This document shows positions 1-64,000 of a stretch of DNA of 64,000 nucleotides, piece after piece. Source of the DNA: Rhizobium rhizogenes (GTDB taxonomy: Bacteria; Pseudomonadota; Alphaproteobacteria; Rhizobiales; Rhizobiaceae); the NCBI RefSeq assembly GCF_002005205.3, contig NZ_CP019701.2:1364001-1428000 (forward strand). Reading direction: 5' to 3'. Positions within the stretch are counted from its first letter, which is position 1. Each line of letters opens with the position of its first letter. A program made the position numbers and the translations under genes. Under the pieces are notes generated by a model, which did no database searches, was not told the DNA's origin, and worked only from the letters and a program-made list of their open reading frames with translations.

Positions 1-269
1 GCATCGGCCTGCACCTCGGTAAAGGCGATGGAATAGGCCGGATCGTCGCGGTCGATGGCGAGCCCGCGCACGGTGCCGACAGGAATGCCGTTAAAGCGCA
101 CCGGCGAGCCGACAGAAAGGCCGTTGGCGGAGCCGGGAATACGCACGACAAGCTGCGCCGTCGGGCCGCCACGGCCAAATTCCGCCATCCAGTACACGAA
201 GCCGAATGCGGCGGCGATCACGATCAGCGTGAAAATTCCGACTATGGTGTAGTTCGCCTTGGTTTCCAT
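1..269 (-). CDS. mlaD: MlaD-family (MCE domain) lipid transport protein, N-terminal part
   Basis: This is the substrate-binding MCE subunit of an Mla-type ABC transporter, which moves phospholipids between the outer and inner membranes. Only the first 89 codons are present; the gene continues past the left edge. The ATG at 269 gives a short cytoplasmic N-terminus, one membrane anchor (about residues 8-28, beginning YTIVGIFTLIVIAAAFGF) and then the start of the MCE domain, including the stretch GLSVGSPVRFNGIPVG that is typical of the family. It lies 7 bp after mlaF and continues the mlaE-mlaF-mlaD order, so it is the third gene of one operon. The family assignment is firm. Which lipid it handles is inferred from homology only. 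Confidence 0.9.
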   Translation of the reverse strand, partial: METKANYTIVGIFTLIVIAAAFGFVYWMAEFGRGGPTAQLVVRIPGSANGLSVGSPVRFNGIPVGTVRGLAIDRDDPAYSIAFTEVQAD

Positions 270-276
270 GCTTCTG

Positions 277-1113
277 TTACTCCACCGGATTTTCGTGTTT
301 GCCGTCCGGAAGAACGACAGAGCGTGCCCGTTTGCCGCGGAAATAGGACTGCACCCACGGGTCGTCGCAGGCGAACATGTCCTGCAATGTCCCTTCCACC
401 AGCACCTTCTTCTGGCCAAGAACCGCAATACGGTCACAGACGGAAAACAGGCTGTCGAGGTCGTGCGTCACCATATAGACGGTCAGGCCGAGCGAATCAC
501 GCAAGCGTGCGATGAGCATATCAAATTCCGCCGCCCCGATGGGATCGAGGCCGGATGTCGGCTCATCGAGGAAGACGAGGTCGGGATCGAGCGACAGCGC
601 CCGGGCGAGCGCCGCACGCTTGATCATGCCGCCTGACAGTTCCGACGGGTACTTGTCGCCGGCATCGGGCTTCAGGCCGACCATCTCGATCTTCAGATAG
701 GCAAGCTCGTCCATCAGCTTCTTCGGCAGGTCGAGATATTCCCGCATCGGCAGCTGGATGTTTTCCTTCACCGTCAGGCCGGAAAACAGCGCGCCCTGCT
801 GGAACAGCACACCGAGCCGCTGGTCGAGCATCATGCGGTCGTCTTCGCTCGCCTTGTCATAGTCGGTGCCGAGAATGCGGATCGCACCCGCCTGCCGCGG
901 CAGGAGCCGCAAAATCGCGCGCATCAACACGGATTTGCCCGCACCTGAGGGACCGATGAAGCCGAGGATTTCGCCGCGATAGACATCGAGATCGAGATTT
1001 TCGAGCACGTTGCGGCCGTTGAAACCAACGGTCACGCCCTCGACGGAAAGCACCACCTCGCGCCCGTCTTTCCCGGTTTTGGTCTCCTGCGGTGTCTGGT
1101 CCAGTTTCTCCAA
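277..1113 (-). CDS. mlaF: MlaF-type ABC transporter ATP-binding protein (TTG start)
   Basis: This is the ATPase of the Mla lipid transporter, acting on the cytoplasmic face with the MlaE permease. All ABC motifs are visible: Walker A GPSGAGKS, signature LSGGMIKRAALARAL and Walker B LVFLDEPTSGLD, followed by a switch histidine (MVTHDLDSL). I place the start at TTG 1113 because AGGGAGG lies a few bases upstream and the reading begins just past the mlaE stop, giving 278 residues. A GTG-type start at 1164 is possible but would overlap mlaE by about 40 bp and has no obvious ribosome site. The gene sits between mlaE and mlaD on the same strand with short gaps, so the three are very likely co-transcribed. 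Confidence 0.93.
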   Translation of the reverse strand: MEKLDQTPQETKTGKDGREVVLSVEGVTVGFNGRNVLENLDLDVYRGEILGFIGPSGAGKSVLMRAILRLLPRQAGAIRILGTDYDKASEDDRMMLDQRLGVLFQQGALFSGLTVKENIQLPMREYLDLPKKLMDELAYLKIEMVGLKPDAGDKYPSELSGGMIKRAALARALSLDPDLVFLDEPTSGLDPIGAAEFDMLIARLRDSLGLTVYMVTHDLDSLFSVCDRIAVLGQKKVLVEGTLQDMFACDDPWVQSYFRGKRARSVVLPDGKHENPVE

Positions 1114-1123
1114 CGCGCCCTCC

Positions 1124-2284
1124 CTAAAAATCGATGGCTGCGTAGAAGATGGCGAAAAGACCATCGACCAGAATGACGACGAAGATCGACTTCACCACCG
1201 AGGAGGTGACGTGCTGGCCGAGCGATTCCGCCGAACCGCCCACCTTCATGCCTTCCACCGCCGCGACGATGCCGATGATCAGCGCCATGAACGGCGCCTT
1301 GATCATGCCCGCCGCAATGGTCGATTCCTCGACCGCACCATGCAGGCGTGACAGGAACACCTCGAAAGTGATGCCGGAATAGGCAAAGGCCACGATGGCA
1401 GCACCAAAAAGCGCTGCAAAATTGGCGAGAATGGTCAAGAGCGGCAGTGCGATGGTGAGCGCCACCAGCCGCGGAAACACCAGCACGCCGACCGGGTTGA
1501 GACCGATCACCTTCAGCGCGTCGATTTCCTCGCGCATCTTCATCGAGCCGATTTCCGCCGTGATCGCGCTGCCGGAACGGCCGGCGATCATGATCGCGGT
1601 CAGAAGCACACCGATTTCGCGCAGTTGCAGAATGCCGACGAGATCGACGACAAAGACTTCCGCGCCGAAATATCTGAGCTGGAACGCGCCCTGCTGGGCG
1701 ATGATCGCACCGATCAGGAACGACATCAGCATGATGATCGGCACGGCGCGCACGCCCATATGGTCGATCTGGTTGACGATCGCCGCCGGCGATACGCCGC
1801 GCCCGCGCCCGAGCTTCATCTGCGCGCCGCGCACGGCGGAGCCGAGAATATACATGCCCGCCAGGAAATCCGCGCCGTTCTGGATGACGGCCTGACCGAT
1901 CGGCGCAAAAATACGCTCCACCAGCCCCGGCCTGGCGACGGGCTCGGCCTGCATCTCCGCCTTGTCAGGCAATTGGCCGATGACGTCCTCGATCCGGTCG
2001 TTGCCGGTGAGTGTGACAGTCGCGCCGTTCGCCTCCAGATCCTTGCGCAGGCGCTGGATGATCCAGGCACCCGTCGTGTCGATGGCTTCGACAGCGGAAA
2101 GATCAATTTCGACAGAACCGCCGGATTTGCTTTTTTCAATCCTGTCGAGGTTCTCGAAAATGCCGGAGAGATTGCTGTTGCGCCAGGAGCCGCTCATGAC
2201 ATAACGCAAGCCGCCGCCGGAGACGGAACCGTCTTCGGTGATTGCGGCCGGGTTCGCCTGTTGCCGTGTGTCCTGTTCTTGCAT
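1124..2284 (-). CDS. mlaE: MlaE-family permease fused to an N-terminal STAS domain
   Basis: This is the integral-membrane permease of the Mla lipid transporter. The first ~110 residues form a STAS domain (VEIDLSAVEAIDTTGAW), equivalent to the separate MlaB protein of enterobacteria. The remaining ~270 residues are the MlaE permease with several hydrophobic segments and the conserved region around SFLIGAIIAQQGAFQL and REIGVLLTAIMIAGRSGSA. The start at ATG 2284 is preceded by CGGAG at a normal distance and gives 386 residues; longer in-frame starts up to 2371 have no ribosome site. It is first in the operon with mlaF and mlaD. The STAS-MlaE fusion is the usual rhizobial arrangement, so no separate mlaB is expected nearby. 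Confidence 0.92.
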   Translation of the reverse strand: MQEQDTRQQANPAAITEDGSVSGGGLRYVMSGSWRNSNLSGIFENLDRIEKSKSGGSVEIDLSAVEAIDTTGAWIIQRLRKDLEANGATVTLTGNDRIEDVIGQLPDKAEMQAEPVARPGLVERIFAPIGQAVIQNGADFLAGMYILGSAVRGAQMKLGRGRGVSPAAIVNQIDHMGVRAVPIIMLMSFLIGAIIAQQGAFQLRYFGAEVFVVDLVGILQLREIGVLLTAIMIAGRSGSAITAEIGSMKMREEIDALKVIGLNPVGVLVFPRLVALTIALPLLTILANFAALFGAAIVAFAYSGITFEVFLSRLHGAVEESTIAAGMIKAPFMALIIGIVAAVEGMKVGGSAESLGQHVTSSVVKSIFVVILVDGLFAIFYAAIDF

Positions 2285-2427
2285 AATGCTCCGAGCGAGT
2301 GCAGCCGTCACGAGATTCTTAAAGGTTTCATAACGTTTTGGCCTCCGGCAAGCCACAGTGACAGCTGACAATTCGTGATAAATTTGGCGTCATGTGTCTT
2401 TTGCCGCCCAATCGGAAGTGAAAAAAT

Positions 2428-3411
2428 ATGCCCCGTTACCTGCAAGCCACAACAGAACGCTTCCCCGTCGCCGGCAGTTTCACCATCTCACGCGGCACCC
2501 GCACGCATGCGGATGTCGTAACGTGCATCATCCGCGAAGGTTCCTTCACCGGCAGAGGCGAATGTGTGCCCTATCCGCGTTACGGCGAAAGCATCAAGGG
2601 TGTTCTTGCCGATATCGAAGCGATGGCCGAGCGGGTCGCCGCCGGCCTGACGCGGCAGGAATTGCAGCTGGCAATGAAGCCGGGTGCGGCCCGCAATGCG
2701 GTGGATTGCGCGCTCTGGGACCTCGAGGCCAAGATCAGCGGCAGGGGCGCCGCCGAGCAGGTTCTCGGACAGGCGGCAAAACCGCTTGTCACAGCCTATA
2801 CGATCTCGCTTGCCGACCCCGAAACCATGGCCGCGAAGACCGCGGAGAATGCAGGCCGCCCACTTCTCAAGATCAAGACCGGCACCACAGACGACGAAGC
2901 CCGCCTGCGCGCCGTGCGCGCCGCAGCACCCGAAGCGCGTATCATCATCGATGCCAATGAAGGCTGGAACGATGATAATATCGAATATTATCTGCGGCTT
3001 GCGGCGGAACTGAAGATATCGCTGATCGAGCAGCCGTTGCCGGCCAGCAAGGATATGATCCTTTCCCGCATCGATCACCCGGTACTGATCTGCGCCGACG
3101 AAAGCGTGCATTCGACCAAGGACCTAGCCGGCCTGCGCGACCGTTACGATGCGATCAACATCAAGCTCGACAAGACCGGCGGCCTCACCGAAGCGCTTGT
3201 CATGAAAACGGAGGCCGAACGGCTCGGTTTCACCATCATGGTCGGCTGCATGCTCGGCACCTCGCTCGGCATGGCCCCTGCGGTGCTGGCAGCCCAAGGC
3301 ACAGCCTTTGCCGATCTCGACGGGCCGCTGTTGTTGGCGCAGGATCGGGAGCCTGGGCTGGTTTATGAGGGTTCGCTGGTTTATCCGGCGCCGCCGGAAT
3401 TGTGGGGGTAG
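2428..3411 (+). CDS. dgcA: Dipeptide epimerase / N-acetyl-D-Glu racemase-type enolase-superfamily enzyme
   Basis: This 327-residue member of the enolase superfamily belongs to the muconate-lactonizing/dipeptide-epimerase branch. Catalytic features are in order: the KxK base in LLKIKTG (about residue 150), metal ligands DANEGW, IEQPLP and CADES, and the second base in INIKLDKTGG. Relatives racemize L-Ala-D/L-Glu, or N-acetyl-D-glutamate in the DgcA group; the sequence alone does not decide between these substrates. It runs divergently from the mlaE operon, and the shared 143-bp gap probably holds both promoters. No peptidoglycan-recycling partner lies next to it. The family call is strong; the gene symbol is tentative. 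Confidence 0.82.
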   Translation: MPRYLQATTERFPVAGSFTISRGTRTHADVVTCIIREGSFTGRGECVPYPRYGESIKGVLADIEAMAERVAAGLTRQELQLAMKPGAARNAVDCALWDLEAKISGRGAAEQVLGQAAKPLVTAYTISLADPETMAAKTAENAGRPLLKIKTGTTDDEARLRAVRAAAPEARIIIDANEGWNDDNIEYYLRLAAELKISLIEQPLPASKDMILSRIDHPVLICADESVHSTKDLAGLRDRYDAINIKLDKTGGLTEALVMKTEAERLGFTIMVGCMLGTSLGMAPAVLAAQGTAFADLDGPLLLAQDREPGLVYEGSLVYPAPPELWG

Positions 3412-3516
3412 AACTCTCGCCAAGGGTCCGCACTGGGTTGGTGTCGAGAGGCTACATTCGCACCATCTCTCCGGTGCCTCACCGGAAGGTTCCTGAGAAG
3501 GCTCTAGAGCCTAACC

Positions 3517-3634
3517 TCCGTCGTGCCGGACCTGATCCGGCATCCAGCCACGGCGCGTCTGCGCCGCGAGAAATAGGTCTCACACGATCAAAGACTTGAT
3601 CGCACTGGATCCCGGCTCAGGGCCGGGATGACGG
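3517..3634. repeat. Dispersed two-arm palindromic intergenic repeat, family A, copy 1
   Basis: This element of about 118 bp begins with a hairpin-forming arm (GCCGGACCTGATCCGGC) and ends with a second arm (CCCGGCTCAGGGCCGGGATG). The middle contains GCGCGTCTGCGCCGCG. Similar elements occur near 18.1, 23.3, 47.0, 49.9, 55.1 and 58.7 kb, always between genes. It fills most of the gap between dgcA and the convergent phosphoesterase gene, where I see no gene. Confidence 0.75.
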
Positions 3635-3709
3635 TATGCGGATGCTACAATTTTTGCCCAACACTTCGTTTACAGGTGAGCCTACCATCCGCCCAACCAA
3701 ACGCCCCAA

Positions 3710-4549
3710 TCAGGCCGCATGCTTGCCGATCAGCCCCGGAATATCCACCGGCTCCATCTCGTCCGATGCCTGACCGGCGGTGGCATCGCTGGTCTGCATC
3801 CAGGTGATCAGCTCGAAGCTGCCATCGGCGTTTTCGGCGATCGCCGTGCAGCTTTCCACCCAGTCGCCGGTATTGATGTAGCGGATGCCGTCCATGTCTT
3901 CCATGACAGCATGGTGAATATGGCCACAGATCACGCCGTCGACATTGTTGCGCCGCGCCTCTTCGGCCACCACGCGCTGGAATTCGCCGATGAAGTTGAC
4001 GGCGTGCTTGACCTGCAGCTTGGCCCAGGCCGAAAACGACCAGTAAGGCAGGCCGATGCGGCGGCGCACGGCGGCAATGGCGATGTTGATGGCGATCGCC
4101 GCGTCATAGGCCCAGTCGCCGAGATAGGCGAGCAGGCGGGCATTGCGCACCACCACGTCGAACTCGTCGCCATGGATGATGAGGTATTTCTTGCCGTCGG
4201 CCGCCTCGTGGATCATGCGCTCGGCCACTTCGATGCCGCCGAAATGCATGCCGGGGAATTCCCGCAGGAACTCATCGTGGTTGCCGGGAATATAGACGAT
4301 GCGCGTTCCCTTGCGGGCCTTGCGCAGGAGCTTCTGCACCACGTCGTTGCAGCCCTGCGGCCAGTACCAGCTGCGGCGCAGGCGCCAGCCGTCGACGATG
4401 TCGCCGACAAGGATGATCGTCTCGGCTTCGTGATACTTTAGGAAGTCGAGCAGGAAATCCGTCTTGGCCGCCTTGGAGCCAAGATGAATGTCCGAAATGA
4501 AAAGCGTTCTGAACTGTCTGGTTTCGATTTGACCGGCCACGGATTTCAT
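3710..4549 (-). CDS. Calcineurin-like phosphoesterase, UDP-2,3-diacylglucosamine diphosphatase (LpxH) type
   Basis: This 279-residue metallophosphoesterase has all the expected metal-binding blocks: SDIHLG (about residue 19), VGDIVDGW, IPGNHDEFL, HGDEFD and ICGHIHHAV. Proteins of this group are annotated as UDP-2,3-diacylglucosamine pyrophosphatases, which make lipid X in lipid A synthesis. Many alphaproteobacteria use the unrelated LpxI for that step, so this protein may instead act on another phospholipid or nucleotide substrate. There is no signal peptide. It is a single gene on the minus strand, followed by a repeat element and divergent from maeB. The enzyme class is firm; the substrate is uncertain. 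Confidence 0.78.
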   Translation of the reverse strand: MKSVAGQIETRQFRTLFISDIHLGSKAAKTDFLLDFLKYHEAETIILVGDIVDGWRLRRSWYWPQGCNDVVQKLLRKARKGTRIVYIPGNHDEFLREFPGMHFGGIEVAERMIHEAADGKKYLIIHGDEFDVVVRNARLLAYLGDWAYDAAIAINIAIAAVRRRIGLPYWSFSAWAKLQVKHAVNFIGEFQRVVAEEARRNNVDGVICGHIHHAVMEDMDGIRYINTGDWVESCTAIAENADGSFELITWMQTSDATAGQASDEMEPVDIPGLIGKHAA

Positions 4550-4763
4550 CCCCCTGTTCGGTTGCGTCCCTGCGGCTTTCTCACCTCTCAGAACCAGACT
4601 CGTGTTTCAGCAACATGACAGAGACGGTTTTTTGTATGGAATATGACGAAGCGCTTCACGAAAACGCGAATAAGCCATGCGCGCATTTGCATGAGCACGG
4701 GGCAAATAACGGCTGTACCGCGGGGAAGTTTGTTGTATTCAGGGGGCCGGAATTGAACCAGAC

Positions 4764-7094
4764 ATGACGGTGGAAGACATGACCTCTCACGATAAGAACA
4801 ACACGCCCGCCAACGCGGCCAAGGCCGACATCGAGGAACAGGCGCTCTTTTTCCACCGCTATCCCCGCCCCGGCAAGCTGGAAATCCAGGCGACCAAGCC
4901 GCTCGGCAACCAGCGCGATCTGGCGCTGGCCTATTCGCCGGGTGTCGCCGCACCCTGCCTCGCCATCCATGAGAACCCTGAAATGGCGGCGGATTATACC
5001 GCCCGCGCCAATCTCGTCGCCGTCATCTCCAACGGCACGGCGGTGCTTGGCCTTGGCAATATCGGCCCGCTCGCCTCCAAGCCCGTGATGGAAGGCAAGG
5101 CCGTCCTCTTCAAGAAATTCGCCGGTATCGACGTTTTCGATATCGAAATCGACGCACCAGGCATCAACGACATGGTCTCCACCATCGCGGCGCTGGAGCC
5201 CACCTTCGGCGGCATCAACCTTGAGGACATCAAGGCGCCGGAATGTTTCGAGGTGGAACGCCAGCTGCGCGAGAAGATGAATATCCCCGTCTTCCACGAT
5301 GACCAGCACGGCACCGCGATCATCGTCGCCGCCGCCGTCACCAACGCGCTGGAACTCGCCGGCAAGTCGCTCTCCAGTGTCAAGATCGTCGCGTCGGGCG
5401 CCGGTGCTGCGGCGCTTGCCTGCCTCAACCTGCTTGTCTCCATGGGCGCGAAAAAGGAAAACATCTGGGTCCACGACATCGAAGGCCTCGTTTATGACGG
5501 CCGCAACACGCTGATGGATGAGTGGAAGGAAGTTTACGCCCAGAAGACCGACAAGCGCGTGCTGGCCGAAACCATCGACGGCGCAGACGTTTTCCTCGGC
5601 CTTTCCGCCGCCGGCGTCTTGAAGCCGGAACTGCTGGAGCGCATGGCGGAAAACCCGCTCATTCTCGCGCTTGCCAACCCCAAGCCCGAAATCATGCCGG
5701 AAGAGGCGCGCGCCGCCCGCCCGGACGCGATGATCTGCACCGGCCGTTCGGATTTCCCGAACCAGGTCAACAACGTGCTCTGCTTCCCCTATATCTTCCG
5801 CGGCGCGCTGGATTGCGGCGCGACGACGATCAACGAGGAAATGAAGATGGCCGCCGTGCAGGCCATCGCCGAGTTGGCACGCGAGGAAGTCTCCGAAGTC
5901 GCGGCAAAAGCCTATAGCGGCGAAACCCCGGTCTTCGGCCCGAACTACCTCATCCCCTCGCCCTTCGATCCGCGCCTTATCCTGCGTATCGCGCCCGCCG
6001 TTGCCCGCGCTGCCGCCGCAAGCGGCGTCGCCGCCCGGCCGATCACCGATTTCGAAGCCTATCTCGACCAGCTGAACCGTTTCGTCTGGCGCTCCGGCTT
6101 CATCATGAAGCCGGTCTTCAATGCCGCGAAAGCCGCCGAAAAGAAGCGCATCATCTTTGCCGAAGGCGAAGACGAACGCGTGCTGCGCGCCGCCCAGGTG
6201 CTCCTGGAAGAAGGCACCGGCATCCCGATCCTCATCGGCCGTCCGCAGATCATCGAAACGCGCCTGAAGCGCTTCGGCCTGCGCATCCGTCCGCATACGG
6301 ATTTCGCCGTGGTCAATCCGGAAGACGATCCGCGCTACCGCGACTATGTCGATGACTATTTCGCCCTCGTCGGCCGCGTCGGCATCAACCCGGAAGCCGC
6401 ACGCACCATCGTGCGCACCAACACCACGGTCATCGGCGCGCTGTCGGTGAAGCGCGGCGAAGCGGATGCGCTGATCTGCGGTCTCGAAGGCCGTTACGAC
6501 CGCCACCTGCGCGACGTGAACCAGATCATCGGCAAGCAGGAAGGCGTGCGCTCCTTCGCCGGCCTCAGCCTGCTCATCACCCAGCAGGGTGCGCTGTTCC
6601 TCACCGATACTTTCGTGAACTATGACCCGACCTCCGAGGAAGTGGCGGAAATGGCCATTCTCGCGGCCAAGGAAATCCGCCGCTTCGGCATCACGCCCAA
6701 GATCGCGCTCGCCAGCCATTCCAATTTCGGCTCGCGCGATTCCGAAAGCGCCCGCAAGATGCGCCGCGCCCTGAAGATCGTGCAGGAAGCCGCACCGGAA
6801 CTGGAAGTGGACGGCGAAATGCAGGGCGGCTCGGCACTGTCCGAAGCACTGCGCAAGCGCGCCATGCCCAACAGCGTGCTGACCGGCGAGGCGAACCTGC
6901 TGGTCTTCCCGAACCTCGATGCCGCCAACATCACGCTCGGCGTCACCCGCACGCTGACGGAGGGCCTGCATGTCGGCCCGATCCTGCTCGGCACGGCCCT
7001 GCCCGCCCATATCCTGTCGCCCAGCGTCACCTCGCGCGGCGTCGTCAACATGGCAGCGTTTGCCGTAGTGCAGGCCTCGCATCCTTCGGTGTGA
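4764..7094 (+). CDS. maeB: Malic enzyme fused to a phosphotransacetylase-like domain
   Basis: This enzyme oxidatively decarboxylates malate to pyruvate, feeding acetyl-CoA during growth on dicarboxylates. The first ~430 residues are the catalytic domain, with YSPGVAAPC, the metal-binding region FHDDQHGTA and a nucleotide-binding [11 protein letters not shown]. The last ~330 residues resemble phosphate acetyltransferase ([15 protein letters not shown]), a regulatory domain typical of the long proteobacterial enzymes of 750-780 residues. The sequence does not clearly separate the NAD (Dme) and NADP (Tme) forms. The start could be ATG 4764 or ATG 4779; the latter has a better GGTGGAAG ribosome site. 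It is monocistronic, with a hairpin 31 bp downstream. Confidence 0.93.
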
Positions 7095-7125
7095 TAGAGG
7101 CCGCATTAACGCAATTTTGAACAGG

Positions 7126-7158
7126 CTGTTGCCGCCTTGCGGCAACAGCTTATGTTAT
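7126..7158 (+). terminator. Probable terminator hairpin after maeB
   Basis: A perfect 10-bp stem (GCTGTTGCCG / CGGCAACAGC) with a 5-base loop is followed by a T-rich but interrupted tail (TTATGTTATCTT). It lies 31 bp after the maeB stop and before the next gene, which fits a factor-independent terminator of moderate strength. Confidence 0.65.
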
Positions 7159-7230
7159 CTTCCTGAAACACGGATTTCGTGAAGTATAACACCCCTGCCA
7201 CCGGCTGGGGACATCGAACGGATCGCACAA

Positions 7231-8331
7231 TTGACCCGGCGCAGCCGCATCATCGGCCTCCTGCTTCCCCTTGTTTTCCTTGCCCCGGCCGCCACTTTCG
7301 CGGATCAGGTCTGCGATACGCTTTATGCGCAATTGCGCGAACCGCCGCGTGTCATCGGCAATACGGCCGAGGTTCGGCGTTACGCCAATGCGCTCGCCCG
7401 CCAGAACATCGTCATCCGCAAGATCAGGAACGACCTGCGCAGCTATGGCTGCTCATCCGGCAGCGTCGTTGTCTACGGCAACCCCAATGCCGGCCTCTGC
7501 ACCGAGATCGGCGATGCGCTGGCGGATGCCGAAGCCGAACGCGACGCCATCATCCGCGACCGCGACGATGCCATGGCGGCGGCGCGCAGTGACGACGGCG
7601 ACATCAGGCGCCAGCGCATTCTCGCGGCCCTCGATGCCAATGGCTGCAGCCCCGCAGAAGATATCAACCCGCAAGTGTCGCCTGCGCCCGATGTGAGGCG
7701 TTATCCCGATGCCTTCCGGCAGAACGGTGGTGAGCCGGGACAGGCGGGACTATCGCCCTACCCCAACGCCGCCACCGAGGGCGGGCTTCGCACACTCTGC
7801 GTGCGCACCTGCGACGGCTCGTTTTTCCCGATCGCCTCCAACGCTTCGCCGCTCGATTTCCGCGCTCAGGCGGAGCAGTGCCAGAAAATGTGCCCGGGCA
7901 CACAGACCGAGCTTTATTTTCACTCCATGACGGATCAGGAAACCGCCGACATGGTCTCCGCCGAAACCGGCAAACCCTACAAGGACCTGCCAACCGCCTT
8001 CGCCTACAGGAACGCCTCGGCAAAAGCGCCCGGCTGCGCCTGCAACATGGCCGCCTATCACGAGGACATGCAGAAGCAGGAAGAGGCCGCCCGGCCGGAA
8101 TCCGAAAAGCCCTATTCCGGCATCACCAGAATTCCATCACCGCAAGGTGACAAGCCCCGGAAACCCGCCGAACAACAGGCCGCAAAGCCGCCGGAGCAAC
8201 CCGTTCCTGAACGCGACTATGATCCGAACGACACCAGGGTGCGCGTCATCGGCCCGAAATTCCTGCCTGACCAGACGGGCCGGATCGACCTGAAGAACCC
8301 GGCTCTGAAGGGCATTCAGCCACAGCAGTGA
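7231..8331 (+). CDS. DUF2865 domain secreted protein (TTG start)
   Basis: This 366-residue protein of unknown function begins with a clear signal peptide (RRSRIIGLLLPLVFLAPA, cleavage likely after ATFA), so it should be exported. The body matches the DUF2865 pattern: a charged coiled-coil-like segment (about residues 75-125) and then a cysteine-containing region (LCVRTCDGSFFPI, CQKMCPGT, APGCACNM) whose paired cysteines suggest disulfides in the periplasm. The C-terminus is proline- and lysine-rich (residues about 290-340) and looks disordered. The only plausible start is TTG 7231. There is no operon partner. DUF2865 proteins are common in Rhizobiales and have no established role that I know of. 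Confidence 0.82.
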   Translation: MTRRSRIIGLLLPLVFLAPAATFADQVCDTLYAQLREPPRVIGNTAEVRRYANALARQNIVIRKIRNDLRSYGCSSGSVVVYGNPNAGLCTEIGDALADAEAERDAIIRDRDDAMAAARSDDGDIRRQRILAALDANGCSPAEDINPQVSPAPDVRRYPDAFRQNGGEPGQAGLSPYPNAATEGGLRTLCVRTCDGSFFPIASNASPLDFRAQAEQCQKMCPGTQTELYFHSMTDQETADMVSAETGKPYKDLPTAFAYRNASAKAPGCACNMAAYHEDMQKQEEAARPESEKPYSGITRIPSPQGDKPRKPAEQQAAKPPEQPVPERDYDPNDTRVRVIGPKFLPDQTGRIDLKNPALKGIQPQQ

Positions 8332-8373
8332 AATCTCTTCCGCCCGCGCAACGGGGCGAGCGCGCGAGGCGTA

Positions 8374-8498
8374 TTTCTTCTCCCCGAGGGGGAGAAGTCC
8401 GCGGCAGCGGGATGAGGGAGCGAGGGTAGAGATATACCGGGAACTAGCCCCCTCATCCGACCCTTCGGGCCACCGTCTCCCCGGCCGGGGAGAAGAAA
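8374..8498. repeat. Intergenic palindromic repeat, family C, copy 1
   Basis: This 125-bp element starts with TTTCTTCTCCCCGAGGGGGA and ends with the complementary TCTCCCCGGCCGGGGAGAAG. Internal arms GGGATGAGGG and CCCTCATCCGACCCTTCGGG also pair. A closely related copy lies at 11140-11262. It occupies the gap between the convergent DUF2865 and bluB genes and may act as a bidirectional terminator. Confidence 0.75.
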
Positions 8499-8601
8499 CG
8501 CGCGGCCGCCGCTGCGCCAAAAAGCAGCGTTTCCTCTCCTCCGCCATCATGCCCAAACATGCGTTGTGAAACGAGCGGCGACTCTATGCGCATCACATCC
8601 C

Positions 8602-9321
<720 letters not shown>

Positions 9322-9426
9322 TTAACCCCAACAATGCGGGCGCGCGGATGCCGAAACCATGCCGGTTTTCGCATGCACGACGCGCCTCTTCAGCAACCTG
9401 CCGCCGTCCGCGCGGTTCGGTCTATC

Positions 9427-9595
9427 CTGCCAGGCCGGTCTTCTGACTCGGCTTCATCCGCCCTCTTCGCCTTCCCGAATGACTTCAGTGGCTTGTGAAA
9501 AGAGCATCCGCCTCACAGCGCTGGGCACGTTCCGGTTTCTCACCGGATTCCCGATTCTCCCGCCGCAAGGGCGGGCACCTGACTGAGGAAGCTAT
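9427..9595 (-). promoter_or_regulatory. Cobalamin (AdoCbl) riboswitch upstream of bluB
   Basis: Reading the minus strand, the order of conserved cobalamin-aptamer elements is: GGTGCCCGCC with its hairpin, GGGAATCCGGTGAGAAACCG, CCAGCGCTGTGAGGCGGA, the B12 box AAGCCACTG (complement of 9486-9492) and the closing AGACCGGCCTGGCAG. The leader runs straight toward bluB on the same strand. In this family ligand binding normally sequesters the ribosome site or promotes termination; the sequence does not show which mechanism operates here. Confidence 0.93.
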
Positions 9596-9670
9596 GAGCA
9601 AGAAGGCTTGCGAATGCAAGTATCGCGAGGCCGGTGCGGCAATGTGACCTTAACGAAACCCAAAATCGCA

Positions 9671-10501
9671 TTACGCCACAGGGAAATAACGCACATAAGC
9701 GAATTCATCACCGTCCGGCGACCAGTTGGGCGAGTTCATCGTGCCCTGCCCGCCGAAAAGCGCAAACAGCGTTTCGACATTGCCGCCATCCATATCCATC
9801 AGCCGCACCCGCACATCGAGATCACGCGGATGGTCGAAAACGTCGCCGTCATAGGAGACGAACACCACCTTGTCCCCTTTGGGAGACGGGTGCGGAAACC
9901 AGTCACCATAGGAACTGTCGGTGATGCGCTCCACAGCGGAGCCATCCACCCGCACCCGCCAGATCTGCATCAGCCCGGTGCGGCTGGAATTGAAATAGAC
10001 CCACGCACCGTCAGGCGAATAATCCGGCCCGTCATTGCGGCCCTCGCCATGGGTCAGGCGTGTCTCGATGCCACTCTCTATATCCATGGAATAGATGTCG
10101 AAGACCTGATCGCGAATGCCGCAATAGGCGAAGCTCTTCCCGTCCGGCGCCCAGCCATGCCAGTAGGAAGGGAGGTTCTTCGTCATCAGCCTTGGCGCAC
10201 CGCCCGCCGATGGTAGAAGATAAATGGCGCTTTTGCCGAATTCCACCTTGTCGGAAATGGCATAAAGCGAACCGTCAGGCGAAATGCCGTGGTCGTTGTT
10301 GCATTGCGTCGCAAAGCCGGTATCGACCTTCTCCGGTGAGGCATCACCGGATGGGGACAGACGATAGAGCAATCCCTCGCTGTTCAACAGCAGATATTTG
10401 CCATCCGGCGACCAGTTCGGCGCTTCGAACAGCTCCGGCGTCTGCCACACCACCCGCATCTGACGGGTGCGGATGTTGAAGATTTCGATGGAACTGCGCA
10501 T
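9671..10501 (-). CDS. TolB-like beta-propeller (PD40 repeat) protein
   Basis: The protein has 276 residues and consists almost entirely of TolB/WD40-like PD40 repeats: APNWSPDGKYLLLNS, GISPDGSLYAISD, GWAPDGKSFAYCG, DYSPDGAWVYFNSS, HPSPKGDKVVFVSYDG and NSPNWSPDGDEFAYV. It should fold as a beta-propeller. No signal peptide is visible with this start, so unlike TolB it is probably cytoplasmic. I chose ATG 10501 because GGGAGG stands just upstream. Longer in-frame versions up to 10741 would add basic, low-quality sequence that overlaps the divergent VOC gene. The specific function is unknown; relatives are listed as TolB-family or biopolymer-transport-like proteins. Confidence 0.75.
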   Translation of the reverse strand: MRSSIEIFNIRTRQMRVVWQTPELFEAPNWSPDGKYLLLNSEGLLYRLSPSGDASPEKVDTGFATQCNNDHGISPDGSLYAISDKVEFGKSAIYLLPSAGGAPRLMTKNLPSYWHGWAPDGKSFAYCGIRDQVFDIYSMDIESGIETRLTHGEGRNDGPDYSPDGAWVYFNSSRTGLMQIWRVRVDGSAVERITDSSYGDWFPHPSPKGDKVVFVSYDGDVFDHPRDLDVRVRLMDMDGGNVETLFALFGGQGTMNSPNWSPDGDEFAYVRYFPVA

Positions 10502-10692
10502 GCTGCCTCCCGGGCTGTCGATAGTCTGGATCGAACCCTTGGCGGCCACAGACATTCCGTTTGCTTTCGCCGCCATGGTGATTATGATCCTATGGCCGCA
10601 GGCACCGTCTTGCAAATTCAAATCGGAAAAAACGCCAGCGTTCCGGCACCGCCCGTAACCCTTCCCGTTTCTCCCAGATCCGAGGTTCCGCG

Positions 10693-11070
10693 ATGAATAC
10701 CATCGCCGATCACGGCATCCGCTTCGGGCGGATCGCCGCAATGCTTCCTGTCAAAAACATCGAAAAGGCCCATGATTTTTATGTCGGGGTGCTGGGCTTC
10801 ACAAAAACCTTTGAAAACGGCAACCCCGTCGGCTTCATGATCCTCAAACAGGGCAATGCCGAATTGCACCTGACATTGCAGCCCACCCACAAGGCAGCGC
10901 CCTTCAACGTGGCGCATATGCTGGTCAGCGATGTCGATACGCTGCATGAGATTTGCAAAAGCCATGGGCTGCGTATCATCAAGGCTCTACAGGACAAGGA
11001 TTATGGCCTCAGGGCCTTTGTCTTTGAAGACCCTGACGGCAATCGCATCGATGTGGGGCAGGTTATTTGA
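10693..11070 (+). CDS. VOC-family (glyoxalase / bleomycin-resistance fold) protein
   Basis: This 125-residue protein has the paired beta-alpha-beta-beta-beta modules of the vicinal-oxygen-chelate fold: MLPVKNIEKAHDFYVGVLGF at the N-terminus, and a second half ending in LRAFVFEDPDGNRIDVGQ. Candidate metal ligands are the histidine in AELHLTL and the glutamate in VFEDPDGN; the first-position ligand near residue 20 is not the classic histidine. The family includes glyoxalase I, dioxygenases and antibiotic-binding proteins, and nothing here picks among them. It is divergent from the TolB-like gene and is followed by a palindromic repeat. A GAGG ribosome site precedes ATG 10693. Confidence 0.82.
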   Translation: MNTIADHGIRFGRIAAMLPVKNIEKAHDFYVGVLGFTKTFENGNPVGFMILKQGNAELHLTLQPTHKAAPFNVAHMLVSDVDTLHEICKSHGLRIIKALQDKDYGLRAFVFEDPDGNRIDVGQVI

Positions 11071-11139
11071 GGTGAGCGGCGCGGGGTTTTCTCCGCGCCA
11101 ATCAAGACGCTCCTCTGTGAACCGAGCGCATGCCACTTG

Positions 11140-11262
11140 TTTCTTCTCCCCGAGGGGGAGAAGTGCGTGGCAGCGGGATGAGGGGGCAAGGGTCGTGAGA
11201 TACGGCAACGGTGCCCCTCATCCGACCCTTCGGGCCACCTTCTCCCCGGCGGGGAGAAGAAA
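11140..11262. repeat. Intergenic palindromic repeat, family C, copy 2
   Basis: This 123-bp element has the same outer arms (TTTCTTCTCCCCGAGGGGGA and the CCCCGGCGGGGAGAAGAAA end) and inner blocks (GCAGCGGGATGAGGG, CCCTCATCCGACCCTTCGGG) as the copy at 8374-8498. It lies between the convergent VOC and nadE genes. Confidence 0.75.
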
Positions 11263-11341
11263 TATGCCGCACCGTCTCACAGGCAATCACCCTCGATGAC
11301 GCAGGACCGGCCTTAAACGCGCCTTCCGGAAACCGCCTTAG

Positions 11342-13021
11342 TTACCGATCCCGGAACCGGTTGGTGATCGGATAACGCCGGTCACGGCCAAAGTTCTTCT
11401 TGGTGATCTTCACGCCAGGCGCCGATTGCCGGCGCTTGTATTCGGCGAGATAGAGCAGATGCTCCACCCGGTGCACGGTCGCCACATCATGGCCTCGCGC
11501 CAGAATTTCCTCGACCGACATTTCCTTCTCGACGAGGCATTCGAGAATATCGTCCAGCACCGGATAAGGCGGCAGCGAATCCTGGTCGGTCTGGTTGGGG
11601 CGCAATTCGGCCGATGGCGCCTTGGAAATGATATTGGCGGGGATGACCTCGCCGGAAGGGCCGAGCGCACCCGGCGGCACATGGGCGTTGCGCCAGCTGG
11701 AAATGGCATAGACCTGCATCTTGTAGAGGTCCTTGATGGGGTTGAAACCACCATTCATGTCGCCATAAAGCGTGGCGTAACCCACCGACATTTCCGACTT
11801 GTTGCCCGTCGTCACCACCATCGAGCCGAACTTGTTCGAGACGGCCATCAAAATGGTGCCGCGCGTGCGGCTTTGCAGGTTTTCCTCGGTAATGCCCTCT
11901 TCCGTACCCTCGAAGAGATCGGAAAGCGCCGAGAGGAAACCCTCCACCGGCTCGACGATCGGCACGATATCGTAGCGGCAGCCCAGCGCTTTCGCGCAAT
12001 CGGCGGCGTCCTTCAGCGATTCTTCCGAGGTATAACGGTAGGGCAGCATGATGCAGCGCACCCGCTCCTCGCCCAGCGCGTCAACGGCAAGTGCGGCGCA
12101 GATCGCCGAATCGATGCCGCCGGAAAGGCCAAGAACCACGCTCTTGAAGCCGTTCTTGTTGACGTAATCGCGAAAGCCCAGCATGCAGGCGCGGTAATCC
12201 GCCTCCTCGCCCTCTGGAATTTTCGAGAATGGCCCGCTTTCGCAGCGCCAGCCTTCTTCCGTGCGCTTCCAGTCGGTAACGGCAAGCGTGGCCTCGAACT
12301 GGCTCATCTGGAAAGCAAGCGTTTTATCGGCATTAAAGCCGAAGCTCGCGCCATCAAACACCAGTTCGTCCTGCCCGCCCAGCTGGTTGGCGAAGACGAG
12401 CGGCAGGCCGCTCTCGATCACCTGCCTGAGCGCCACCTGATGGCGCACATCCAGCTTGCCGCGATAATAGGGCGAACCGTTCGGCACCAGCAGGATTTCC
12501 GCACCGCTTTCGGCCAGCGTCTCGCACACGCCCATGTCGTTCCAGATTTCCTCGCAGATCGGAATGCCGATCCTGACCCCACGGAAATTATAGGGGCCGG
12601 AAATCGATCCTTCGGCGAAAACCCGCTTCTCGTCGAACTCGCCGTAATTGGGCAGGTCGATCTTGTCGCGCAGCGCAATGATCTTGCCGCCATCCAGAAG
12701 CGCCACCGAATTGTGCCGGCCCGTCTCGCCCTGGCGTGGAAAACCGATGACGACACCCGGCCCACCATCGGCGGTGTCGGCTGCCAGCTCTTCCACCGCC
12801 TTCAGGCAGGCCTTCAGGAAGGCCGGCTTCAGCACCAGATCCTCAGGCGGATAGCCTGAAATGAACAGCTCGGTCAGAAGCAGAAGATCGGCGCCCTGCG
12901 TTGCCGCATCGGCCCTTGCCTCACGCGCCCTGGCGAGATTGCCCGCCACGTCGCCAACGGTGGGATTGAACTGCCCGACGGCAATCCGGAGATGGTTCTG
13001 GATATCGTGTCTGTCGCTCAT
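11342..13021 (-). CDS. nadE: Glutamine-hydrolysing NAD+ synthase
   Basis: This enzyme converts deamido-NAD to NAD using glutamine-derived ammonia and ATP, the last step of NAD synthesis. The 559 residues hold an N-terminal nitrilase-like glutaminase domain with the Glu-Lys-Cys triad visible (E in LLLTELFISGYPPED, K in LRDKIDLPNYGEFDEKR, C in IGIPICEEIWND). The C-terminal synthetase domain has the pyrophosphate loop LGLSGGIDSA and the TTGNKSEMSVGY motif. Length and domain order match the bacterial two-domain NadE. It is convergent with the VOC gene and divergent from the LTA-synthase-like gene. No operon partner is seen. Confidence 0.96.
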   Translation of the reverse strand: MSDRHDIQNHLRIAVGQFNPTVGDVAGNLARAREARADAATQGADLLLLTELFISGYPPEDLVLKPAFLKACLKAVEELAADTADGGPGVVIGFPRQGETGRHNSVALLDGGKIIALRDKIDLPNYGEFDEKRVFAEGSISGPYNFRGVRIGIPICEEIWNDMGVCETLAESGAEILLVPNGSPYYRGKLDVRHQVALRQVIESGLPLVFANQLGGQDELVFDGASFGFNADKTLAFQMSQFEATLAVTDWKRTEEGWRCESGPFSKIPEGEEADYRACMLGFRDYVNKNGFKSVVLGLSGGIDSAICAALAVDALGEERVRCIMLPYRYTSEESLKDAADCAKALGCRYDIVPIVEPVEGFLSALSDLFEGTEEGITEENLQSRTRGTILMAVSNKFGSMVVTTGNKSEMSVGYATLYGDMNGGFNPIKDLYKMQVYAISSWRNAHVPPGALGPSGEVIPANIISKAPSAELRPNQTDQDSLPPYPVLDDILECLVEKEMSVEEILARGHDVATVHRVEHLLYLAEYKRRQSAPGVKITKKNFGRDRRYPITNRFRDR

Positions 13022-13142
13022 GCCATTTCAATACCGCGCCCGTGGCCGCTCCGCAACGCGGCAATTGCATGGCGACGCCCGTTACGCATGGCCAGCGGGC
13101 GTTCACGCTAAGGTTATCGCCGCACCGGTCAGGTTGCGCAAA

Positions 13143-13157
13143 GTTCATGTCGCGTTC
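13143..13157 (+). promoter_or_regulatory. GTTC-N7-GTTC direct-repeat operator candidate
   Basis: Two GTTCAT-type half-sites 11 bp apart (GTTCATGTCGCGTTCAT) lie in the nadE / LTA-synthase-like intergenic region, about 90 bp before the latter's start. The pattern fits the alphaproteobacterial LexA box GTTC-N7-GTTC, but also an OmpR-type tandem site. Similar sites occur at 19045-19059 and 39133-39147. Confidence 0.4.
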
Positions 13158-13244
13158 ATCGCGCTTATGTGACAGTTACATGACACTTTTGCGACACCCC
13201 GATTCACCTCCCCGGATCGGTCGTGCCGCCTGCAATACCGGAGT

Positions 13245-15185
13245 ATGGGTTTGAGACATTCGGCGCCAAAAACAACGGCTTCCGAAAAGGCTGGTTTTGT
13301 CTTTTCGCCTGCATGGACAAGGAGCCTTTCGAAGCTTTCGGGCACGGCCTATACGCTTGCCAATCTGACGGTCGCCTCCATCGTGCTCGTCGTGGCACTG
13401 GAATGGATCGCCCGCGGTTCGCTCCATGACATCGGTGCTTTCCTCACCTCCGCCGCCCGCCCCGGCATGACCACCATCGCCGCCGTGCTTGCCCTTCTCG
13501 TGGCGCTGGATGCACTTCTTGGCAGGCGTTACCTGTCCCTGATCCTGATTGCGCCGCTCTGCGCGCTGACCGGGCTTATTTCCGCGCAGAAACAGACCTA
13601 TCTCTCCGATCCGCTTTACCCATCAGACCTGCTGTTCGGCCGCCAGATTCTCGAGCTTTTGCCCACAATGCTGAAGGCGCAGCCGCTGACGGCGGTGCTG
13701 GTGGCCCTCGGCATCTGCGCCACCATCGCGGCACTTGTGGCGCTGTGGCTGCTGGCACGCCGCCATTCGCCCGTCCTGCGCTGGCGCGAGCGCGTCGCGG
13801 GACTGGCGCTGGCGCTGCCGCTTCTTGCCGGCCTCGCCTCGCTGATGGATTATTCGCATTATTCCTGGGTGCGCGATCGCCTCAACATCATTCCCATGAT
13901 GTGGGACCAGCAGGAAAACTACCGTCACAACGGCTTCCTGATGGCCTTCGCCTTCAATATTCCCATGGCCAATGTCTCGGCACCGCAGGGTTACGGTGAA
14001 AACAGCATTGCCGATCTCACATCCAAACCCGCCTCTTTCGCCGCCAACAAGGGCGATTACCCTGACGTCATCATGCTGATGAGCGAATCGCTGTGGGACC
14101 CGACGCGGCTTGAAAACGTGAAGCTCTCGGCAGACCCAATGCCGACCATCCGCGCCAAGCAGTCCGGCAACGTGTTTTCGCCCGAGTTCGGCGGCATGAC
14201 GGCGAATGTGGAATTCGAGGCGCTGACCGGCTTTTCCAACGCCTTCCTGCCCTATGGCAGCATTCCCTATCAGCAATATATCCGCCGCCCCGTGCCCTCG
14301 CTCGCCAGCTTCTTCCGCGGTGAAGGTTATTCGGCCATCGCCATGCACCCGTTCCAGGAATGGTTCTGGAACCGCAAGCAGGTCTACAAAAATTTCGGCT
14401 TCGAGGAATTCCGCTCCGAAGAGACTTTGCCGGAGATGGAAAAACGCGGCAACTTCGCCTCTGACGACGCGCTGATGGACGAGATCATGGCGACGGCCGA
14501 CAAGGCGCAGAACCCGCTCTTCCTCTTCGCCGTCACCCTGCAGGGACATGGTCCCTACGAGGCCACCCGTTACGCCGAAAACACCATCGGCGTCGAAGGC
14601 GGTCTCTCCGCATCGGCCTCGCAGGCGCTCTCCACCTATTCGCAAGGGGTCGTGGAAGCCGATGATGCGCTTTTGAAAATGATGCGCTGGGCAAAGAAGC
14701 GCGACCGCGAAACCATCATCGTCCTCTTCGGCGACCACCTGCCGCCGCTTGGCCAGGCCTTCGTGGAAAGCGGTTATATGCCGGGCATGGTGGCCAGCCG
14801 CCGTGCACCACTTGACGTGATGAAGAAGGAACACGAGACGCCGCTCGTCGTCTGGTCCTCGAAAAAGGGCGTGCGCAAGAATATCGGCACCATCAGCCCG
14901 GCGCTTTTACCCTATCACGTGCTGAAGACCGCCGGCTTCTCCGATCCCTTCTATACCGGCACGCTCGGCGAGGTGCAGCAGGCCTTTTCCGTCATCGACC
15001 GGCATATGCTGGTGGCAACCGATGGCAAGGCCCTGCCCGACTGGTCTATCGCCCCGAACGCCGTTCCCGACGTGGTGCGCGATTACCGCCTGCTGCAGTT
15101 CGACATGATGTTCGGCCAGCAATATGGGCGCGAGCGTTTCTTCCCCGGCTTCAACTGGCTGCACGAGGGCACACCGGCCGTCTGA
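13245..15185 (+). CDS. LTA synthase-family phosphoglycerol transferase (possibly CgmB-like)
   Basis: This 646-residue inner-membrane protein has about five hydrophobic segments in the first ~210 residues and then a periplasmic sulfatase-like domain. The catalytic pattern of LtaS-type enzymes is present: metal-binding Glu in LMSESLWDPTRL (about 278), the nucleophile Thr in GGMTANVEFE (about 318) and the Asp-His pair in FGDHLPP (about 496). Gram-negative members transfer phosphoglycerol from lipids to periplasmic glucans; in Sinorhizobium CgmB does this to cyclic beta-glucans, so that role is plausible here. The start may be ATG 13245 or TTG 13251; the GGAG at 13240 is better spaced for the TTG. 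A candidate operator lies upstream. Confidence 0.82.
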   Translation: MGLRHSAPKTTASEKAGFVFSPAWTRSLSKLSGTAYTLANLTVASIVLVVALEWIARGSLHDIGAFLTSAARPGMTTIAAVLALLVALDALLGRRYLSLILIAPLCALTGLISAQKQTYLSDPLYPSDLLFGRQILELLPTMLKAQPLTAVLVALGICATIAALVALWLLARRHSPVLRWRERVAGLALALPLLAGLASLMDYSHYSWVRDRLNIIPMMWDQQENYRHNGFLMAFAFNIPMANVSAPQGYGENSIADLTSKPASFAANKGDYPDVIMLMSESLWDPTRLENVKLSADPMPTIRAKQSGNVFSPEFGGMTANVEFEALTGFSNAFLPYGSIPYQQYIRRPVPSLASFFRGEGYSAIAMHPFQEWFWNRKQVYKNFGFEEFRSEETLPEMEKRGNFASDDALMDEIMATADKAQNPLFLFAVTLQGHGPYEATRYAENTIGVEGGLSASASQALSTYSQGVVEADDALLKMMRWAKKRDRETIIVLFGDHLPPLGQAFVESGYMPGMVASRRAPLDVMKKEHETPLVVWSSKKGVRKNIGTISPALLPYHVLKTAGFSDPFYTGTLGEVQQAFSVIDRHMLVATDGKALPDWSIAPNAVPDVVRDYRLLQFDMMFGQQYGRERFFPGFNWLHEGTPAV

Positions 15186-15209
15186 CGGTTTTTGGCGGGC
15201 ACGCCTGAA

Positions 15210-15251
15210 CCGCATGGCGGCGGAAATCGTTTGAATTCCGCCACCATGCGG
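15210..15251 (+). terminator. Hairpin after the LTA-synthase-like gene
   Basis: Two 16-base arms (CCGCATGGCGGCGGAA and TTCCGCCACCATGCGG) pair at all but one position around a 10-base loop, followed by GTTTATC. It lies 25 bp after the stop. The T-tract is short, so this may be a weak terminator or an RNA-stability hairpin. Confidence 0.5.
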
Positions 15252-15299
15252 GTTTATCTCGCAAAACGTGCAGGCACCCACCAGAACCGGAGACACACC

Positions 15300-15833
15300 G
15301 TGTCAGATATCTCCGACTATATCGTTTCGCATTTCAAGCGCTCTTCCCGCGAAATCGGTGAGGTGGAGCGGCGCATTCTGGAGCTGTCACACCAGAAGAA
15401 GCTGGTTTCGAGCGACATCAATGCGGAATTTTCCGCCGGCGCCAGTGTCGGTGACAGGCTGGCGGACAATATCGCCAAGGTCGGCGGCTCCTGGGGGTTC
15501 ATCCTCGGCTTCTGTTTTTTCCTGATCTTCTGGGCGATCATCAACACCATCATCCTGACAACTGGCGCCTTCGACCCCTACCCCTTCATCTTCCTCAACC
15601 TGCTGCTTTCCATGCTGGCGGCCATTCAGGCGCCGATCATCATGATGTCGCAGAACCGGCAGGCCGCCCGCGACCGTTTCGAGGCCGCCAAGGATTATGA
15701 GGTGAACCTGAAGGCCGAGCTGGAAGTGCTGTCGCTGCATGAAAAGATCGATGTGAAGGTGCTGGCCGAACTGGCGGCACTGAGACAGGATCTCGCCGCG
15801 CTGCACCACCACGTCACCCGCAGGGACGGCTGA
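15300..15833 (+). CDS. DUF1003 membrane protein (GTG start)
   Basis: This 177-residue protein has the DUF1003 layout: a soluble N-terminal part (about residues 1-60), two adjacent hydrophobic segments (WGFILGFCFFLIFWAIINTI and the PFIFLNLLLSMLAAIQAPII stretch) and the family hallmark IMMSQNRQAARDRFEAAKDYEVNLKAE split across the end of the second segment. A C-terminal helical tail follows (LAELAALRQDLAALHHHV). The GTG at 15300 has GGAG at good spacing; an upstream ATG in frame lies inside the hairpin region and is unlikely to be used. The function is unknown; family members are sometimes linked to metal transport. It is probably transcribed alone. Confidence 0.85.
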   Translation: MSDISDYIVSHFKRSSREIGEVERRILELSHQKKLVSSDINAEFSAGASVGDRLADNIAKVGGSWGFILGFCFFLIFWAIINTIILTTGAFDPYPFIFLNLLLSMLAAIQAPIIMMSQNRQAARDRFEAAKDYEVNLKAELEVLSLHEKIDVKVLAELAALRQDLAALHHHVTRRDG

Positions 15834-16175
15834 CGCTCCCGGCAGCATCGTCCCCGCTTTTCCCCGCCCCTTCCTGCCCTGCTATAGTGACCGCAGTCCC
15901 GCCGGGTGGACGCCAGACGTGGCGAAAACCGAGGGACGGTCCTGATGATGGGAACGCTGACAACGTTCGTGGTGGCAGGGCCATTTCGCAGCAGGCGGTG
16001 CACCGCCCTTGCGGAATACGGCATTCTGGAAAGGCCCGGCTGCGCAACGCATCCGACCCACACCAGCCCCAACCAAAGCGCAGCCGGGCAATCGCCCGAC
16101 ACAACCATCCCCCGTTCGGCAGTGCCGTGCGGGATGAAGCTGTTGGGTTTTTTGGGGCATGTTCAGGGAAAGTGA
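15834..16175. other. Intergenic stretch without a recognised gene
   Basis: Between the DUF1003 gene and the long inverted repeat there are open frames on both strands, but none has a ribosome site, a recognisable domain or convincing composition. I see no RNA gene or operator here. Confidence 0.5.
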
Positions 16176-16371
16176 GCGGAGGTGCGTGGGGCTTTACCCC
16201 CCTCTGCCCTGCCGGGCATCTCCCCCTCAAGGGGGGAGATCGATCTGCGGCGATGTCTCGTCCATCTTGAAGCTTGAGAATGAAGCGAGAAGAGGGCCTC
16301 TTGCCGATCTCCCCCCTTGAGGGGGAGATGCCCGGCAGGGCAGAGGGGGGTAAAGCCCCACGCACCTCCGC
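16176..16371. repeat. Perfect 67-bp inverted repeat element
   Basis: The left arm (16176-16242) and right arm (16305-16371) are exact reverse complements over 67 bases, separated by a 62-bp spacer. Each arm contains a smaller palindrome (ATCTCCCCCTCAAGGGG). RNA copies would form a very stable hairpin. No transposase or target-site duplication is obvious. It lies upstream of sthA. Confidence 0.88.
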
Positions 16372-16594
16372 CCCTCCATGAATCGCACAACCACCTGAAA
16401 CCTCACCCCCAGTTACGAATCCGTCAGAATCTTGCGCTACAGATTGACGCAGGCGTTTGTTGCATTGCACTCTTGCGGGCAAGGCTGACGGGGAATCACT
16501 CCCCATCGTCAAAATGGCATCACGACCATTTCGCGGCGACGCCATGCCGGATGCGACATCCGGTCATCGCAATAATTCTGTTCCGGGGTTTTTC

Positions 16595-17998
16595 ATGCAC
16601 CAGTTCGATCTGATTGTTGTCGGCAGCGGTCCGGCGGGAAGACGGGCCGCCATTCAGGCCGCCAAGCTCGAAAAGAAGGTTCTGGTCATCGAGAAGGGCA
16701 GCCGTGTCGGCGGCGTTTCGGTGCACACCGGCACCATCCCATCAAAAACCCTGCGCGAAACGGCGCTCAACCTCACCGGCTGGCGCGAGCGCGGTTTTTA
16801 TGGCCGCGCCTATCGCGTCAAGCAGGAGATCGACGCCGAGGATCTGCGCCGCCGCCTGCTCATCACGCTGGATCACGAGGTCGAAGTGCTGGAACACCAG
16901 TTCGCCCGCAACCGCGTGCAGCATATTCGCGGCACGGCAAGCTTCATCGACGCCAACACCATGAAAGTGGTGAAGAGTGACGGTGAGATCATGACCGTCA
17001 CCGGCACCTCCATCCTGCTCACCATCGGCACCCGGCCCTACCGGCCGCCGCATATTCCCTTCGATGGCGAAGCGGTGCTCGATTCGGATGAGATTCTCGA
17101 AATCAAGGAACTGCCGCGCTCCATGGTCGTGGTCGGCGCCGGCGTCATCGGCATCGAATATGCCACCATCTTCAGCGCGCTCGACACGCAGGTGACGGTG
17201 GTGGAGCCGCGCGAGACCATGCTCGAATTCATCGACAAGGAAATCGTCGAGGATTTCACCTATCAGCTGCGCGACCGCAACATGAAGCTGATCTTCGGCC
17301 AGAAGGCGGAAAAGGTGGAGCGCGACGAGAGCGGCAAATGCCTCGTCTCTCTCGGCAATGGCCGCGTGCTGAAGGCCGAGACGGTGCTGTTTGCCGCCGG
17401 CCGCGTCGGCGCCACCGATACGCTCAACCTTTCGGCCTGCGGGCTGGAAGCCGACAGCCGTGGCCGCCTGAAGGTCGATCCCGAAACCTTCCAGACCTCA
17501 GTGCCGAACATCTATGCCGCCGGCGATATCATCGGTTTCCCCAGCCTTGCCTCCACCTCCATGGAACAGGGCCGCATCGCCGCCCGCCATGCCGTCGGCG
17601 CACCGGCCGGCGAACCGCCGCAATTCTTCCCCTATGGCATCTATGCCGTGCCGGAAATCTCCACCTGCGGCCTGACGGAAGAGGAAGTCATCGAACGCGG
17701 CATTCCCTATGAATGCGGCATCGCCCATTTCCGCGAAACCTCGCGCGGCCACATCATGGGTCTCGACAGCGGGCTCTTGAAGATGATCTTCTCGCTAAAG
17801 ACCCGCCGCCTGCTCGGCGTCCACATCGTCGGCGAAGGCGCGACCGAACTGGTGCATATCGGCCAGGCGGTGCTGAACCTGAAGGGCACCGTGGAATATT
17901 TCGTGGAGAATACGTTCAACTATCCGACCCTTGCCGAAGCCTACAAGATTGCCGGGCTGGATGCGTGGAACCGCATGGGTGAGATCAAGAAGGATTGA
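16595..17998 (+). CDS. sthA: Soluble pyridine nucleotide transhydrogenase
   Basis: This cytoplasmic flavoprotein moves hydride between NADPH and NAD, usually to relieve excess NADPH. The 467 residues match the family length. It has the FAD-binding VVGSGPAGRRAAIQAAKL, the NAD(P)-binding VVGAGVIGIEYATIFSAL and the FAD motif IYAAGDIIGFPSLAS. The redox-active disulfide of related dihydrolipoamide dehydrogenases is absent (GGVSVHTGTIPSKTL has no cysteine), as expected for SthA. I chose ATG 16595 because the FAD motif begins directly after it; an in-frame extension to 16457 has no homologous character. The gene stands alone between a long inverted repeat and a family A repeat. Confidence 0.94.
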   Translation: MHQFDLIVVGSGPAGRRAAIQAAKLEKKVLVIEKGSRVGGVSVHTGTIPSKTLRETALNLTGWRERGFYGRAYRVKQEIDAEDLRRRLLITLDHEVEVLEHQFARNRVQHIRGTASFIDANTMKVVKSDGEIMTVTGTSILLTIGTRPYRPPHIPFDGEAVLDSDEILEIKELPRSMVVVGAGVIGIEYATIFSALDTQVTVVEPRETMLEFIDKEIVEDFTYQLRDRNMKLIFGQKAEKVERDESGKCLVSLGNGRVLKAETVLFAAGRVGATDTLNLSACGLEADSRGRLKVDPETFQTSVPNIYAAGDIIGFPSLASTSMEQGRIAARHAVGAPAGEPPQFFPYGIYAVPEISTCGLTEEEVIERGIPYECGIAHFRETSRGHIMGLDSGLLKMIFSLKTRRLLGVHIVGEGATELVHIGQAVLNLKGTVEYFVENTFNYPTLAEAYKIAGLDAWNRMGEIKKD

Positions 17999-18066
17999 GC
18001 GGAGTATTCGGCAGAACTGCCAAATGCCATGCGGCCGCTCGTGGTAAGCTCGTAGCCTCCTCTCCC

Positions 18067-18162
18067 CGTCACCCCGGACTTGATCCGGGGTCCAGCCAGC
18101 CCAAGTCCCTGGGCTGAAAAGACGCGCCGTGGCTGGATGCCGGATCAGGTCCGGCATGACGG
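18067..18162. repeat. Dispersed palindromic repeat, family A, copy 2 (inner block inverted)
   Basis: Arms CACCCCGGACTTGATCCGGG and GCCGGATCAGGTCCGGCATG flank an inner hairpin CAGCCCAAGTCCCTGGGCTG and then GACGCGCCGTGGCTGG. The inner blocks are in the opposite order to copies at 23314 and 58698. It lies between sthA and a convergent gene. Confidence 0.75.
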
Positions 18163-18229
18163 AAGAGAGACATTCATCTGCACCTTCCCACTTATCTGGG
18201 GACGGTCCCGGCGCAGGCACTTCGTCCCC

Positions 18230-18880
18230 TCACCACCGAATACTGTACCGCGCGCTCACCCCCGGCCGGAAGTGATCCGCATATCCCTGATCGAGCGTCC
18301 CGCGCACGGTCAGGTGATCGCCCAGTTTCTGCTCCACCGCCACGCCGCTGCTGAACTCGTTGAAGCTGTTGCGGCTCGCCCCCGTCAGCACGAAGGCAGT
18401 GCCGGTTTCCGAGCGGGAAAGGCGCAGTGACTGCGACACATCCAGCCCATTCCATTGCTGCGCCGTGCCATCATAACGAACCGTGAAATTGCGGTTCGCC
18501 TCGATATCCAGTTCCGGCGTGACGATGCGCTTCTGCTGCGAAGTCACGGAAACGCTGCTCGAGCCCGTCAGCGCATTGAACATGACGCCGACATCGCGTG
18601 CGAGCGAGACACCGGGCAGCTGCTCGGCAAGCAGCGTGACATTGCCCCACAAACGCACCGGTGTATCCACCACCTGCCCGGTCTTCGAGGCATTCATGCC
18701 CATTTCCAGCCCCGCCCGGATCGGCGTATCGACCGGCAGCTTCGCACCGATGCGCGCCGTATAGGAGCGGTCGGAATTCTTGACCGGTTTCCAGATCAGC
18801 CCGGCCTCATCCGCATGGGCGGCAGTTCCCGTCAGGGCATAAAGCGCGATGAAAAGGGCGGAACCCGTTCGGAGTGACAT
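18230..18880 (-). CDS. Exported beta-barrel-like hypothetical protein
   Basis: I do not recognise the family. The 216-residue protein starts with a typical signal peptide (SLRTGSALFIALYALTGTAA, cleavage likely after AHA). The rest alternates polar and hydrophobic residues in strand-like segments (YTARIGAKLPVDTPIRAGLE, VRLWGNVTLLAEQL, FTVRYDGTAQQWNGLDVSQS, SARYSIRW). The final residue is an aromatic preceded by alternating hydrophobics, the usual C-terminal signal of outer-membrane beta-barrels. Its length would suit an 8-10 strand barrel or a periplasmic beta-sandwich. A GTTC-N7-GTTC site lies about 165 bp upstream in the same orientation. It is convergent with sthA and stands alone. Confidence 0.68.
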   Translation of the reverse strand: MSLRTGSALFIALYALTGTAAHADEAGLIWKPVKNSDRSYTARIGAKLPVDTPIRAGLEMGMNASKTGQVVDTPVRLWGNVTLLAEQLPGVSLARDVGVMFNALTGSSSVSVTSQQKRIVTPELDIEANRNFTVRYDGTAQQWNGLDVSQSLRLSRSETGTAFVLTGASRNSFNEFSSGVAVEQKLGDHLTVRGTLDQGYADHFRPGVSARYSIRW

Positions 18881-19044
18881 ATCTTGTCCCCTGACAGATT
18901 AAGGGCGCACCGGGAGAACCCGGCAGGCACGGTAAAAGCGGAGGCCAATGGTTTGGCAGCGTCTAGGCCACATAAAGCAGCCCACAATGCCCGAACGACC
19001 GCATGCAGCGGCCGGGGCAAATCATGCTGCGCAGGGTGCCAGAT

Positions 19045-19059
19045 GAACGGGAGATGAAC
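19045..19059 (-). promoter_or_regulatory. GTTC-N7-GTTC direct-repeat operator candidate
   Basis: On the minus strand the sequence GTTCATCTCCCGTTCATCT gives two GTTCATCT half-sites exactly 11 bp apart, oriented toward the exported protein gene that starts at 18880. Its half-sites match the site at 39133-39147 (GTTCATCTGGCGTTC). Confidence 0.4.
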
Positions 19060-19141
19060 AAGAGCAGATGCAGCAAAAAATCATGCTGCACTGCATTGTG
19101 ATCGAAGCGAAGGCACAAAAGCCCCCACGCTGCTGGTTTCC

Positions 19142-19669
19142 TCAGGCCGGTCCAACGCAGCGGGCCAGAATATCATCAACCACCACTTCTAAAGACCTCG
19201 ATGAATCAATGACCGTTGCATTGGTGGGAAGGTCTTCTTTCGTCGCATGGAGTTGCAGGACAAATTCGCGTTCGTCCGGTTTTCCGCCGAACTCGTCCTC
19301 CGGCCTCTCCGTCAACCGTCTTCGCAGGGTCGCGACATCGACATCCAGAACGAAGACCTGATCGAAGCGGTCTACAAAACGCTGAAAGTTCCTTGAACCA
19401 CCGCAGAAGAACGTGATTGCGTGACACCGATCCGTCACCAGCGCCTGAACTCTTTCGACATCCCAAATATGATGCCGGTGACGGTAGACCATATTTCCAT
19501 CGCCCTGAAACAGGGAGAGATCGACCGGTTCGCCGGTTTCCGGGTCGCCCTTGTAGGCAAGTTCACGGTCGCCGTGGATGACGTGATAGCCACGCCGCTG
19601 GAGTTCCGTTGCCACCGAGGTTTTACCCGTGCCGGAAACACCCTCGATCAAATAGTTTCTGACACCCAT
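19142..19669 (-). CDS. Small P-loop ATPase / nucleoside-kinase-like protein
   Basis: This 175-residue protein has a Walker A loop near its start (LIEGVSGTGKTSVA), a LID-like arginine-rich segment (LRRRLTERPEDEFGG) and a Walker-B-like strand (VFVLDVDVATL). The overall plan is that of adenylate-kinase or shikimate-kinase-like enzymes, as in many proteins annotated as AAA-family ATPase. The substrate is unknown. ATG 19669 has GAAGGG seven bases upstream; a TTG at 19684 would add five residues with a ribosome site too close to use. There is no operon partner: it sits between the exported protein gene and the trigger factor terminator, on the same strand as both. Confidence 0.75.
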   Translation of the reverse strand: MGVRNYLIEGVSGTGKTSVATELQRRGYHVIHGDRELAYKGDPETGEPVDLSLFQGDGNMVYRHRHHIWDVERVQALVTDRCHAITFFCGGSRNFQRFVDRFDQVFVLDVDVATLRRRLTERPEDEFGGKPDEREFVLQLHATKEDLPTNATVIDSSRSLEVVVDDILARCVGPA

Positions 19670-19823
19670 GGCACGACCCTTCAACCTTCCCAGGCATTGT
19701 GGCGATGGTGCCGATACCTTCCGATCCGGCGGCCACGGTCTCTGACGATAGCGATCCAGAATAACGCAACGATGTCAAAAGTCTGAAACCGGGCAAACAG
19801 CGCCGCCAGGAAACCAGACGCCC

Positions 19824-19854
19824 AAACAAAAAGGCCGCAGCTTTCGCCACGGCC
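19824..19854 (-). terminator. Rho-independent terminator of tig
   Basis: On the minus strand GGCCGTGGC-GAAA-GCTGCGGCC forms a 9-bp stem (two G-U pairs) with a GAAA loop, followed by TTTTTGTTT. It lies about 30 bp after the tig stop codon. Confidence 0.8.
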
Positions 19855-19884
19855 CCTTGTTCAATCAGCTTCCAGTGAAGAAGA

Positions 19885-21363
19885 TTATTCGGCGTCGCCT
19901 TCGGCGGCCTTCTTCTTGGCCGGAGCCTTCTTCTTCGGAGCGGCTTCTTCGCCTTCAGCGGCGTCGTCAGCCTTGGCGGCAGCCTTTTTCTTGGCCGGGG
20001 CCTTCTTCTTGGTTTCCGTTGCTTCTTCGGCGTCGTCAGCCAGCAGCTCTTCCTTGGAAACGGTCTTGTCCGTTACCGAGATTTCGGAGAGCAGCTTGTC
20101 GATGACCTTTTCTTCGAAGATCGGAGCGCGCAGCGAAGCGGAAGCGCCGGGGGTGTTGCGGAAGAAATCGAGGATTTCCTTCTGCTGGCCCGGGAACTGC
20201 TGCAGCTGCTGGAACAGCGCGCGCTGCATTTCTTCTTCGGTCACTTCAACGCCGGCCTTTTCGCCGATTTCGGAGAGAACGAGGCCGAGACGGACGCGGC
20301 GTTCAGCAAGCTTGCGATATTCTTCGCGGGCTTCTTCTTCGGTCGTGTCTTCGTCAGCGAAGGTCTTGCCGGACTGGGCGAGATCGGTGTTGATCTGGCG
20401 CCAGATGTTGTCGAACTCGGCATCAACCAGACCAGCCGGCGTGTCGAACTTGTACATTTCGTCCAGCTGGTCGAGAATCTGACGCTTGACCTTCTGGCGG
20501 GTGATGTTGCCGTACTGGCTTTCGATCTGACCCTTGACGATTTCCTTCAGCTTTTCAGCCGATTCGAGACCGAGCTTTTCAGCCAGTTCGTCGTTGATTT
20601 CGACGGCAGCAGCGGCGGCAACTTCCTTGACGGTGATGTCGAAGTTGGCGTCCTTGCCGGCAAGGTTCGCAGCCGGGTAATCGGCCGGGAAGGTCACGGT
20701 GATGGTCTTTTCATCGCCAGCCTTGACGCCGACCAGCTGGTCTTCGAAGCCGGGGATGAAGCGGCCCGAACCGAGAACCAGTTCAGCGTCTTCAGCAGCG
20801 CCGCCGTCGAAGGCAACGCCGTCAACCTTGCCGAGATAGTTCATGGTGACGCGGTCGCCGTCAGCGGCCTTGCCCTTCTTGGTCTCGTAGGTGCGGGCGC
20901 TTTCGGCGATCTTGAGGATCTGCTCGTTGATTTCGTCTTCGGAGACTTCAACAACTTCGCGGGTAACCTTGATGCCGTCATTGGCCTTCAGTTCGATGGC
21001 CGGAATGATTTCGTAGGCAACGGTGAATTCGAAATCGGATTCGGCCGACAGGATCTTTTCGGCTTCCTGCTCGTCTTCGGTCATGGAGATGGCCGGCTGC
21101 GTCGCAGACTTCTCGCCGCGGCTGGAAAGGATTTCGGTCGGCTTTTCACGAACCAGCTCGTTGACGAGGTCGGCCATGATGGACTTGCCGTACATCTTCT
21201 TCAGGTGGCCCATCGGCACCTTGCCGGGACGGAAGCCGTTGATGCGAACCTTGTCCTTGGCGTCAACCAGGCGCTCGTCCAGACGGGCCTTCATGTCGGC
21301 GGCCGGAATAACGACCTTGAGTTCGCGCTTCAGCCCTTCAGCGAGCGTTTCGATAACCTGCAT
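19885..21363 (-). CDS. tig: Trigger factor with long Lys/Ala-rich tail
   Basis: Trigger factor is the ribosome-bound chaperone and prolyl isomerase that receives nascent chains. The 492 residues show the ribosome-binding signature GFRPGKVP (about residue 45), a central FKBP-type domain ([38 protein letters not shown]) and the long helical C-terminal domain. The last ~45 residues add a repetitive tail with two [10 protein letters not shown] blocks separated by an acidic stretch, longer than the usual ~430-450-residue protein. ATG 21363 follows TTAGGAAA and is the only start that begins with the conserved [15 protein letters not shown]. It has its own terminator downstream, and tRNA-Leu lies upstream on the same strand. 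Confidence 0.96.
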
Positions 21364-21603
21364 TTTCCTAACCTTCACATCATGGCGGCGGTGCTCAGAC
21401 AGCCGTTGGTTTACTTTCGAGCACTGCGCCGGAAACATCGTTCCCCGGCCGTGGCTTCCCTTATTTCTTTACACAAGCGCCTGCCGGACACCATTTAGCC
21501 TGCACCGGAGAAAAAGACCAAAGGGGAGAAATGAACCCCGAAGCTCCCCGCATCTTATAAAGATGCACTCTGGCGCAAGCGTGGCGCAGCCATGCCTTGC
21601 TTG

Positions 21604-21686
21604 TGGTGCGGGTAGAGAGACTCGAACTCCCACGCCGAAGCGTTGGTACCTAAAACCAATGCGTCTACCAATTCCGCCATACCCGC
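21604..21686 (-). tRNA. tRNA-Leu (anticodon UAG)
   Basis: The minus strand folds as a class II tRNA. The acceptor is GCGGGTA / TACCCGC, the D-arm region GGCGGAATTGGTAGACGC, and the anticodon stem TTGGT / ACCAA with loop TTTAGGT (anticodon TAG). A short variable arm and the T-loop GTTCGAGTC follow, and the discriminator A is followed by an encoded CCA (21604-21606). Confidence 0.96.
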
Positions 21687-22341
21687 ACGTTGGGCGGCGG
21701 TATGTCACAATGTTCAGAAAGGGTCAAGCACGCCGTTTCCCTGCCTTTCGTTTCGCCCGGACTTTTCTTGGCCCCCGCTCGGGCGGCGAAAGGCGGCGGC
21801 CCCTCTTTCGCTGTTTGGCAGGGAGCGCGAGGAGAAATGACACAAAGGTGAAGGCGACGGCGATCCCAGACCGGAGACCGCCACGGCCGCGCTCGCGTCA
21901 CCGCCTCACCCGGCCTGTCTGGCCTTCGCATCGGCGGCAAATACCGGCAGCCGGAGCCCGCGACATTTATGCGGCTACATTGACATTATATATAGCATGG
22001 CCTGCAGCCTGAAAACCGGATTGCCGCCAGCCCTCCCCGTCCGATATGCCGGCTTCCGCCCTCTCCCCGCCACCATCACCCGGCCCCGCCGCACGGCTTC
22101 GCAACGCACAACCCGCTGGCGTCACCAAAAGCACATAAATTGGTCACAAATTATGCATGAAACGCCGCAATCAGGCTGATTTGCCGGTTTGCCGTGCATT
22201 CCGCGCATAGGTGACATCTTGCTTTGTCTGTTTTTGTTTTGATTAAACCGATTATATTCATAGTCATACAGAGATCGAGTTCAGCCCCGGACCAAAGCCT
22301 CCCAAGACTGGCCGCAGAGACTGAACAGCACGAAGAGGAAG
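21687..22341. other. Intergenic region between tRNA-Leu and the first DUF1127 gene
   Basis: I see no gene in this 655-bp stretch. The left two thirds are GC-rich. The right part (about 22130-22290) becomes AT-rich (TGTTTTTGTTTTGATTAAAC, then TTATATTCATAG), which probably holds the promoter and leader of the DUF1127 gene. No clear riboswitch or operator was recognised. Confidence 0.5.
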
Positions 22342-22494
22342 ATGAACATGAACATTGCACGCTCGCTGACCAACTGGCGCAAGTATCGTCAGACCGTAAC
22401 CGAACTCGGCCGCATGACCGACCGCGAACTGAGCGACCTCGGCATTGGCCGTCAGGACATTCGCCGCGTCGCCCGCACCGCCGTCGGCATCTAA
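22342..22494 (+). CDS. DUF1127 arginine-rich microprotein
   Basis: This 50-residue protein begins MNMNIARSLTNWRKYRQ and contains the DUF1127 core: a tryptophan-containing N-terminal helix, then LGRMTDRELSDLGIGRQDI and an RRVAR tail. It is strongly basic, with nine arginines. Either of two in-frame ATGs (22342 or 22348) could be used; AGAGGAAG precedes both. A strong terminator follows. In A. tumefaciens such small DUF1127 proteins have been connected to phosphate and carbon metabolism, possibly by RNA or protein binding; the mechanism is not evident from sequence. A second copy lies 466 bp downstream. Confidence 0.9.
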   Translation: MNMNIARSLTNWRKYRQTVTELGRMTDRELSDLGIGRQDIRRVARTAVGI

Positions 22495-22540
22495 TAGATA
22501 CGCCCGCCGCTGATTGCGGCGGATGCGAGAATACCCTCCC

Positions 22541-22577
22541 AAAAAGGCCTGAGGCTCCCGCCTCTGGCCTTTTTTTC
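22541..22577 (+). terminator. Rho-independent terminator after the first DUF1127 gene
   Basis: The stem AGGCCTGAGGC / GCCTCTGGCCT (one mismatch) with loop TCCC is followed by seven T residues. It lies about 46 bp after the stop codon, giving a short monocistronic mRNA. Confidence 0.9.
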
Positions 22578-22960
22578 GTTTTGGCCGACCGGAAGCCGGC
22601 ACACGCGCTGTTGCCCATGCATGGCGCGGCAGCGGCAAAATGCATCACTCGAGCCCCTGCCCCTGGGACAAGCGGTGGCATTTCAGGTCCCTTTCGCCTC
22701 CTTCTACCCCCATCCAAGCCGTGCAGCAGCGCCAAACCCGTCAAAAACGCCCGAAATGCAGGCATTTCCGCTCATATTTTGCTCAAGTGATATCCAAAGC
22801 CGCAAATTTAGCCGACATAGTGCACAAATGCATGGCAGTAGCCTAAATTCTGCACTGCACAACATGGCTTAATGTCTATATATAAACCTCAACAGCCGAG
22901 AGCACAGGGAAACGCTGAGCCGGCAGACGAAATCAACAGAGATAGATTGAGGAAACGACC
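22578..22960. other. Intergenic region with the promoter of the second DUF1127 gene
   Basis: There is no gene in this 383-bp stretch. It grows AT-rich toward the right, with TTAATGTCTATATATAAACC at about 22870-22889 as the likely promoter area. Around 22800-22860 there are repeated TGCAC/GTGCA motifs (AGTGCACAAATGCATGG, TCTGCACTGCAC) that could bind a regulator. Confidence 0.45.
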
Positions 22961-23104
22961 ATGAACCCTATCCGCATTGCAAAGAACTGGATCTCCTACC
23001 GCCGCACGATCAACGAACTCGGCAGCCTCTCCAACCAGGCTCTGAGCGACATCGGCCTGACCCGTTACGACATCCGTAACGTAGCAGCCCGTTCGTTCCG
23101 CTAA
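22961..23104 (+). CDS. DUF1127 arginine-rich microprotein, second copy
   Basis: This 47-residue protein has the DUF1127 pattern: MNPIRIAKNWISYRRTINEL, then LGSLSNQALSDIGLTRYDI and a basic RNVAARSFR end. It has the 47-residue form typical of the short Rhizobiales members. ATG 22961 is preceded by TGAGGA at good spacing. It shares roughly half its residues with the 50-residue neighbour, so the pair is probably an old duplication, and each has its own terminator. Long leaders in both suggest regulation at the transcriptional or RNA level. No enzymatic motif is present. Confidence 0.92.
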   Translation: MNPIRIAKNWISYRRTINELGSLSNQALSDIGLTRYDIRNVAARSFR

Positions 23105-23167
23105 GGCGTAAACGATCGTCCCGCTGCCCGACCTCCAGGGCGCGACGATCGAGCGACAGGTTTTAAG

Positions 23168-23194
23168 AAAACGGCGCCTCTGGCGCCGTTTTTG
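23168..23194 (+). terminator. Rho-independent terminator after the second DUF1127 gene
   Basis: The perfect stem AACGGCGCC / GGCGCCGTT around a TCT loop is followed by a T5 run, about 65 bp past the stop codon. Confidence 0.92.
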
Positions 23195-23313
23195 ATTCTG
23201 GTGGAGTCTACTGGAAATTCTCTCCAGTTGGCGATTGACAAACATCGGTCCGGCACACAGCGCATACGGCATCGCCCCTTCTTGCCCGCTGTTGTTTCGC
23301 TACGCTCTTCTCC

Positions 23314-23428
23314 CGTCATGCCGGACTTGATCCGGCATCCAGTCACGGCGCGTCTGTGCCGTGGGAAGGACTCCTTTCAGCCCAAAGACTTGGGCTGGCT
23401 GGATTCCGGCTCGAGGCCGGAATGACGG
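23314..23428. repeat. Dispersed palindromic repeat, family A, copy 3
   Basis: This copy of about 115 bp has arms CGTCATGCCGGACTTGATCC and GGCTCGAGGCCGGAATGACG, the GGCGCGTCTGTGCCGTGGGA block and the inner hairpin CAGCCCAAAGACTTGGGCTG. It is close to the copy at 58698-58812. Confidence 0.8.
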
Positions 23429-23702
23429 AGGAGATGGCCTTTTACGAAAAAACGCTGCCGACCATCACAGCGAATTACACATCGAAGACGGAAACGAGGT
23501 CGCTAACCGCATTCGGGCGACTTGTGGGCGTAAAACCACATCCTCCCTCATATCCCTCGCCCACCCCACCCGCAAAAACATTTGGCTGCCCCGGCCATGC
23601 ATGCTAGTGCATCCGGCAACAATGCCGCGTCCTCCGGGACCCGCGCGGAACAATCACTCAAGAGACAGCCGCCGGACGGGAGCCTTTGCCCCGCGGCCGC
23701 CC
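23429..23702. other. Leader region of trmFO
   Basis: There is no independent gene here. The frame of trmFO is open back to 23361, but this upstream part lacks homologous character, overlaps a repeat element and has no ribosome site, so I treat it as untranslated. Confidence 0.5.
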
Positions 23703-25160
23703 ATGGACAGCAGCATGCAAGACAAGACCACTTCTCCCATTCACGTCGTGGGCGGCGGACTGGCCGGTTCGGAAGCCGCGTGGCAGATCGCGCAAAGCGG
23801 CGTGCCCGTCATCCTGCATGAAATGCGCGGCGTGCGCGGCACGGATGCGCATAAGGGCGATACGCTGGCGGAACTGGTCTGCTCCAACTCCTTCCGCTCC
23901 GACGATGCGACGGCCAATGCGGTCGGCGTCATCCATGCCGAAATGCGTCTTGCCGGTTCGCTGATCATGGCCTGCGCCGACAGGCACCAGGTGCCGGCCG
24001 GCGGCGCACTTGCCGTGGACCGCGACGGGTTTTCCGAGGCCGTAACGAAAGAGCTGGAAAGTCACCCGCTGGTGACGATTGTGCGCGAAGAGGTGAACGG
24101 CCTGCCGCCGAAGGAATGGGGCAACTCGATCATCGCCACCGGCCCGCTGACCTCTCCGGATCTCGCCGCCGCCATCCAGGCCGAGACGGGTGAGGATGCG
24201 CTCGCTTTCTTTGACGCCATCGCCCCCATCGTGCACCGCGACAGCATCAATATGGATATCTGCTGGTACCAGTCGCGTTACGACAAGGTCGGCCCCGGCG
24301 GCACGGGCAAGGATTACATCAACTGCCCACTGAACGAGGAACAATATAACGCCTTCATCGACGCGCTGATCGCCGGCGACACGGTGGGTTTCAAGGAATG
24401 GGAAGGCACGCCCTATTTCGACGGCTGCCTGCCGATCGAGATCATGGCCGAACGCGGCCGCGAGACGCTACGCCACGGCCCGATGAAGCCGATGGGCCTG
24501 ACCAACGCCCATAACCCCACCGTCAAGGCCTATGCCGTCGTCCAGCTGCGCCAGGACAATGCGCTTGGCACGCTCTACAACATGGTCGGTTTCCAGACCA
24601 AGCTGAAATACGGCGTGCAGGCGGATGTGTTCCGCATGATACCGGGTCTGGAAAATGCGGAGTTCGCGCGCCTCGGCGGCCTGCACCGCAACACCTATAT
24701 CGATTCCCCCATCCTGCTCGACCATTCGCTGAAGCTGAAATCCCGGCCCGACCTGCGTTTCGCCGGCCAGATCACCGGCTGCGAAGGTTATGTGGAAAGC
24801 GCCTCCGTCGGCCTCCTCGCCGGCCGCTTCGCCGCCGCCGAACAGAAGGGCGAGGCCCCGAGCCTGCCACCGGCCACCACCGCGCTCGGCTCGCTCCTCA
24901 ACCACATCACCGGCGGCCACCTCTCTTCCGATGATGAGCCGGGCAAACGCTCCTTCCAGCCGATGAACATCAATTTTGGCCTGTTCCCGGAACTGGCGCC
25001 GGGCGCAATCGTCAAACCGGAAGGCGTCAAACGTTTTCGCGGCAAGGACAAGACGATCATGAAACGCCAGCTGATTGCGGCGCGGGCGTTGAGGGATTGT
25101 GCGCAGTGGCTGGGGACGGTCGAGACCGCTCCGATTTCCAGCACCGTTCGGGATCATTGA
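23703..25160 (+). CDS. trmFO: Folate-dependent tRNA(uracil-54) C5-methyltransferase TrmFO
   Basis: TrmFO makes ribothymidine at position 54 of tRNAs using methylenetetrahydrofolate and FADH2. The 485-residue protein opens with the FAD-binding [20 protein letters not shown]. It also has CSNSFRSDD, the region [20 protein letters not shown] and, near the end, [23 protein letters not shown] 23703 or ATG 23715 could be the start; neither has a strong ribosome site. The 15-20 residues before the FAD motif make it slightly longer than most relatives. It is preceded by a repeat element and faces the tad genes convergently. The call is firm. Confidence 0.94.
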
Positions 25161-25172
25161 ACGGCGAAACAT

Positions 25173-25200
25173 CGGCCACGGAACACTCCGGCCGTGGCCG
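25173..25200. terminator. Bidirectional hairpin between trmFO and the tad genes
   Basis: The perfect 9-bp stem CGGCCACGG / CCGTGGCCG with a 10-base loop lies between two convergent stop codons (25160 and 25207). It lacks a T-run on either side, so it may block read-through only weakly. Confidence 0.45.
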
Positions 25201-25206
25201 CTGCCG

Positions 25207-25785
25207 TCAGCGAACGTTCCAGAAGGCCCAGTCCGACTTGCCCTTCTGATATTTGTAATGCCGCGAGAAATACGGATTGACCGTCGCCACATATTCGAAC
25301 TCGAAGGTGGTCGCGCTGAGGAACGAAAACAGGGGGCTGTATTTATACCGCCCCGAAATCACGATGACGGCCTCTTCCTCCTTGAAGTTCCCTGCCTTCA
25401 GCATCTTGTCCCAGACGACGTTTTCGGCTGAGCCGAAGAAATGATAGGGCGCGAACTCGGTGACGGCGACGCCACCCACCAGTTTGGCGCTCCGCAGGGT
25501 CAGGTCGAGCTTGTCGGGGTTGAGCGGCTGGCCGGCGTCGATGACGAAGGTTTTCACACCCGTCCTTACCCGCTCCTCAAATTCGGGGAAACGGGCAGAC
25601 CAGCGGGCGGTATTGTCGACGACCGTGACAAAACGGTCGTAACTCAGCCAGCCACGACCGGTCTCGACCATCACCGCCAGAAAGATGATCAGCATCGGCA
25701 ACAGCAGGGAAAATTCCACCGCAGCCACGCCGGAACGCGACCGCATCATGGCGCCGAGGACAGATTTCAGCCGAAAGACCATCAT
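25207..25785 (-). CDS. TadE/TadG-family pseudopilin-like protein
   Basis: This 192-residue protein carries the TadE N-terminal signature: a short basic leader, RSRSGVAAVEFSLLLPMLII with the Glu after the AAV motif, one membrane segment, and then a secreted domain of about 140 residues. Such proteins act as minor pilins or assembly factors of Flp/Tad pili and are processed by a prepilin peptidase. The start overlaps the stop of the preceding gene (ATGATG at 25785/25782), so it is translationally coupled. It is the last of three tad-like genes in one operon. No tadA ATPase, secretin or flp pilin gene is adjacent, so any pilus partners lie elsewhere. Confidence 0.85.
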   Translation of the reverse strand: MMVFRLKSVLGAMMRSRSGVAAVEFSLLLPMLIIFLAVMVETGRGWLSYDRFVTVVDNTARWSARFPEFEERVRTGVKTFVIDAGQPLNPDKLDLTLRSAKLVGGVAVTEFAPYHFFGSAENVVWDKMLKAGNFKEEEAVIVISGRYKYSPLFSFLSATTFEFEYVATVNPYFSRHYKYQKGKSDWAFWNVR

Positions 25786-26321
25786 TCCGTCACCCGAACG
25801 GCGGTGATCGCCAAAGATACGTTCTGCAATTGCGGCTGCTTGCCGCCACCGGGAATCAACAGACGTGTGGTGGGCAGAATGAATCGCCAATTGAAACCGA
25901 GCGCCAGAAGATATTGCCCGGCGCTTCTGTCCGGCGTCTGAAATTTGTTCTCGACCGGGAATGTCAACGGCACGGCGGTGAAATCCGCATCCGGGATCGG
26001 GACGAGCGTGATCTTCATATCCTCGTCCGTCGTGCCAAGCAGGAAGTTCGAGGCGATGACCCGCCTGAATTCAGCTTCGGTAACCGTCGTCTGGCTTGCC
26101 GCTGCCTTGCGCAGAAATTCTCCCCCGGCATTGGCCGCCATTGCCAGATTGAGACTGAACAGCAGCGCCAGACCAACTTCGAAAATACCGAACACCAGCA
26201 GAAAATACACCGGCAGGAGCAGGCCGAACTCGACCGCCGTCGCCGCCCGGATGTCGGCAGCGTAGGAGCTGAACCGGATGCGGCAACGGCGAAGGAACAA
26301 ATCACTTCGGCGCGTCGACAT
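25782..26321 (-). CDS. TadE-family pseudopilin-like protein
   Basis: This 179-residue protein has a basic start (MSTRRSDLFLRRCRIRFSSY) and then the classic TadE segment IRAATAVEFGLLLPVYFLL, where the conserved Glu follows the TAV motif, and a single membrane helix. The remainder is a secreted domain with a predicted strand-rich end. ATG 26321 lies inside the end of the upstream tadG-like gene (20-bp overlap), and its stop overlaps the next gene by a few bases. The three genes are therefore tightly coupled and probably function as one complex. The family is clear; the specific role is inferred from Tad pili. Confidence 0.87.
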   Translation of the reverse strand: MSTRRSDLFLRRCRIRFSSYAADIRAATAVEFGLLLPVYFLLVFGIFEVGLALLFSLNLAMAANAGGEFLRKAAASQTTVTEAEFRRVIASNFLLGTTDEDMKITLVPIPDADFTAVPLTFPVENKFQTPDRSAGQYLLALGFNWRFILPTTRLLIPGGGKQPQLQNVSLAITAVRVTE

Positions 26322-27522
26322 ACTTCACCTCGAACGCCGTGATGATGCCACCGAGACTGTCGCTTTTTCCACCGGCGGCAATCGTCAGCTTGTAGACGGA
26401 GTAGGTATCGACCGTGATCGAATAGCTGCGGCGCTCCCAGAAAACCTTGCCCTTCTGGGCCATTTCAATGATCTTCTTTTCCGAACCCAGCTTCGGGCGC
26501 AGAACCTGCAGGAAGATATCGATGTCGTTGGTGCCGCCATAGGCGTCGTTACGGCCATTGTACCAGACCGAAACCTCATATGTGCCGGGATGCAGTTCCA
26601 CATATTTGAAGATCGAACTGTTGGCATCCCGTCTGCCTGTCCCTTGCCAGTCGCTGTCCAGTTCCACCACATATTTGGTCGGCGGTATCCGGGCGTTTTC
26701 GGCACTCCACTGGGGAGATTTTGCCGGGTCGTCCGGTTGCGGTGAACACGGATTGGCCGCCGGGGATTGTGACGCATCCTTGCCGGTTTCTTTATCCGTC
26801 GGGGAAGTGTCCTGCTGCGAAACGCTGGCGCAGGCAGACCCGGCATCCTTCTGCGGCTCCTCATAGCCCTGCCAGCCGAATTTCTTGCGACATTCGGCAC
26901 TGCTCCAGTCCTGAAGCTCGATACCGGGGCCAGTGCCGCCGTCCCATCCAAGTTCCTCATAGCTGTAGACACCCCAGCAGCCGTTCTTGGTGCTGGGGCT
27001 TTTGCCGAATTTGAGAACCCGCTCCTTGCCATTCAGTATCTCGAACGTGTTGTTGACGATCACCTCGCCATCATGCGGATAGGGAGGAATGCCGTCGCAA
27101 CGGTAAGTCAGCGCGTAATCCATCTGTTCGACATTGAACATGCTGCCCAGCACCGTCCTGTAAGTGAATTTCGCTTCGATATCGGTGGTCAGCCAGTCGA
27201 TCTTCACTTCGCGGCTCACCACCTTCTGCTTGGTGGAGCCGATGAGCGCATCGAACGTATCGAGCACATTTTTGCGGCGCACTTCATCGAGAGGCACATT
27301 CGTGCGGGTCGGTTTCGTCGAGCGCTCGCAGGCCTGCGCGATCACCCGCTTTGACTGGCTGTAATAAGCCAGCGCCCGGCCGCCTTCGAAAAGCAGCCCG
27401 AAGGTGAAAAGAAAGACCGGCATCATCAATGCCGTGATAATCGCGAAATTTGCCCGCCGGTCCTGAAGAAGCGAGCGGAAATGGCGCGTCGACGCCTTCA
27501 ATATTCTTTCAACACACAACAT
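26302..27522 (-). CDS. TadG-like pilus assembly protein
   Basis: This 406-residue protein starts with the Tad signature (LLQDRRANFAIITALMMPVF, membrane segment about residues 28-50) but lacks the TadE glutamate pattern, as in TadG-type proteins. The long extracytoplasmic part has several cysteines (RCDGIPPYP, NGCWGVYSY, AECRKKF, GSACASV, NPCSPQP) and an Asn/Ser/Thr/Pro-rich, low-complexity section near residues 220-270. A strand-rich domain follows (ELHPGTYEVSVWYNGRNDAY). It has no von Willebrand motif that I can see. I used ATG 27522; a TTG at 27528 is also open. It is first of the three-gene tad-like operon, and an AT-rich region upstream probably holds the promoter. Confidence 0.82.
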   Translation of the reverse strand: MLCVERILKASTRHFRSLLQDRRANFAIITALMMPVFLFTFGLLFEGGRALAYYSQSKRVIAQACERSTKPTRTNVPLDEVRRKNVLDTFDALIGSTKQKVVSREVKIDWLTTDIEAKFTYRTVLGSMFNVEQMDYALTYRCDGIPPYPHDGEVIVNNTFEILNGKERVLKFGKSPSTKNGCWGVYSYEELGWDGGTGPGIELQDWSSAECRKKFGWQGYEEPQKDAGSACASVSQQDTSPTDKETGKDASQSPAANPCSPQPDDPAKSPQWSAENARIPPTKYVVELDSDWQGTGRRDANSSIFKYVELHPGTYEVSVWYNGRNDAYGGTNDIDIFLQVLRPKLGSEKKIIEMAQKGKVFWERRSYSITVDTYSVYKLTIAAGGKSDSLGGIITAFEVKYVDAPK

Positions 27523-28062
27523 CTGCAACTATCGCTTTCGTCCAATCGCAACGGATCGTGCCGCCCCCTCCCCAGCCGGACACGCAAAGGCTGCCGCCGG
27601 GCAAGATGCCGGGCCGCAGAAAACAAATTCAGCAAAACCGCTGATGCCGCGATCATGGCGGCGTGACGCGAATGGCGTGGTTCAATCGCATTCGCGAGAC
27701 AAAGATATTTCCCAAGCCGCCAATCAAAGGCCGCCCAATTCCATTCGTTATTCTATATGGCGAATTAAACACCAGATTCGTAAATTAAAGGTCACCCGAA
27801 TACCAAAAATAGTAAGTAAAATCATGTAGTTAAATAAGGTATTCATAATTTATTATAGTCGAAATACTCGATGGAATAGACCGGCTGGATATTCGATGGC
27901 GAATATGATTTTCCCGCCATATCTTTTTCCGGCAAGAGCTGAAACGGCCACATTTTTTTGAGCGTCATGGACAGGCGCCAGCCCCTTTGCCCCTTGTCCC
28001 TGCCGCCAAGCTCGGGCAAAACAGCCCTATCCAATCATGAGACAAACGCCAGGAGATCGAAA
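27523..28062. other. AT-rich divergent intergenic region (tad genes / frmA)
   Basis: This 540-bp stretch has no convincing gene. From about 27690 to 27960 it is unusually AT-rich for the window (for example AAATTAAAGGTCACCCGAAT and TAAATAAGGTATTCATAATT), then returns to normal. It must contain the promoters for both divergent units. No insertion-sequence ends were found. Confidence 0.55.
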
Positions 28063-29190
<1,128 letters not shown>

Positions 29191-29200
29191 TCGACAACAG

Positions 29201-29233
29201 ATGAAGGGCAGCGCCTTTTGCGCCTGCCCTTCA
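29201..29233 (+). terminator. Hairpin after frmA
   Basis: The perfect 11-bp outer stem ATGAAGGGCAG / CTGCCCTTCAT is extended by an inner GCGC pairing around CTTTT. No T-run follows, so it may be a stability element rather than a classical terminator. Confidence 0.55.
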
Positions 29234-29374
29234 TGCAAATGTGATCGCCCCGGCCGCCCTGCAGCCGGCGCGATTAACGGGACGGTAAATCTATCGTCGT
29301 AAGCCGATATTACGCGGCGAAGTTGAAAAATCTCTTTCCCCGGCCAAATCATGCCAGACAGCGGAGAGTGACCC

Positions 29375-30214
29375 CTGAAAATCGTACCGATCGACAACGG
29401 AAACCGCGCCGCCGCTGTTACCCTTTTGGCGAAAGGTTTCCCCGAAAAAAGCGAGGCCTTCTGGTCGCGCGGGCTGGCGCTCATCAATGAACACCACCAG
29501 CGCCGGGAACTCGGCGCAATCGGGCAATTGCTGCTGAAGGGCGAGGATGCGGCAGGTGTGCTGCTGACGATCCGCAACCGCCTGCCGGATAGCGGCAGGA
29601 TCGTCGTCAACCTGTCCAGCTGGTATGTCGAACCCTCCTGCCGATGGTTTGCGCCGCGCATGTTGCAGATGGCCTCCTCCGCCGAGGAGGAACTGTTCAC
29701 CGACCTCACCCCCTCTCCCGAAGCCTGCAGGCTGAATGAGCGGCTGGGTTTCCACACGGTGACGGATTGCACGCTGTTTTATCCCCTGCCGCTCACCGCA
29801 CTCCGTCCGGCAGGCGCGCGGCTCAGCCCGCTTGCCGCCATGCCTGCGGATACCCTGCCGGATGCAATGCGCGACATGCTTGAAGATCATGCGCGACTGG
29901 GCTGCATCGTCGCCGTTATGCAGGCGGATGGCCGTCAGCATCCGCTGGTATTTCTAAAGACCACAACCAGAAAACTGCCCTCCGCCCGCTTGATCTATTG
30001 CGAGGACCGGGAGATCGCCCAGAGGCACATATCCGCGATCGCCCGCCATCTTCTTGGCCAGGGCAGGCTTGCCCTCACCATGGCCGCACTGGAGGGTGAA
30101 CGAAACGCCGGCGGATTTGCCGCACATAAATCAGCGCCGATACAAGTAAAAGGCGTATGGAACCCACGATTTATTAACGAAACATACTCAGAGTTGGTGT
30201 TATTGCCACCCTAG
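29375..30214 (+). CDS. Acyltransferase-like (GNAT-type) protein with probable CTG start, first gene of carrier-protein cluster
   Basis: This protein has about 279 residues. The N-terminal half resembles GNAT acyltransferases: a beta-strand KIVPIDNGNRAAAV, the segment LLAKGFPEKSEAFWSRGLAL, and later the strand-turn RIVVNLSSWYVEP and LNERLGFHTVTDCTLFYP. The C-terminal half is unfamiliar. No ATG, GTG or TTG opens the frame early enough: an in-frame TGA at 29369 is followed by CTG at 29375 with GGAGAG eight bases upstream. The next possible start, TTG 29426, has no ribosome site and would delete the first strand. The gene lies 105 bp before an acyl carrier protein gene on the same strand, suggesting it transfers the carrier-bound product. 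Function is inferred. Confidence 0.7.
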   Translation: MKIVPIDNGNRAAAVTLLAKGFPEKSEAFWSRGLALINEHHQRRELGAIGQLLLKGEDAAGVLLTIRNRLPDSGRIVVNLSSWYVEPSCRWFAPRMLQMASSAEEELFTDLTPSPEACRLNERLGFHTVTDCTLFYPLPLTALRPAGARLSPLAAMPADTLPDAMRDMLEDHARLGCIVAVMQADGRQHPLVFLKTTTRKLPSARLIYCEDREIAQRHISAIARHLLGQGRLALTMAALEGERNAGGFAAHKSAPIQVKGVWNPRFINETYSELVLLPP

Positions 30215-30318
30215 GTATTTTAGTGGTGCCTGCACGACCTGACGGAATCTTGGCCTTTACAGAAAAAAGCGCCTTTCCGGGCAGGTTTATGGGAAACACG
30301 GGAAATCGGAGAACAAGC

Positions 30319-30582
30319 ATGCTTGCGGCGAAAAAGAGCGAAATCGACGTTGCTGATACCATCTATTCCTATCTCTCCAACCGCTTCCCCGCCTATGCGC
30401 CCTTTTCCGCCGACACGCTGCTTCTCGAAGGCGGCGTGATCGATTCGCTTGGCTTTCTGGAGCTGATGATCTTTCTCGGCGAGGGTTTCGGCATCATTCT
30501 CGATGACGAGCATTTCACGCCGGAAAATCTCGGCACGCCCGCAGACCTCATCGCCTTCGTCCTCAGGGAACGGAGGAGATGA
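30319..30582 (+). CDS. Acyl carrier protein (phosphopantetheine-binding)
   Basis: This 87-residue carrier protein has the phosphopantetheine attachment motif GGVIDSLGFLELM (Ser about 44) and the downstream helix pattern of ACPs. The start ATG 30319 has GGAG eight bases upstream, and the protein begins MLAAKKSEIDVADTIYSYL. It is not the housekeeping AcpP, which is acidic and has a different DSL context. Its stop overlaps the start of the AMP ligase gene (ATGA), so the two are translationally coupled and the ligase is the likely loading enzyme. It belongs to a four-gene operon with an acyltransferase-like protein and a PLP decarboxylase. Confidence 0.9.
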   Translation: MLAAKKSEIDVADTIYSYLSNRFPAYAPFSADTLLLEGGVIDSLGFLELMIFLGEGFGIILDDEHFTPENLGTPADLIAFVLRERRR

Positions 30583-32111
30583 CACCCCATTTCCTGCTGC
30601 ACCATCTTCTTGCCGCACGCGCGGCAAGCGACGATCAGGCCCTCGTTCATAAAGAACAATCGCTGAGTTATCGCGAATTCGCCGCAGCGGCGGCGCGATG
30701 CGCGGCGGCCCTGCAGCAGGCCGGCGCGAAACGCGGCGACCGCGTCGTCATCTATCTGCCACGCGGCATCGAGGAATGCTGGTCGATCTTCGGTGTCAGC
30801 ATGGCGTCCGGTGTTTTCGTTCCGGTCAATGCGCTGCTGAAATCGCAGCAGATCCGCCATATCGTCGCGGATAGCGGCGCGAAAATCGTCATCAGCAACA
30901 GGGCAATGCAGGCGGAACTGGATGCTGCGTTGCAAGGGCTGACCGATGTGACCCTGTTGCTGGCGGAAGATATCGAAGGCCACACAAGCATGCCTGCCCG
31001 CCCTTCGGCGGCAATCGGCGAAGACCTCGCCGCCATCCTCTATACATCGGGCTCCACCGGCTCGCCCAAGGGCGTGATGCTGTCGCACCGCAATCTTCTG
31101 GCCGGCGCGCGCATCGTGCGCACCTATCTGGAGATCACGGCAAGCGACCGCATTCTTTCCCTCCTGCCCTTCAGCTTCGATTACGGTCTGAACCAGCTGC
31201 TGACGGCGGTGGAACAGGGCGCGACCACGGTCATCTCCACCTTCCGGCTGGGCGACGATATCGTCCGCGATCTGCGCGACCATGCCGTCACAGGTCTTGC
31301 CGGCGTGCCGACCGTCTGGGCAATCCTGACCAGAGCGGCCCCGTCGCTGGCAAAGACGCCACTGCCGCATCTGCGCTACATTACCAATTCCGGCGGGCGT
31401 GTGCCGCAGGAAACCGTAAAAGCGCTGCGCGAAAAGCTGCCGGACACGAAAATCTACCTGATGTATGGTCTGACCGAGGCTTTCCGTTCCACCTTCCTGC
31501 CACCGGAAGAAATCGACAGCCGGCCGACCTCCATCGGCAAGGCTATCCCGGAATGCGAGATCTTCATCGTCACCGACAAGGGACAGCGGGCAAAACCGGG
31601 CGAGCCCGGCATTCTCGTCCATCGTGGCCCGACGGTTTCGCTGGGTTACTGGAACCGGCCGGAAGACACGGCGAAAGTGCTGCGTCCCCATCCCTTCATC
31701 CCGGCGGCACTGGGCGGCGAAACCGTCTGCTATTCCGGCGATCTGGCCGTGGAAGACGAAGACGGTTTCTTCAGCTTCGTTGCCCGCGACGATGCGATGA
31801 TCAAATCGTCCGGCTATCGCATCAGCCCGACAGAGGTGGAGGAAAGCCTGATGTCGACAGGGCTGTTCCAGCAGGTCGCCGTCATCGGTCTGCCGGACCC
31901 CTTTGCCGGTGAAAAGGTACATGCGGTCGCAACCGCCGCCAATGAGACCACCGACGTTTCAGCAGCGCTGAAGAAGGCCGCCGAAATGCTCGCCCCCTTC
32001 ATGATCCCGCGCGCCATCGAACTGGTCGACCGGCTGCCGGTCACCGCCAATGGCAAGGTGGATTACCGCGCGCTGGTGCGCGAACGGACGGACAATGTCG
32101 CCCACGGATAA
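30579..32111 (+). CDS. AMP-forming acyl/aminoacyl ligase (ANL superfamily)
   Basis: This 510-residue adenylating enzyme probably activates a carboxylic or amino acid and loads it onto the neighbouring carrier protein. Motifs: ATP-binding AILYTSGSTGSPKGVMLSHR (about residues 150-170), YLMYGLTEAFRSTF, the hinge YSGDLAVEDEDGFFSFVARD with IKSSGYRISPTEVEE, and the catalytic lysine in LPVTANGKVDYRAL near the C-terminus. The pattern is close to the ligases found with exosortase A (PEP-CTERM) clusters, but no exosortase gene is visible here. It overlaps the acp gene by 4 bp at its start and the decarboxylase gene by 17 bp at its end. Substrate unknown. Confidence 0.9.
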   Translation: MTPHFLLHHLLAARAASDDQALVHKEQSLSYREFAAAAARCAAALQQAGAKRGDRVVIYLPRGIEECWSIFGVSMASGVFVPVNALLKSQQIRHIVADSGAKIVISNRAMQAELDAALQGLTDVTLLLAEDIEGHTSMPARPSAAIGEDLAAILYTSGSTGSPKGVMLSHRNLLAGARIVRTYLEITASDRILSLLPFSFDYGLNQLLTAVEQGATTVISTFRLGDDIVRDLRDHAVTGLAGVPTVWAILTRAAPSLAKTPLPHLRYITNSGGRVPQETVKALREKLPDTKIYLMYGLTEAFRSTFLPPEEIDSRPTSIGKAIPECEIFIVTDKGQRAKPGEPGILVHRGPTVSLGYWNRPEDTAKVLRPHPFIPAALGGETVCYSGDLAVEDEDGFFSFVARDDAMIKSSGYRISPTEVEESLMSTGLFQQVAVIGLPDPFAGEKVHAVATAANETTDVSAALKKAAEMLAPFMIPRAIELVDRLPVTANGKVDYRALVRERTDNVAHG

Positions 32112-33372
32112 AACCCAGAGCCACGGCCCGGCCCTTGCGGCTGCGCAATTTGCGGTCACTGACAATGATCTCGTCATTGGCGGGCTTGCGGTGCGCGATA
32201 TCGTCGCCCAAACCGGAACGCCGTGCTTCCTCTATGATGCAAGCGCCATGCGCCGCGCCTATCGGAGCCTTGAAACGGCGCTCTCGGGCTTTGCCGATAT
32301 CTATTATTCGGTGAAGGCCAATCCCCTGCCCGCCATTATCGCGCTCTTCCGGCAGCAGGGCGCGGGTGCAGAAATCGCCTCCGTTGGCGAATATCGCGCC
32401 GCCATCAAGGCTGGCGTCGCACCTGAGAACATCATCTTCGCCGGCCCCGGCAAGGGCATGGCCGAATTGCGCGAGGTGATCGAGGGCGGCATCGGCGAAA
32501 TCCATATTGAAAGCGCCGAGGAAATCGCCCGCATCGAGGAGATCGGCAAACCGGTCAAAGCCTCGATCCGCATCAACCCCGTGCCGGATACTCAAGCCGG
32601 CGCCATGCGCATGGGCGGCAAGGCCACCGCTTTTGGTTTCGACGAGGAAGAGCTGGAAAACGTCCTGCCGCTTTTCAGGGACGCCAGACATATTGATCTC
32701 GTCGGCGTGCACATCTATGGCGGCACGCAGATCCTCGACGCCGACATGCTTGTCTCCCAATGGCGACACGCCATTTCCCTTGCCGCACGCATGGCGCAAA
32801 TGCTGGGCAGACCGCTTGAAACCATCGATCTCGGCGGTGGCCTCGGCATCCCCTATTTCGCCGGGGAAACGCCGCTTGATCTTGCAACGGTCAGCGCCGC
32901 CATTCCCGATCTCAAGGCGCTTGTGCAAGCGCATCCGCTGATAACCGACGCCCATATCATCGTCGAACCCGGCCGCTTCCTCGCCGGCCCCGGCGGCCTC
33001 TATGTGGCGGAAGTAAATTCGGTGAAAAGCTCACGCGGCACCACCTTCGTGGTGACGGATGGCGGTATGCACCACCATCTGGCGGCCTCGGGCAATCTCG
33101 GCCAGATCGTCAAGCGCAACTATCCCATCGTCGCGCCCGCCAAGATGCAGGCAGATCACGACGAGACAGCAACCATCGTCGGTCCGCTCTGCACACCGCT
33201 CGACACACTGGCCCGCAATGCGGCTCTGCCGAAACTGAAGACCGGTGACTTACTCGCCATCCTGCAATCGGGCGCCTATGGCGCCAGCGCCAGCCCTGCG
33301 GGTTTTCTCAGCCATGCGGCAGCGAAGGAAGTGCTGGTGGAGGATGGTGTGTTTGAGGCGATCGGACGCTGA
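32095..33372 (+). CDS. PLP-dependent decarboxylase (fold type III, DapDC/ODC-like)
   Basis: The 425-residue enzyme belongs to the alanine-racemase-fold decarboxylases. The PLP lysine lies in YYSVKANPLPAII (about residue 80), with the usual HIYGGTQILD, ETIDLGGGLGIPYF and HIIVEPGRFLAGPGG blocks. The active-site cysteine is in VGPLCTPLDTLARN, and GAYGASASPAGF comes near the end. It is not LysA-specific: the closest described group is the decarboxylases next to exosortase-A-type acyl ligases and the carrier-linked enzyme BtrK of butirosin synthesis. ATG 32095 overlaps the ligase gene by 17 bp. Because it is coupled to an ACP and ligase, its substrate may be an aminoacyl-ACP. The convergent pabB stop abuts its own stop. 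Confidence 0.9.
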   Translation: MSPTDKTQSHGPALAAAQFAVTDNDLVIGGLAVRDIVAQTGTPCFLYDASAMRRAYRSLETALSGFADIYYSVKANPLPAIIALFRQQGAGAEIASVGEYRAAIKAGVAPENIIFAGPGKGMAELREVIEGGIGEIHIESAEEIARIEEIGKPVKASIRINPVPDTQAGAMRMGGKATAFGFDEEELENVLPLFRDARHIDLVGVHIYGGTQILDADMLVSQWRHAISLAARMAQMLGRPLETIDLGGGLGIPYFAGETPLDLATVSAAIPDLKALVQAHPLITDAHIIVEPGRFLAGPGGLYVAEVNSVKSSRGTTFVVTDGGMHHHLAASGNLGQIVKRNYPIVAPAKMQADHDETATIVGPLCTPLDTLARNAALPKLKTGDLLAILQSGAYGASASPAGFLSHAAAKEVLVEDGVFEAIGR

Positions 33373-34530
33373 TCACACCCGCAGCAACCTGTCCCCCACC
33401 GCGAATTTCGATTTCAGCAAACACTCGTCATATTCGGCTTCCGCGACGGAATCGAAGACGATGCCGCCCCCGACATTAAAGACGGCACGACCATCATCGA
33501 ACAGGCTGAGTGTGCGGATCGCTACTGAGAACCGCATGTCACCGTCAGGGGATATAAAGCCGATCGCGCCGCAATAGGCGTCGCGTGGGCCAGCTTCCAG
33601 CTCGCGCAGAATTTTCATCGCCCACATTTTCGGTGCGCCGGTGACGGAGCCGCAGGGAAACAGCGCGGCGAAGATGTTTTCCACCGTCACCTCGGACAGA
33701 AGCTTCGCCCTGACATGGCTGACCATCTGGTGAACGGTGGGATAGGTCTCGATATCGAACAGCCGCGGCACATGAAGGCTACCGACCTCGGTGATACGGG
33801 AAATATCGTTGCGCAGCAGATCGACGATCATGCGGTTTTCAGCCAGCGTCTTTTCATCCGCCAGCATCGCCGCAATGATTGCCCGGTCCTCCTCCGCATC
33901 CGCCCCGCGCGGTGTCGTTCCCTTCATCGGATGGGTTTCGATGAAACCGTCCCTGTCGACCGAAAAAAACAGTTCCGGTGAGCGCGACAGGATGACCGGG
34001 CCGCCAAGATCGACCAGCGCGCCGTATTTCACCGGTTGCCGCTCGATCAGCGACCAGAAGGCGGTGAGCGGGTCGCCACTCCAGCGAGCGGTGACGGGCA
34101 TGGTCAGATTGCCCTGGTAACAGTCACCACGACGCAGATGGTCGTGCAAGCGCGCAAAGCGCTTTTGGTATTCTTGGAGCGTCCAGGCCGGCACGGGATT
34201 GGAGAGGAATGCATCCGCATCCGGCAGCGCGTCAGGGCGCGCAAACCGCCCCGCATCCGGCTGTGGGCCGGAAAAGACGCCGAAGGTCAGAAACGGCACG
34301 TTGCGAGGCTCGGCGGCAAAAGGCGCAAGCTTTGGTTCGAACAGGAAACCCGCCTCGTAGGACATATAGCCGGCAAGATATTTACCGGCCCGGCGCAGCT
34401 GTTCCATGCGCTTCAGCGCGGCGAAAAACGCCTCAGGCTCATCCGCGACGATGATCTCTTCCGGCTCGGCGAAGGCTGTCACCGTGCCGGTCGTGTCATC
34501 CCGGAAAAGAACGTAAGGCGCATGTGCCAA
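33373..34530 (-). CDS. pabB: Aminodeoxychorismate synthase component I (TTG start)
   Basis: PabB converts chorismate to 4-amino-4-deoxychorismate with ammonia from PabA, for folate synthesis. The 385-residue protein has the chorismate-binding core: YQGNLTMPVTARW, SRSPELFF, THPMKGTTPRG, LRNDISRITEVGSL, FPCGSVTGAPKMWAMKILRE and the end GGGIVFDSVAEAEYDECLLK. The best start is TTG 34530 (MAHAPYVLFRDD...); no in-frame ATG occurs before conserved sequence. No pabC-like domain is attached. It is convergent with the decarboxylase gene, with no untranslated gap between the stops. The TTG start is the only reason for lower confidence in the 5' end. Confidence 0.92.
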   Translation of the reverse strand: MAHAPYVLFRDDTTGTVTAFAEPEEIIVADEPEAFFAALKRMEQLRRAGKYLAGYMSYEAGFLFEPKLAPFAAEPRNVPFLTFGVFSGPQPDAGRFARPDALPDADAFLSNPVPAWTLQEYQKRFARLHDHLRRGDCYQGNLTMPVTARWSGDPLTAFWSLIERQPVKYGALVDLGGPVILSRSPELFFSVDRDGFIETHPMKGTTPRGADAEEDRAIIAAMLADEKTLAENRMIVDLLRNDISRITEVGSLHVPRLFDIETYPTVHQMVSHVRAKLLSEVTVENIFAALFPCGSVTGAPKMWAMKILRELEAGPRDAYCGAIGFISPDGDMRFSVAIRTLSLFDDGRAVFNVGGGIVFDSVAEAEYDECLLKSKFAVGDRLLRV

Positions 34531-34591
34531 GGAAAAAATCCGTAGAAGGTAAATCTGGAGACTTCAGGGCGTCGGAAAGAAACCTCTCCAT

Positions 34592-34696
34592 CGTCATCCT
34601 CGATCATCGGATCAAGTCCGAGGATGTCTCGAGGATCTACCGCCCGTTGACTTTAGTTGCCTCGGCAGATCCTCGGCACAGGGCCGAGGATGACGT
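34592..34696. repeat. Palindromic repeat of the GAGGATGA type, copy 1
   Basis: The left part has TCATCCTCGATCATCGG and TCCGAGGATGTCTCGAGG. The right end has CCTCGGCACAGGGCCGAGGA followed by TGACGT. It resembles the element at 37024-37100, which has matching CGTCATCCTCGG ends, and lies between pabB and the tgt-queA genes. Confidence 0.6.
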
Positions 34697-34726
34697 CGAG
34701 TGTGGAAGAAAGGTTCGCCATCTCCA

Positions 34727-35857
34727 TTAAACCGGGTCTATGTCGCCCCGCGCCCACATCTCTATGGTTTCCGCATAAAAATCGGCGAAACGGCCTTCCT
34801 CGATCGACTTGCGGATACCCTGCATCAGCTCCTGATAATAGGCAAGATTGTGCCAGGAGAGCAGCATGCCGCCCAGCGCCTCGTTGGAGCGGGTGAGATG
34901 ATGCAGATAGGCGCGGGAATAATCGCGCGAGGCCGGGCAGTTGGACTGCTCGTCGAGCGGACGCATATCCTCGGCATGGCGGGCGTTGCGGATATTGACC
35001 CTGCCACGACGGGTAAAGGCAAGCCCGTGACGGCCGGAGCGGGTCGGCATCACGCAGTCGAACATGTCGATGCCACGCGCCACCGATTTCAGGATGTCGT
35101 CAGGCGTGCCGACGCCCATCAGGTAACGCGGCTTTTCGGTGGGTAACACCGGAAGAGTGATATCGAGCATGCCGAGCATCACATCCTGCGGTTCGCCGAC
35201 GGCAAGACCGCCGACGGCGTAGCCCTTCAGATCAAGCTGCTTCAGCCCTTCGGCGGAACGAATGCGCAGATCCGGCTGGTCGCCGCCCTGCACGATGCCG
35301 AACATGGCCTTGCCGGGCTGCTCGCCGAAGGCGACGCGGCAGCGTTCCGCCCAGCGCAGCGACATTTCCATGGCGCGCTCGATTTCCTTGCGCTCGGCCG
35401 GCAGCGCAATGCATTCATCGAGCTGCATCTGGATGTCCGAATCGAGCATGCCCTGAATTTCGATCGAGCGTTCCGGCGACATATGGTGCAGCGAACCGTC
35501 CACATGGCTCTTAAAGGTCACGCCCTGCTCATCCAGCTTGCGCAAGCCGGAAAGCGACATCACCTGAAAACCGCCGCTATCGGTGAGGATCGGATGCGGC
35601 CAGCGGATCAGCTCATGCAGACCGCCCAGACGCGCAACGCGCTCCGGGCCGGGCCGCAGCATCAGGTGATAGGTATTGCCGAGAATGATATCGGCCCCCA
35701 GCTCGCGCACCTGATCGAGATACATGGCCTTGACGGTGCCAACAGTGCCGACCGGCATGAAGGCGGGCGTGCGGATGACGCCGCGCGGCATGGCGACTTC
35801 GCCGAGGCGCGCGCCGCCGCTCGTGGCTTTCAGGGTGAAGGTGAATTTGTCGTGCAT
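34727..35857 (-). CDS. tgt: tRNA-guanine transglycosylase
   Basis: Tgt exchanges guanine-34 of GUN-anticodon tRNAs for the queuine precursor preQ1. The 376-residue protein has the substrate loop [20 protein letters not shown], a catalytic Asp in [19 protein letters not shown] and [14 protein letters not shown]. In the zinc-binding region the expected CxCxxC pattern is not intact: [19 protein letters not shown] retains only one of the three cysteines, while the histidine in LLSWHN is kept. The zinc site may be altered, or this may be a group-specific form. The ATG overlaps the queA stop by one base (TGATG), so the two are translationally coupled. Confidence 0.93.
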
Positions 35858-36939
35858 CAGTTTTTCCGGAACAACAGGCTGGAATCGCCATAGGAATAGA
35901 AACGGTATCCGGTTTCGATGGCACGCTTATAAGCGTCACGCATCGTTTCGAGACCGCAGAAAGCCGAAACCAGCATGAACAGCGTCGATTTCGGCAGGTG
36001 GAAATTGGTCATGAGCATATCGACAGCCCGGAAACGGTAACCAGGCGTGATGAAGATGCCGGTGGCATCGGACCATGGGTGGATAACGCCATTCTCGTCG
36101 GCCGCACTTTCGATGAGCCGCAGCGATGTTGTGCCGACGCAGACAATGCGCCCGCCGCGCGCCTTCACCGCATTCAGCCGGTCAGCGGTTTCCTGCGAGA
36201 CATGGCCGATCTCGAAATGCATCTTGTGATCGTCGGTATCGTCGGACTTCACCGGAAGGAAAGTGCCTGCCCCAACGTGAAGCGTCACGAAATGCCGCTC
36301 GATACCAGCCTTGTCCAGTGCTTCGAACAGATCGGGCGTGAAATGCAGCCCGGCGGTGGGGGCGGCAACCGCACCTTTTTCGCGGGCATAGATGGTCTGG
36401 TAGTCGGTCTGGTCCCGCTGGTCCTCTGGCCGTTTGGCGGCGATATAAGGCGGCAAGGGAATATGGCCGACCGAGGCAATCGCCTCGTCCAGAACAGGGC
36501 CGGAAACGTCGAACAGCAGCGTTATCTCGCCATCCTCGCCCTTTTCCTCGACGGTGGCCTCCAGATGGGCAAGGCCGCAGGCATTGTCGCGCTCATAACC
36601 GAACCGGATGCGGTCGCCTTCCTTGATGCGCTTGCCGGGGCGGGCGAAAGCCTTCCAGCGCGACTGGTCGGCACGCATGTGCAGCGTGGCCGAAACCGAC
36701 GTCTCCGGCGCACCTTCGCGCAGCCTGACACCTTCCAGCTGGGCGGGAATGACGCGCGTGTCGTTGAAAACAAGCGCGTCGCCGGGCCTCAGGAAAGACG
36801 GCAGGTTAAAGACGCGGTGGTCTTCCATGCGGTTTTCATTCGGATCGACCACCAGCAGGCGCGCGCTGTCGCGCGGATTCGCCGGGCGAAGGGCAATATT
36901 CTCCTCGGGCAGATCGAAATCGAACAGGTCTACACGCAT
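35857..36939 (-). CDS. queA: S-adenosylmethionine:tRNA ribosyltransferase-isomerase
   Basis: QueA adds the epoxycyclopentane ring to preQ1 in tRNA, the step after Tgt in queuosine synthesis. The 360-residue protein begins [19 protein letters not shown] and has the typical [20 protein letters not shown] ([16 protein letters not shown]), [27 protein letters not shown] and [17 protein letters not shown] blocks. ATG 36939 fits the family start; a longer frame to 36963 is possible. Its stop codon shares a base with the tgt start. Upstream on the same strand are ppiB, ppiA and coaD, separated by an inverted-repeat element that could end or stabilise that transcript. Confidence 0.95.
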
Positions 36940-37023
36940 TGCAAGGGCTCTCGAAAATATCAAAACCCGCCTCGCAGCAAACTGCCGGCGGGTCGTTGTT
37001 GGTGAAGCGGCTTCCTCCCCTCC

Positions 37024-37100
37024 ACGTCATCCTCGGGCTTGACCCGAGGACCCATGACGCTGGCGGGAATGGATCCTCGGGTCAAGCCCGAGGATGACGT
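37024..37100. repeat. 27-bp perfect inverted repeat (GAGGATGACGT type)
   Basis: Arms 37024-37050 and 37074-37100 are exact reverse complements over 27 bases and are separated by a 23-base spacer. Each arm contains the smaller palindrome CCTCGGGCTTGACCCGAGG. It lies between ppiB and queA on the minus strand. The element at 34592-34696 shares its CGTCATCCTCG and CGAGGATGACGT ends. Confidence 0.85.
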
Positions 37101-37176
37101 CGAGTGCGAGGAACACTCCATCAGCAAAACATCCGCCCGCCCTGCAGTTCAGCAAGGCGGGAGAAACTCTTTAACC

Positions 37177-37686
37177 TCAAGCCGCCGAAGCAAGCTTCAT
37201 GGAAACGATCGAATCGGGATCCTTCACCGGCTCGCCGCGCTTGACCTTGTCGATGGCTTCCATGCCTTCGATGACCTGGCCCCAGACGGTGTACTGCTTG
37301 TTCAGCCACGGCGAATCGGTGAAGCAGATGAAGAACTGCGAGTTGGCGGAGTTCGGGCTCTGCGAACGGGCCATGGAGCAGGTGCCGCGAACGTGCGGAA
37401 TGGCGGAAAATTCAGCCTTCAGGTCTTCCTTTTCAGAGCCGCCCATGCCGGCGCGTGCCGGGTTGAAGCTTTCCGAACCCTTCTTGCCGAACTTCACGTC
37501 GCCCGTCTGGGCCATGAAGTCTTCGATGACGCGGTGGAACACGACGCCATCATAAGCGCCTTCCGATACCAGTTCCTTGATACGGGCAACGTGGCCCGGA
37601 GCAACTTCCGGAAGCAGCTGGATCACGACCTTGCCGGTCGTCGTTTCCATGATGATGGTGTTTTCCGGATCCTTGATCTCGGCCAT
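37177..37686 (-). CDS. ppiB: Cytoplasmic cyclophilin-type peptidyl-prolyl isomerase
   Basis: The 169-residue cyclophilin catalyses proline isomerization. The active-site elements are present: FHRVIEDFMAQTGD with the catalytic Arg, MARSQSPNSANSQFFICF, and YTVWGQVIEGMEAIDKVKRG. It begins MAEIKDPENTIIMETTTGKV with no signal peptide, so it is cytosolic. It lies 36 bp after the exported paralogue ppiA, sharing about half its sequence with it, and the pair is typical of Rhizobiales. The order coaD-ppiA-ppiB on one strand suggests an operon. Confidence 0.94.
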   Translation of the reverse strand: MAEIKDPENTIIMETTTGKVVIQLLPEVAPGHVARIKELVSEGAYDGVVFHRVIEDFMAQTGDVKFGKKGSESFNPARAGMGGSEKEDLKAEFSAIPHVRGTCSMARSQSPNSANSQFFICFTDSPWLNKQYTVWGQVIEGMEAIDKVKRGEPVKDPDSIVSMKLASAA

Positions 37687-37722
37687 GACTATTCTCCTCT
37701 GTTCGGGCTCTATTGCCCTACC

Positions 37723-38292
37723 TTACTTCTTGCCGACGGTGACCTTGATCATCCGGTCGGGGTTGGAAACTTCGCCGTTGCTGCCCTGCCCGCGCTTGAT
37801 CTTGTCCACGGCTTCCATGCCGGACACGACCTTGCCGACCACGGTATATTGACCGTTCAGGAACGGGCCATCGGCAAACATGATGAAGAACTGCGAATTG
37901 GCGGAATTCGGATCCTGCGAGCGGGCCATGCCGACGACACCGCGCGTGAACGGCGTCTTGGAGAACTCAGCCGGAATATCCGGCAGGTCGGAACCGCCGG
38001 TGCCGGCGCGCTGGGCGTTGAAGCTTTTTTCCATGTTGCCATACTGCACGTCGCCGGTCTGCGCCATGAAACCGTCGATGACGCGGTGGAAGGCGACATT
38101 GTCATAAGCGCCCTTCTTGGCCAGCGCCTCGATCTGCGCCACGTGCTTGGGCGCGACTTCCGGCATCAGTTCGATGACGACGGGACCGTCCTTCAGCTGG
38201 ACGGTGAGAAGTTCGGCGGCGGAAGCAATGGTGCTGGCGGCAAGCGCGCCTGCAAACATGGCGCCGGCAAAGGCAAATCGAACGAGTTTCAT
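37723..38292 (-). CDS. ppiA: Exported cyclophilin-type peptidyl-prolyl isomerase
   Basis: The 189-residue cyclophilin carries an N-terminal signal peptide (MKLVRFAFAGAMFAGALAAS, cleavage likely after ASA), so it folds substrates in the periplasm. The catalytic motifs FHRVIDGFMAQTGDVQYG, MARSQDPNSANSQFFIMF and YTVVGKVVSGMEAVDKIKRG are intact. It is 29 bp after coaD and 36 bp before ppiB on the same strand. The gene symbol follows the E. coli convention for the periplasmic form. The C-terminus ends in a basic VTVGKK. Confidence 0.92.
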   Translation of the reverse strand: MKLVRFAFAGAMFAGALAASTIASAAELLTVQLKDGPVVIELMPEVAPKHVAQIEALAKKGAYDNVAFHRVIDGFMAQTGDVQYGNMEKSFNAQRAGTGGSDLPDIPAEFSKTPFTRGVVGMARSQDPNSANSQFFIMFADGPFLNGQYTVVGKVVSGMEAVDKIKRGQGSNGEVSNPDRMIKVTVGKK

Positions 38293-38321
38293 CGGATTGG
38301 CTCCAGAATGTGGGGCTGAAG

Positions 38322-38816
38322 TCAGCGCTTCAGCTTGGCGTTGAGGGCTTCAAGCACGGCTTTCGGCACGAAGGCATCGACATTGCCGCCCATGGCGGCG
38401 ATCTGCCGGACCAATGTGGCTGTAATGGGTCGCGAGGATGTTCCGGCGGGCAGGAACACGGTCTGGATATCGGGCGCCATCTGGCGGTTCATGCCGGCCA
38501 TCTGCATTTCATAATCGAGATCGGTACCGTCGCGCAGGCCGCGCAGCAGGAGGCGCGCGCCGTGCTTTCGGGCGGCATCCACGACCAGATTGTCGAAGGA
38601 AACGACTTCCATGCGCGCCGCCTCATCGGGCAGCTGCTCGGCAAGCGCCTGCTTTATCAGCGCCGCCCGCTCCTCGAAACTGAACAGCGGCGCTTTTCCG
38701 GGATGAATGCCGACGGCGACGATGACTTTCGACGCCACGTTCAGCGCCTGGATAAGCACATCAAGATGTCCGTTGGTCATCGGATCGAATGATCCTGGAT
38801 AAAAGGCAATCGTCAT
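38322..38816 (-). CDS. coaD: Phosphopantetheine adenylyltransferase
   Basis: CoaD makes dephospho-CoA from 4'-phosphopantetheine and ATP. The 164-residue protein shows the nucleotidyltransferase motif [16 protein letters not shown] at the N-terminus, followed by [20 protein letters not shown], the [19 protein letters not shown] region and the ATP-contacting [18 protein letters not shown] near the end. ATG 38816 places the YPGSFDP motif directly after the start and has GAGAG upstream. It appears to be first in the operon coaD-ppiA-ppiB; its upstream region contains the GAAC-type repeat block that separates it from the small membrane-protein genes. Confidence 0.95.
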
Positions 38817-38932
38817 ATCGCTCTCAGATGGTGGGCGCGCTTCGATGCTGGGTACCATGTGCCCGCCTTTTGTCATGGAGAGCCACGCGGCGCAAGACTT
38901 TATAACCGCGCAGCCCAACCGGGGCTGGCGCG

Positions 38933-38969
38933 TGAACCCGCGATGAATGAGCCGTTCAGTGCGGTTTCA
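38933..38969. promoter_or_regulatory. Duplicated 37-bp regulatory block, copy 1 (GAAC-N7-GAAT)
   Basis: This copy shares 28 of 37 bases with 39132-39168. Both have TGAAC, GATGAA, GAGCC, TTCA and GTTTCA at identical spacing. Here the half-sites are GAAC and GAAT separated by seven bases, a near match to the GTTC-N7-GTTC pattern in the complement. It lies between coaD (divergent) and the 22-residue membrane protein gene. Confidence 0.5.
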
Positions 38970-38998
38970 GAGCTATTTTGTTTAAATGCACAGCATCG

Positions 38999-39024
38999 GG
39001 AAACCGAAACGCCCCTCACCCGTT
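38999..39024 (+). promoter_or_regulatory. EcfG-like promoter (GGAAA-N17-CGTT)
   Basis: GGAAA at 38999-39003 and CGTT at 39021-39024 are separated by 17 bases. This is one base off the EcfG (general stress sigma) consensus GGAAC-N16/17-CGTT. It lies 20 bp upstream of the 22-residue ORF. Confidence 0.5.
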
Positions 39025-39044
39025 AAACATCCGGAGAATTGAAA

Positions 39045-39113
39045 ATGCTGGCCTTCATGATCGTCCTTTCGATCATCGCTTCATTCGCAGCCGAGTATCT
39101 TTTTCTCGAATGA
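39045..39113 (+). CDS. Tiny membrane protein, 22 residues
   Basis: I do not recognise this protein. It consists of essentially one hydrophobic helix, MLAFMIVLSIIASFAAEYLF, ending Leu-Glu. ATG 39045 has GGAG eight bases upstream, and an EcfG-like promoter sits just before it. Proteins of this size can act as inhibitors of membrane complexes, as regulators, or as pore-forming toxins; none of these is shown here. It is the first of three consecutive small membrane-protein genes on this strand. Being so short, it could be a chance frame, but the ribosome site, promoter and composition argue for a real gene. Confidence 0.55.
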   Translation: MLAFMIVLSIIASFAAEYLFLE

Positions 39114-39131
39114 CGACCTCAGCCAGTTTCC

Positions 39132-39168
39132 TGAACGCCAGATGAACGAGCCATTCAAGGAAGTTTCA
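39132..39168. promoter_or_regulatory. Duplicated 37-bp regulatory block, copy 2 (GAAC-N7-GAAC)
   Basis: The block contains GAACGCCAGATGAAC (39133-39147), an exact GAAC-N7-GAAC direct repeat, and repeats the architecture of 38933-38969. It lies upstream of the 59-residue membrane protein gene. LexA or an OmpR-type regulator are possible binders. Confidence 0.5.
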
Positions 39169-39203
39169 CAGGCGCGATGCTAATCGATTTTTACGGTTGA
39201 CGC

Positions 39204-39228
39204 GGAACATGTCGAGACATGGCGCGTT
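39204..39228 (+). promoter_or_regulatory. EcfG (general stress sigma) promoter, GGAAC-N16-CGTT
   Basis: GGAAC at 39204-39208 and CGTT at 39225-39228 are 16 bases apart, an exact match to the alphaproteobacterial EcfG/RpoE2 consensus. Predicted transcription would begin about 15 bp before the ribosome site of the gene at 39254. Confidence 0.72.
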
Positions 39229-39253
39229 AAGAAAGAACCAAAGGAACGGACAT

Positions 39254-39433
39254 ATGTTTGTAAGAGAAAAACAGTCTACTTCGGCGAAAATCAGCGTCAT
39301 CAGCACCGCCTGGACAGTACTGGTTATCGCAATGGTAGCAACGACGTTTAGCCTTTATGAGCAGAAGCCTGAAACCCAGGGACCGGACTATCCGCAGCTG
39401 ACCGCCCGTTACCAGTATATGAATTATTACTGA
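39254..39433 (+). CDS. Small membrane protein, 59 residues, stress-promoter controlled
   Basis: I do not recognise a family. The protein has a short polar N-terminus (MFVREKQSTSAKI), one predicted membrane helix (about residues 14-33, VISTAWTVLVIAMVATTFSL), and a tail ending in a tyrosine-rich RYQYMNYY. ATG 39254 follows AAGGAACGG at good spacing; an in-frame upstream start would place the start inside the promoter. A perfect EcfG-type promoter lies just upstream, suggesting induction in stationary phase, starvation or osmotic stress. It is followed after 40 bp by another small membrane protein, so the two are probably one transcript ending at the terminator near 39654. Confidence 0.75.
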   Translation: MFVREKQSTSAKISVISTAWTVLVIAMVATTFSLYEQKPETQGPDYPQLTARYQYMNYY

Positions 39434-39473
39434 TAACGGGGAGAATTTCCTCGAAACTCCCGGAGACGATATC

Positions 39474-39608
39474 ATGTTCACATTTCTGACGATGCTTCTG
39501 GCCCTGATCAGCGTAATGTTCGTGACGTCAATGATCTCCGTCGTCGCCGAGATGCGGCGGGAAGACGAGGAGTTCAAGGCGATGATCCGGCGCGACCGCG
39601 CCTTCTGA
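39474..39608 (+). CDS. Small membrane protein, 44 residues, with charged tail
   Basis: This protein of unknown function has an N-terminal hydrophobic helix (MFTFLTMLLALISVMFVTSM) and a highly charged cytoplasmic-like tail (EMRREDEEFKAMIRRDRAF) that could form an amphipathic helix. ATG 39474 has GGAG nine bases upstream. It lies 40 bp after the 59-residue gene and before a terminator, so it should share the upstream EcfG-type promoter. The helix-plus-charged-tail design resembles small membrane regulators, but no match to a known family is evident. Confidence 0.68.
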   Translation: MFTFLTMLLALISVMFVTSMISVVAEMRREDEEFKAMIRRDRAF

Positions 39609-39653
39609 GCGCGTCAGACCGGCCTGACAGCCGATTCAGGAACGATTCTTCAC

Positions 39654-39682
39654 AACCGCCTGGCCGCTCCGGGCGGTTTTAT
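39654..39682 (+). terminator. Terminator after the small membrane-protein genes
   Basis: Stem AACCGCC / GGCGGTT with an 11-base loop (itself containing GGCC) is followed by TTATTTT. It lies about 45 bp after the 44-residue gene. Confidence 0.82.
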
Positions 39683-39878
39683 TTTGCGCCTCATGAAGGC
39701 AATGCGGCGAAGATGAAGGCGGAAAAACGCCGCTCCAATCACATAACCGTTTTCAAAACCCCGTTTTTCCAAGGCAAATTCCCTTCAATTTCCGTTTGGA
39801 TTGATTTAAGGAACGCCGATACGTTGCGGGCCGGACAGCCGGCGACCGCGATGACGTTCCTGTGAGGTTTGCATAACG

Positions 39879-41771
39879 ATGCTCGATTCCCTGAGAAATG
39901 CTTCTCGAACCATGGCAGCCAAGCTGCTGCTTCTCCTGCTTGTTGTTTCGTTCGGCGTCTGGGGCGTCTCCGCATCGCTTGTCACCGCCAATTCCCACGC
40001 CGTCATGACGGTGGGCGACCAGACGGTCAGCCCGGAGGAATTCCGCCTCGCTTATCAGCGCCAGATTTCCGATCTCAGCCGCCAGTTCGGCACAAGGCTG
40101 ACGACAGAACAGGCCAAGGCCTTCGGCATCGACCGTCAGGTCTTCAGCCAGCTTGCGGCGGGTGCAGCGCTCGATGAGCTGGCTTCCAGGATGAATCTCG
40201 GCCTTTCGGAAGACCGCCTTGCCAACCTGATCGCCGAAGACCCGGCCTTCAAGTCGGTCAACGGCCAGTTCGACCGCAACCTGTTCAGCGAACGCCTGCG
40301 CAATTCCGGTTTCCGCGAGGACGACTATATCAAGGAACGCAGCAAGGTTGCCGTCAGAAGCCAGATCGTCGAAGCCGTGTCGGATGGTTTTACCGCACCG
40401 CAGGTGCTGGTGGACGCGCTGAAGCAGTATCGCAACGAACAGCGCGCGGTCGATTACGTCATTCTCTCCAATGCCGTCATCCCGCCGGTCAAGGCGCCGG
40501 GCGACGACGTGCTCACGCCCTGGTTCGAGACCAACAAGACGAAATATCGCGCACCGGAATTCCGCAAGTTCACCTATGTGAAGCTCGAGCCTTCCGACAT
40601 TGCCGAGCCGGCCTCGGTAACCGACGCGCAGATTGCCGACTATTATGAAAGCCACAAGGACAGCTTCCGCACCGCCGGCCGCCGGACGGTTGAACAGCTG
40701 ACCTTTACGGACAAGGAAATGGCCGCCGCCGCCGCCGAACAGATTCGTCTCGGCAACACCACCTATGATCAGGTGGTGAAGGACCAGGGCAAGACTGCCG
40801 CCGACGTGACGCTCGGTGAATTCACCAAGGATACGATCCCCGACCAGTCGATTGCCGATGCCGCCTTTGCCATCCAGAAGGATGGCGGCGTCTCGCCGGT
40901 GGTCGAAGGTTCCTTCGGCCCGGTCATCCTGCGTGTCACGGGCATCAAGCCGGAAACCACCCGCACGCTGGACGAGGCAAAGGAAGACATCCGCAAGGAT
41001 CTCGCCACCGCCGCCGCCGCGGAAGAAATTACCAATGTGCACGACCGTTATGAAGATCTGCGTGCCGGCGGCTCCTCGCTTGCCGATGCGGCACAGCAGC
41101 TGAACCTGAAACCCGTCACCATTGCCGCCATCGATGCCGCCGGCCTTGATGAAAAGGGTGATGCAATCGAGGGCCTGCCCTCGCCGCAGCTGGCGCAGGA
41201 AGTCTTCAAGACCGAACCCGGCACCGAAGCCCTGCCGATCAATCTCGGCCGCGAAGGCTACATCTGGTTCGATGTCGACCAGATCATTGCCGCCCGCGAC
41301 CGCACGCTTGCCGAAGTCCGCGACGATGTCGTGGCCGACTGGACGGCGGAGCAGCAGCGCACCGCGCTTGCCGCCAAGGCCGATGAGCTGAAGGCCCGCG
41401 TTGAAAAGGGCGAGACGCTCGAGGCCGTGGCCGGCGAACTGAGCCTCGCCGTCGAGCAGAAATCCGGCCTGCGCCGCACCAGCGAGGACGCGATTTTCGG
41501 CCGCCAGACAATCGCCGCCGTCTTCTCGGGCGCTGAAGGCGTGGTTGGCACGGCGGCGGACGCCGAAGGTTCCAGCCGCATTCTCTTCAAGGTCACCGCG
41601 GTCGACACCAACGCTCCGGCCGACGCGCTTGCCAATGACGACCAGCAGTTCAACGCCATCGCCCGCGCGGCCGGCGACGATATGCTGGACCAGATGGTCA
41701 ACCGCCTGCAGAATGACTATGGTGTGACCATCAACCAGGCCCTCGCCGATCAGGCGATGGTCGGCTTCTGA
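39879..41771 (+). CDS. PpiD-like membrane-anchored peptidyl-prolyl isomerase (SurA_N domain)
   Basis: This 630-residue envelope chaperone has a short cytoplasmic start ([15 protein letters not shown]), one membrane anchor ([17 protein letters not shown]) and a long periplasmic part. A SurA-like N-terminal domain (about residues 40-170, [19 protein letters not shown]) is followed by a parvulin-type region (about 250-390, including [20 protein letters not shown] and [20 protein letters not shown]). In PpiD the parvulin domain is often inactive; the residues here do not settle that. It is followed 16 bp later by trpD on the same strand and is probably the first gene of that operon, an arrangement also seen in other Rhizobiaceae. 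Confidence 0.88.
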
Positions 41772-41787
41772 CCGGGGGGCGGAAACC

Positions 41788-42822
41788 ATGGCCGAACTGA
41801 AGCCGCTGATCGCCAAGGTCGCGAACGGAGAAAGCCTGAACCGCGAGGATGCGCGGACGGCTTTCGACATTCTGATGTCGGGTGAAGCCACGCCGTCGCA
41901 GATCGGCGGTTTCCTGATGGCGCTGCGCGTGCGCGGGGAAACGGTCGACGAGATCGTCGGCGCCGTCTCCTCCATGCGTGCCCGCATGCTGCCGGTCTCG
42001 GCTCCCGCCAATGCCATCGATATCGTCGGAACCGGCGGCGACGGCATCGGCACCTATAATATCTCGACACTGGCTTCGATCATCGTTGCCGGCACAGGCC
42101 TGCCGGTCGCCAAGCATGGCAACCGGGCGCTGAGCTCCAAATCCGGCACGGCGGATGCTTTGTCGGCGCTCGGCGTCAAGCTCGATATCGGTCCCGATCT
42201 CATCGCCCGCTGCATCGCGGAGGCGGGTCTCGGCTTCATGTTCGCGCAGATGCATCATTCCGCCATGCGCCATGTCGGCCCGAGCCGCGTCGAACTCGGC
42301 ACAAGGACCATCTTCAACCTGCTCGGCCCGCTTTCCAACCCGGCGGGTGCAAAGCGCCAATTGCTCGGCGTCTTTTCGCCGCGCTGGCTGGTGCCGCTTG
42401 CCGAAGTGCTGCGCGATCTCGGTTCGGAAAGCATCTGGGTCGTGCATGGCGACGGCATGGATGAAGTCACCACCACCGGCGTCACCCATGTGGCGGCGCT
42501 GGAAGGCGGCAAAATCCGCACCTTCGATCTGACCCCGAAGGATTTCGGCGTCGACGTTGCTGTAATGGCCGATCTCAAGGGCGGCGACGGCATTGCCAAT
42601 GCGGCAGCCTTGCGCGACGTTCTGTCGGGCAAGCGCAATGCCTATCGTGACGTGTCGCTCTGCAACGCGGCTGCGGCGCTCGTGATCGCCGGCAAGGCGG
42701 AAACGCTGGGTCAGGCAATGACCATCGCCAGCCAGGCGCTTGACAGCGGCGCGGCCGCCGCCGCGCTCGACCGTCTGGTCGCGGTTTCCAACGAAGCCGA
42801 CCCCCGGCAGGCCGACCATTAA
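41788..42822 (+). CDS. trpD: Anthranilate phosphoribosyltransferase
   Basis: TrpD joins anthranilate to phosphoribosyl pyrophosphate in tryptophan synthesis. The 344 residues include the PRPP and substrate motifs [40 protein letters not shown], the metal-binding region [10 protein letters not shown] and [20 protein letters not shown]. It is part of the run ppiD-like, trpD, trpC, moaC, moeA on one strand. The 3' end carries a tandem 24-bp duplication that spans the stop codon. No trpE or trpG gene is in the window. Confidence 0.96.
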
Positions 42823-42850
42823 AAGGCCCGCCAGGCCGACCATTAAAAGG
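42803..42850 (+). repeat. 24-bp tandem duplication spanning the trpD stop
   Basis: Units 42803-42826 and 42827-42850 differ at one base; the core CAGGCCGACCATTAAAAGG is identical in both. The first unit contains the trpD stop codon (TAA 42820-42822); the second lies in the trpD-trpC gap and repeats the same TAA-containing sequence. Confidence 0.85.
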
Positions 42851-42865
42851 AATGAGAGCGAGATC

Positions 42866-43681
42866 ATGAGCGACATTCTGAAAAAGATCGAAATCTACAA
42901 ACGCGAGGAAATCGCCGCCGCCAAGGCGAAGACCTCTCTGGCCGACCTCAAGGCGATGGCCGCCGACCAGACCGCGCCACGCGGTTTCTACAAGGCGCTT
43001 CGGGCAAAACAGGCCGAGGGCAAGTTCGGCCTGATCGCCGAAATCAAGAAGGCGAGCCCCTCCAAGGGCCTGATCCGTCCCGATTTCGATCCGCCGGCAC
43101 TGGCTGCTGCCTATGAGGCGGGCGGTGCCGCCTGTCTGTCTGTGCTGACGGATAGCCCAAGCTTTCAGGGCGCGCCGGAATTCCTGACCGCCGCCCGCAA
43201 CGCCTGTGCCCTGCCCGCGCTGCGCAAGGATTTCATGTTCGAGACCTATCAGGTGCATGAGGCCCGCGCCTGGGGCGCGGACTGCATTCTCCTCATCATG
43301 GCATCGCTCTCCGACGACGAGGCGAAACGCCTTGAGGACGAGGCTTTCGCGCTTGGCATGGATGTGCTGGTGGAAGTGCATGATGAGGAAGAGACGGAAC
43401 GGGCCCTGAAGCTCGCCTCGCCGCTCCTCGGCATCAACAACCGCAACCTGCGCACCTTCGAGGTCAGCCTCGAAACCAGCGAAAGACTGGCGACCCGTGT
43501 GCCGGCCGAAAAGCTGCTGGTCGGCGAAAGCGGCATCTTCACCTTCGAGGATTGCCGGCGTCTCGAAAAAAGCGGCATCAGCACCTTCCTTGTCGGCGAA
43601 AGCCTGATGCGCAAGGACGACGTGACGGCGGCCACCAAAGCCCTTCTGACAGGCCAGTCCGGCATTCTGGCGGCGGAATAA
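42866..43681 (+). CDS. trpC: Indole-3-glycerol-phosphate synthase
   Basis: TrpC closes the indole ring to form indole-3-glycerol phosphate. The 271-residue TIM barrel has the signatures [70 protein letters not shown] and [11 protein letters not shown]. No TrpF domain is fused, as in other rhizobia. It starts 43 bp after trpD, with the tandem duplication in the gap, and is followed seven bases later by moaC. A GAGAGCGAG ribosome site precedes ATG 42866. Confidence 0.96.
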
Positions 43682-43688
43682 TATCCCG

Positions 43689-44180
43689 ATGAGCGATGGC
43701 CAGAAGCTCACCCATATCGATGCCTCCGGCGAGGCGCACATGGTCGATGTCGGCGACAAGGCCGAGACCGTCCGCGTGGCCGTCGCCGAAGGCTTCGTGA
43801 AGATGAAGCCGGAAACGCTGGCGCTCATCCGCGACGGCAACGCCAAGAAGGGCGATGTCATCGGCACCGCGCGTCTCGCCGGCATCATGGCCGCCAAGCA
43901 GACGGCCAATCTCATCCCGCTCTGCCACCCGCTGATGCTGACCAAGGTTGCGGTGGACATTACCGAAGACGCCGCCCTGCCCGGCCTGCGCGTCGAGGCC
44001 ATGGTGAAACTGTCCGGCAAGACCGGTGTGGAAATGGAGGCGCTGACCGCCGTTTCTGTCACCTGTCTGACGATCTATGACATGGCCAAGGCCGTCGACA
44101 AGGCGATGGAAATCGTCAATATCCGCCTGCTCGAAAAGAGCGGCGGCAAATCCGGTGATTTTCGCCGGCAGGAGAGCTGA
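43689..44180 (+). CDS. moaC: Cyclic pyranopterin monophosphate synthase
   Basis: MoaC completes the first stage of molybdenum-cofactor synthesis with MoaA. The 163-residue protein begins [20 protein letters not shown] and has the active-site [16 protein letters not shown] region ([20 protein letters not shown]), the lysine-rich [20 protein letters not shown] and [12 protein letters not shown]. Length and sequence are typical. It follows trpC by seven bases and abuts moeA with no spacer. Coupling to tryptophan genes is a feature of several alphaproteobacteria. Confidence 0.96.
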
Positions 44181-45398
44181 ATGAAACCGCTGCTGCCCGT
44201 AGATGATGCCACAAGGCGCCTTCTGGATGCGGCGGTTCCGGTAGCGGAAAACGAGATATTGCCGCTCGCGGAATGTGATGGCCGTGTTCTTTCGGCCGAT
44301 CTGGCGGCGCGCCTCACCCAGCCTCCCTTCGATGCCTCGGCCATGGACGGTTATGCGTTGCGCAGCGCCGATGCGCCCGCAATCGGCTCCGTCCTCACCG
44401 TCATCGGCCAGGCGGCTGCCGGCCATGCCTTTGCCGGCACGATAGGTGAAGGCGAAGCCGTGCGCATCTTCACCGGCGCGCCGGTGCCTGAGGGCGCCGA
44501 TACGATTCTCATTCAGGAAGATGCCGAAGTGCTGGAAGCGGGCAAAATCCGCACCACTTTCGCAGTCACCGCCGGGAGACATATTCGCCCGCGCGGTCAG
44601 GATTTCACCGAAGGCGAAACGGTTCTGGAAGCCGGACGAGAACTCCGCTTCACCGACCTGACACTTACGGCGGCCATGAACCACGCGGCACTTGCCGTCT
44701 ACCGCAAGCCGCGCATCGCCATTCTCGCCACCGGCGACGAATTGCTGCCGCCGGGAAGCACGCCGCAGCCGGCCCAGATCATCGCCTCCAACACCTTCGG
44801 GGTCGCAGCCCTTGCAAGACAGGCCGGCGCCGATGTCGTCGATCTCGGCATCATCGCCGATGACGACACCCTGATCCGCGCCGCCATCGGCAAGGCAATC
44901 GCAGCCAAGGTGGACGTGCTGGTGACGCTGGGCGGCGCCTCCGTCGGCGACCACGATCTCGTGCAGGCCGCCTTGAAGGCGGAAGGCATGCAGCTCGATT
45001 TCTGGCGTATCGCCATGCGGCCGGGAAAACCGCTGATGGTGGGCGCAATCGGCGCCATGCAGGTTCTCGGCCTGCCCGGAAACCCGGTGGCCAGCCTTGT
45101 CTGCAGCCTGCTGTTTCTCGAACCGCTGATTCGCCGGATCGCTCGCCGCGCGCCTTTGGAACGCGCCACGACCGCAAGGACCGCGACCGCGCTGAAGGCC
45201 AACGACCACCGGCAGGATTATCTCCGCGCCCGTTTGCGCACCGACGACAACGGCAGGCCGGTGGCGGAAGCCTATGTCAGGCAGGATTCATCGATGATGA
45301 ACATCCTTGCCCATTCCGACATGCTGATCGTACGCCCGCCCCATGCGCCGGAAGTGCCGGCAGGCACGGAATGCCCGGTCATAAAACTCAGGAGCTGA
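44181..45398 (+). CDS. moeA: Molybdopterin molybdotransferase
   Basis: MoeA inserts molybdate into adenylated molybdopterin. The 405-residue protein shows PFDASAMDGYALR, IFTGAPVPEGADTILIQED, RPRGQDFTEGE, ILATGDELLPPGS, TLGGASVGDHD and MRPGKPLMVGAIG, all typical of MoeA. Its start follows the moaC stop directly, with GGAG inside the moaC end. It is the last gene of this run: a 499-bp AT-rich gap follows. Other cofactor genes (moaA, mobA, mobB) are about 5-9 kb downstream. Confidence 0.96.
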   Translation: MKPLLPVDDATRRLLDAAVPVAENEILPLAECDGRVLSADLAARLTQPPFDASAMDGYALRSADAPAIGSVLTVIGQAAAGHAFAGTIGEGEAVRIFTGAPVPEGADTILIQEDAEVLEAGKIRTTFAVTAGRHIRPRGQDFTEGETVLEAGRELRFTDLTLTAAMNHAALAVYRKPRIAILATGDELLPPGSTPQPAQIIASNTFGVAALARQAGADVVDLGIIADDDTLIRAAIGKAIAAKVDVLVTLGGASVGDHDLVQAALKAEGMQLDFWRIAMRPGKPLMVGAIGAMQVLGLPGNPVASLVCSLLFLEPLIRRIARRAPLERATTARTATALKANDHRQDYLRARLRTDDNGRPVAEAYVRQDSSMMNILAHSDMLIVRPPHAPEVPAGTECPVIKLRS

Positions 45399-45897
45399 CG
45401 CCGCCGCCCGGCGAACGGAGCGGAACGACGCGCTGTTTCAAAAAATTGACGAATATCATCCCGATGCCCACATGAAGCGGAGCAAACCACGCCGTTTGAC
45501 GTTGAGGCCGGCAAATAAAAACTGTAACATTCTTGCGTTTAGACATGAAAGGCAAAGTTCGCCGCCTATAGGTCATGTCTTCGCCAAGTGAAAAATGCCC
45601 CGCCCTGATCTTCCCCTGACATGAACCCTGCGTTGCTGTGCCAAAATAAACCACCTGAAAATCGTTATCGGGATTGACAGAATAAATACGATGCGGTCAC
45701 CAAGGCGAATAGTAGAGGGAAAAAACTCCGGAAATCTCTAAAAATGAAAATTACTTATAATTATCAATTAAATAAGATAAAAATCGGCGAAAATGGAATT
45801 TTCGGGAACAAAAATTAGTTTTCCATAAATTAAGCTTTCCAAAACAGCCCGCATAATAATAATCATAGTCTATAAGCAGACTCACTGGAGTTTCTTG
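45399..45897. other. Intergenic region between moeA and the diguanylate cyclase gene
   Basis: No convincing gene is present; open frames on the minus strand lack ribosome sites and known domains. From about 45640 the sequence becomes strongly AT-rich (ATAATTATCAATTAAATAAG) and probably holds the promoter of the next gene. I see no insertion-sequence ends. Confidence 0.5.
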
Positions 45898-46968
45898 ATG
45901 AACACGGCATCCACGCCCAAAACAACGGGACCCGACATTGCCGGGCAGATTGCCTACGCCATGCGGAGCATGGGTGTTTCGCCGATCCCGCGCAATTACA
46001 GCCTGTTCTACGAAGCCTATATCGGCTCGAACCCCGCCCTGACGAAAGATCTGGCAGCACTTGGAAGCCGGGCCACGCAGGAGGATCTGGACGAGCTTTC
46101 CGCGCGCTACGGCGAAAACAATCCCGCAAGGGCGATCGACGACGCACATGAAAAGCTCAGGCGTGAACTGGAAGCGCTGCTGGGCACTTTGCGGCGGGAG
46201 CAATCCTCCATCGAGAACTACAACAGGATTCTTGGCGAAACACGCCAGCGTATCGACGACAAGAACGCCTCGAGCACCAATATCCTGAAGAGTGCGATCT
46301 CGTTGCTGGCCGAAGCCACCGGCACGAAGATCATCGATGGTGAAAAGGCGTTCAACGACGTCAACCGCCATGCCGAGGAAATGCATCAGGTCCGGCTGGA
46401 ACTGGATGAATACAAGCGTATCGCCAATACCGACTCGCTGACGCGCCTTTCCAACCGCCGCGCTTTCGACGACCGGCTGGCTTCCGTCTACGACACCTCC
46501 ATCGGCCTGCAATATACGTCGCTGGTCCTGCTCGATATCGACCATTTCAAACGGATCAACGATACCTTCGGCCATCCCGTCGGCGACAAGATACTCGCCA
46601 CCGTCGCCTCGGTCATCCGCGCCAATGTCCGCAAGGACGGCTTTGTCGCCAGAAGCGGCGGCGAGGAATTCGCCATCATTCTCGACGGCAATACGCCGGA
46701 GGAAGTCATGGTGATGTGCGAGCGCATCCGCCTGTCGCTGGAAAGCACGCCCTTCCGCAATTCGAGGTCGGGCGCCGACTATGGCACGGTAACGATTTCC
46801 CTCGGCTTTGCCTCCGCCTCCCAGGCCGGCAATCCAAGCGAGCTTTACGGCCATGCCGATACGGCGCTCTACCACGCCAAGGAAACCGGCCGGAACCGTT
46901 CCGTCTTTTACGAGGACGGCATGCAGAAGAACTATACCGGCAAGAACTGGCTGATTTACCGGACGTGA
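45898..46968 (+). CDS. Diguanylate cyclase (GGDEF domain)
   Basis: This 356-residue enzyme makes cyclic di-GMP. The N-terminal ~180 residues have no named domain but contain coiled-coil-like heptads (LRRELEALLGTLRREQSSIE, MHQVRLELDEYKRIA), which may mediate dimerization. The GGDEF domain begins at TDSLTRLSNRRAFDDRL and holds LLDIDHFKRINDTFGHPVGD and the active-site SGGEEFAIIL (about residue 253). The inhibitory site nine residues before it reads RKDG rather than RxxD, so product inhibition may be reduced. No signal peptide or membrane segment is seen. The start ATG 45898 has GGAG seven bases upstream. Confidence 0.92.
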   Translation: MNTASTPKTTGPDIAGQIAYAMRSMGVSPIPRNYSLFYEAYIGSNPALTKDLAALGSRATQEDLDELSARYGENNPARAIDDAHEKLRRELEALLGTLRREQSSIENYNRILGETRQRIDDKNASSTNILKSAISLLAEATGTKIIDGEKAFNDVNRHAEEMHQVRLELDEYKRIANTDSLTRLSNRRAFDDRLASVYDTSIGLQYTSLVLLDIDHFKRINDTFGHPVGDKILATVASVIRANVRKDGFVARSGGEEFAIILDGNTPEEVMVMCERIRLSLESTPFRNSRSGADYGTVTISLGFASASQAGNPSELYGHADTALYHAKETGRNRSVFYEDGMQKNYTGKNWLIYRT

Positions 46969-46998
46969 GAAGGATGGCAGCTCCGCCACCATCTCCTT

Positions 46999-47113
46999 CG
47001 TCATGCCGGGCTTGAGTGCCGGCATCCCGTCACGATGTGTCTACGCTGTAGAAAAGCCTTGTGCGATCAAAGACCTGATCGCGCTTCACCCCGGATCAAC
47101 TCCGGGGTGAAGG
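46999..47113. repeat. Dispersed palindromic repeat, family A, copy 4 (diverged)
   Basis: Arms CGTCATGCCGGGCTTGAGTG and CACCCCGGATCAACTCCGGG flank a middle with GTGCGATCAAAGACCTGATC, related to the middle of the copy at 3517. It fills the gap between the cyclase gene and the convergent flavoprotein gene. Confidence 0.65.
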
Positions 47114-47194
47114 AATGGCGCGCTCCGCCATCGCCAATGGCGTAGAGACCGCAGGACTTCGCCGGGCTGCCCGATGGTCGCCCGTTGTTGCGCC

Positions 47195-47812
47195 TCACCA
47201 CATGGTCTTCGCCGCCCGCGCCGCCCATTCCCGGTCATAGGTCTCCTGATCAAACTCCGCCTTCGCGGCCTTGAGCAGCAGGCCCGGTGTTGGAAGCGAT
47301 GTCGGATCGACGAAATTGCCGGGGTTCCACAGTTCGGAGCGCATCAATGCCCTGGCGCACTGGAAATAGACCTCGTCTATGGTGGCCACAATGACGGTAC
47401 GCGGATGCTTGCCGTCCATCTCGAAGCTTTGCAGCAGCTCCGGATCAACCGAAACAACGGCCCGGCCGTTTATACGCATCGTGGTATTCGAACCGGGGAT
47501 CAGGAACATCAGCGCCACCCGCGGATCGCGCACGATGTTCAAAAGCGAATCGACGCGGTTATTGCCGCGCCAGTCCGGCAAAAGCACGGTCTTGTCGTCG
47601 GCCACCCGCACAACACCGCCCTTGTCGCCGCGCGGTGAACAGTCCATGCCTTCCGGTCCTACCGTCGCCAGCGCCAGAAACGGCGACGCCTCGATCATCA
47701 GCCGGTATTCCGCCGTCAGCGTTGCCGTCACCTTCGCGACCGAGGCTTCGCTCGTGCCGTCATAGATGGCCTTCAGTTCTTCCACCGTGCGAATGATCGT
47801 CATGTCCGCCAT
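47195..47812 (-). CDS. PPOX-class FMN-binding protein (MSMEG_1061/DR_2398-like)
   Basis: This 205-residue protein has the pyridoxamine-oxidase split barrel: FLALATVGPEGMDCSPRGDK, VLLPDWRGNNRVDSLLNIVR, ALMFLIPGSNTTMRINGRA and the end ELWNPGNFVDPTSLPTPG. Relatives bind FMN or F420 and are probable oxidoreductases of unknown substrate. It is not the housekeeping PdxH, which is longer and ordered differently. ATG 47812 has AAGGG directly before it; ATG 47803 is better spaced. It lies 41 bp upstream of the antiporter gene on the same strand, so the two may be co-transcribed. Confidence 0.85.
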   Translation of the reverse strand: MADMTIIRTVEELKAIYDGTSEASVAKVTATLTAEYRLMIEASPFLALATVGPEGMDCSPRGDKGGVVRVADDKTVLLPDWRGNNRVDSLLNIVRDPRVALMFLIPGSNTTMRINGRAVVSVDPELLQSFEMDGKHPRTVIVATIDEVYFQCARALMRSELWNPGNFVDPTSLPTPGLLLKAAKAEFDQETYDREWAARAAKTMW

Positions 47813-47852
47813 CCCTTCAAATCAATCTGCGTCGCTTGCAAAGACGGCGCCT

Positions 47853-49664
47853 TTATTCTTCCGCCGTTTCCGCCTTTTCCCGTTCTGCCCTCTCGCGTGC
47901 GGTGCGCGCGGCGACGAGGTCGGCCGGCTGGGCATTGCCGCGGATCAGCGAACGGCCGGCATAGATGCCGCCGACGACCTCCATGGCGAAACGTTCCTCG
48001 TCGCGGTCGCGGAATTCCTCCACCAGACGGGCGGCGTCTTCCCGCTCCTCACCCATGGCGCCCAGCACTTCCTCGCTGAAATTCAGCGCCGATTCCAGCG
48101 TCTCGCGGATCTGGTAGTCCACGCCTGCCTTCAGAAGATCGATCGCGTGGCCACGGTCATAGGCACGGGCGAGAACCGGAACCAGCGGGAATTCGTGCTT
48201 GACGATCTCCGCGATCCGCACGGCCGCTTCCTTGTCATCGACGCAGATGAGCACCGCGCGTGACGTGCCCGCGCCGGCCGCATGCAGGATTTCCGCCCGC
48301 GAACCGTCGCCATAATAGACCTTGAAGCCAAATTCCGCCGCATCGCGCACGAAGTCGGCATCCTTGTCGATCAGCGACAGCGTGTAACCCCGCGCCAGAA
48401 GCGGCTGGCTGACGATCTGGCCGAAACGCCCGAAGCCGATCAGCAGGATGCTGCCCTCGACATTCTCGGGCACATCGAGATCGTCGGTATTGGGCACCGC
48501 CGCCGGCACCAGCCGGTCGTGCAGGATGACCATCAGCGGTGTCAGCACCATGGAGATGATGATGGTCGCCGTCAGGATGGCGTTGGATTCGCGGTCGAGA
48601 ATGCCGGCACTGACGGCGGCCGAATAAAGCACGAAGGCGAATTCACCGCCCTGCGCCATCAGCACCGCCCGCTCCAGACTTTCGCGCCGGGTGGTGCCGA
48701 GCGCCCGCGCCACGCCATAGATCAGGAAGGCCTTGAGCAGCATGTAGCCCGCGACGCTGACCAGCACCAGCTGCCAGTTGGAGGCGATGACGGCAAGATC
48801 GATCGCCATGCCGACACCGAGGAAGAACAGGCCGAGCAGAATACCGCGAAACGGCTCGATATCGGCCTCAAGCTGGTGACGGAAGGAGGATTCGGACAAA
48901 AGCACGCCGGCAAGGAAGGCACCCATGGCCATGGAAAGCCCGCTGACCTGCATCAGCAGCGCAGACCCCAGCACCACCAGCAGGGCTGCGGCCGTCATCA
49001 CCTCACGCGCACCGGAGGCGGCGAGCAGCCGGAAGAACGGATTGAGAAGATAACGCCCGGCAAGGATGAGCGCACCAACGGCGGCAAGCGCGATGCCCAC
49101 GGAAATCCAGCGTTCCGACGGCGTCACATGTTCGCCGCCCGAACCGAGAAAGGCGACGAGCGCCAGAAGCGGCACGATGGCCAGATCCTCGAACAGCAGA
49201 ATGGCGATGATGCGCTGGCCCTTCAGGCTCGACATGCTGTTGCGCTCCTGCAGCATCTGCATGACGATCGCCGTCGAGGTCAGCACGAAACCCGTACCGG
49301 CAACGAAGGAGGGAATAAGCGGGAAACCCATGGCCACGCCCACCAGCGTCAGGCCGGCCATACAGACCAGCACCTGCAGCGCCCCGAGCCCGAAAATATC
49401 CTGCCGCATCGACCACAACCGCGACGGCTGCATTTCAAGGCCGATAATGAACAGGAACATCACAACGCCGAGTTCGGCAATATGCAGAATGGCCTGCGAA
49501 TCGGAAAAGAAACCGAGACCGTAAGGCCCGATCACAAGGCCGGCGGCCAGATAACCCAGCACCGAGCCGAGGCCGATGCGCTTGAAGATCGGCGCAGCCA
49601 CAACGCCCGCGGCCAAAAGCACGACCACCTGGGCCAGATCATTTCCGTTCGCTTCTACAGCCAC
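47853..49664 (-). CDS. Kef/CPA2-type monovalent cation:proton antiporter with TrkA-N domain
   Basis: This membrane protein of about 603 residues has roughly 12 hydrophobic segments in the first ~400 residues (LAQVVVLLAAGVVAAPIFKR, YLAAGLVIGPYGLGFF, MFLFIIGLEMQPSRLW, and the ion-path-like FEDLAIVPLLALVAFLG). A C-terminal RCK/TrkA-N nucleotide-binding domain follows, with GFGRFGQIVSQPLL (about residue 420) and VYYGDGSRAEILHAAG. Such proteins exchange potassium or other cations for protons and can be gated by glutathione adducts. I used GTG 49664, preceded by GGGGTGGC; a GTG at 49712 is also open. No kefF/kefG partner is adjacent. Ion specificity is not decided. Confidence 0.88.
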   Translation of the reverse strand: MAVEANGNDLAQVVVLLAAGVVAAPIFKRIGLGSVLGYLAAGLVIGPYGLGFFSDSQAILHIAELGVVMFLFIIGLEMQPSRLWSMRQDIFGLGALQVLVCMAGLTLVGVAMGFPLIPSFVAGTGFVLTSTAIVMQMLQERNSMSSLKGQRIIAILLFEDLAIVPLLALVAFLGSGGEHVTPSERWISVGIALAAVGALILAGRYLLNPFFRLLAASGAREVMTAAALLVVLGSALLMQVSGLSMAMGAFLAGVLLSESSFRHQLEADIEPFRGILLGLFFLGVGMAIDLAVIASNWQLVLVSVAGYMLLKAFLIYGVARALGTTRRESLERAVLMAQGGEFAFVLYSAAVSAGILDRESNAILTATIIISMVLTPLMVILHDRLVPAAVPNTDDLDVPENVEGSILLIGFGRFGQIVSQPLLARGYTLSLIDKDADFVRDAAEFGFKVYYGDGSRAEILHAAGAGTSRAVLICVDDKEAAVRIAEIVKHEFPLVPVLARAYDRGHAIDLLKAGVDYQIRETLESALNFSEEVLGAMGEEREDAARLVEEFRDRDEERFAMEVVGGIYAGRSLIRGNAQPADLVAARTARERAEREKAETAEE

Positions 49665-49827
49665 ACGCCACCCCGCTGAAAATCGATAAGACGAGGGTGT
49701 TCCCTCCCTCACTTCCTAACGCATCAGCGTGAAAAGCGAAAACGATTTTACTGAAGGGCGATGCGCAGATTCAACGGGTTATTTGTCCCTCAGGCATGCG
49801 GGCTTCAGATGCCCCTTTCCTCCTCCC

Positions 49828-49945
49828 CCTCATTCCTGTGCTTGTCACGGAAATTCAGTCGACGCGCACCGGTGCGGCGGGAGGAGTCTTTTTCAGCCGA
49901 AGGACTTGGGCTGGCTGGTTTCCTGTGACAGGCACAGGAATGAGG
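49828..49945. repeat. Dispersed palindromic repeat, family A, copy 5 (diverged arms)
   Basis: Outer arms CCTCATTCCTGTGCTTGTCA and CCTGTGACAGGCACAGGAAT pair, but differ from the GCCGGAC arms of other copies. The middle keeps ACGCGC, GCGGCGGGAGGAGTCTTTTT and the CAGCCGAAGGACTTGGGCTG hairpin. It shows arms and core evolving separately. Confidence 0.7.
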
Positions 49946-49975
49946 GTGGGGAGCGTCCGCAGACCTTGCATCCGT

Positions 49976-50344
49976 CTACCGGTATCGCGGTTCCCTGCTC
50001 AGGCCCTTTTCGGCGAGCTGTCGTTCATAGTCGGCAAACAGCGCGTCGCCGGTCTCACCCAGTTCCTTCAGATATTTCCAGGTGTAGATACCGCTGTCAT
50101 GGCCATCATCGAAAACGATGCGAACCGCATAATTGCCGGTCGCGACCATGGAACGGATGGCAACATCGCGTTTGCCGGGAACCGTGACCTTTTGTCCCGG
50201 CCCGTGCCCCTGCACTTCCGCCGAGGGCGAAAGCACGCGCAGCATCTCGGCTTGAAGGCGGTAAACGCTTCCATCGTCAAAGAAAACGGTCAGTTCCCGC
50301 CGGTCTTTCGACACAAGCAGCTCGGTCGGCCAGGCATCGCTCAT
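49976..50344 (-). CDS. DUF971 domain protein
   Basis: This 122-residue protein matches DUF971: [40 protein letters not shown] and [22 protein letters not shown]. The domain also forms the N-terminus of gamma-butyrobetaine hydroxylase, where it binds zinc or helps dimerization; stand-alone versions have been linked to iron-sulfur or molybdenum cofactor work without firm proof. It is divergent from moaA, and that position next to a radical-SAM cofactor gene is a recurring hint. The cysteine/histidine ligand set of the hydroxylase version is not complete here. Confidence 0.85.
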
Positions 50345-50451
50345 TTTTCACTTCCGCAAGCTCGTCATATGCGTCAGAATTACGGACTTGCCTCGCGATA
50401 GGCAAGCCACTACATCATTTGAAAGGCGCATCGCGCAATGAGGATGGAGAC

Positions 50452-51501
50452 GTGAACGGTTTCCCCGGATCGCTTGAAAAAGCGCAATTCCTGACGGAAA
50501 ACAACGCACCGATGATTGATCCCTTCGGCCGCGCCATCACCTATCTGCGCGTTTCAGTCACCGACCGCTGCGATTTCCGCTGCACCTATTGCATGTCCGA
50601 ACACATGACCTTCCTGCCGAAGAAGGACCTTCTGACGCTGGAAGAGCTCGACCGGCTCTGTTCCGTCTTCATAACGCGCGGCGTGCGCAAGCTCAGGCTC
50701 ACCGGCGGCGAGCCGCTGGTGCGCAAGAACATCATGTCGCTGGTGCGGAATCTTGGCCGCCATGTGCGCACCGGTGCGCTGGAAGAACTGACGCTGACCA
50801 CCAATGGCTCGCAGCTGGCCAAATTCGCCGCCGAACTTGCCGATTGCGGCGTCAAGCGCATCAACGTCTCGCTGGACACGCTCGACCGCGATAAATTTCG
50901 CCAGATCACCCGCTGGGGCGATATCGACCGTGTCATGGAAGGGCTGGATGCCGCACAGGCAGCCGGCATCAAGGTCAAGCTCAACGCCGTGGCGCTGAAG
51001 GATTTCAACGACACCGAAATTGCCGAAATCATGCGTTTCGCCCATGGTCGCGGCATGGACCTGACGGTCATCGAAACCATGCCGATGGGCGAGATCGAGG
51101 AAGACCGGACCGACCGCTACCTGCCGCTTTCGAAACTGCGCGCCGATCTCGAAAAGCGCTTCACGCTCATCGACAGCGATTACCAGACCGGCGGCCCCGC
51201 CCGTTACGTGACGGTGAAGGAAACCGGCGGACGGCTCGGCTTCATCACGCCGATGACCCATAATTTCTGCGAAAGCTGCAACCGTGTCCGTCTCACCTGC
51301 ACCGGCACGCTTTATATGTGCCTCGGCCAGGACGATGCCGCCGACCTGCGCACGGCGCTGCGCGCCTCCGACAGCGACGCCTATCTGTCCAGCGCCATCG
51401 ATGAGGCCCTTCTGCGCAAGCCCAAGGGGCATGATTTCATCATCGACCGCACCCACAAGCGTCCCGCCGTCGCCCGCCATATGAGCGTGACCGGCGGCTG
51501 A
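50452..51501 (+). CDS. moaA: GTP 3',8-cyclase MoaA (GTG start)
   Basis: MoaA is the radical-SAM enzyme that rearranges GTP at the start of molybdenum-cofactor synthesis. The 349-residue protein has the N-terminal cluster motif [29 protein letters not shown], the C-terminal cluster region [18 protein letters not shown] and the family-typical terminal Gly-Gly (HMSVTGG). GTG 50452 has GAGG and GGAG upstream; an in-frame TTG at 50419 would add eleven residues without homology. It lies in front of two exporter genes and mobAB on the same strand, and its partner moaC is 7 kb upstream. Confidence 0.95.
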
Positions 51502-51674
51502 GCGACAGCTGAACCTCTTTCTCGTCCACCCACCCATATAAACGGTTGAATTGCCGGCGGCTCCGTGCCACGTCTCTTTACATGGAGGAATGCGCCGCCG
51601 CGCCCGCGAGGCCGCCCGAAACCGTCTGAAAGGGCGATCAGGGTAAAACTGCGCATGGTCTGGGATCGTATGGA

Positions 51675-52643
51675 ATGGCATTGACGGACAATACGCGCGG
51701 CGCGCTTTTCATGGCGCTCGCCATGGCAAGCTTCACGGCCAACGACGCCCTGACGAAATCCGTCACACCCTACATCAACACCGGCCAGATCATGTTCGTG
51801 CGCGGCATCATGACCGTGGTGCTGATCTATATCGCCGCCCGGCATTTCGGCGCCCTGAGACCGCTCAAGACCCTGCTGCGCCCCATCATCATCCTGCGCT
51901 GTCTCTGCGAAGTGACTGCTGCCGTGCTGTATCTGACGGCGCTGGGCCTCATCGAATTTTCCAATGCCTCGGCCATATTGCAGTCCCTGCCGCTGGTGGT
52001 GACGCTGGGTGCGGCGCTGTTCCTGCGCGAGCCGGTCGGCTGGCGGCGCTGGGTGGCCATCATCGTCGGCTTCATCGGCGTACTCGTCATCATCAGGCCC
52101 GGCCCGGAAGGCTTCACGCCGGGTGCGCTGCTGGTCGTCGCATCGCTCGCCGTTACCGCCGCGCGCGATCTGCTGACCCGGAAAATGTATGCCGATGTGC
52201 CCTCGCTCGCCATCACCGTCATCACCGCCTTCGTCAACATGGCGGTGGGCGGCCTTCTGATCGTGCCTTTCGGCGGCTGGCAGCCGATGAACGTCACGAT
52301 CGTCTCGCATCTCGCCGCTTCGGCCATTCTGGTGCTGGTCGGTTATCAGGCGATCATTCTCGCAATGAGATCGGGCGAAATCTCCTTCGTCGCGCCGTTC
52401 CGTTATACCGGCCTGCTCTGGGGTTTCATGATCGGTGTGTTCTTCTTCAACGAAAAGATCGACAGTTTCACCATCATCGGCGCCATGATCGTCATCGGTT
52501 CAGGCCTTTATACCTTCTACCGCGAAAGCCTGCGCAAGCGTTCGCAGATGGCCAAGCGCGCAGCCGCGACACCAACGGCTGCGACCACGGTGCGGCCGGC
52601 TTCCGTAACGAAAACTGCCGTTACGGAAGAGGCGGGAGAATGA
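51675..52643 (+). CDS. DMT-superfamily (EamA) transporter
   Basis: This 322-residue protein has about ten membrane segments arranged as two EamA repeats: MALAMASFTANDALTKSVTP and RGIMTVVLIYIAARHFGALR in the first half, ITAFVNMAVGGLLIVPFGGW and YTGLLWGFMIGVFFFNEKID in the second. Such carriers export amino acids, nucleosides or drugs. The C-terminus is cytoplasmic and rich in Ala/Thr (about 30 residues). It is separated from moaA by 173 bp and overlaps the MFS operon start closely (TGAGATG), so it is probably co-transcribed with it. The substrate is unknown. Confidence 0.9.
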   Translation: MALTDNTRGALFMALAMASFTANDALTKSVTPYINTGQIMFVRGIMTVVLIYIAARHFGALRPLKTLLRPIIILRCLCEVTAAVLYLTALGLIEFSNASAILQSLPLVVTLGAALFLREPVGWRRWVAIIVGFIGVLVIIRPGPEGFTPGALLVVASLAVTAARDLLTRKMYADVPSLAITVITAFVNMAVGGLLIVPFGGWQPMNVTIVSHLAASAILVLVGYQAIILAMRSGEISFVAPFRYTGLLWGFMIGVFFFNEKIDSFTIIGAMIVIGSGLYTFYRESLRKRSQMAKRAAATPTAATTVRPASVTKTAVTEEAGE

Positions 52644-52644
52644 G

Positions 52645-53844
52645 ATGAAAAGCGGCCGTTTTTTCGATCGGACCACTCCGCCCCACATTATCACGCTGGT
52701 CGTCATCGCCGGCGTCGCGGCGCTGTGCATGAATGTGTTCCTGCCCTCGCTTGCGGCCATGGCGCTCTATTTTGAGACCGATTACGCGGTGATGCAATTT
52801 GCCGTTTCAGGCTACCTCGCCGCCACCGCCTGCCTGCAACTGCTGATCGGCCCGCTTTCCGATCTTTTCGGCCGCCGCCCGGTCATGCTTGCCAGTATCG
52901 CGATCATGATTGCCGCCACGCTGGTCTGCATGCTGGCGCCGAATATCACCGTCTTCATGATCGGGCGCGTCGCACAGGCGGCCGTCGTTTCCGGCTTCGT
53001 ATTGGCCCGCGCCATCGTGCGCGACATGGTGCCGATGGAACAGGCCGCCTCGATGATCGGCTATGTGACCATGGGCATGTCGGTGGTGCCGATGGTTGGC
53101 CCGACGGTTGGCGGGTTGCTCAACGACATTTCCGGCTGGCAGTCGAGCTTTGCGCTCCTTGCCCTGCTCGGCGTCGGCATTCTGGTGCTCGCCTGGTTCG
53201 ATCTCGGCGAAACCAACCACAATAAGTCGGCGAGTTTTTCACAGCAGTTCCACGCCTGGCCGGAACTCCTGCGCTCGCCGCTGTTCTGGGGTTATGCGCT
53301 GACCTCGACCTTCTCGTCAGGCATGTTCTTTTCCTTCCTCGGTGGCGCGCCCTTCGTCGGCAGCGTGCTTTATGGGCTTGCCCCGGCCATGCTCGGCCTG
53401 CAATTCTTCTTCATGGCCAGCGGTTACATGCTCGGCAATTTCGTCTCCGGCCGTTATGCCAGCCAGATCGGCATCACCCGCATGATGCTCTCGGGCAATG
53501 TCATCGCCATTGCCGGCATCGTCACAACCATCGTGCTGATCACCGGCGGGGCGGAAAGCGCCTATGCGTTCTTCGTGCCGCTTGCCCTGATCGGCGTCGG
53601 CAACGGCGTGACCTTGCCCAGCGCCAATGCCGGCATGGTCAGCGTTCAGCCGCATCTGGCGGGCTCGGCCTCCGGTCTTGGCGGCGCGATGACCATCGGC
53701 GGCGGTGCCGCCCTTTCGGTACTTGCCTCCTCGGTCCTGTCGAAGGAGGACGGAACCTGGCCGCTCCTCATGGTGATGCTGGCGACCGGCCTTGTCGCCC
53801 TTCTCACCACCTATGTCGTAAGGCTGCAGGAACAGCGGCAATGA
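52645..53844 (+). CDS. MFS transporter, Bcr/CflA multidrug-efflux type
   Basis: This 399-residue, 12-segment major facilitator has the DHA1 motifs: [20 protein letters not shown] in segment 2, the loop [10 protein letters not shown], and [20 protein letters not shown] in the Bcr/CflA-specific segment. The first residues before segment 1 are polar ([14 protein letters not shown]). It starts one base after the DMT gene stop and overlaps mobA by four bases (ATGA), so the three genes are tightly linked. Family members export bicyclomycin, chloramphenicol, sulfonamides or cysteine; the specific substrate cannot be read from sequence. Confidence 0.92.
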
Positions 53845-54479
53845 GCACCCTTCCCCTTGAGATACCCGGTCTCGTGCTCGCCGGCGGCCTGTCGCGGCGC
53901 ATGGGCAGCAACAAGGCAATGGTAACGCTGGGCGATGCGCCGCTGCTTTCCCACGTCGTGCGCCGCATCGCGCCGCAGGTCTCGGATGTCACCATCAATG
54001 CCGCCACCAATGACAGGGGCGGCTGGGCGGACAGTTTTGGCCTGCCGCTGCTGCCTGATACGCTGAACGGCCATGCCGGGCCGCTTGCAGGTGTTCTGGC
54101 CGGCATGCGGCATTTCCGCAATCGCGAGGCCACCGGCAGCCATTTTCTGACGGCACCTGCCGACAGCCCGTTCTTTCCAGACGATCTCGTCGCCCGGCTT
54201 TGCGAACACATATCGGACAATACGATCGTCATCGCTGCCTCCAGCGGCCAGCTTCACCCCGTCTTCGCTCTGTGGCCGGTGGCGCTTGCCGACGATCTCG
54301 AGGCGTGGCTGAAGAACGATGCCAACCGTCGTATCCGGGCTTATCTTGCCCGGCATGTCACCATCGGCGTGGCCTTCCCGCGGGTGGAAACGGCAAAGGG
54401 CAGCCTCGATCCATTCTTCAACATCAACACCCCGGACGAGCTGGCGCTGGCGCGTAGCTATCTGGAGCATTTCCAGTAG
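53841..54479 (+). CDS. mobA: Molybdenum cofactor guanylyltransferase
   Basis: MobA attaches GMP to molybdopterin, making the bis-MGD cofactor of DMSO-reductase-family enzymes. The 212-residue protein has the nucleotide-binding [20 protein letters not shown], the conserved [19 protein letters not shown] and the metal-binding APADSPFF region. It starts within the MFS gene (ATGA overlap) and lies 35 bp before mobB. Together with moaA, moaC, moeA and mobB the window holds most of the pathway; moaB/mog, moaD, moaE and moeB are not seen. Confidence 0.95.
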
Positions 54480-54514
54480 GATAATGCGTTGAACAAAGAG
54501 AGGGAGCTGCAACC

Positions 54515-55030
54515 ATGACGACACAAAAGGTCTTTGGCATTGCCGGCTGGAAAAATTCGGGCAAGACCGGCCTTGCGGTGCGCGTCGTCACCGAGTTGAC
54601 AGCGCGCGGCTACCGCGTCTCCACCATCAAGCACGCCCATCATGATTTCGATATCGACAAGGTCGGCGCCGACAGCTGGCGTCACCGGCAGGCCGGCGCG
54701 CATGAGGTCACCATCGTTTCCGGCACCCGTTTCGCCATCATGCATGAATTGCGCGGCGACCCGGAACCATCCTTCGAGCACATCCTCTCCCGCCTCGCCC
54801 CCTGCGATCTCGTGCTGATCGAAGGTTACAAATATGAGCCGGTGCCGAAGATCGAGGCGCGCCGGCTGGAAGCAATGAAAACCGAACCGCTTGCGCCGCT
54901 CGATCCGCATATCATTGCAATTGCCGCCGATCATGAGGTGACGGACACGGCGCTGCCCGTTTTCGATCTAGATGATACCGCAACGATTGCCGACTTCATC
55001 GAAAAGACGGTTGGGTTGGTGAGACGGTAA
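54515..55030 (+). CDS. mobB: Molybdopterin-guanine dinucleotide biosynthesis protein MobB
   Basis: MobB is a P-loop GTPase that supports MobA. The 171-residue protein opens with FGIAGWKNSGKTGLAVRVV, has the adjacent STIKHAHHDFDIDKVGADSW region, GAHEVTIVSGTRFAIMHEL and LVLIEGYKYEPVPKIEARR, all typical of MobB. It is the last gene in the plus-strand run and is followed by a family A repeat before the convergent nlpD-like gene. Confidence 0.95.
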   Translation: MTTQKVFGIAGWKNSGKTGLAVRVVTELTARGYRVSTIKHAHHDFDIDKVGADSWRHRQAGAHEVTIVSGTRFAIMHELRGDPEPSFEHILSRLAPCDLVLIEGYKYEPVPKIEARRLEAMKTEPLAPLDPHIIAIAADHEVTDTALPVFDLDDTATIADFIEKTVGLVRR

Positions 55031-55079
55031 CTGCCCCTGGAACCGGGGACGATTTCCGAGCCGACTGCATCCCCACTTC

Positions 55080-55194
55080 CGTCATACCGGCCCCCGAGCC
55101 GGTATCCAGCCAGCCCAAGTCTTTGGGCTGAAAGGAGTCTTTCCGCCGCGCCGACGCGCGTCGGCTGGATGCCGGATCAGGTCCGGCATGACGG
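55080..55194. repeat. Dispersed palindromic repeat, family A, copy 6 (inner block inverted)
   Basis: Arms CGTCATACCGGCCCCCGAGC and GCCGGATCAGGTCCGGCATG flank the inner hairpin CAGCCCAAGTCTTTGGGCTG, then AAAGGAGTCTTTCCGCCGCG and CGACGCGCGTCGGCTGG. The middle runs in the order opposite to copies at 23314 and 58698, like the copy at 18067. Confidence 0.8.
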
Positions 55195-55261
55195 AAGAGA
55201 AGCGCCATGAAGCCAAAACCCCTGTCGCAACGACGACGCAAGCTCTCATGATCCCGCCCCC

Positions 55262-55296
55262 AAAAAATGAAAAAGCCGGGCTCTTCACCCGGCTTC
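55262..55296 (-). terminator. Rho-independent terminator of the nlpD-like gene
   Basis: On the minus strand AAGCCGGG / CCCGGCTT forms an 8-bp stem around TGAAGAG, followed by TTTCATTTTTTG. It begins 23 bp past the nlpD-like stop codon. Confidence 0.85.
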
Positions 55297-55318
55297 ATCA
55301 TTCCTTGAGACGCAATAC

Positions 55319-56929
55319 CTATTCAAGGAAACCTGATGGGTTCACCGGTGTCGCATCCTTGCGAACTTCGAAGTGAACCTGCGGACGCTTGGCGCTGCCG
55401 GTCATGCCCGAGGTGGCGATGGTCTGGCCACGCTGGACCTTCTGGCCGCGCTGTACATCGAGATTGGCGGCGTTGCCGTAAACGGTGACCTTGCCGTCGT
55501 CATGGCGCACCAGCACCGTGTTGCCGAGCTGCTTCAGGCCGTTGCCGGCATAGATGACCACACCGTTTTCGGCGGCCTTGATCGGCGTACCCTCGGGAAC
55601 CGAGATGTTGATGCCGTCATTGCGGCTGCCTTCGACATTGTCACCGAAATTGTTGATGACCGCGCCGCGAACCGGCCAGCGATATTTGCCGATGCCCGTG
55701 GATTCCGGAGCGACGGAGGCCATGTCGGCCTTCTTCTCGATATCGCTGACACTTGCGGTAGCCGGCGTGGCAGGTACGGTCGCAGCGGCGGCGGGCGCCT
55801 TGTAAGGCTCCGGCTTGACGGATACGGTTTCGACCTGCCTGACGGCAGCCGCTTCCCGGGCGGGAACGGAGGCCGTCTTGACATTGTCAGTGCCGGCACC
55901 CGGCATGGAAAGTGTCTGGCCAATACGGATGTTTTCGTTGGAAAGACCGTTGGCGGCCTTGAGCGCAGCTACCGATACGCCGTTTTCACGGGCGATCTTC
56001 GCAAGGCTGTCGCCCGGCTGAACCTTATAACCACCGGTCGGCGGCAGCGGCTTGCCACCGGGAGGCGTCAGCTTGCCGGCCTCGGAGGAAACCTTGTCGC
56101 GAGCCGCAGCCTGCGACGGCAGCACGGCCACATTGCCCTCGGGGCTGCGCAGCGGCGTCGGCTGGTCGCCATTGCGGTTCAGCGCGATATTGCCGGCCGC
56201 GTCCTTGGCAGCGTTGCGCACCTGGCCGAATTTCGGGATGAGGATCGACTGGCCAGCCTGCGCCGAAGACGCCGTTTTCAGGCCATTGACGCGCAACAGT
56301 TCCTTTTCCGGGACGCCGTAGCGGTTGGAAATGGTGGCGATGCTTTCGCCCGGACGCAGCGTCACGGAGGAAGCGCCATCCGTATGCCAGCCATTCTTGT
56401 CGGAACGGACGGTTGCGGTCGTCAGATTGTCGGTAACGGGTGCGACGGCCTGACGGGCGGGTGCCGCCAGAGACGGAGCGGCCTGTCGCTGCGCGGACGG
56501 GAAAGGCTGGGCCATGGCTTCGTTGCGGGTCGACGGATCGCGGCTTGCCACCGCCGTCGGTGCCGACAGTTCGGAGCGCTGCACCGGCGAAGCCGAAGCC
56601 GAGCGGGCCGTTGAGGGCTGAACGCCGCCGTAACCGCCGGACTGCGGATAGGAGTTGCCGGCCATGTTCTGGTTGGCATACCCACCCTGCGGCGCGGCAG
56701 AGGCGTAACCGCCGTTCATGTCGCCCTGCGGAACCGGGGCCTGCGCATAAGCACCGCCGCCCTGCCGGGCTGGAATTGACGCCGTGGTCATCTGATCCGG
56801 TCCACTGGAAAAGAGGCCGCCGAACCGCGTTGCATCCGAGCTACAGCCCGTTGCGACGCTTGCCAGCAATGCCGCTGCGAACATTTTTGCGACTGATTTT
56901 CCGATTTTAGACGAATGTCTCATACGCAT
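55319..56929 (-). CDS. nlpD: NlpD-like lipoprotein: two LysM domains and a degenerate M23 domain
   Basis: This 536-residue lipoprotein has a lipobox (LLASVATGC, about residue 28), a Gly/Gln/Ala-rich linker, two LysM domains (LRPGESIATISNRYGVPEKE, about 215-260; VQPGDSLAKIARENGVSVAA, about 330-375) and a C-terminal LytM/M23 domain. The zinc site is broken: the HxxxD motif reads RNDGINI, the middle His block reads VYGNAANLD and the final HxH reads QVHFEV, leaving one of the usual ligands. That is the pattern of NlpD and EnvC, which activate amidases rather than cut peptidoglycan. It is last in the minus-strand order serS-surE-pcm-nlpD. ATG 56929 fits the lipoprotein signal; upstream ATGs exist. 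Confidence 0.9.
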   Translation of the reverse strand: MRMRHSSKIGKSVAKMFAAALLASVATGCSSDATRFGGLFSSGPDQMTTASIPARQGGGAYAQAPVPQGDMNGGYASAAPQGGYANQNMAGNSYPQSGGYGGVQPSTARSASASPVQRSELSAPTAVASRDPSTRNEAMAQPFPSAQRQAAPSLAAPARQAVAPVTDNLTTATVRSDKNGWHTDGASSVTLRPGESIATISNRYGVPEKELLRVNGLKTASSAQAGQSILIPKFGQVRNAAKDAAGNIALNRNGDQPTPLRSPEGNVAVLPSQAAARDKVSSEAGKLTPPGGKPLPPTGGYKVQPGDSLAKIARENGVSVAALKAANGLSNENIRIGQTLSMPGAGTDNVKTASVPAREAAAVRQVETVSVKPEPYKAPAAAATVPATPATASVSDIEKKADMASVAPESTGIGKYRWPVRGAVINNFGDNVEGSRNDGINISVPEGTPIKAAENGVVIYAGNGLKQLGNTVLVRHDDGKVTVYGNAANLDVQRGQKVQRGQTIATSGMTGSAKRPQVHFEVRKDATPVNPSGFLE

Positions 56930-57229
56930 GACTCGATCTACACTGACGCCAACCCGCCGCATCGAGACCGATCCGGCACAAATTTCACTTCTTGCAAGGC
57001 CCATTTCCCAAGGTGGGGAAAACCATGCGTCGATGTTTATGATTAAAACGCGTTAGTGTTACCACGCCGTTAAAACGTTAAGCCACCTGGAGCTTTTTTG
57101 ACACTTCGATAACCATGACGAAAACAGGGCGCGTCATGTCGGGACAATAATGATATTGAAAATCAGATAGTTGCGAGAATTCAGAACATTAGAAGACAAA
57201 AATGAATTGCCTTCAAAATTTTCATTTTG
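56930..57229. other. Intergenic region between pcm and the nlpD-like gene
   Basis: This 300-bp stretch has no gene. It is AT-rich near 57120-57220 and has AACGTTAA-type direct repeats (TAAAACGCGTTAGTG, CCGTTAAAACGTTAAGCC) near 57045-57085 that may belong to the nlpD promoter. nlpD thus probably has its own promoter in addition to any read-through from pcm. Confidence 0.5.
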
Positions 57230-57883
57230 TCACAAATGCCGCGCAATATGGGTGCTGAGCGGCAGATAAGGCGCCTCAAACAGCTCTTCCTTTTCGAAGC
57301 GGCTGCCGGTCTTGGAAAAGCGGGTCATCACGCAACGGTCGTCCTCGACGATGATCGGCGCGATCATCATTCCACCCGAAACGATCTGCTCGGCAAAGAA
57401 GCGGGGCATGGTGGTGAAGGCAGCCGTGGAAACGATCCGGTCGAAGGTGCCCTCGCCCACAAGCCCGTTGCTGCCATCGGCCTGGCGAATGACGACATTG
57501 CGGATGGAAAGGTCATCGAGACAGTTCTGCGCCTGCTGCACCAGCGTCTTGTAACGCTCCAGCGAAAACACCCGCTCCACCCGGCGGGCAATGATCGCCG
57601 TCATGAAACCGCTGCCGGTGCCGATTTCCAGCACGCGCTGGCCGGGTTTCAGCTGCAGGCGGGCTAGGATCTTCACCGCCATGTCGGCGCCTTCCATGAA
57701 GGCGCCGCAGTCGATCGGGATCGTGCGGCTGGAATAGGCGTCGGCCGCAAATTGCGGCGGCACGAATTTGGAGCGCGGTGTCTGCTCCACCGCCGTCAAG
57801 AGATCAAGGTCGGAAATCCCCTCGCCCCTTAAGCGGAGAACGAGAGCGGCAAAACCTTCCTTTTCGACCATTGCGGATTTCAA
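57230..57883 (-). CDS. pcm: Protein-L-isoaspartate O-methyltransferase-family protein
   Basis: The 217-residue protein has the family SAM-binding motif [19 protein letters not shown], the start region [11 protein letters not shown] and later [24 protein letters not shown] sequence ([20 protein letters not shown]). The substrate-recognition block that usually reads TISQP with the isoaspartyl-contacting Ser is different here ([20 protein letters not shown]), so true isoaspartate repair activity is likely but not certain. Its start overlaps the surE stop by four bases. The surE-pcm-nlpD order is conserved from E. coli to Rhizobiaceae. Confidence 0.88.
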
Positions 57884-58650
57884 TCGGCGACTCCGAATCC
57901 AAGTGCTTGCGCAACCCGATCCTTCACCGTGTAGTCCGTCAGGTCAAGCTTAAGCGGCGTGACTGAAATCTTGCCATGCTTCAGGGCGTGAATATCGGTG
58001 CCTTCGCGGAAGGTGCCGAGACGTTCGCCGAAGCGCAGCCAGTAATAGGGGAAACCGCGGCCGTCCTGTCGTTCTTCCACCGTCAGGCCGAAATCGAGCT
58101 TGCCCTGCCCGGTCACGGAAACACCCTGCACATCCTTGGGCGCGCAATTGGGGAAATTGAGATTGAGGAAGGTGCCATCAGGCAGATCGACATTCATCAG
58201 CTTGCGCAGAAGATCCGGCGCATAGGTTTCGGCGACTTCCCACGGCACGACACGGCCGTCGGCATGGCTGAAGGCCTGGCTGAGCGCGAAGGAACGCACG
58301 CCCTGCAGCGTGCCTTCGATGGCGCCGGCAATGGTGCCGGAATAGGTCACGTCATCGGCCATGTTGGCGCCGGCATTGACGCCCGACAGCACGAGGTCGG
58401 GCTTCTCAGGCAGAACTTCGCGAATACCCATGATGACGCAATCGGTCGGTGTGCCGCGCAGCGCATAATGTTTGTCGGAAACTTTTCGCAGGCGCAACGG
58501 CTCGGAAAGCGTCAGCGAATGAGCAAGGCCGCTCTGGTCGGTCTCGGGCGCGACGATCCAGACATCGTCGGACAGCGTGCGGGCGATACGCTCCAGCACG
58601 GCCAGACCCTCGGCGTGGATACCGTCGTCATTCGTCAGCAAAATCCGCAT
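57880..58650 (-). CDS. surE: 5'-nucleotidase SurE
   Basis: SurE is a metal-dependent nucleoside-5'-monophosphate phosphatase that also has exopolyphosphatase activity. The 256-residue protein starts [20 protein letters not shown] with the metal-binding Asp pair, has [20 protein letters not shown] with the conserved Ser/Asn ligands, and [20 protein letters not shown]. The start overlaps nothing upstream; a family A repeat separates it from serS by 173 bp. The stop overlaps the pcm start by four bases, so translation is coupled. Confidence 0.96.
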
Positions 58651-58697
58651 GTTTTCTCTCCGCTTTCATGTCGCAGGGGACGAAGCATCTTCTCCTC

Positions 58698-58812
58698 CGT
58701 CATGCCGGACCTGATCCGGCATCCAGCCGACGCGCGTCTGCGCGGCGGGAAGGACTCTTTTCAGCCCAAGGACTTGGGCTGTCTGGATGCCGGATCAAGT
58801 CCGGCATGACGG
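58698..58812. repeat. Dispersed palindromic repeat, family A, copy 7
   Basis: This 115-bp copy is the cleanest: arms CGTCATGCCGGACCTGATCC and GGATCAAGTCCGGCATGACG pair nearly perfectly, with a middle CGACGCGCGTCTGCGCGGCG and the hairpin CAGCCCAAGGACTTGGGCTG. It lies between serS and surE on the minus strand, so it is inside an apparent operon. Confidence 0.82.
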
Positions 58813-58823
58813 TAGTCTAATTC

Positions 58824-60107
58824 TCAAGCCGCCTTCTCGATGCGCGTCAGACCGCCCATATAGGGCAGCAGCACGTCTGGAATTGTGACGGAACCGTCGT
58901 CATTCAGATAATTTTCGAGAACCGCGATCAGGCAGCGGCCGACGGCCGTGCCCGAACCGTTCAGCGTGTGAACGAACTTCGTCGCCTTGTCGTCCTTGCC
59001 GCGATAACGCGCATTCATGCGCCGGCCCTGGAAATCGCCGCAGACCGAGCAGGAGGAAATTTCGCGATAGGTGTCCTGGCCGGGCAGCCAGACTTCCAGA
59101 TCGTAGGTCTTGCGCGCGCCAAAACCCATGTCGCCAGTGCACAGCGTCATGGTGCGGAAATGCAGGCCGAGACGCTTCAGCACTTCTTCGGCGCAGGCCG
59201 TCATGCGCTCATGCTCGGCAACAGCGCTTTCCGCATCGGTAATGGAGACGAGTTCGCATTTCCAGAACTGATGCTGGCGCAGCATGCCGCGCGTGTCGCG
59301 GCCGGCCGAACCCGCTTCCGAACGGAAGGACGGTGTGAGCGCGGTGAAACGCAGCGGCAGTTTTTCCTGCTCGAGAATTTCGCCGGACACGAGGTTGGTC
59401 AGCGTCACTTCCGCCGTCGGGATCAACCAGCGGCCATCAGTGGTCTTGAACAGGTCCTCGGCAAATTTCGGCAATTGCCCGGTGCCGAACATCGCCTCGT
59501 CACGCACCATCAGCGGCGAAGAAACTTCCGTGTAACCGTGTTCCGTCGTGTGCAGGTCGATCATGAACTGGCCGAGCGCCCGCTCCAGCCGCGCCAGCTG
59601 GCTGGTCAGAACGGTAAAACGCGAACCCGAAAGCTTGGCGGCACGCTCGAAATCCATGTAGCCGAGCGCTTCGCCAATCTCGAAATGCTCCTTCGCCTCA
59701 TGGTTCCAGCCGGGCTTCTGGCCGACAACGCGGGTGACCACATTGTCGTGCTCGTCCTTGCCGTCGGGCACATCGTCGAAGGGAATGTTCGGCAGGCGCG
59801 ACAAAGCGTCGTTCAGCTCGGCGGTGACCTGACGGTCCTCCTCCTCGGCGCGCGGCATGTTTTCCTTGATGTCGGCGACTTCGGCTTTAAGTTTTTCCGC
59901 AAGCTCCATGTTCTTCTGCGCCATGGCGGCGCCGATTTCCTTGGAGGCGGCATTACGCCGGGACTGCATGTCCTGCAGGGACTGGATGACGGAACGGCGC
60001 TTTTCATCAAGGGCGATCAGGCCGCTCGCGGCAGGCTCAACGCCACGCCGTGCAAGAGCCGCATCGAAGGCTTCGGGGTTTTCGCGTATCCATTTAATGT
60101 CGTGCAT
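58824..60107 (-). CDS. serS: Seryl-tRNA synthetase
   Basis: SerS charges tRNA-Ser. The 427-residue protein has the N-terminal coiled-coil arm (about residues 30-100, with [20 protein letters not shown]) and the class II motifs: [20 protein letters not shown] (motif 2) and [17 protein letters not shown] (motif 3). ATG 60107 gives the standard [20 protein letters not shown] start; a longer frame to 60134 has no ribosome site. It is flanked by tatC upstream and surE downstream on the same strand, a normal order in Rhizobiaceae. Confidence 0.97.
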
Positions 60108-60211
60108 CGTCGTTCCAGACCGTTGTTGCTTCACCCGTGTTTATCAGCAAAACGCCGGGCGAAAGGCCCGGCGCGAGGAGATTGAATGAGCGGGAAGACC
60201 GGGGCGAACCG

Positions 60212-61015
60212 TCAGGTTTCTTCCAGCTCCGTGCTTTTGGATTCCGCCGCACGTTTCCTCTCCACGAGTCGAGCCATGTAGATGGAAATCTCGTAGAGAA
60301 TGATCGCAGGCAGCGCAAGACCGATCTGGGACATGGGATCGGGCGGCGTCAGGACGGCCGCGACCACAAAGGCCATGACGATGGCGAACTTGCGCTTTTC
60401 ACGCAGCCAGTCGCTGGTCAGAAGCCCGACGCGCGCCAGAAGCGTGGTGACGACCGGCAGCTGGAACACCAGACCAAAGGACAGCACCAGCGTCATGATG
60501 AGGCTGAGATATTCCGACACCTTCGGCATCAGCGAAATCGCCACCTCGCCATCCTCGGGCAATTGCTGCATGGCGAGGAAGAACCACATGACCATGGGCG
60601 TGAAGAAGAAATAGACGAGCGCCGCACCGATGAGGAAGAGGATCGGCGATGCGATGAGGAACGGCAGGAAGGCGGCGCGCTCGTTCTTGTAGAGACCGGG
60701 CGCCACGAATTTATAGAGCTGCGAGGCGATCACCGGAAAGGAGATCACCATGGCGCCGAACATCGCGACCTTGATCTGCGTGAAGAAGAATTCCTGCGGC
60801 GCGGTATAGATCAGCGACGATTTCGTCACATCCAGCCCGGCCCAGAGCACCGCCCATTTATAGGGGATGACAAGCAGGTTGAAGAGGTGTTTGGCAACGG
60901 CAAAACAGGCGATGAAGGCGACGAAAAACGCGCCGAGCGACCAGATCAGCCGCGTGCGCAGTTCCATGAGGTGCTCGATAAGCGGCTGCGGCTTATCCTC
61001 GATATCCCCGCTCAT
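60212..61015 (-). CDS. tatC: Twin-arginine translocase subunit TatC
   Basis: TatC is the six-helix core receptor of the Tat exporter, which moves folded proteins such as molybdoenzymes into the periplasm. The 267-residue protein has the N-terminal conserved QPLIEHLMELRTRLIWS, the loop KSSLIYTAPQEFFFTQIKVA and FVVAAVLTPPDPMSQIGLAL near the end. It overlaps the tatB stop by four bases, as in an operon. The position next to molybdenum-cofactor genes in the window fits a shared need for Tat substrates, though they are far apart. Confidence 0.95.
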   Translation of the reverse strand: MSGDIEDKPQPLIEHLMELRTRLIWSLGAFFVAFIACFAVAKHLFNLLVIPYKWAVLWAGLDVTKSSLIYTAPQEFFFTQIKVAMFGAMVISFPVIASQLYKFVAPGLYKNERAAFLPFLIASPILFLIGAALVYFFFTPMVMWFFLAMQQLPEDGEVAISLMPKVSEYLSLIMTLVLSFGLVFQLPVVTTLLARVGLLTSDWLREKRKFAIVMAFVVAAVLTPPDPMSQIGLALPAIILYEISIYMARLVERKRAAESKSTELEET

Positions 61016-61731
61016 GCTTCATCCTTTTTGGGCTTTGCAGCCTTTGTTTTTGCCGCTCTCGCCGGTTTGGCATCGGCCACCACCGTGGCCTTCTCGGCTT
61101 CAGCCTTCTTGACGGCCGCCTTTTTGGCGACGGCCTTCACGGCAGGTTTCGGAGCGGCGGGTTCGCTGGTCTTCGCAGCAGCGACGGTTTCCGGCGTTGC
61201 GGCGGCCTTGCTGCGGGCGGTGCGTTTCGGCTTGGCGGCAACCGCTTCGGCCTCCACGGTCGCAATCGATTTCGCCCGTGCCCGCTTCGGCTTCTCGGCC
61301 GCAGCGACAGGTGCGGCGGCGACAGGCGGCGCATCCGGCAGCTTCATCTCTGACTCAGGCACGCTCACAAGCGGCGCGACCGGCTCGCTTGCCGCCGGTG
61401 CCGGTGTGGACGAAAGGCCTTCCGGCGGAGTGGTCGCCTTCTGGAGATCGGACTTGATCTCGTTGCCAAGCTGGCGAAGCGGGTTCATCGCATCGCGCAG
61501 CGAATTGGTGGGGTTGAGATTGCGGACATCGGAAATCGTCTGGCGCACATCGTCCATATCGGCCTCTTTCAAGGCCTCATCGAACTGGGTGCGGAAGTCC
61601 CCCGCCATCTTGCGAAGGCCGGCCATCGTCTTGCCGAAGGCGCGGATCATGGGCGGCAAGTCTTTTGGTCCGACGACCACGATCAGCACGACCGCAATCA
61701 CCAGAAGCTCGCTCCAGCCGATATCAAACAT
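61012..61731 (-). CDS. tatB: Twin-arginine translocase subunit TatB with long Lys/Ala-rich tail
   Basis: TatB helps TatC recognise signal peptides. The 239-residue protein begins MFDIGWSELLVIAVVLIVVV with the short helix and the FGKTMAGLRKMAGDFRTQFD amphipathic segment. The last ~100 residues are an unusual, low-complexity Lys/Ala-rich tail (KPKRARAKSIATVEAEAVAA, KPAVKAVAKKAAVKKAEAEK, ending KTKAAKPKKDEA). Many alphaproteobacterial TatB proteins have long tails, but the repeat character here resembles that of trigger factor in the same window. The ATG at 61731 directly follows a TTG that could also start the frame. Confidence 0.93.
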   Translation of the reverse strand: MFDIGWSELLVIAVVLIVVVGPKDLPPMIRAFGKTMAGLRKMAGDFRTQFDEALKEADMDDVRQTISDVRNLNPTNSLRDAMNPLRQLGNEIKSDLQKATTPPEGLSSTPAPAASEPVAPLVSVPESEMKLPDAPPVAAAPVAAAEKPKRARAKSIATVEAEAVAAKPKRTARSKAAATPETVAAAKTSEPAAPKPAVKAVAKKAAVKKAEAEKATVVADAKPARAAKTKAAKPKKDEA

Positions 61732-61788
61732 CAATATGCTCCCGAGACCCTAACGCCAGTCAGTCTCACACCAAGCGGCAAAGGCCGC

Positions 61789-61995
61789 TTACTTGATCTC
61801 GTCAGCCTTGTGGTCGACGGTCTTCGTGTTGGCATCGGCCGGCGGCGGCGTCTGGTCTTCGTCAGCCATGCCCTTCTTGAAGCTCTTGATGCCCTTCGCG
61901 ACATCGCCCATCAGTTCCGGGATCTTGCCGCGTCCGAAAAGGACGAGAACAATCACCAGCACGATGAGCCAATGCCACACACTAAAAGAACCCAT
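61789..61995 (-). CDS. tatA: Twin-arginine translocase subunit TatA
   Basis: TatA forms the protein-conducting channel of the Tat pathway. The 68-residue protein has the expected short helix and hinge [20 protein letters not shown] followed by [20 protein letters not shown], then a charged tail. It is 57 bp upstream of tatB on the same strand, giving the canonical tatA-tatB-tatC operon. Confidence 0.95.
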
Positions 61996-62123
61996 AACTG
62001 AAACTCCTGAATTTCGCTTTCAGACGATGTAAGACGTTTGAAACGCTTTTTCAAACGACAAATCGTCGCTTCTACAGCGAGTGTACATAAAGTTTTCGTG
62101 GCATCGCCCGCAGGTCGGCAATA

Positions 62124-62858
62124 TCAGTCGTCGCCATCGCCGCCGCCCGGCGCGAGCAGGCCCAGTTCCTCGAGATCGAGCTGCGTGATCGGGTCTTCGT
62201 CCTCACGCAATTCATCGCTCATCATCGGCAGAGGCACGCCGAAATTCGAGGGTATGCGGCCGGAAAGCAGCCCCGCGCCCTTCAGCTCCTCAAGGCCCGG
62301 CAGATCGCGCAATTCCTCAAGGCCGAAATGGTCGAGAAACTCCACTGTGGTGCCGATCGTCACCGGCCTGCCGGGTGTGCGCCTGCGCCCACGGAACCTG
62401 ACCCAGCCCGCCTCCATCAGCACATCAAGCGTGCCGCGCGAGGTCTGCACGCCACGGATTTCCTCGATTTCGGCGCGTGTCACCGGTTGATGATATGCGA
62501 TAATCGCCAGAACTTCCAGCGCGGCGCGTGACAGCTTCTTCGGCTCCTTTTCCTCGGCACGGATGACGAAGGAGAGATCGCCGGCGGTGCGGAAGGCCCA
62601 TTGCCCGCCCACCTGCACGAGATTGACGCCGCGCTCGGCATAAAGAACCTTCAGGCGTTGCAGGATGGCGATGACATCCATGCCGCGCGGCAGACGTTCC
62701 GCGATGAAGCCTACTGACACCGGTTCGGCGGAAGCAAAGACCAAAGCCTCGGCGATACGCTCGGCCTCCTTAAGCTGGCGCTCGGAAAATACCGGGGGCT
62801 CGGCGCCCGCACCATCAGTCACGATGGTGGCCTCGGCGGTCTCATCGTCATTCATCAT
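62124..62858 (-). CDS. scpB: Segregation and condensation protein B
   Basis: ScpB is a winged-helix partner of ScpA and SMC in chromosome condensation. The 244-residue protein has the two winged-helix repeats: AEALVFASAEPVSVGFIAER and LEVLAIIAYHQPVTRAEIEE, RGVQTSRGTLDVLMEAGWVR, with the hallmark GRPVTIGTTVEFLDHFGLEEL. The last ~40 residues are acidic (EELGLLAPGGGDGDD). Its start overlaps the scpA stop by about 11 bases; ATG 62858 has AAGGA upstream, though ATG 62855 or a longer frame to 62876 are possible. It is followed by tatA after 128 bp. Confidence 0.94.
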   Translation of the reverse strand: MMNDDETAEATIVTDGAGAEPPVFSERQLKEAERIAEALVFASAEPVSVGFIAERLPRGMDVIAILQRLKVLYAERGVNLVQVGGQWAFRTAGDLSFVIRAEEKEPKKLSRAALEVLAIIAYHQPVTRAEIEEIRGVQTSRGTLDVLMEAGWVRFRGRRRTPGRPVTIGTTVEFLDHFGLEELRDLPGLEELKGAGLLSGRIPSNFGVPLPMMSDELREDEDPITQLDLEELGLLAPGGGDGDD

Positions 62859-63696
62859 TGCCAGTCCTTTCGGCATTCACCGCACGGTCGTCCCTTGTGC
62901 CCCGGCGCATATAGATGGGCTGGAAAGCCCCCTCCTGCCGGATTTGCAGCGACCCCTCGCGCACCAGCTCCAGCGAGGCGGCAAAGGCGCTGGCGATCGC
63001 CGTCACCCGCATGGCGGGATCCGGCACATATTGCAGCAGATATTGATCGAGCACGGTCCATTCACCGACATCGCCAAGCAGATTGGTCAGAAGCTCGCGC
63101 GCCTCGACCAGCGACCAGACCTGCCGCTTTTCAATCGTGACCTGGGTGATCGCCTGCCGCTGGCGCAGATTGGCATAGGCGCTGAGCAGATCATAAAGAT
63201 TGGCCTCATAGGCCGAGCGGTTGACATGCGGAATATGCTCCGGCGCGCCACGGGCAAAAACATCGCGGCCGAGCTGGGCACGGTTGACGAGGCGTTCGGC
63301 CGCCTCGCGCATCGCTTCCAGGCGTTTCAGCCGGAAGGCGAGCGTCGCGGCCATTTCCTCACCCGAGGGACCGTCATCCTTCGATTGTTGCGGAATGAGG
63401 AGCTTGGATTTCAGGAAGGCGAGCCACGCCGCCATGACGAGATAATCGGCGGCAAGCTCGATACGCACGCGCCGCGCGCTTTCCACGAATTGCAGATATT
63501 GTTCGGCAAGCGCCAGCACCGAAATGCGCGACAGATCGACCTTCTGCGTGCGGGCAAGATGCAACAGTAGATCGAGAGGGCCTTCGAAACCCGCGACATC
63601 GATGACCAGCCCGGCCTCACCCGTCAGCCGCTCCGGCGTCACATCCTGCCAGAGCTTGTCCATCGGTGTTAAATTGCGAGACTTGTCTGCGGCCAT
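62848..63696 (-). CDS. scpA: Segregation and condensation protein A
   Basis: ScpA is the kleisin that links the SMC heads. The 282-residue protein shows FEGPLDLLLHLARTQKVDLS, ADYLVMAAWLAFLKSKLLIP, and the C-terminal winged helix region ITQVTIEKRQVWSLVEAREL with RVTAIASAFAASLELVREG. The N-terminal part before this (MAADKSRNLTPMDKLWQ) is polar. It is coupled to scpB by overlap and follows nagZ by 58 bp on the same strand, an order conserved in Rhizobiales. Confidence 0.95.
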   Translation of the reverse strand: MAADKSRNLTPMDKLWQDVTPERLTGEAGLVIDVAGFEGPLDLLLHLARTQKVDLSRISVLALAEQYLQFVESARRVRIELAADYLVMAAWLAFLKSKLLIPQQSKDDGPSGEEMAATLAFRLKRLEAMREAAERLVNRAQLGRDVFARGAPEHIPHVNRSAYEANLYDLLSAYANLRQRQAITQVTIEKRQVWSLVEARELLTNLLGDVGEWTVLDQYLLQYVPDPAMRVTAIASAFAASLELVREGSLQIRQEGAFQPIYMRRGTRDDRAVNAERTGNDE

Positions 63697-63754
63697 TGTT
63701 CCATCCGCCGGGCGTCCGGCCTGTCGTCCCGAGTAACGGGCCGCCGCCCGATCG

Positions 63755-64000
63755 TCAGGAAACGGCCCACATGGCGTTGAATTCGGCTCTCAGCTCTGCT
63801 TCGTCGGAAGGGTCCGCAGCGGGGAAACCCGCTTCCACGGCCCGCACCCGCTCCAGCGAACGGCCGGAAAGAATGGGAACCTCCTTCACGACCTCCAGCA
63901 TTTCACCCATCACGCCGTTGCAATGCAAGACTATATCGCAGCCGCCCGCAACAATATTCGCAGCTCTTTCACCAAGCGTGCCCTTCAGCGCATTCATGGA
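63755..64000 (-). CDS. nagZ: Beta-N-acetylhexosaminidase NagZ, C-terminal part
   Basis: NagZ removes N-acetylglucosamine from peptidoglycan fragments during cell-wall recycling. Only the last ~81 residues are present; the gene continues past the right edge. The visible part carries MNALKGTLGERAANIVAGGC and IVLHCNGVMGEMLEVVKEVP, matching the end of the GH3 catalytic domain (the DxxM-ALxG region and CDxxLxCN). It is upstream of scpA on the same strand and is probably co-transcribed. Confidence 0.9.
   Translation of the reverse strand, partial: SMNALKGTLGERAANIVAGGCDIVLHCNGVMGEMLEVVKEVPILSGRSLERVRAVEAGFPAADPSDEAELRAEFNAMWAVS

Follow-up and report, generated by a model that had tools for sequence, protein, structure and literature searches.

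Four genes on one strand of the Rhizobium rhizogenes genome, encoding a GNAT-like protein, a carrier protein, a ligase and a decarboxylase (positions 29375-33372 of the window, the whole 64,000-nucleotide stretch analyzed), raise the question of whether they act together and, if so, on what substrate and for what acceptor. The initial annotation had described four same-strand genes of these types at these coordinates, with the last three overlapping, and both points were confirmed (Table 1): the carrier and ligase genes overlap by 4 bp and the ligase and decarboxylase genes by 17 bp, with a 104-bp gap between the end of the GNAT gene and the ATG of the carrier gene. The GNAT-like gene probably starts with CTG; its reading frame is closed upstream by a TGA at 29369, and across 11 inspected Agrobacterium/Rhizobium loci the aligned start codon is CTG nine times and GTG twice. 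For the decarboxylase, an earlier ATG at 32050 is a possible start. The dN/dS values of the cassette genes against four relatives ranged from 0.00 to 0.20 in 16 comparisons, that of the carrier beginning two codons upstream of its ATG. Scans of the sequence returned one promoter-like sequence (1.1 expected) and seven terminator-like sequences (4.3 expected); neither these nor the repeat scan were informative.

Table 1. Features of the four-gene cassette, in window coordinates.
Feature	Position	Strand	Details
Shine-Dalgarno-like GGAGAG	29363..29368	+	Precedes the CTG start; GGAGAG or GGGAG here in 11 relatives looked at
Tandem-GNAT protein, proposed carrier-dependent aminoacyl transferase	29375..30214	+	279 aa, CTG start; assigned by predicted fold
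Standalone carrier protein	30319..30582	+	87 aa, DSL phosphopantetheine site
ANL ligase, TIGR03098-like	30579..32111	+	510 aa; D201, S271, R303 align with VinN D230, S299, R331
Fold-III PLP decarboxylase, TIGR03099-like	32095..33372	+	425 aa; BtrK-type C366-T367

The cassette as a co-inherited unit

The order GNAT-carrier-ligase-decarboxylase, all on the same strand, was found in 29 of 80 loci with a GNAT homologue, the 80 being the best among 200 confirmed stretches. The titles of the records holding these 29 include Agrobacterium, Rhizobium, Shinella, Devosia, Bradyrhizobium, Reyranella and Phreatobacter. Within the genus, GNAT and decarboxylase are present in an identical set of 24 of 39 genomes, in one of which (G288) the GNAT match is split in two pieces, and the genes that flank the cassette directly adjoin each other in 8 of the 15 genomes without it, which implies that the cassette was gained or lost as one unit. 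These data support the four genes being a co-inherited unit; the initial annotation had made its pathway proposal depend on their staying together in relatives, and by both counts they do. Counts from named loci and from genome sets overlap, and one of the candidate scorings admitted at most three candidates per genome.

Departures from the full set were also found. In six order-level loci, all from a single genus, carrier and ligase lack an adjacent GNAT, and in three of these they also lack an adjacent decarboxylase; a GNAT homologue lies elsewhere in four of the six genomes and is absent from the other two, so the GNAT can be dispensed with. In 34 of the 80 loci the GNAT homologue shares its locus with a Bll0957-type amino acid:[carrier protein] ligase, and the GNAT family thus accompanies two unrelated carrier loaders. 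Neither partner system was detected at the thresholds used in 17 of the 80, some of which are short contigs.

Conserved residues and candidate functions

The best single-domain PDB match of the ligase was VinN (212 bits), the 325 bits of LgrA being made of two domains (144 and 179). An alignment with ligase segment 190-336 as query and VinN on top placed D201, S271 and R303 at the positions of VinN Asp230, Ser299 and Arg331, residues whose roles are given in PMC7756342. D201 and R303 are present in 77 of 77 aligned rows, and position 271 is Ser in 70 of them and Thr in the other 7; the alignments behind the ligase and decarboxylase residue counts include some genes twice (e.g., L149 and L156). 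The ligase is accordingly predicted to activate its substrate at the side-chain carboxyl. Aspartate and glutamate are indistinguishable as substrates at the sequence level; the position of VinN Lys330 is Phe in the ligase.

For the decarboxylase, BtrK is the closest solved structure (274 bits, compared with 177 for the best diaminopimelate decarboxylase), and its GPLCT motif is as in BtrK, whereas the three diaminopimelate decarboxylase chains listed have GP-CE. It carries the PLP lysine and the Cys-Thr-Pro-x-Asp motif without the diaminopimelate-type Glu, the sequence marks of the BtrK type. Cys-Thr is present in 71 of 73 rows, the other two being the lysA-like and ornithine-decarboxylase-like genes found elsewhere in the host genome and named by motif and reading. 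With these VinN- and BtrK-type residues, the two enzymes appear suited to an acidic amino acid tethered to a carrier. An identity as diaminopimelate decarboxylase (LysA) was rejected on the Cys-Thr in place of Cys-Glu, a TIGR01048 score of 269.7 bits (cut-off 297.9) and the separate lysA-like gene. Elsewhere in the genome, that lysA-like gene adjoins an argH-like gene.

The carrier has 87 residues, the length given for BtrI of butirosin in PMC7857480, and its match to PF00550 is weak (14.0 bits against a cut-off of 20.8). Its best NCBIfam model is AmcB-like (37.7 bits, cut-off 80), and identities as an OlsHI- or AmcB-type carrier were rejected on scores under the NCBIfam cut-offs. A Dlt-type D-alanylation system was likewise discarded on the scores against the DltA and DltC models (ligase, 186.3 bits against a TIGR01734 cut-off of 559.85; carrier, 20.2 against 68).

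No NCBIfam model matched the GNAT-like protein at E 0.01 and no Pfam model came near its cut-off; Pfam did not recognize the family in any of the four members scanned. Its structure model (pLDDT 94.8, pTM 0.91) matches tandem GNATs, with two GNAT folds in one chain, and we take the first protein, on this model, to be a tandem GNAT. W83, H172, G260 and E273 are conserved in 36 of 36 aligned sequences. The CoA-binding loop motif of GNATs usually has a glycine where the N-terminal domain of this protein, in R90-x-x-A93, has an alanine; position 93 is Ala in 32 of the 36 sequences and Gly in 3.

A proposed route and its precedents

From the co-inherited unit, its conservation, the aligned residues, the folds and the neighbors, we infer, with somewhat more confidence than doubt, that the four genes serve one route of carrier loading, carrier-bound decarboxylation and GNAT transfer to an acceptor. 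The ligase would adenylate an acidic alpha-amino acid at its side-chain carboxyl, L-aspartate and L-glutamate being the likeliest substrates, with D201 holding the alpha-amino group and S271 and R303 the alpha-carboxyl, and would load it onto the phosphopantetheine of the carrier. There the PLP enzyme would remove the exposed alpha-carboxyl, leaving beta-alanyl-S-carrier if the substrate is Asp and gamma-aminobutyryl-S-carrier if it is Glu. The tandem GNAT would then transfer this omega-aminoacyl group off the carrier, onto an amine or hydroxyl of an acceptor that other genes supply; in some relatives this acceptor is probably a glycan of the cell surface or a glycan precursor.

The nearest precedents for loading and decarboxylation are VinN/VinL/VinO, BolO/BolC/BolN and BtrJ/BtrI/BtrK, and for the GNAT step SbzB/SbzG or SbzK/SbzC. 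Like the cassette, the vicenistatin (VinN-VinL-VinO) and bolagladin (BolO-BolC-BolN) sets combine an adenylating ligase bearing the D/S/R residues, a standalone carrier and a PLP decarboxylase; they feed a polyketide or peptide synthase in a large cluster, whereas the cassette consists of four genes including a tandem GNAT. In butirosin biosynthesis the group is handed to the aminoglycoside by further enzymes. VinO and BtrK are reported to decarboxylate the amino acid while it is bound to the carrier (PMC11284099, PMC7857480), and the same is proposed for BolN (PMC7756342). The SB-203208 set resembles the cassette in its adenylating enzyme, carrier and GNAT, but has no decarboxylase at this step; according to PMC6331615, the GNATs SbzC and SbzI accept groups in vitro from a carrier that an adenylate-forming enzyme has charged, SbzC moving an aminoacyl group to an acceptor. 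The Bll0957-type clusters also hold a GNAT homologue, and their representative L064 has a carrier protein as well, but in place of the cassette's kind of ANL ligase they use a seryl-tRNA-synthetase-like loader; they lack such a decarboxylase and contain many extra enzymes.

Searches found no published biochemistry on the four proteins, and no description of the four-gene unit was recognized in titles and abstract openings of CC-licensed PubMed Central, where TIGR03098, TIGR03099 and two related phrases also gave no match. Antibiotic pathways are the known setting for decarboxylating acidic amino acids on a carrier; in the cassette this chemistry would be carried by a four-gene unit of common bacteria from soil and plants, found within the genus in 24 of 39 genomes. 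The cassette also ties the GNAT family, unrecognized by Pfam in the four members scanned, to two unrelated routes for loading amino acids on carriers.

Exosortase, acceptor and alternative readings

The best NCBIfam models of the cassette ligase and decarboxylase, TIGR03098 (574.7 bits, under the curated cut-off of 592.35) and TIGR03099 (419.5 bits, under 478.45), are named for the exosortase A-associated enzymes, and of nine loci in exosortase-bearing genomes eight have the ligase, nine the decarboxylase and seven a DS-motif carrier. In 14 exosortase-type or neighboring loci examined, all 12 ligases detected have the Asp and Arg, and all 14 decarboxylases have Cys-Thr. Even so, we regard it as very improbable that the cassette is a displaced piece of an exosortase/PEP-CTERM (XrtA) exopolysaccharide system. 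Unlike the exosortase A set, it scores under both cut-offs, its decarboxylases form a branch of the tree apart from the exosortase-type ones, and it has an extra GNAT, of which those nine loci contain no homologue; moreover, exosortase (PF09721) had no match in the host genome or in any of 39 other genomes, against 17 of the 18 genomes whose TIGR03099 match passes the cut-off in a 299-genome sample of the phylum. The remark in the initial annotation that the window holds no exosortase extends, by the PF09721 search, to the whole genome; of the checks it had proposed in relatives, the gene order recurred in 29 of the 80 loci and PF09721 gave no exosortase in the 39 other genomes.

Equally implausible is a combination of a free-standing decarboxylase of diaminopimelate, ornithine or lysine with a fatty-acid ligase, the genes being neighbors without a joint pathway. 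Both superfamilies are large and have such members, but the co-inheritance of the four genes, the residues of BtrK and VinN type, and the lysA-like and ornithine-decarboxylase-like genes present elsewhere argue against it. Unlikely, though less so, is a capping reaction in which the GNAT acylates the free amine of the omega-aminoacyl carrier from an acyl-CoA or acyl-carrier and other enzymes release the product. The decarboxylated aminoacyl carrier of vicenistatin is next aminoacylated by VinM (PMC11284099), N-acylation of a beta-alanyl carrier is proposed for bolagladin (PMC7756342), and most GNATs are said to use CoA-linked substrates (PMC6331615). The GNAT is, however, the sole candidate releasing enzyme in the cassette, and the usual CoA-loop glycine is missing from its R90-x-x-A93.

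The neighborhoods bear on the acceptor of the proposed transfer. In Agrobacterium the flanks, read by eye, are unrelated household genes, in keeping with the stand-alone pathway suggested by the initial annotation, but in two Shinella loci (L045, L048) and one Devosia locus (L049) the cassette lies amid polysaccharide genes: glycosyltransferase and flippase-type genes together with those of a sugar transferase or a UDP-sugar dehydrogenase. The Shinella loci also contain a polysaccharide deacetylase family. Related sets in L018 and L020-L023 adjoin a deacetylase family, L020 also having glycosyltransferases, whereas the flank genes scanned in Phreatobacter L053 and Shinella L055 are not polysaccharide genes. 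The flanks have no constant gene, any one family beyond the cassette reaching at most 7 of 24 sequences. Four further flank families recur across lineage groups (f4, short-chain dehydrogenase; f12, glycosyltransferase 2; f42, LacI regulator; f43, polysaccharide flippase-type).

It is quite possible, if short of an even chance, that the same route yields not a modified glycan but a diffusible metabolite, such as an amino acid or polyamine carrying a beta-alanyl or GABA group in amide linkage. The Agrobacterium flanks and those of L053 and L055 fit such a product; the polysaccharide surroundings of L045, L048 and L049 and the deacetylase and glycosyltransferase genes beside the related sets do not. 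More tentatively, the cassette may be a minimal, exosortase-free form of the exosortase A carrier/ligase/decarboxylase set, making carrier-bound beta-alanyl (or GABA) for a surface glycan or precursor, a Gram-negative parallel in logic to teichoic acid D-alanylation, in which the GNAT family would be specialized for aminoacyl carriers. This reading gains weight because the cassette occurs inside polysaccharide loci. If it is correct, the cassette would show the function of the unexplained exosortase A set. Being small enough to be rebuilt in the test tube, the cassette offers a direct means of asking what the exosortase-associated ligase and decarboxylase genes make. Two flank families are also common with locus L060, and the one L049 member scanned is a methyltransferase.

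The four-gene unit and its distribution

The window spans positions 1364001-1428000 of contig C1 in a genome of 5.48 Mb; most of its closest named relatives are Agrobacterium. The GNAT-like, carrier, ligase and decarboxylase genes form a unit: in a search with the GNAT alignment, 29 of 80 loci (the best 80 of 200) contained the ligase and decarboxylase genes, and all 29 had the carrier as well, in identical order and on the same strand. Another locus (L050) reads GNAT, carrier, ligase and then reaches the end of its contig. Record titles of the four-gene loci include Agrobacterium, Rhizobium, Shinella, Devosia, Bradyrhizobium, Reyranella and Phreatobacter, and dN/dS for the cassette genes was 0.00-0.20 (16 comparisons, against four relatives). 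The set picked out in the initial annotation is real and conserved, with a coherence beyond what that annotation could show. The GNAT start codon is probably the CTG at 29375 that it proposed, the same site being CTG in nine of 11 relatives inspected and GTG in two; database versions of the protein (262 and 246 aa) start later.

Features of the cassette region and of one related locus
Feature	Location	Coordinates	Orientation	Remark
Class III alcohol dehydrogenase-like gene	window, before the cassette	ends 29190		named by eye
Four-gene cassette (GNAT-like, carrier protein, ANL ligase, fold-III decarboxylase)	window	29375-33372	all one strand	
PabB-like gene	window	33373-34530	convergent with the cassette	named by eye
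FemAB-like GNAT-domain/acetyltransferase domain protein (PF13480)	L041, directly downstream of the cassette	13984-15105	opposite strand	family common to loci L041, L042 and L047

Elsewhere in the window, three genes in a row on the minus strand (25207-27528) resemble, by eye, TadE/TadG-type pilus assembly proteins.

Among 39 genomes of the genus, the decarboxylase (E <= 1e-60) and the GNAT (E <= 1e-15) were detected in the identical 24, with the GNAT match split in two pieces in one of them (G288). All 15 genomes without these genes carry the PabB-like gene. In eight of them the dehydrogenase directly adjoins it, with a gap of 88-265 bp where the window has 4183 bp; in the remaining seven, no dehydrogenase was detected within the 9 kb taken. 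The decarboxylase (E <= 1e-60) was found in 13 of 247 genomes of the family sample, and the ligase (E <= 1e-110) in 24 of 397 genomes of the order sample, at 25 places. All four genes are present at 16 of these places and a contig end cuts one; genome G128 has the single exopolysaccharide-type place, and G621 has a ligase-decarboxylase pair without GNAT. Six places, all from one genus, lack an adjoining GNAT, three having carrier, ligase and decarboxylase and three only carrier and ligase. Genome searches located a GNAT homologue elsewhere in four of these six genomes (in G644, within a second, complete set) and none in the remaining two.

Two loci, L157 and L161 (with G481:C3:361490 and G578:C29:55280), hold carrier-ligase pairs without an adjoining decarboxylase, a TIGR03099-like decarboxylase being encoded on a different contig of the same genome. 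The order carrier-ligase-decarboxylase-GNAT, as opposed to GNAT first, was observed in Rhizobiaceae genomes G232 (L018, 7887-12071) and G112 (L019, 7844-11915).

Predicted chemistry of the ligase and decarboxylase

The best single-domain solved relative of the ligase is the vicenistatin ligase VinN (212 bits; the 325 bits of LgrA are two domains summed), which also ranked first when segment 190-336 was the query. Residues D201, S271 and R303 align with VinN chain positions 246, 315 and 347, corresponding, by our reading of a constant offset of 16, to Asp230, Ser299 and Arg331 in VinN numbering. D201 and R303 are kept in all 77 aligned rows, with position 271 occupied by Ser (70 rows) or Thr (seven). 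Asp and Arg are likewise invariant in 12 ligases drawn from loci of the exosortase type or neighbouring ones, which have Ser (nine), Thr (two) or Ala (one) at position 271. From the sequence we infer that the ligase would activate an acidic amino acid at its side chain.

The top solved match of the decarboxylase is the butirosin enzyme BtrK (274 bits), diaminopimelate decarboxylases scoring 177 bits and less. Its motif GPLCTPLD resembles the GPLCTPED of BtrK, whereas the three diaminopimelate decarboxylase chains shown have GP-CE. Of 73 rows, 71 have Cys-Thr; both exceptions are genes from the window's own genome: a CETGD gene that adjoins an argH-like gene and was read as lysA-like, and an ornithine-decarboxylase-like CDSAD gene. 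In a FastTree phylogeny rooted on these two genes, in which several inner supports are low, one clade (support 0.938) unites the cassette decarboxylases with those of L018, L019, L026-L028 and the GNAT-less genus, and a second (0.963) holds the exosortase-type genes together with those of L020-L023 and L024-L025. A carrier-bound amino acid is reported as the substrate form of VinO, the vicenistatin decarboxylase, and of BtrK (PMC11284099, PMC7857480).

In the route we propose, Asp or Glu would be loaded onto the carrier via its side chain and decarboxylated there, which the residues and the relatives of known chemistry make highly probable. The GNAT would then transfer the beta-alanyl or GABA group, a step that is reasonably likely given the fold and neighbours of the protein and the absence of any other releasing enzyme. 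Every step has a precedent, but the papers searched yielded no description of the steps combined in a four-gene unit.

Relation to exosortase systems

The best NCBIfam names of the ligase and decarboxylase are exosortase A-associated, both scoring below cut-off. No match to the exosortase model PF09721 was obtained in the window's own genome or in 39 others searched (30 reached via loci carrying the cassette, whole or cut; the genome of locus L060; and eight family genomes with related genes). Of the 18 genomes in the phylum sample (299 genomes) that exceeded the TIGR03099 cut-off, 17 had PF09721, as cross-read by hand. The one without it, G128, has GNAT, ligase, decarboxylase and carrier genes (L020) adjoining glycosyltransferases and a polysaccharide deacetylase. 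Nine over-cut-off loci of exosortase-bearing genomes encode the decarboxylase (9/9), the ligase (8/9) and a DS-motif carrier (7/9) and no GNAT homologue (0/9), one being located elsewhere in a single genome of the nine (G784). Below the cut-off, one of five loci (L212) has the GNAT.

Neighbouring genes and the possible acceptor

No flanking gene is constant, each family outside the cassette occurring in at most seven of 24 sequences (23 loci and the window). In Shinella lacus (L045), the cassette is surrounded by two genes each for UDP-sugar dehydrogenases and glycosyltransferases and one gene each for a polysaccharide deacetylase, flippase-type protein, alpha/beta hydrolase and sugar-transfer ATP-grasp protein, and Shinella yambaruensis (L048) has most of these families in common. 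Upstream in Devosia crocina (L049) lie four glycosyltransferases and a flippase-type protein, a sugar transferase adjoining the GNAT. A glycosyltransferase-2 family member lies farther from the cassette in L041, L042 and L047. Among more distant sets, a deacetylase adjoins the GNAT in L018, and L020-L023 have deacetylase and glycosyltransferase families in common; the carrier is present in L018, L020 and L021 and was not found in L022 or L023. Because polysaccharide-type genes flank L045, L048 and L049, and the distant sets L018 and L020-L023 agree, the likeliest acceptor in some lineages is a glycan or glycan precursor. Against this reading, the flanking genes scanned in Phreatobacter (L053) and Shinella granuli (L055) were not of the polysaccharide kind, and none read so by eye in Agrobacterium, where a glycan acceptor would have to come from genes at another place.

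On contig NZ_JALJCK010000002.1 of Shinella yambaruensis, two GNAT homologues (L048 and L054) lie ~17 kb apart, one in the cassette and the other with a homologue (49% identical) of the Bll0957-type ligase, an unrelated carrier loader, so that both carrier systems stand side by side. The window's own genome has no GNAT-family match at E <= 1e-15 other than the cassette GNAT, and ~0.97 Mb from the cassette it encodes a homologue (48% identity; L168, G000:C1:2366651-2367511) of the Bll0957-type amino acid:[carrier protein] ligase.
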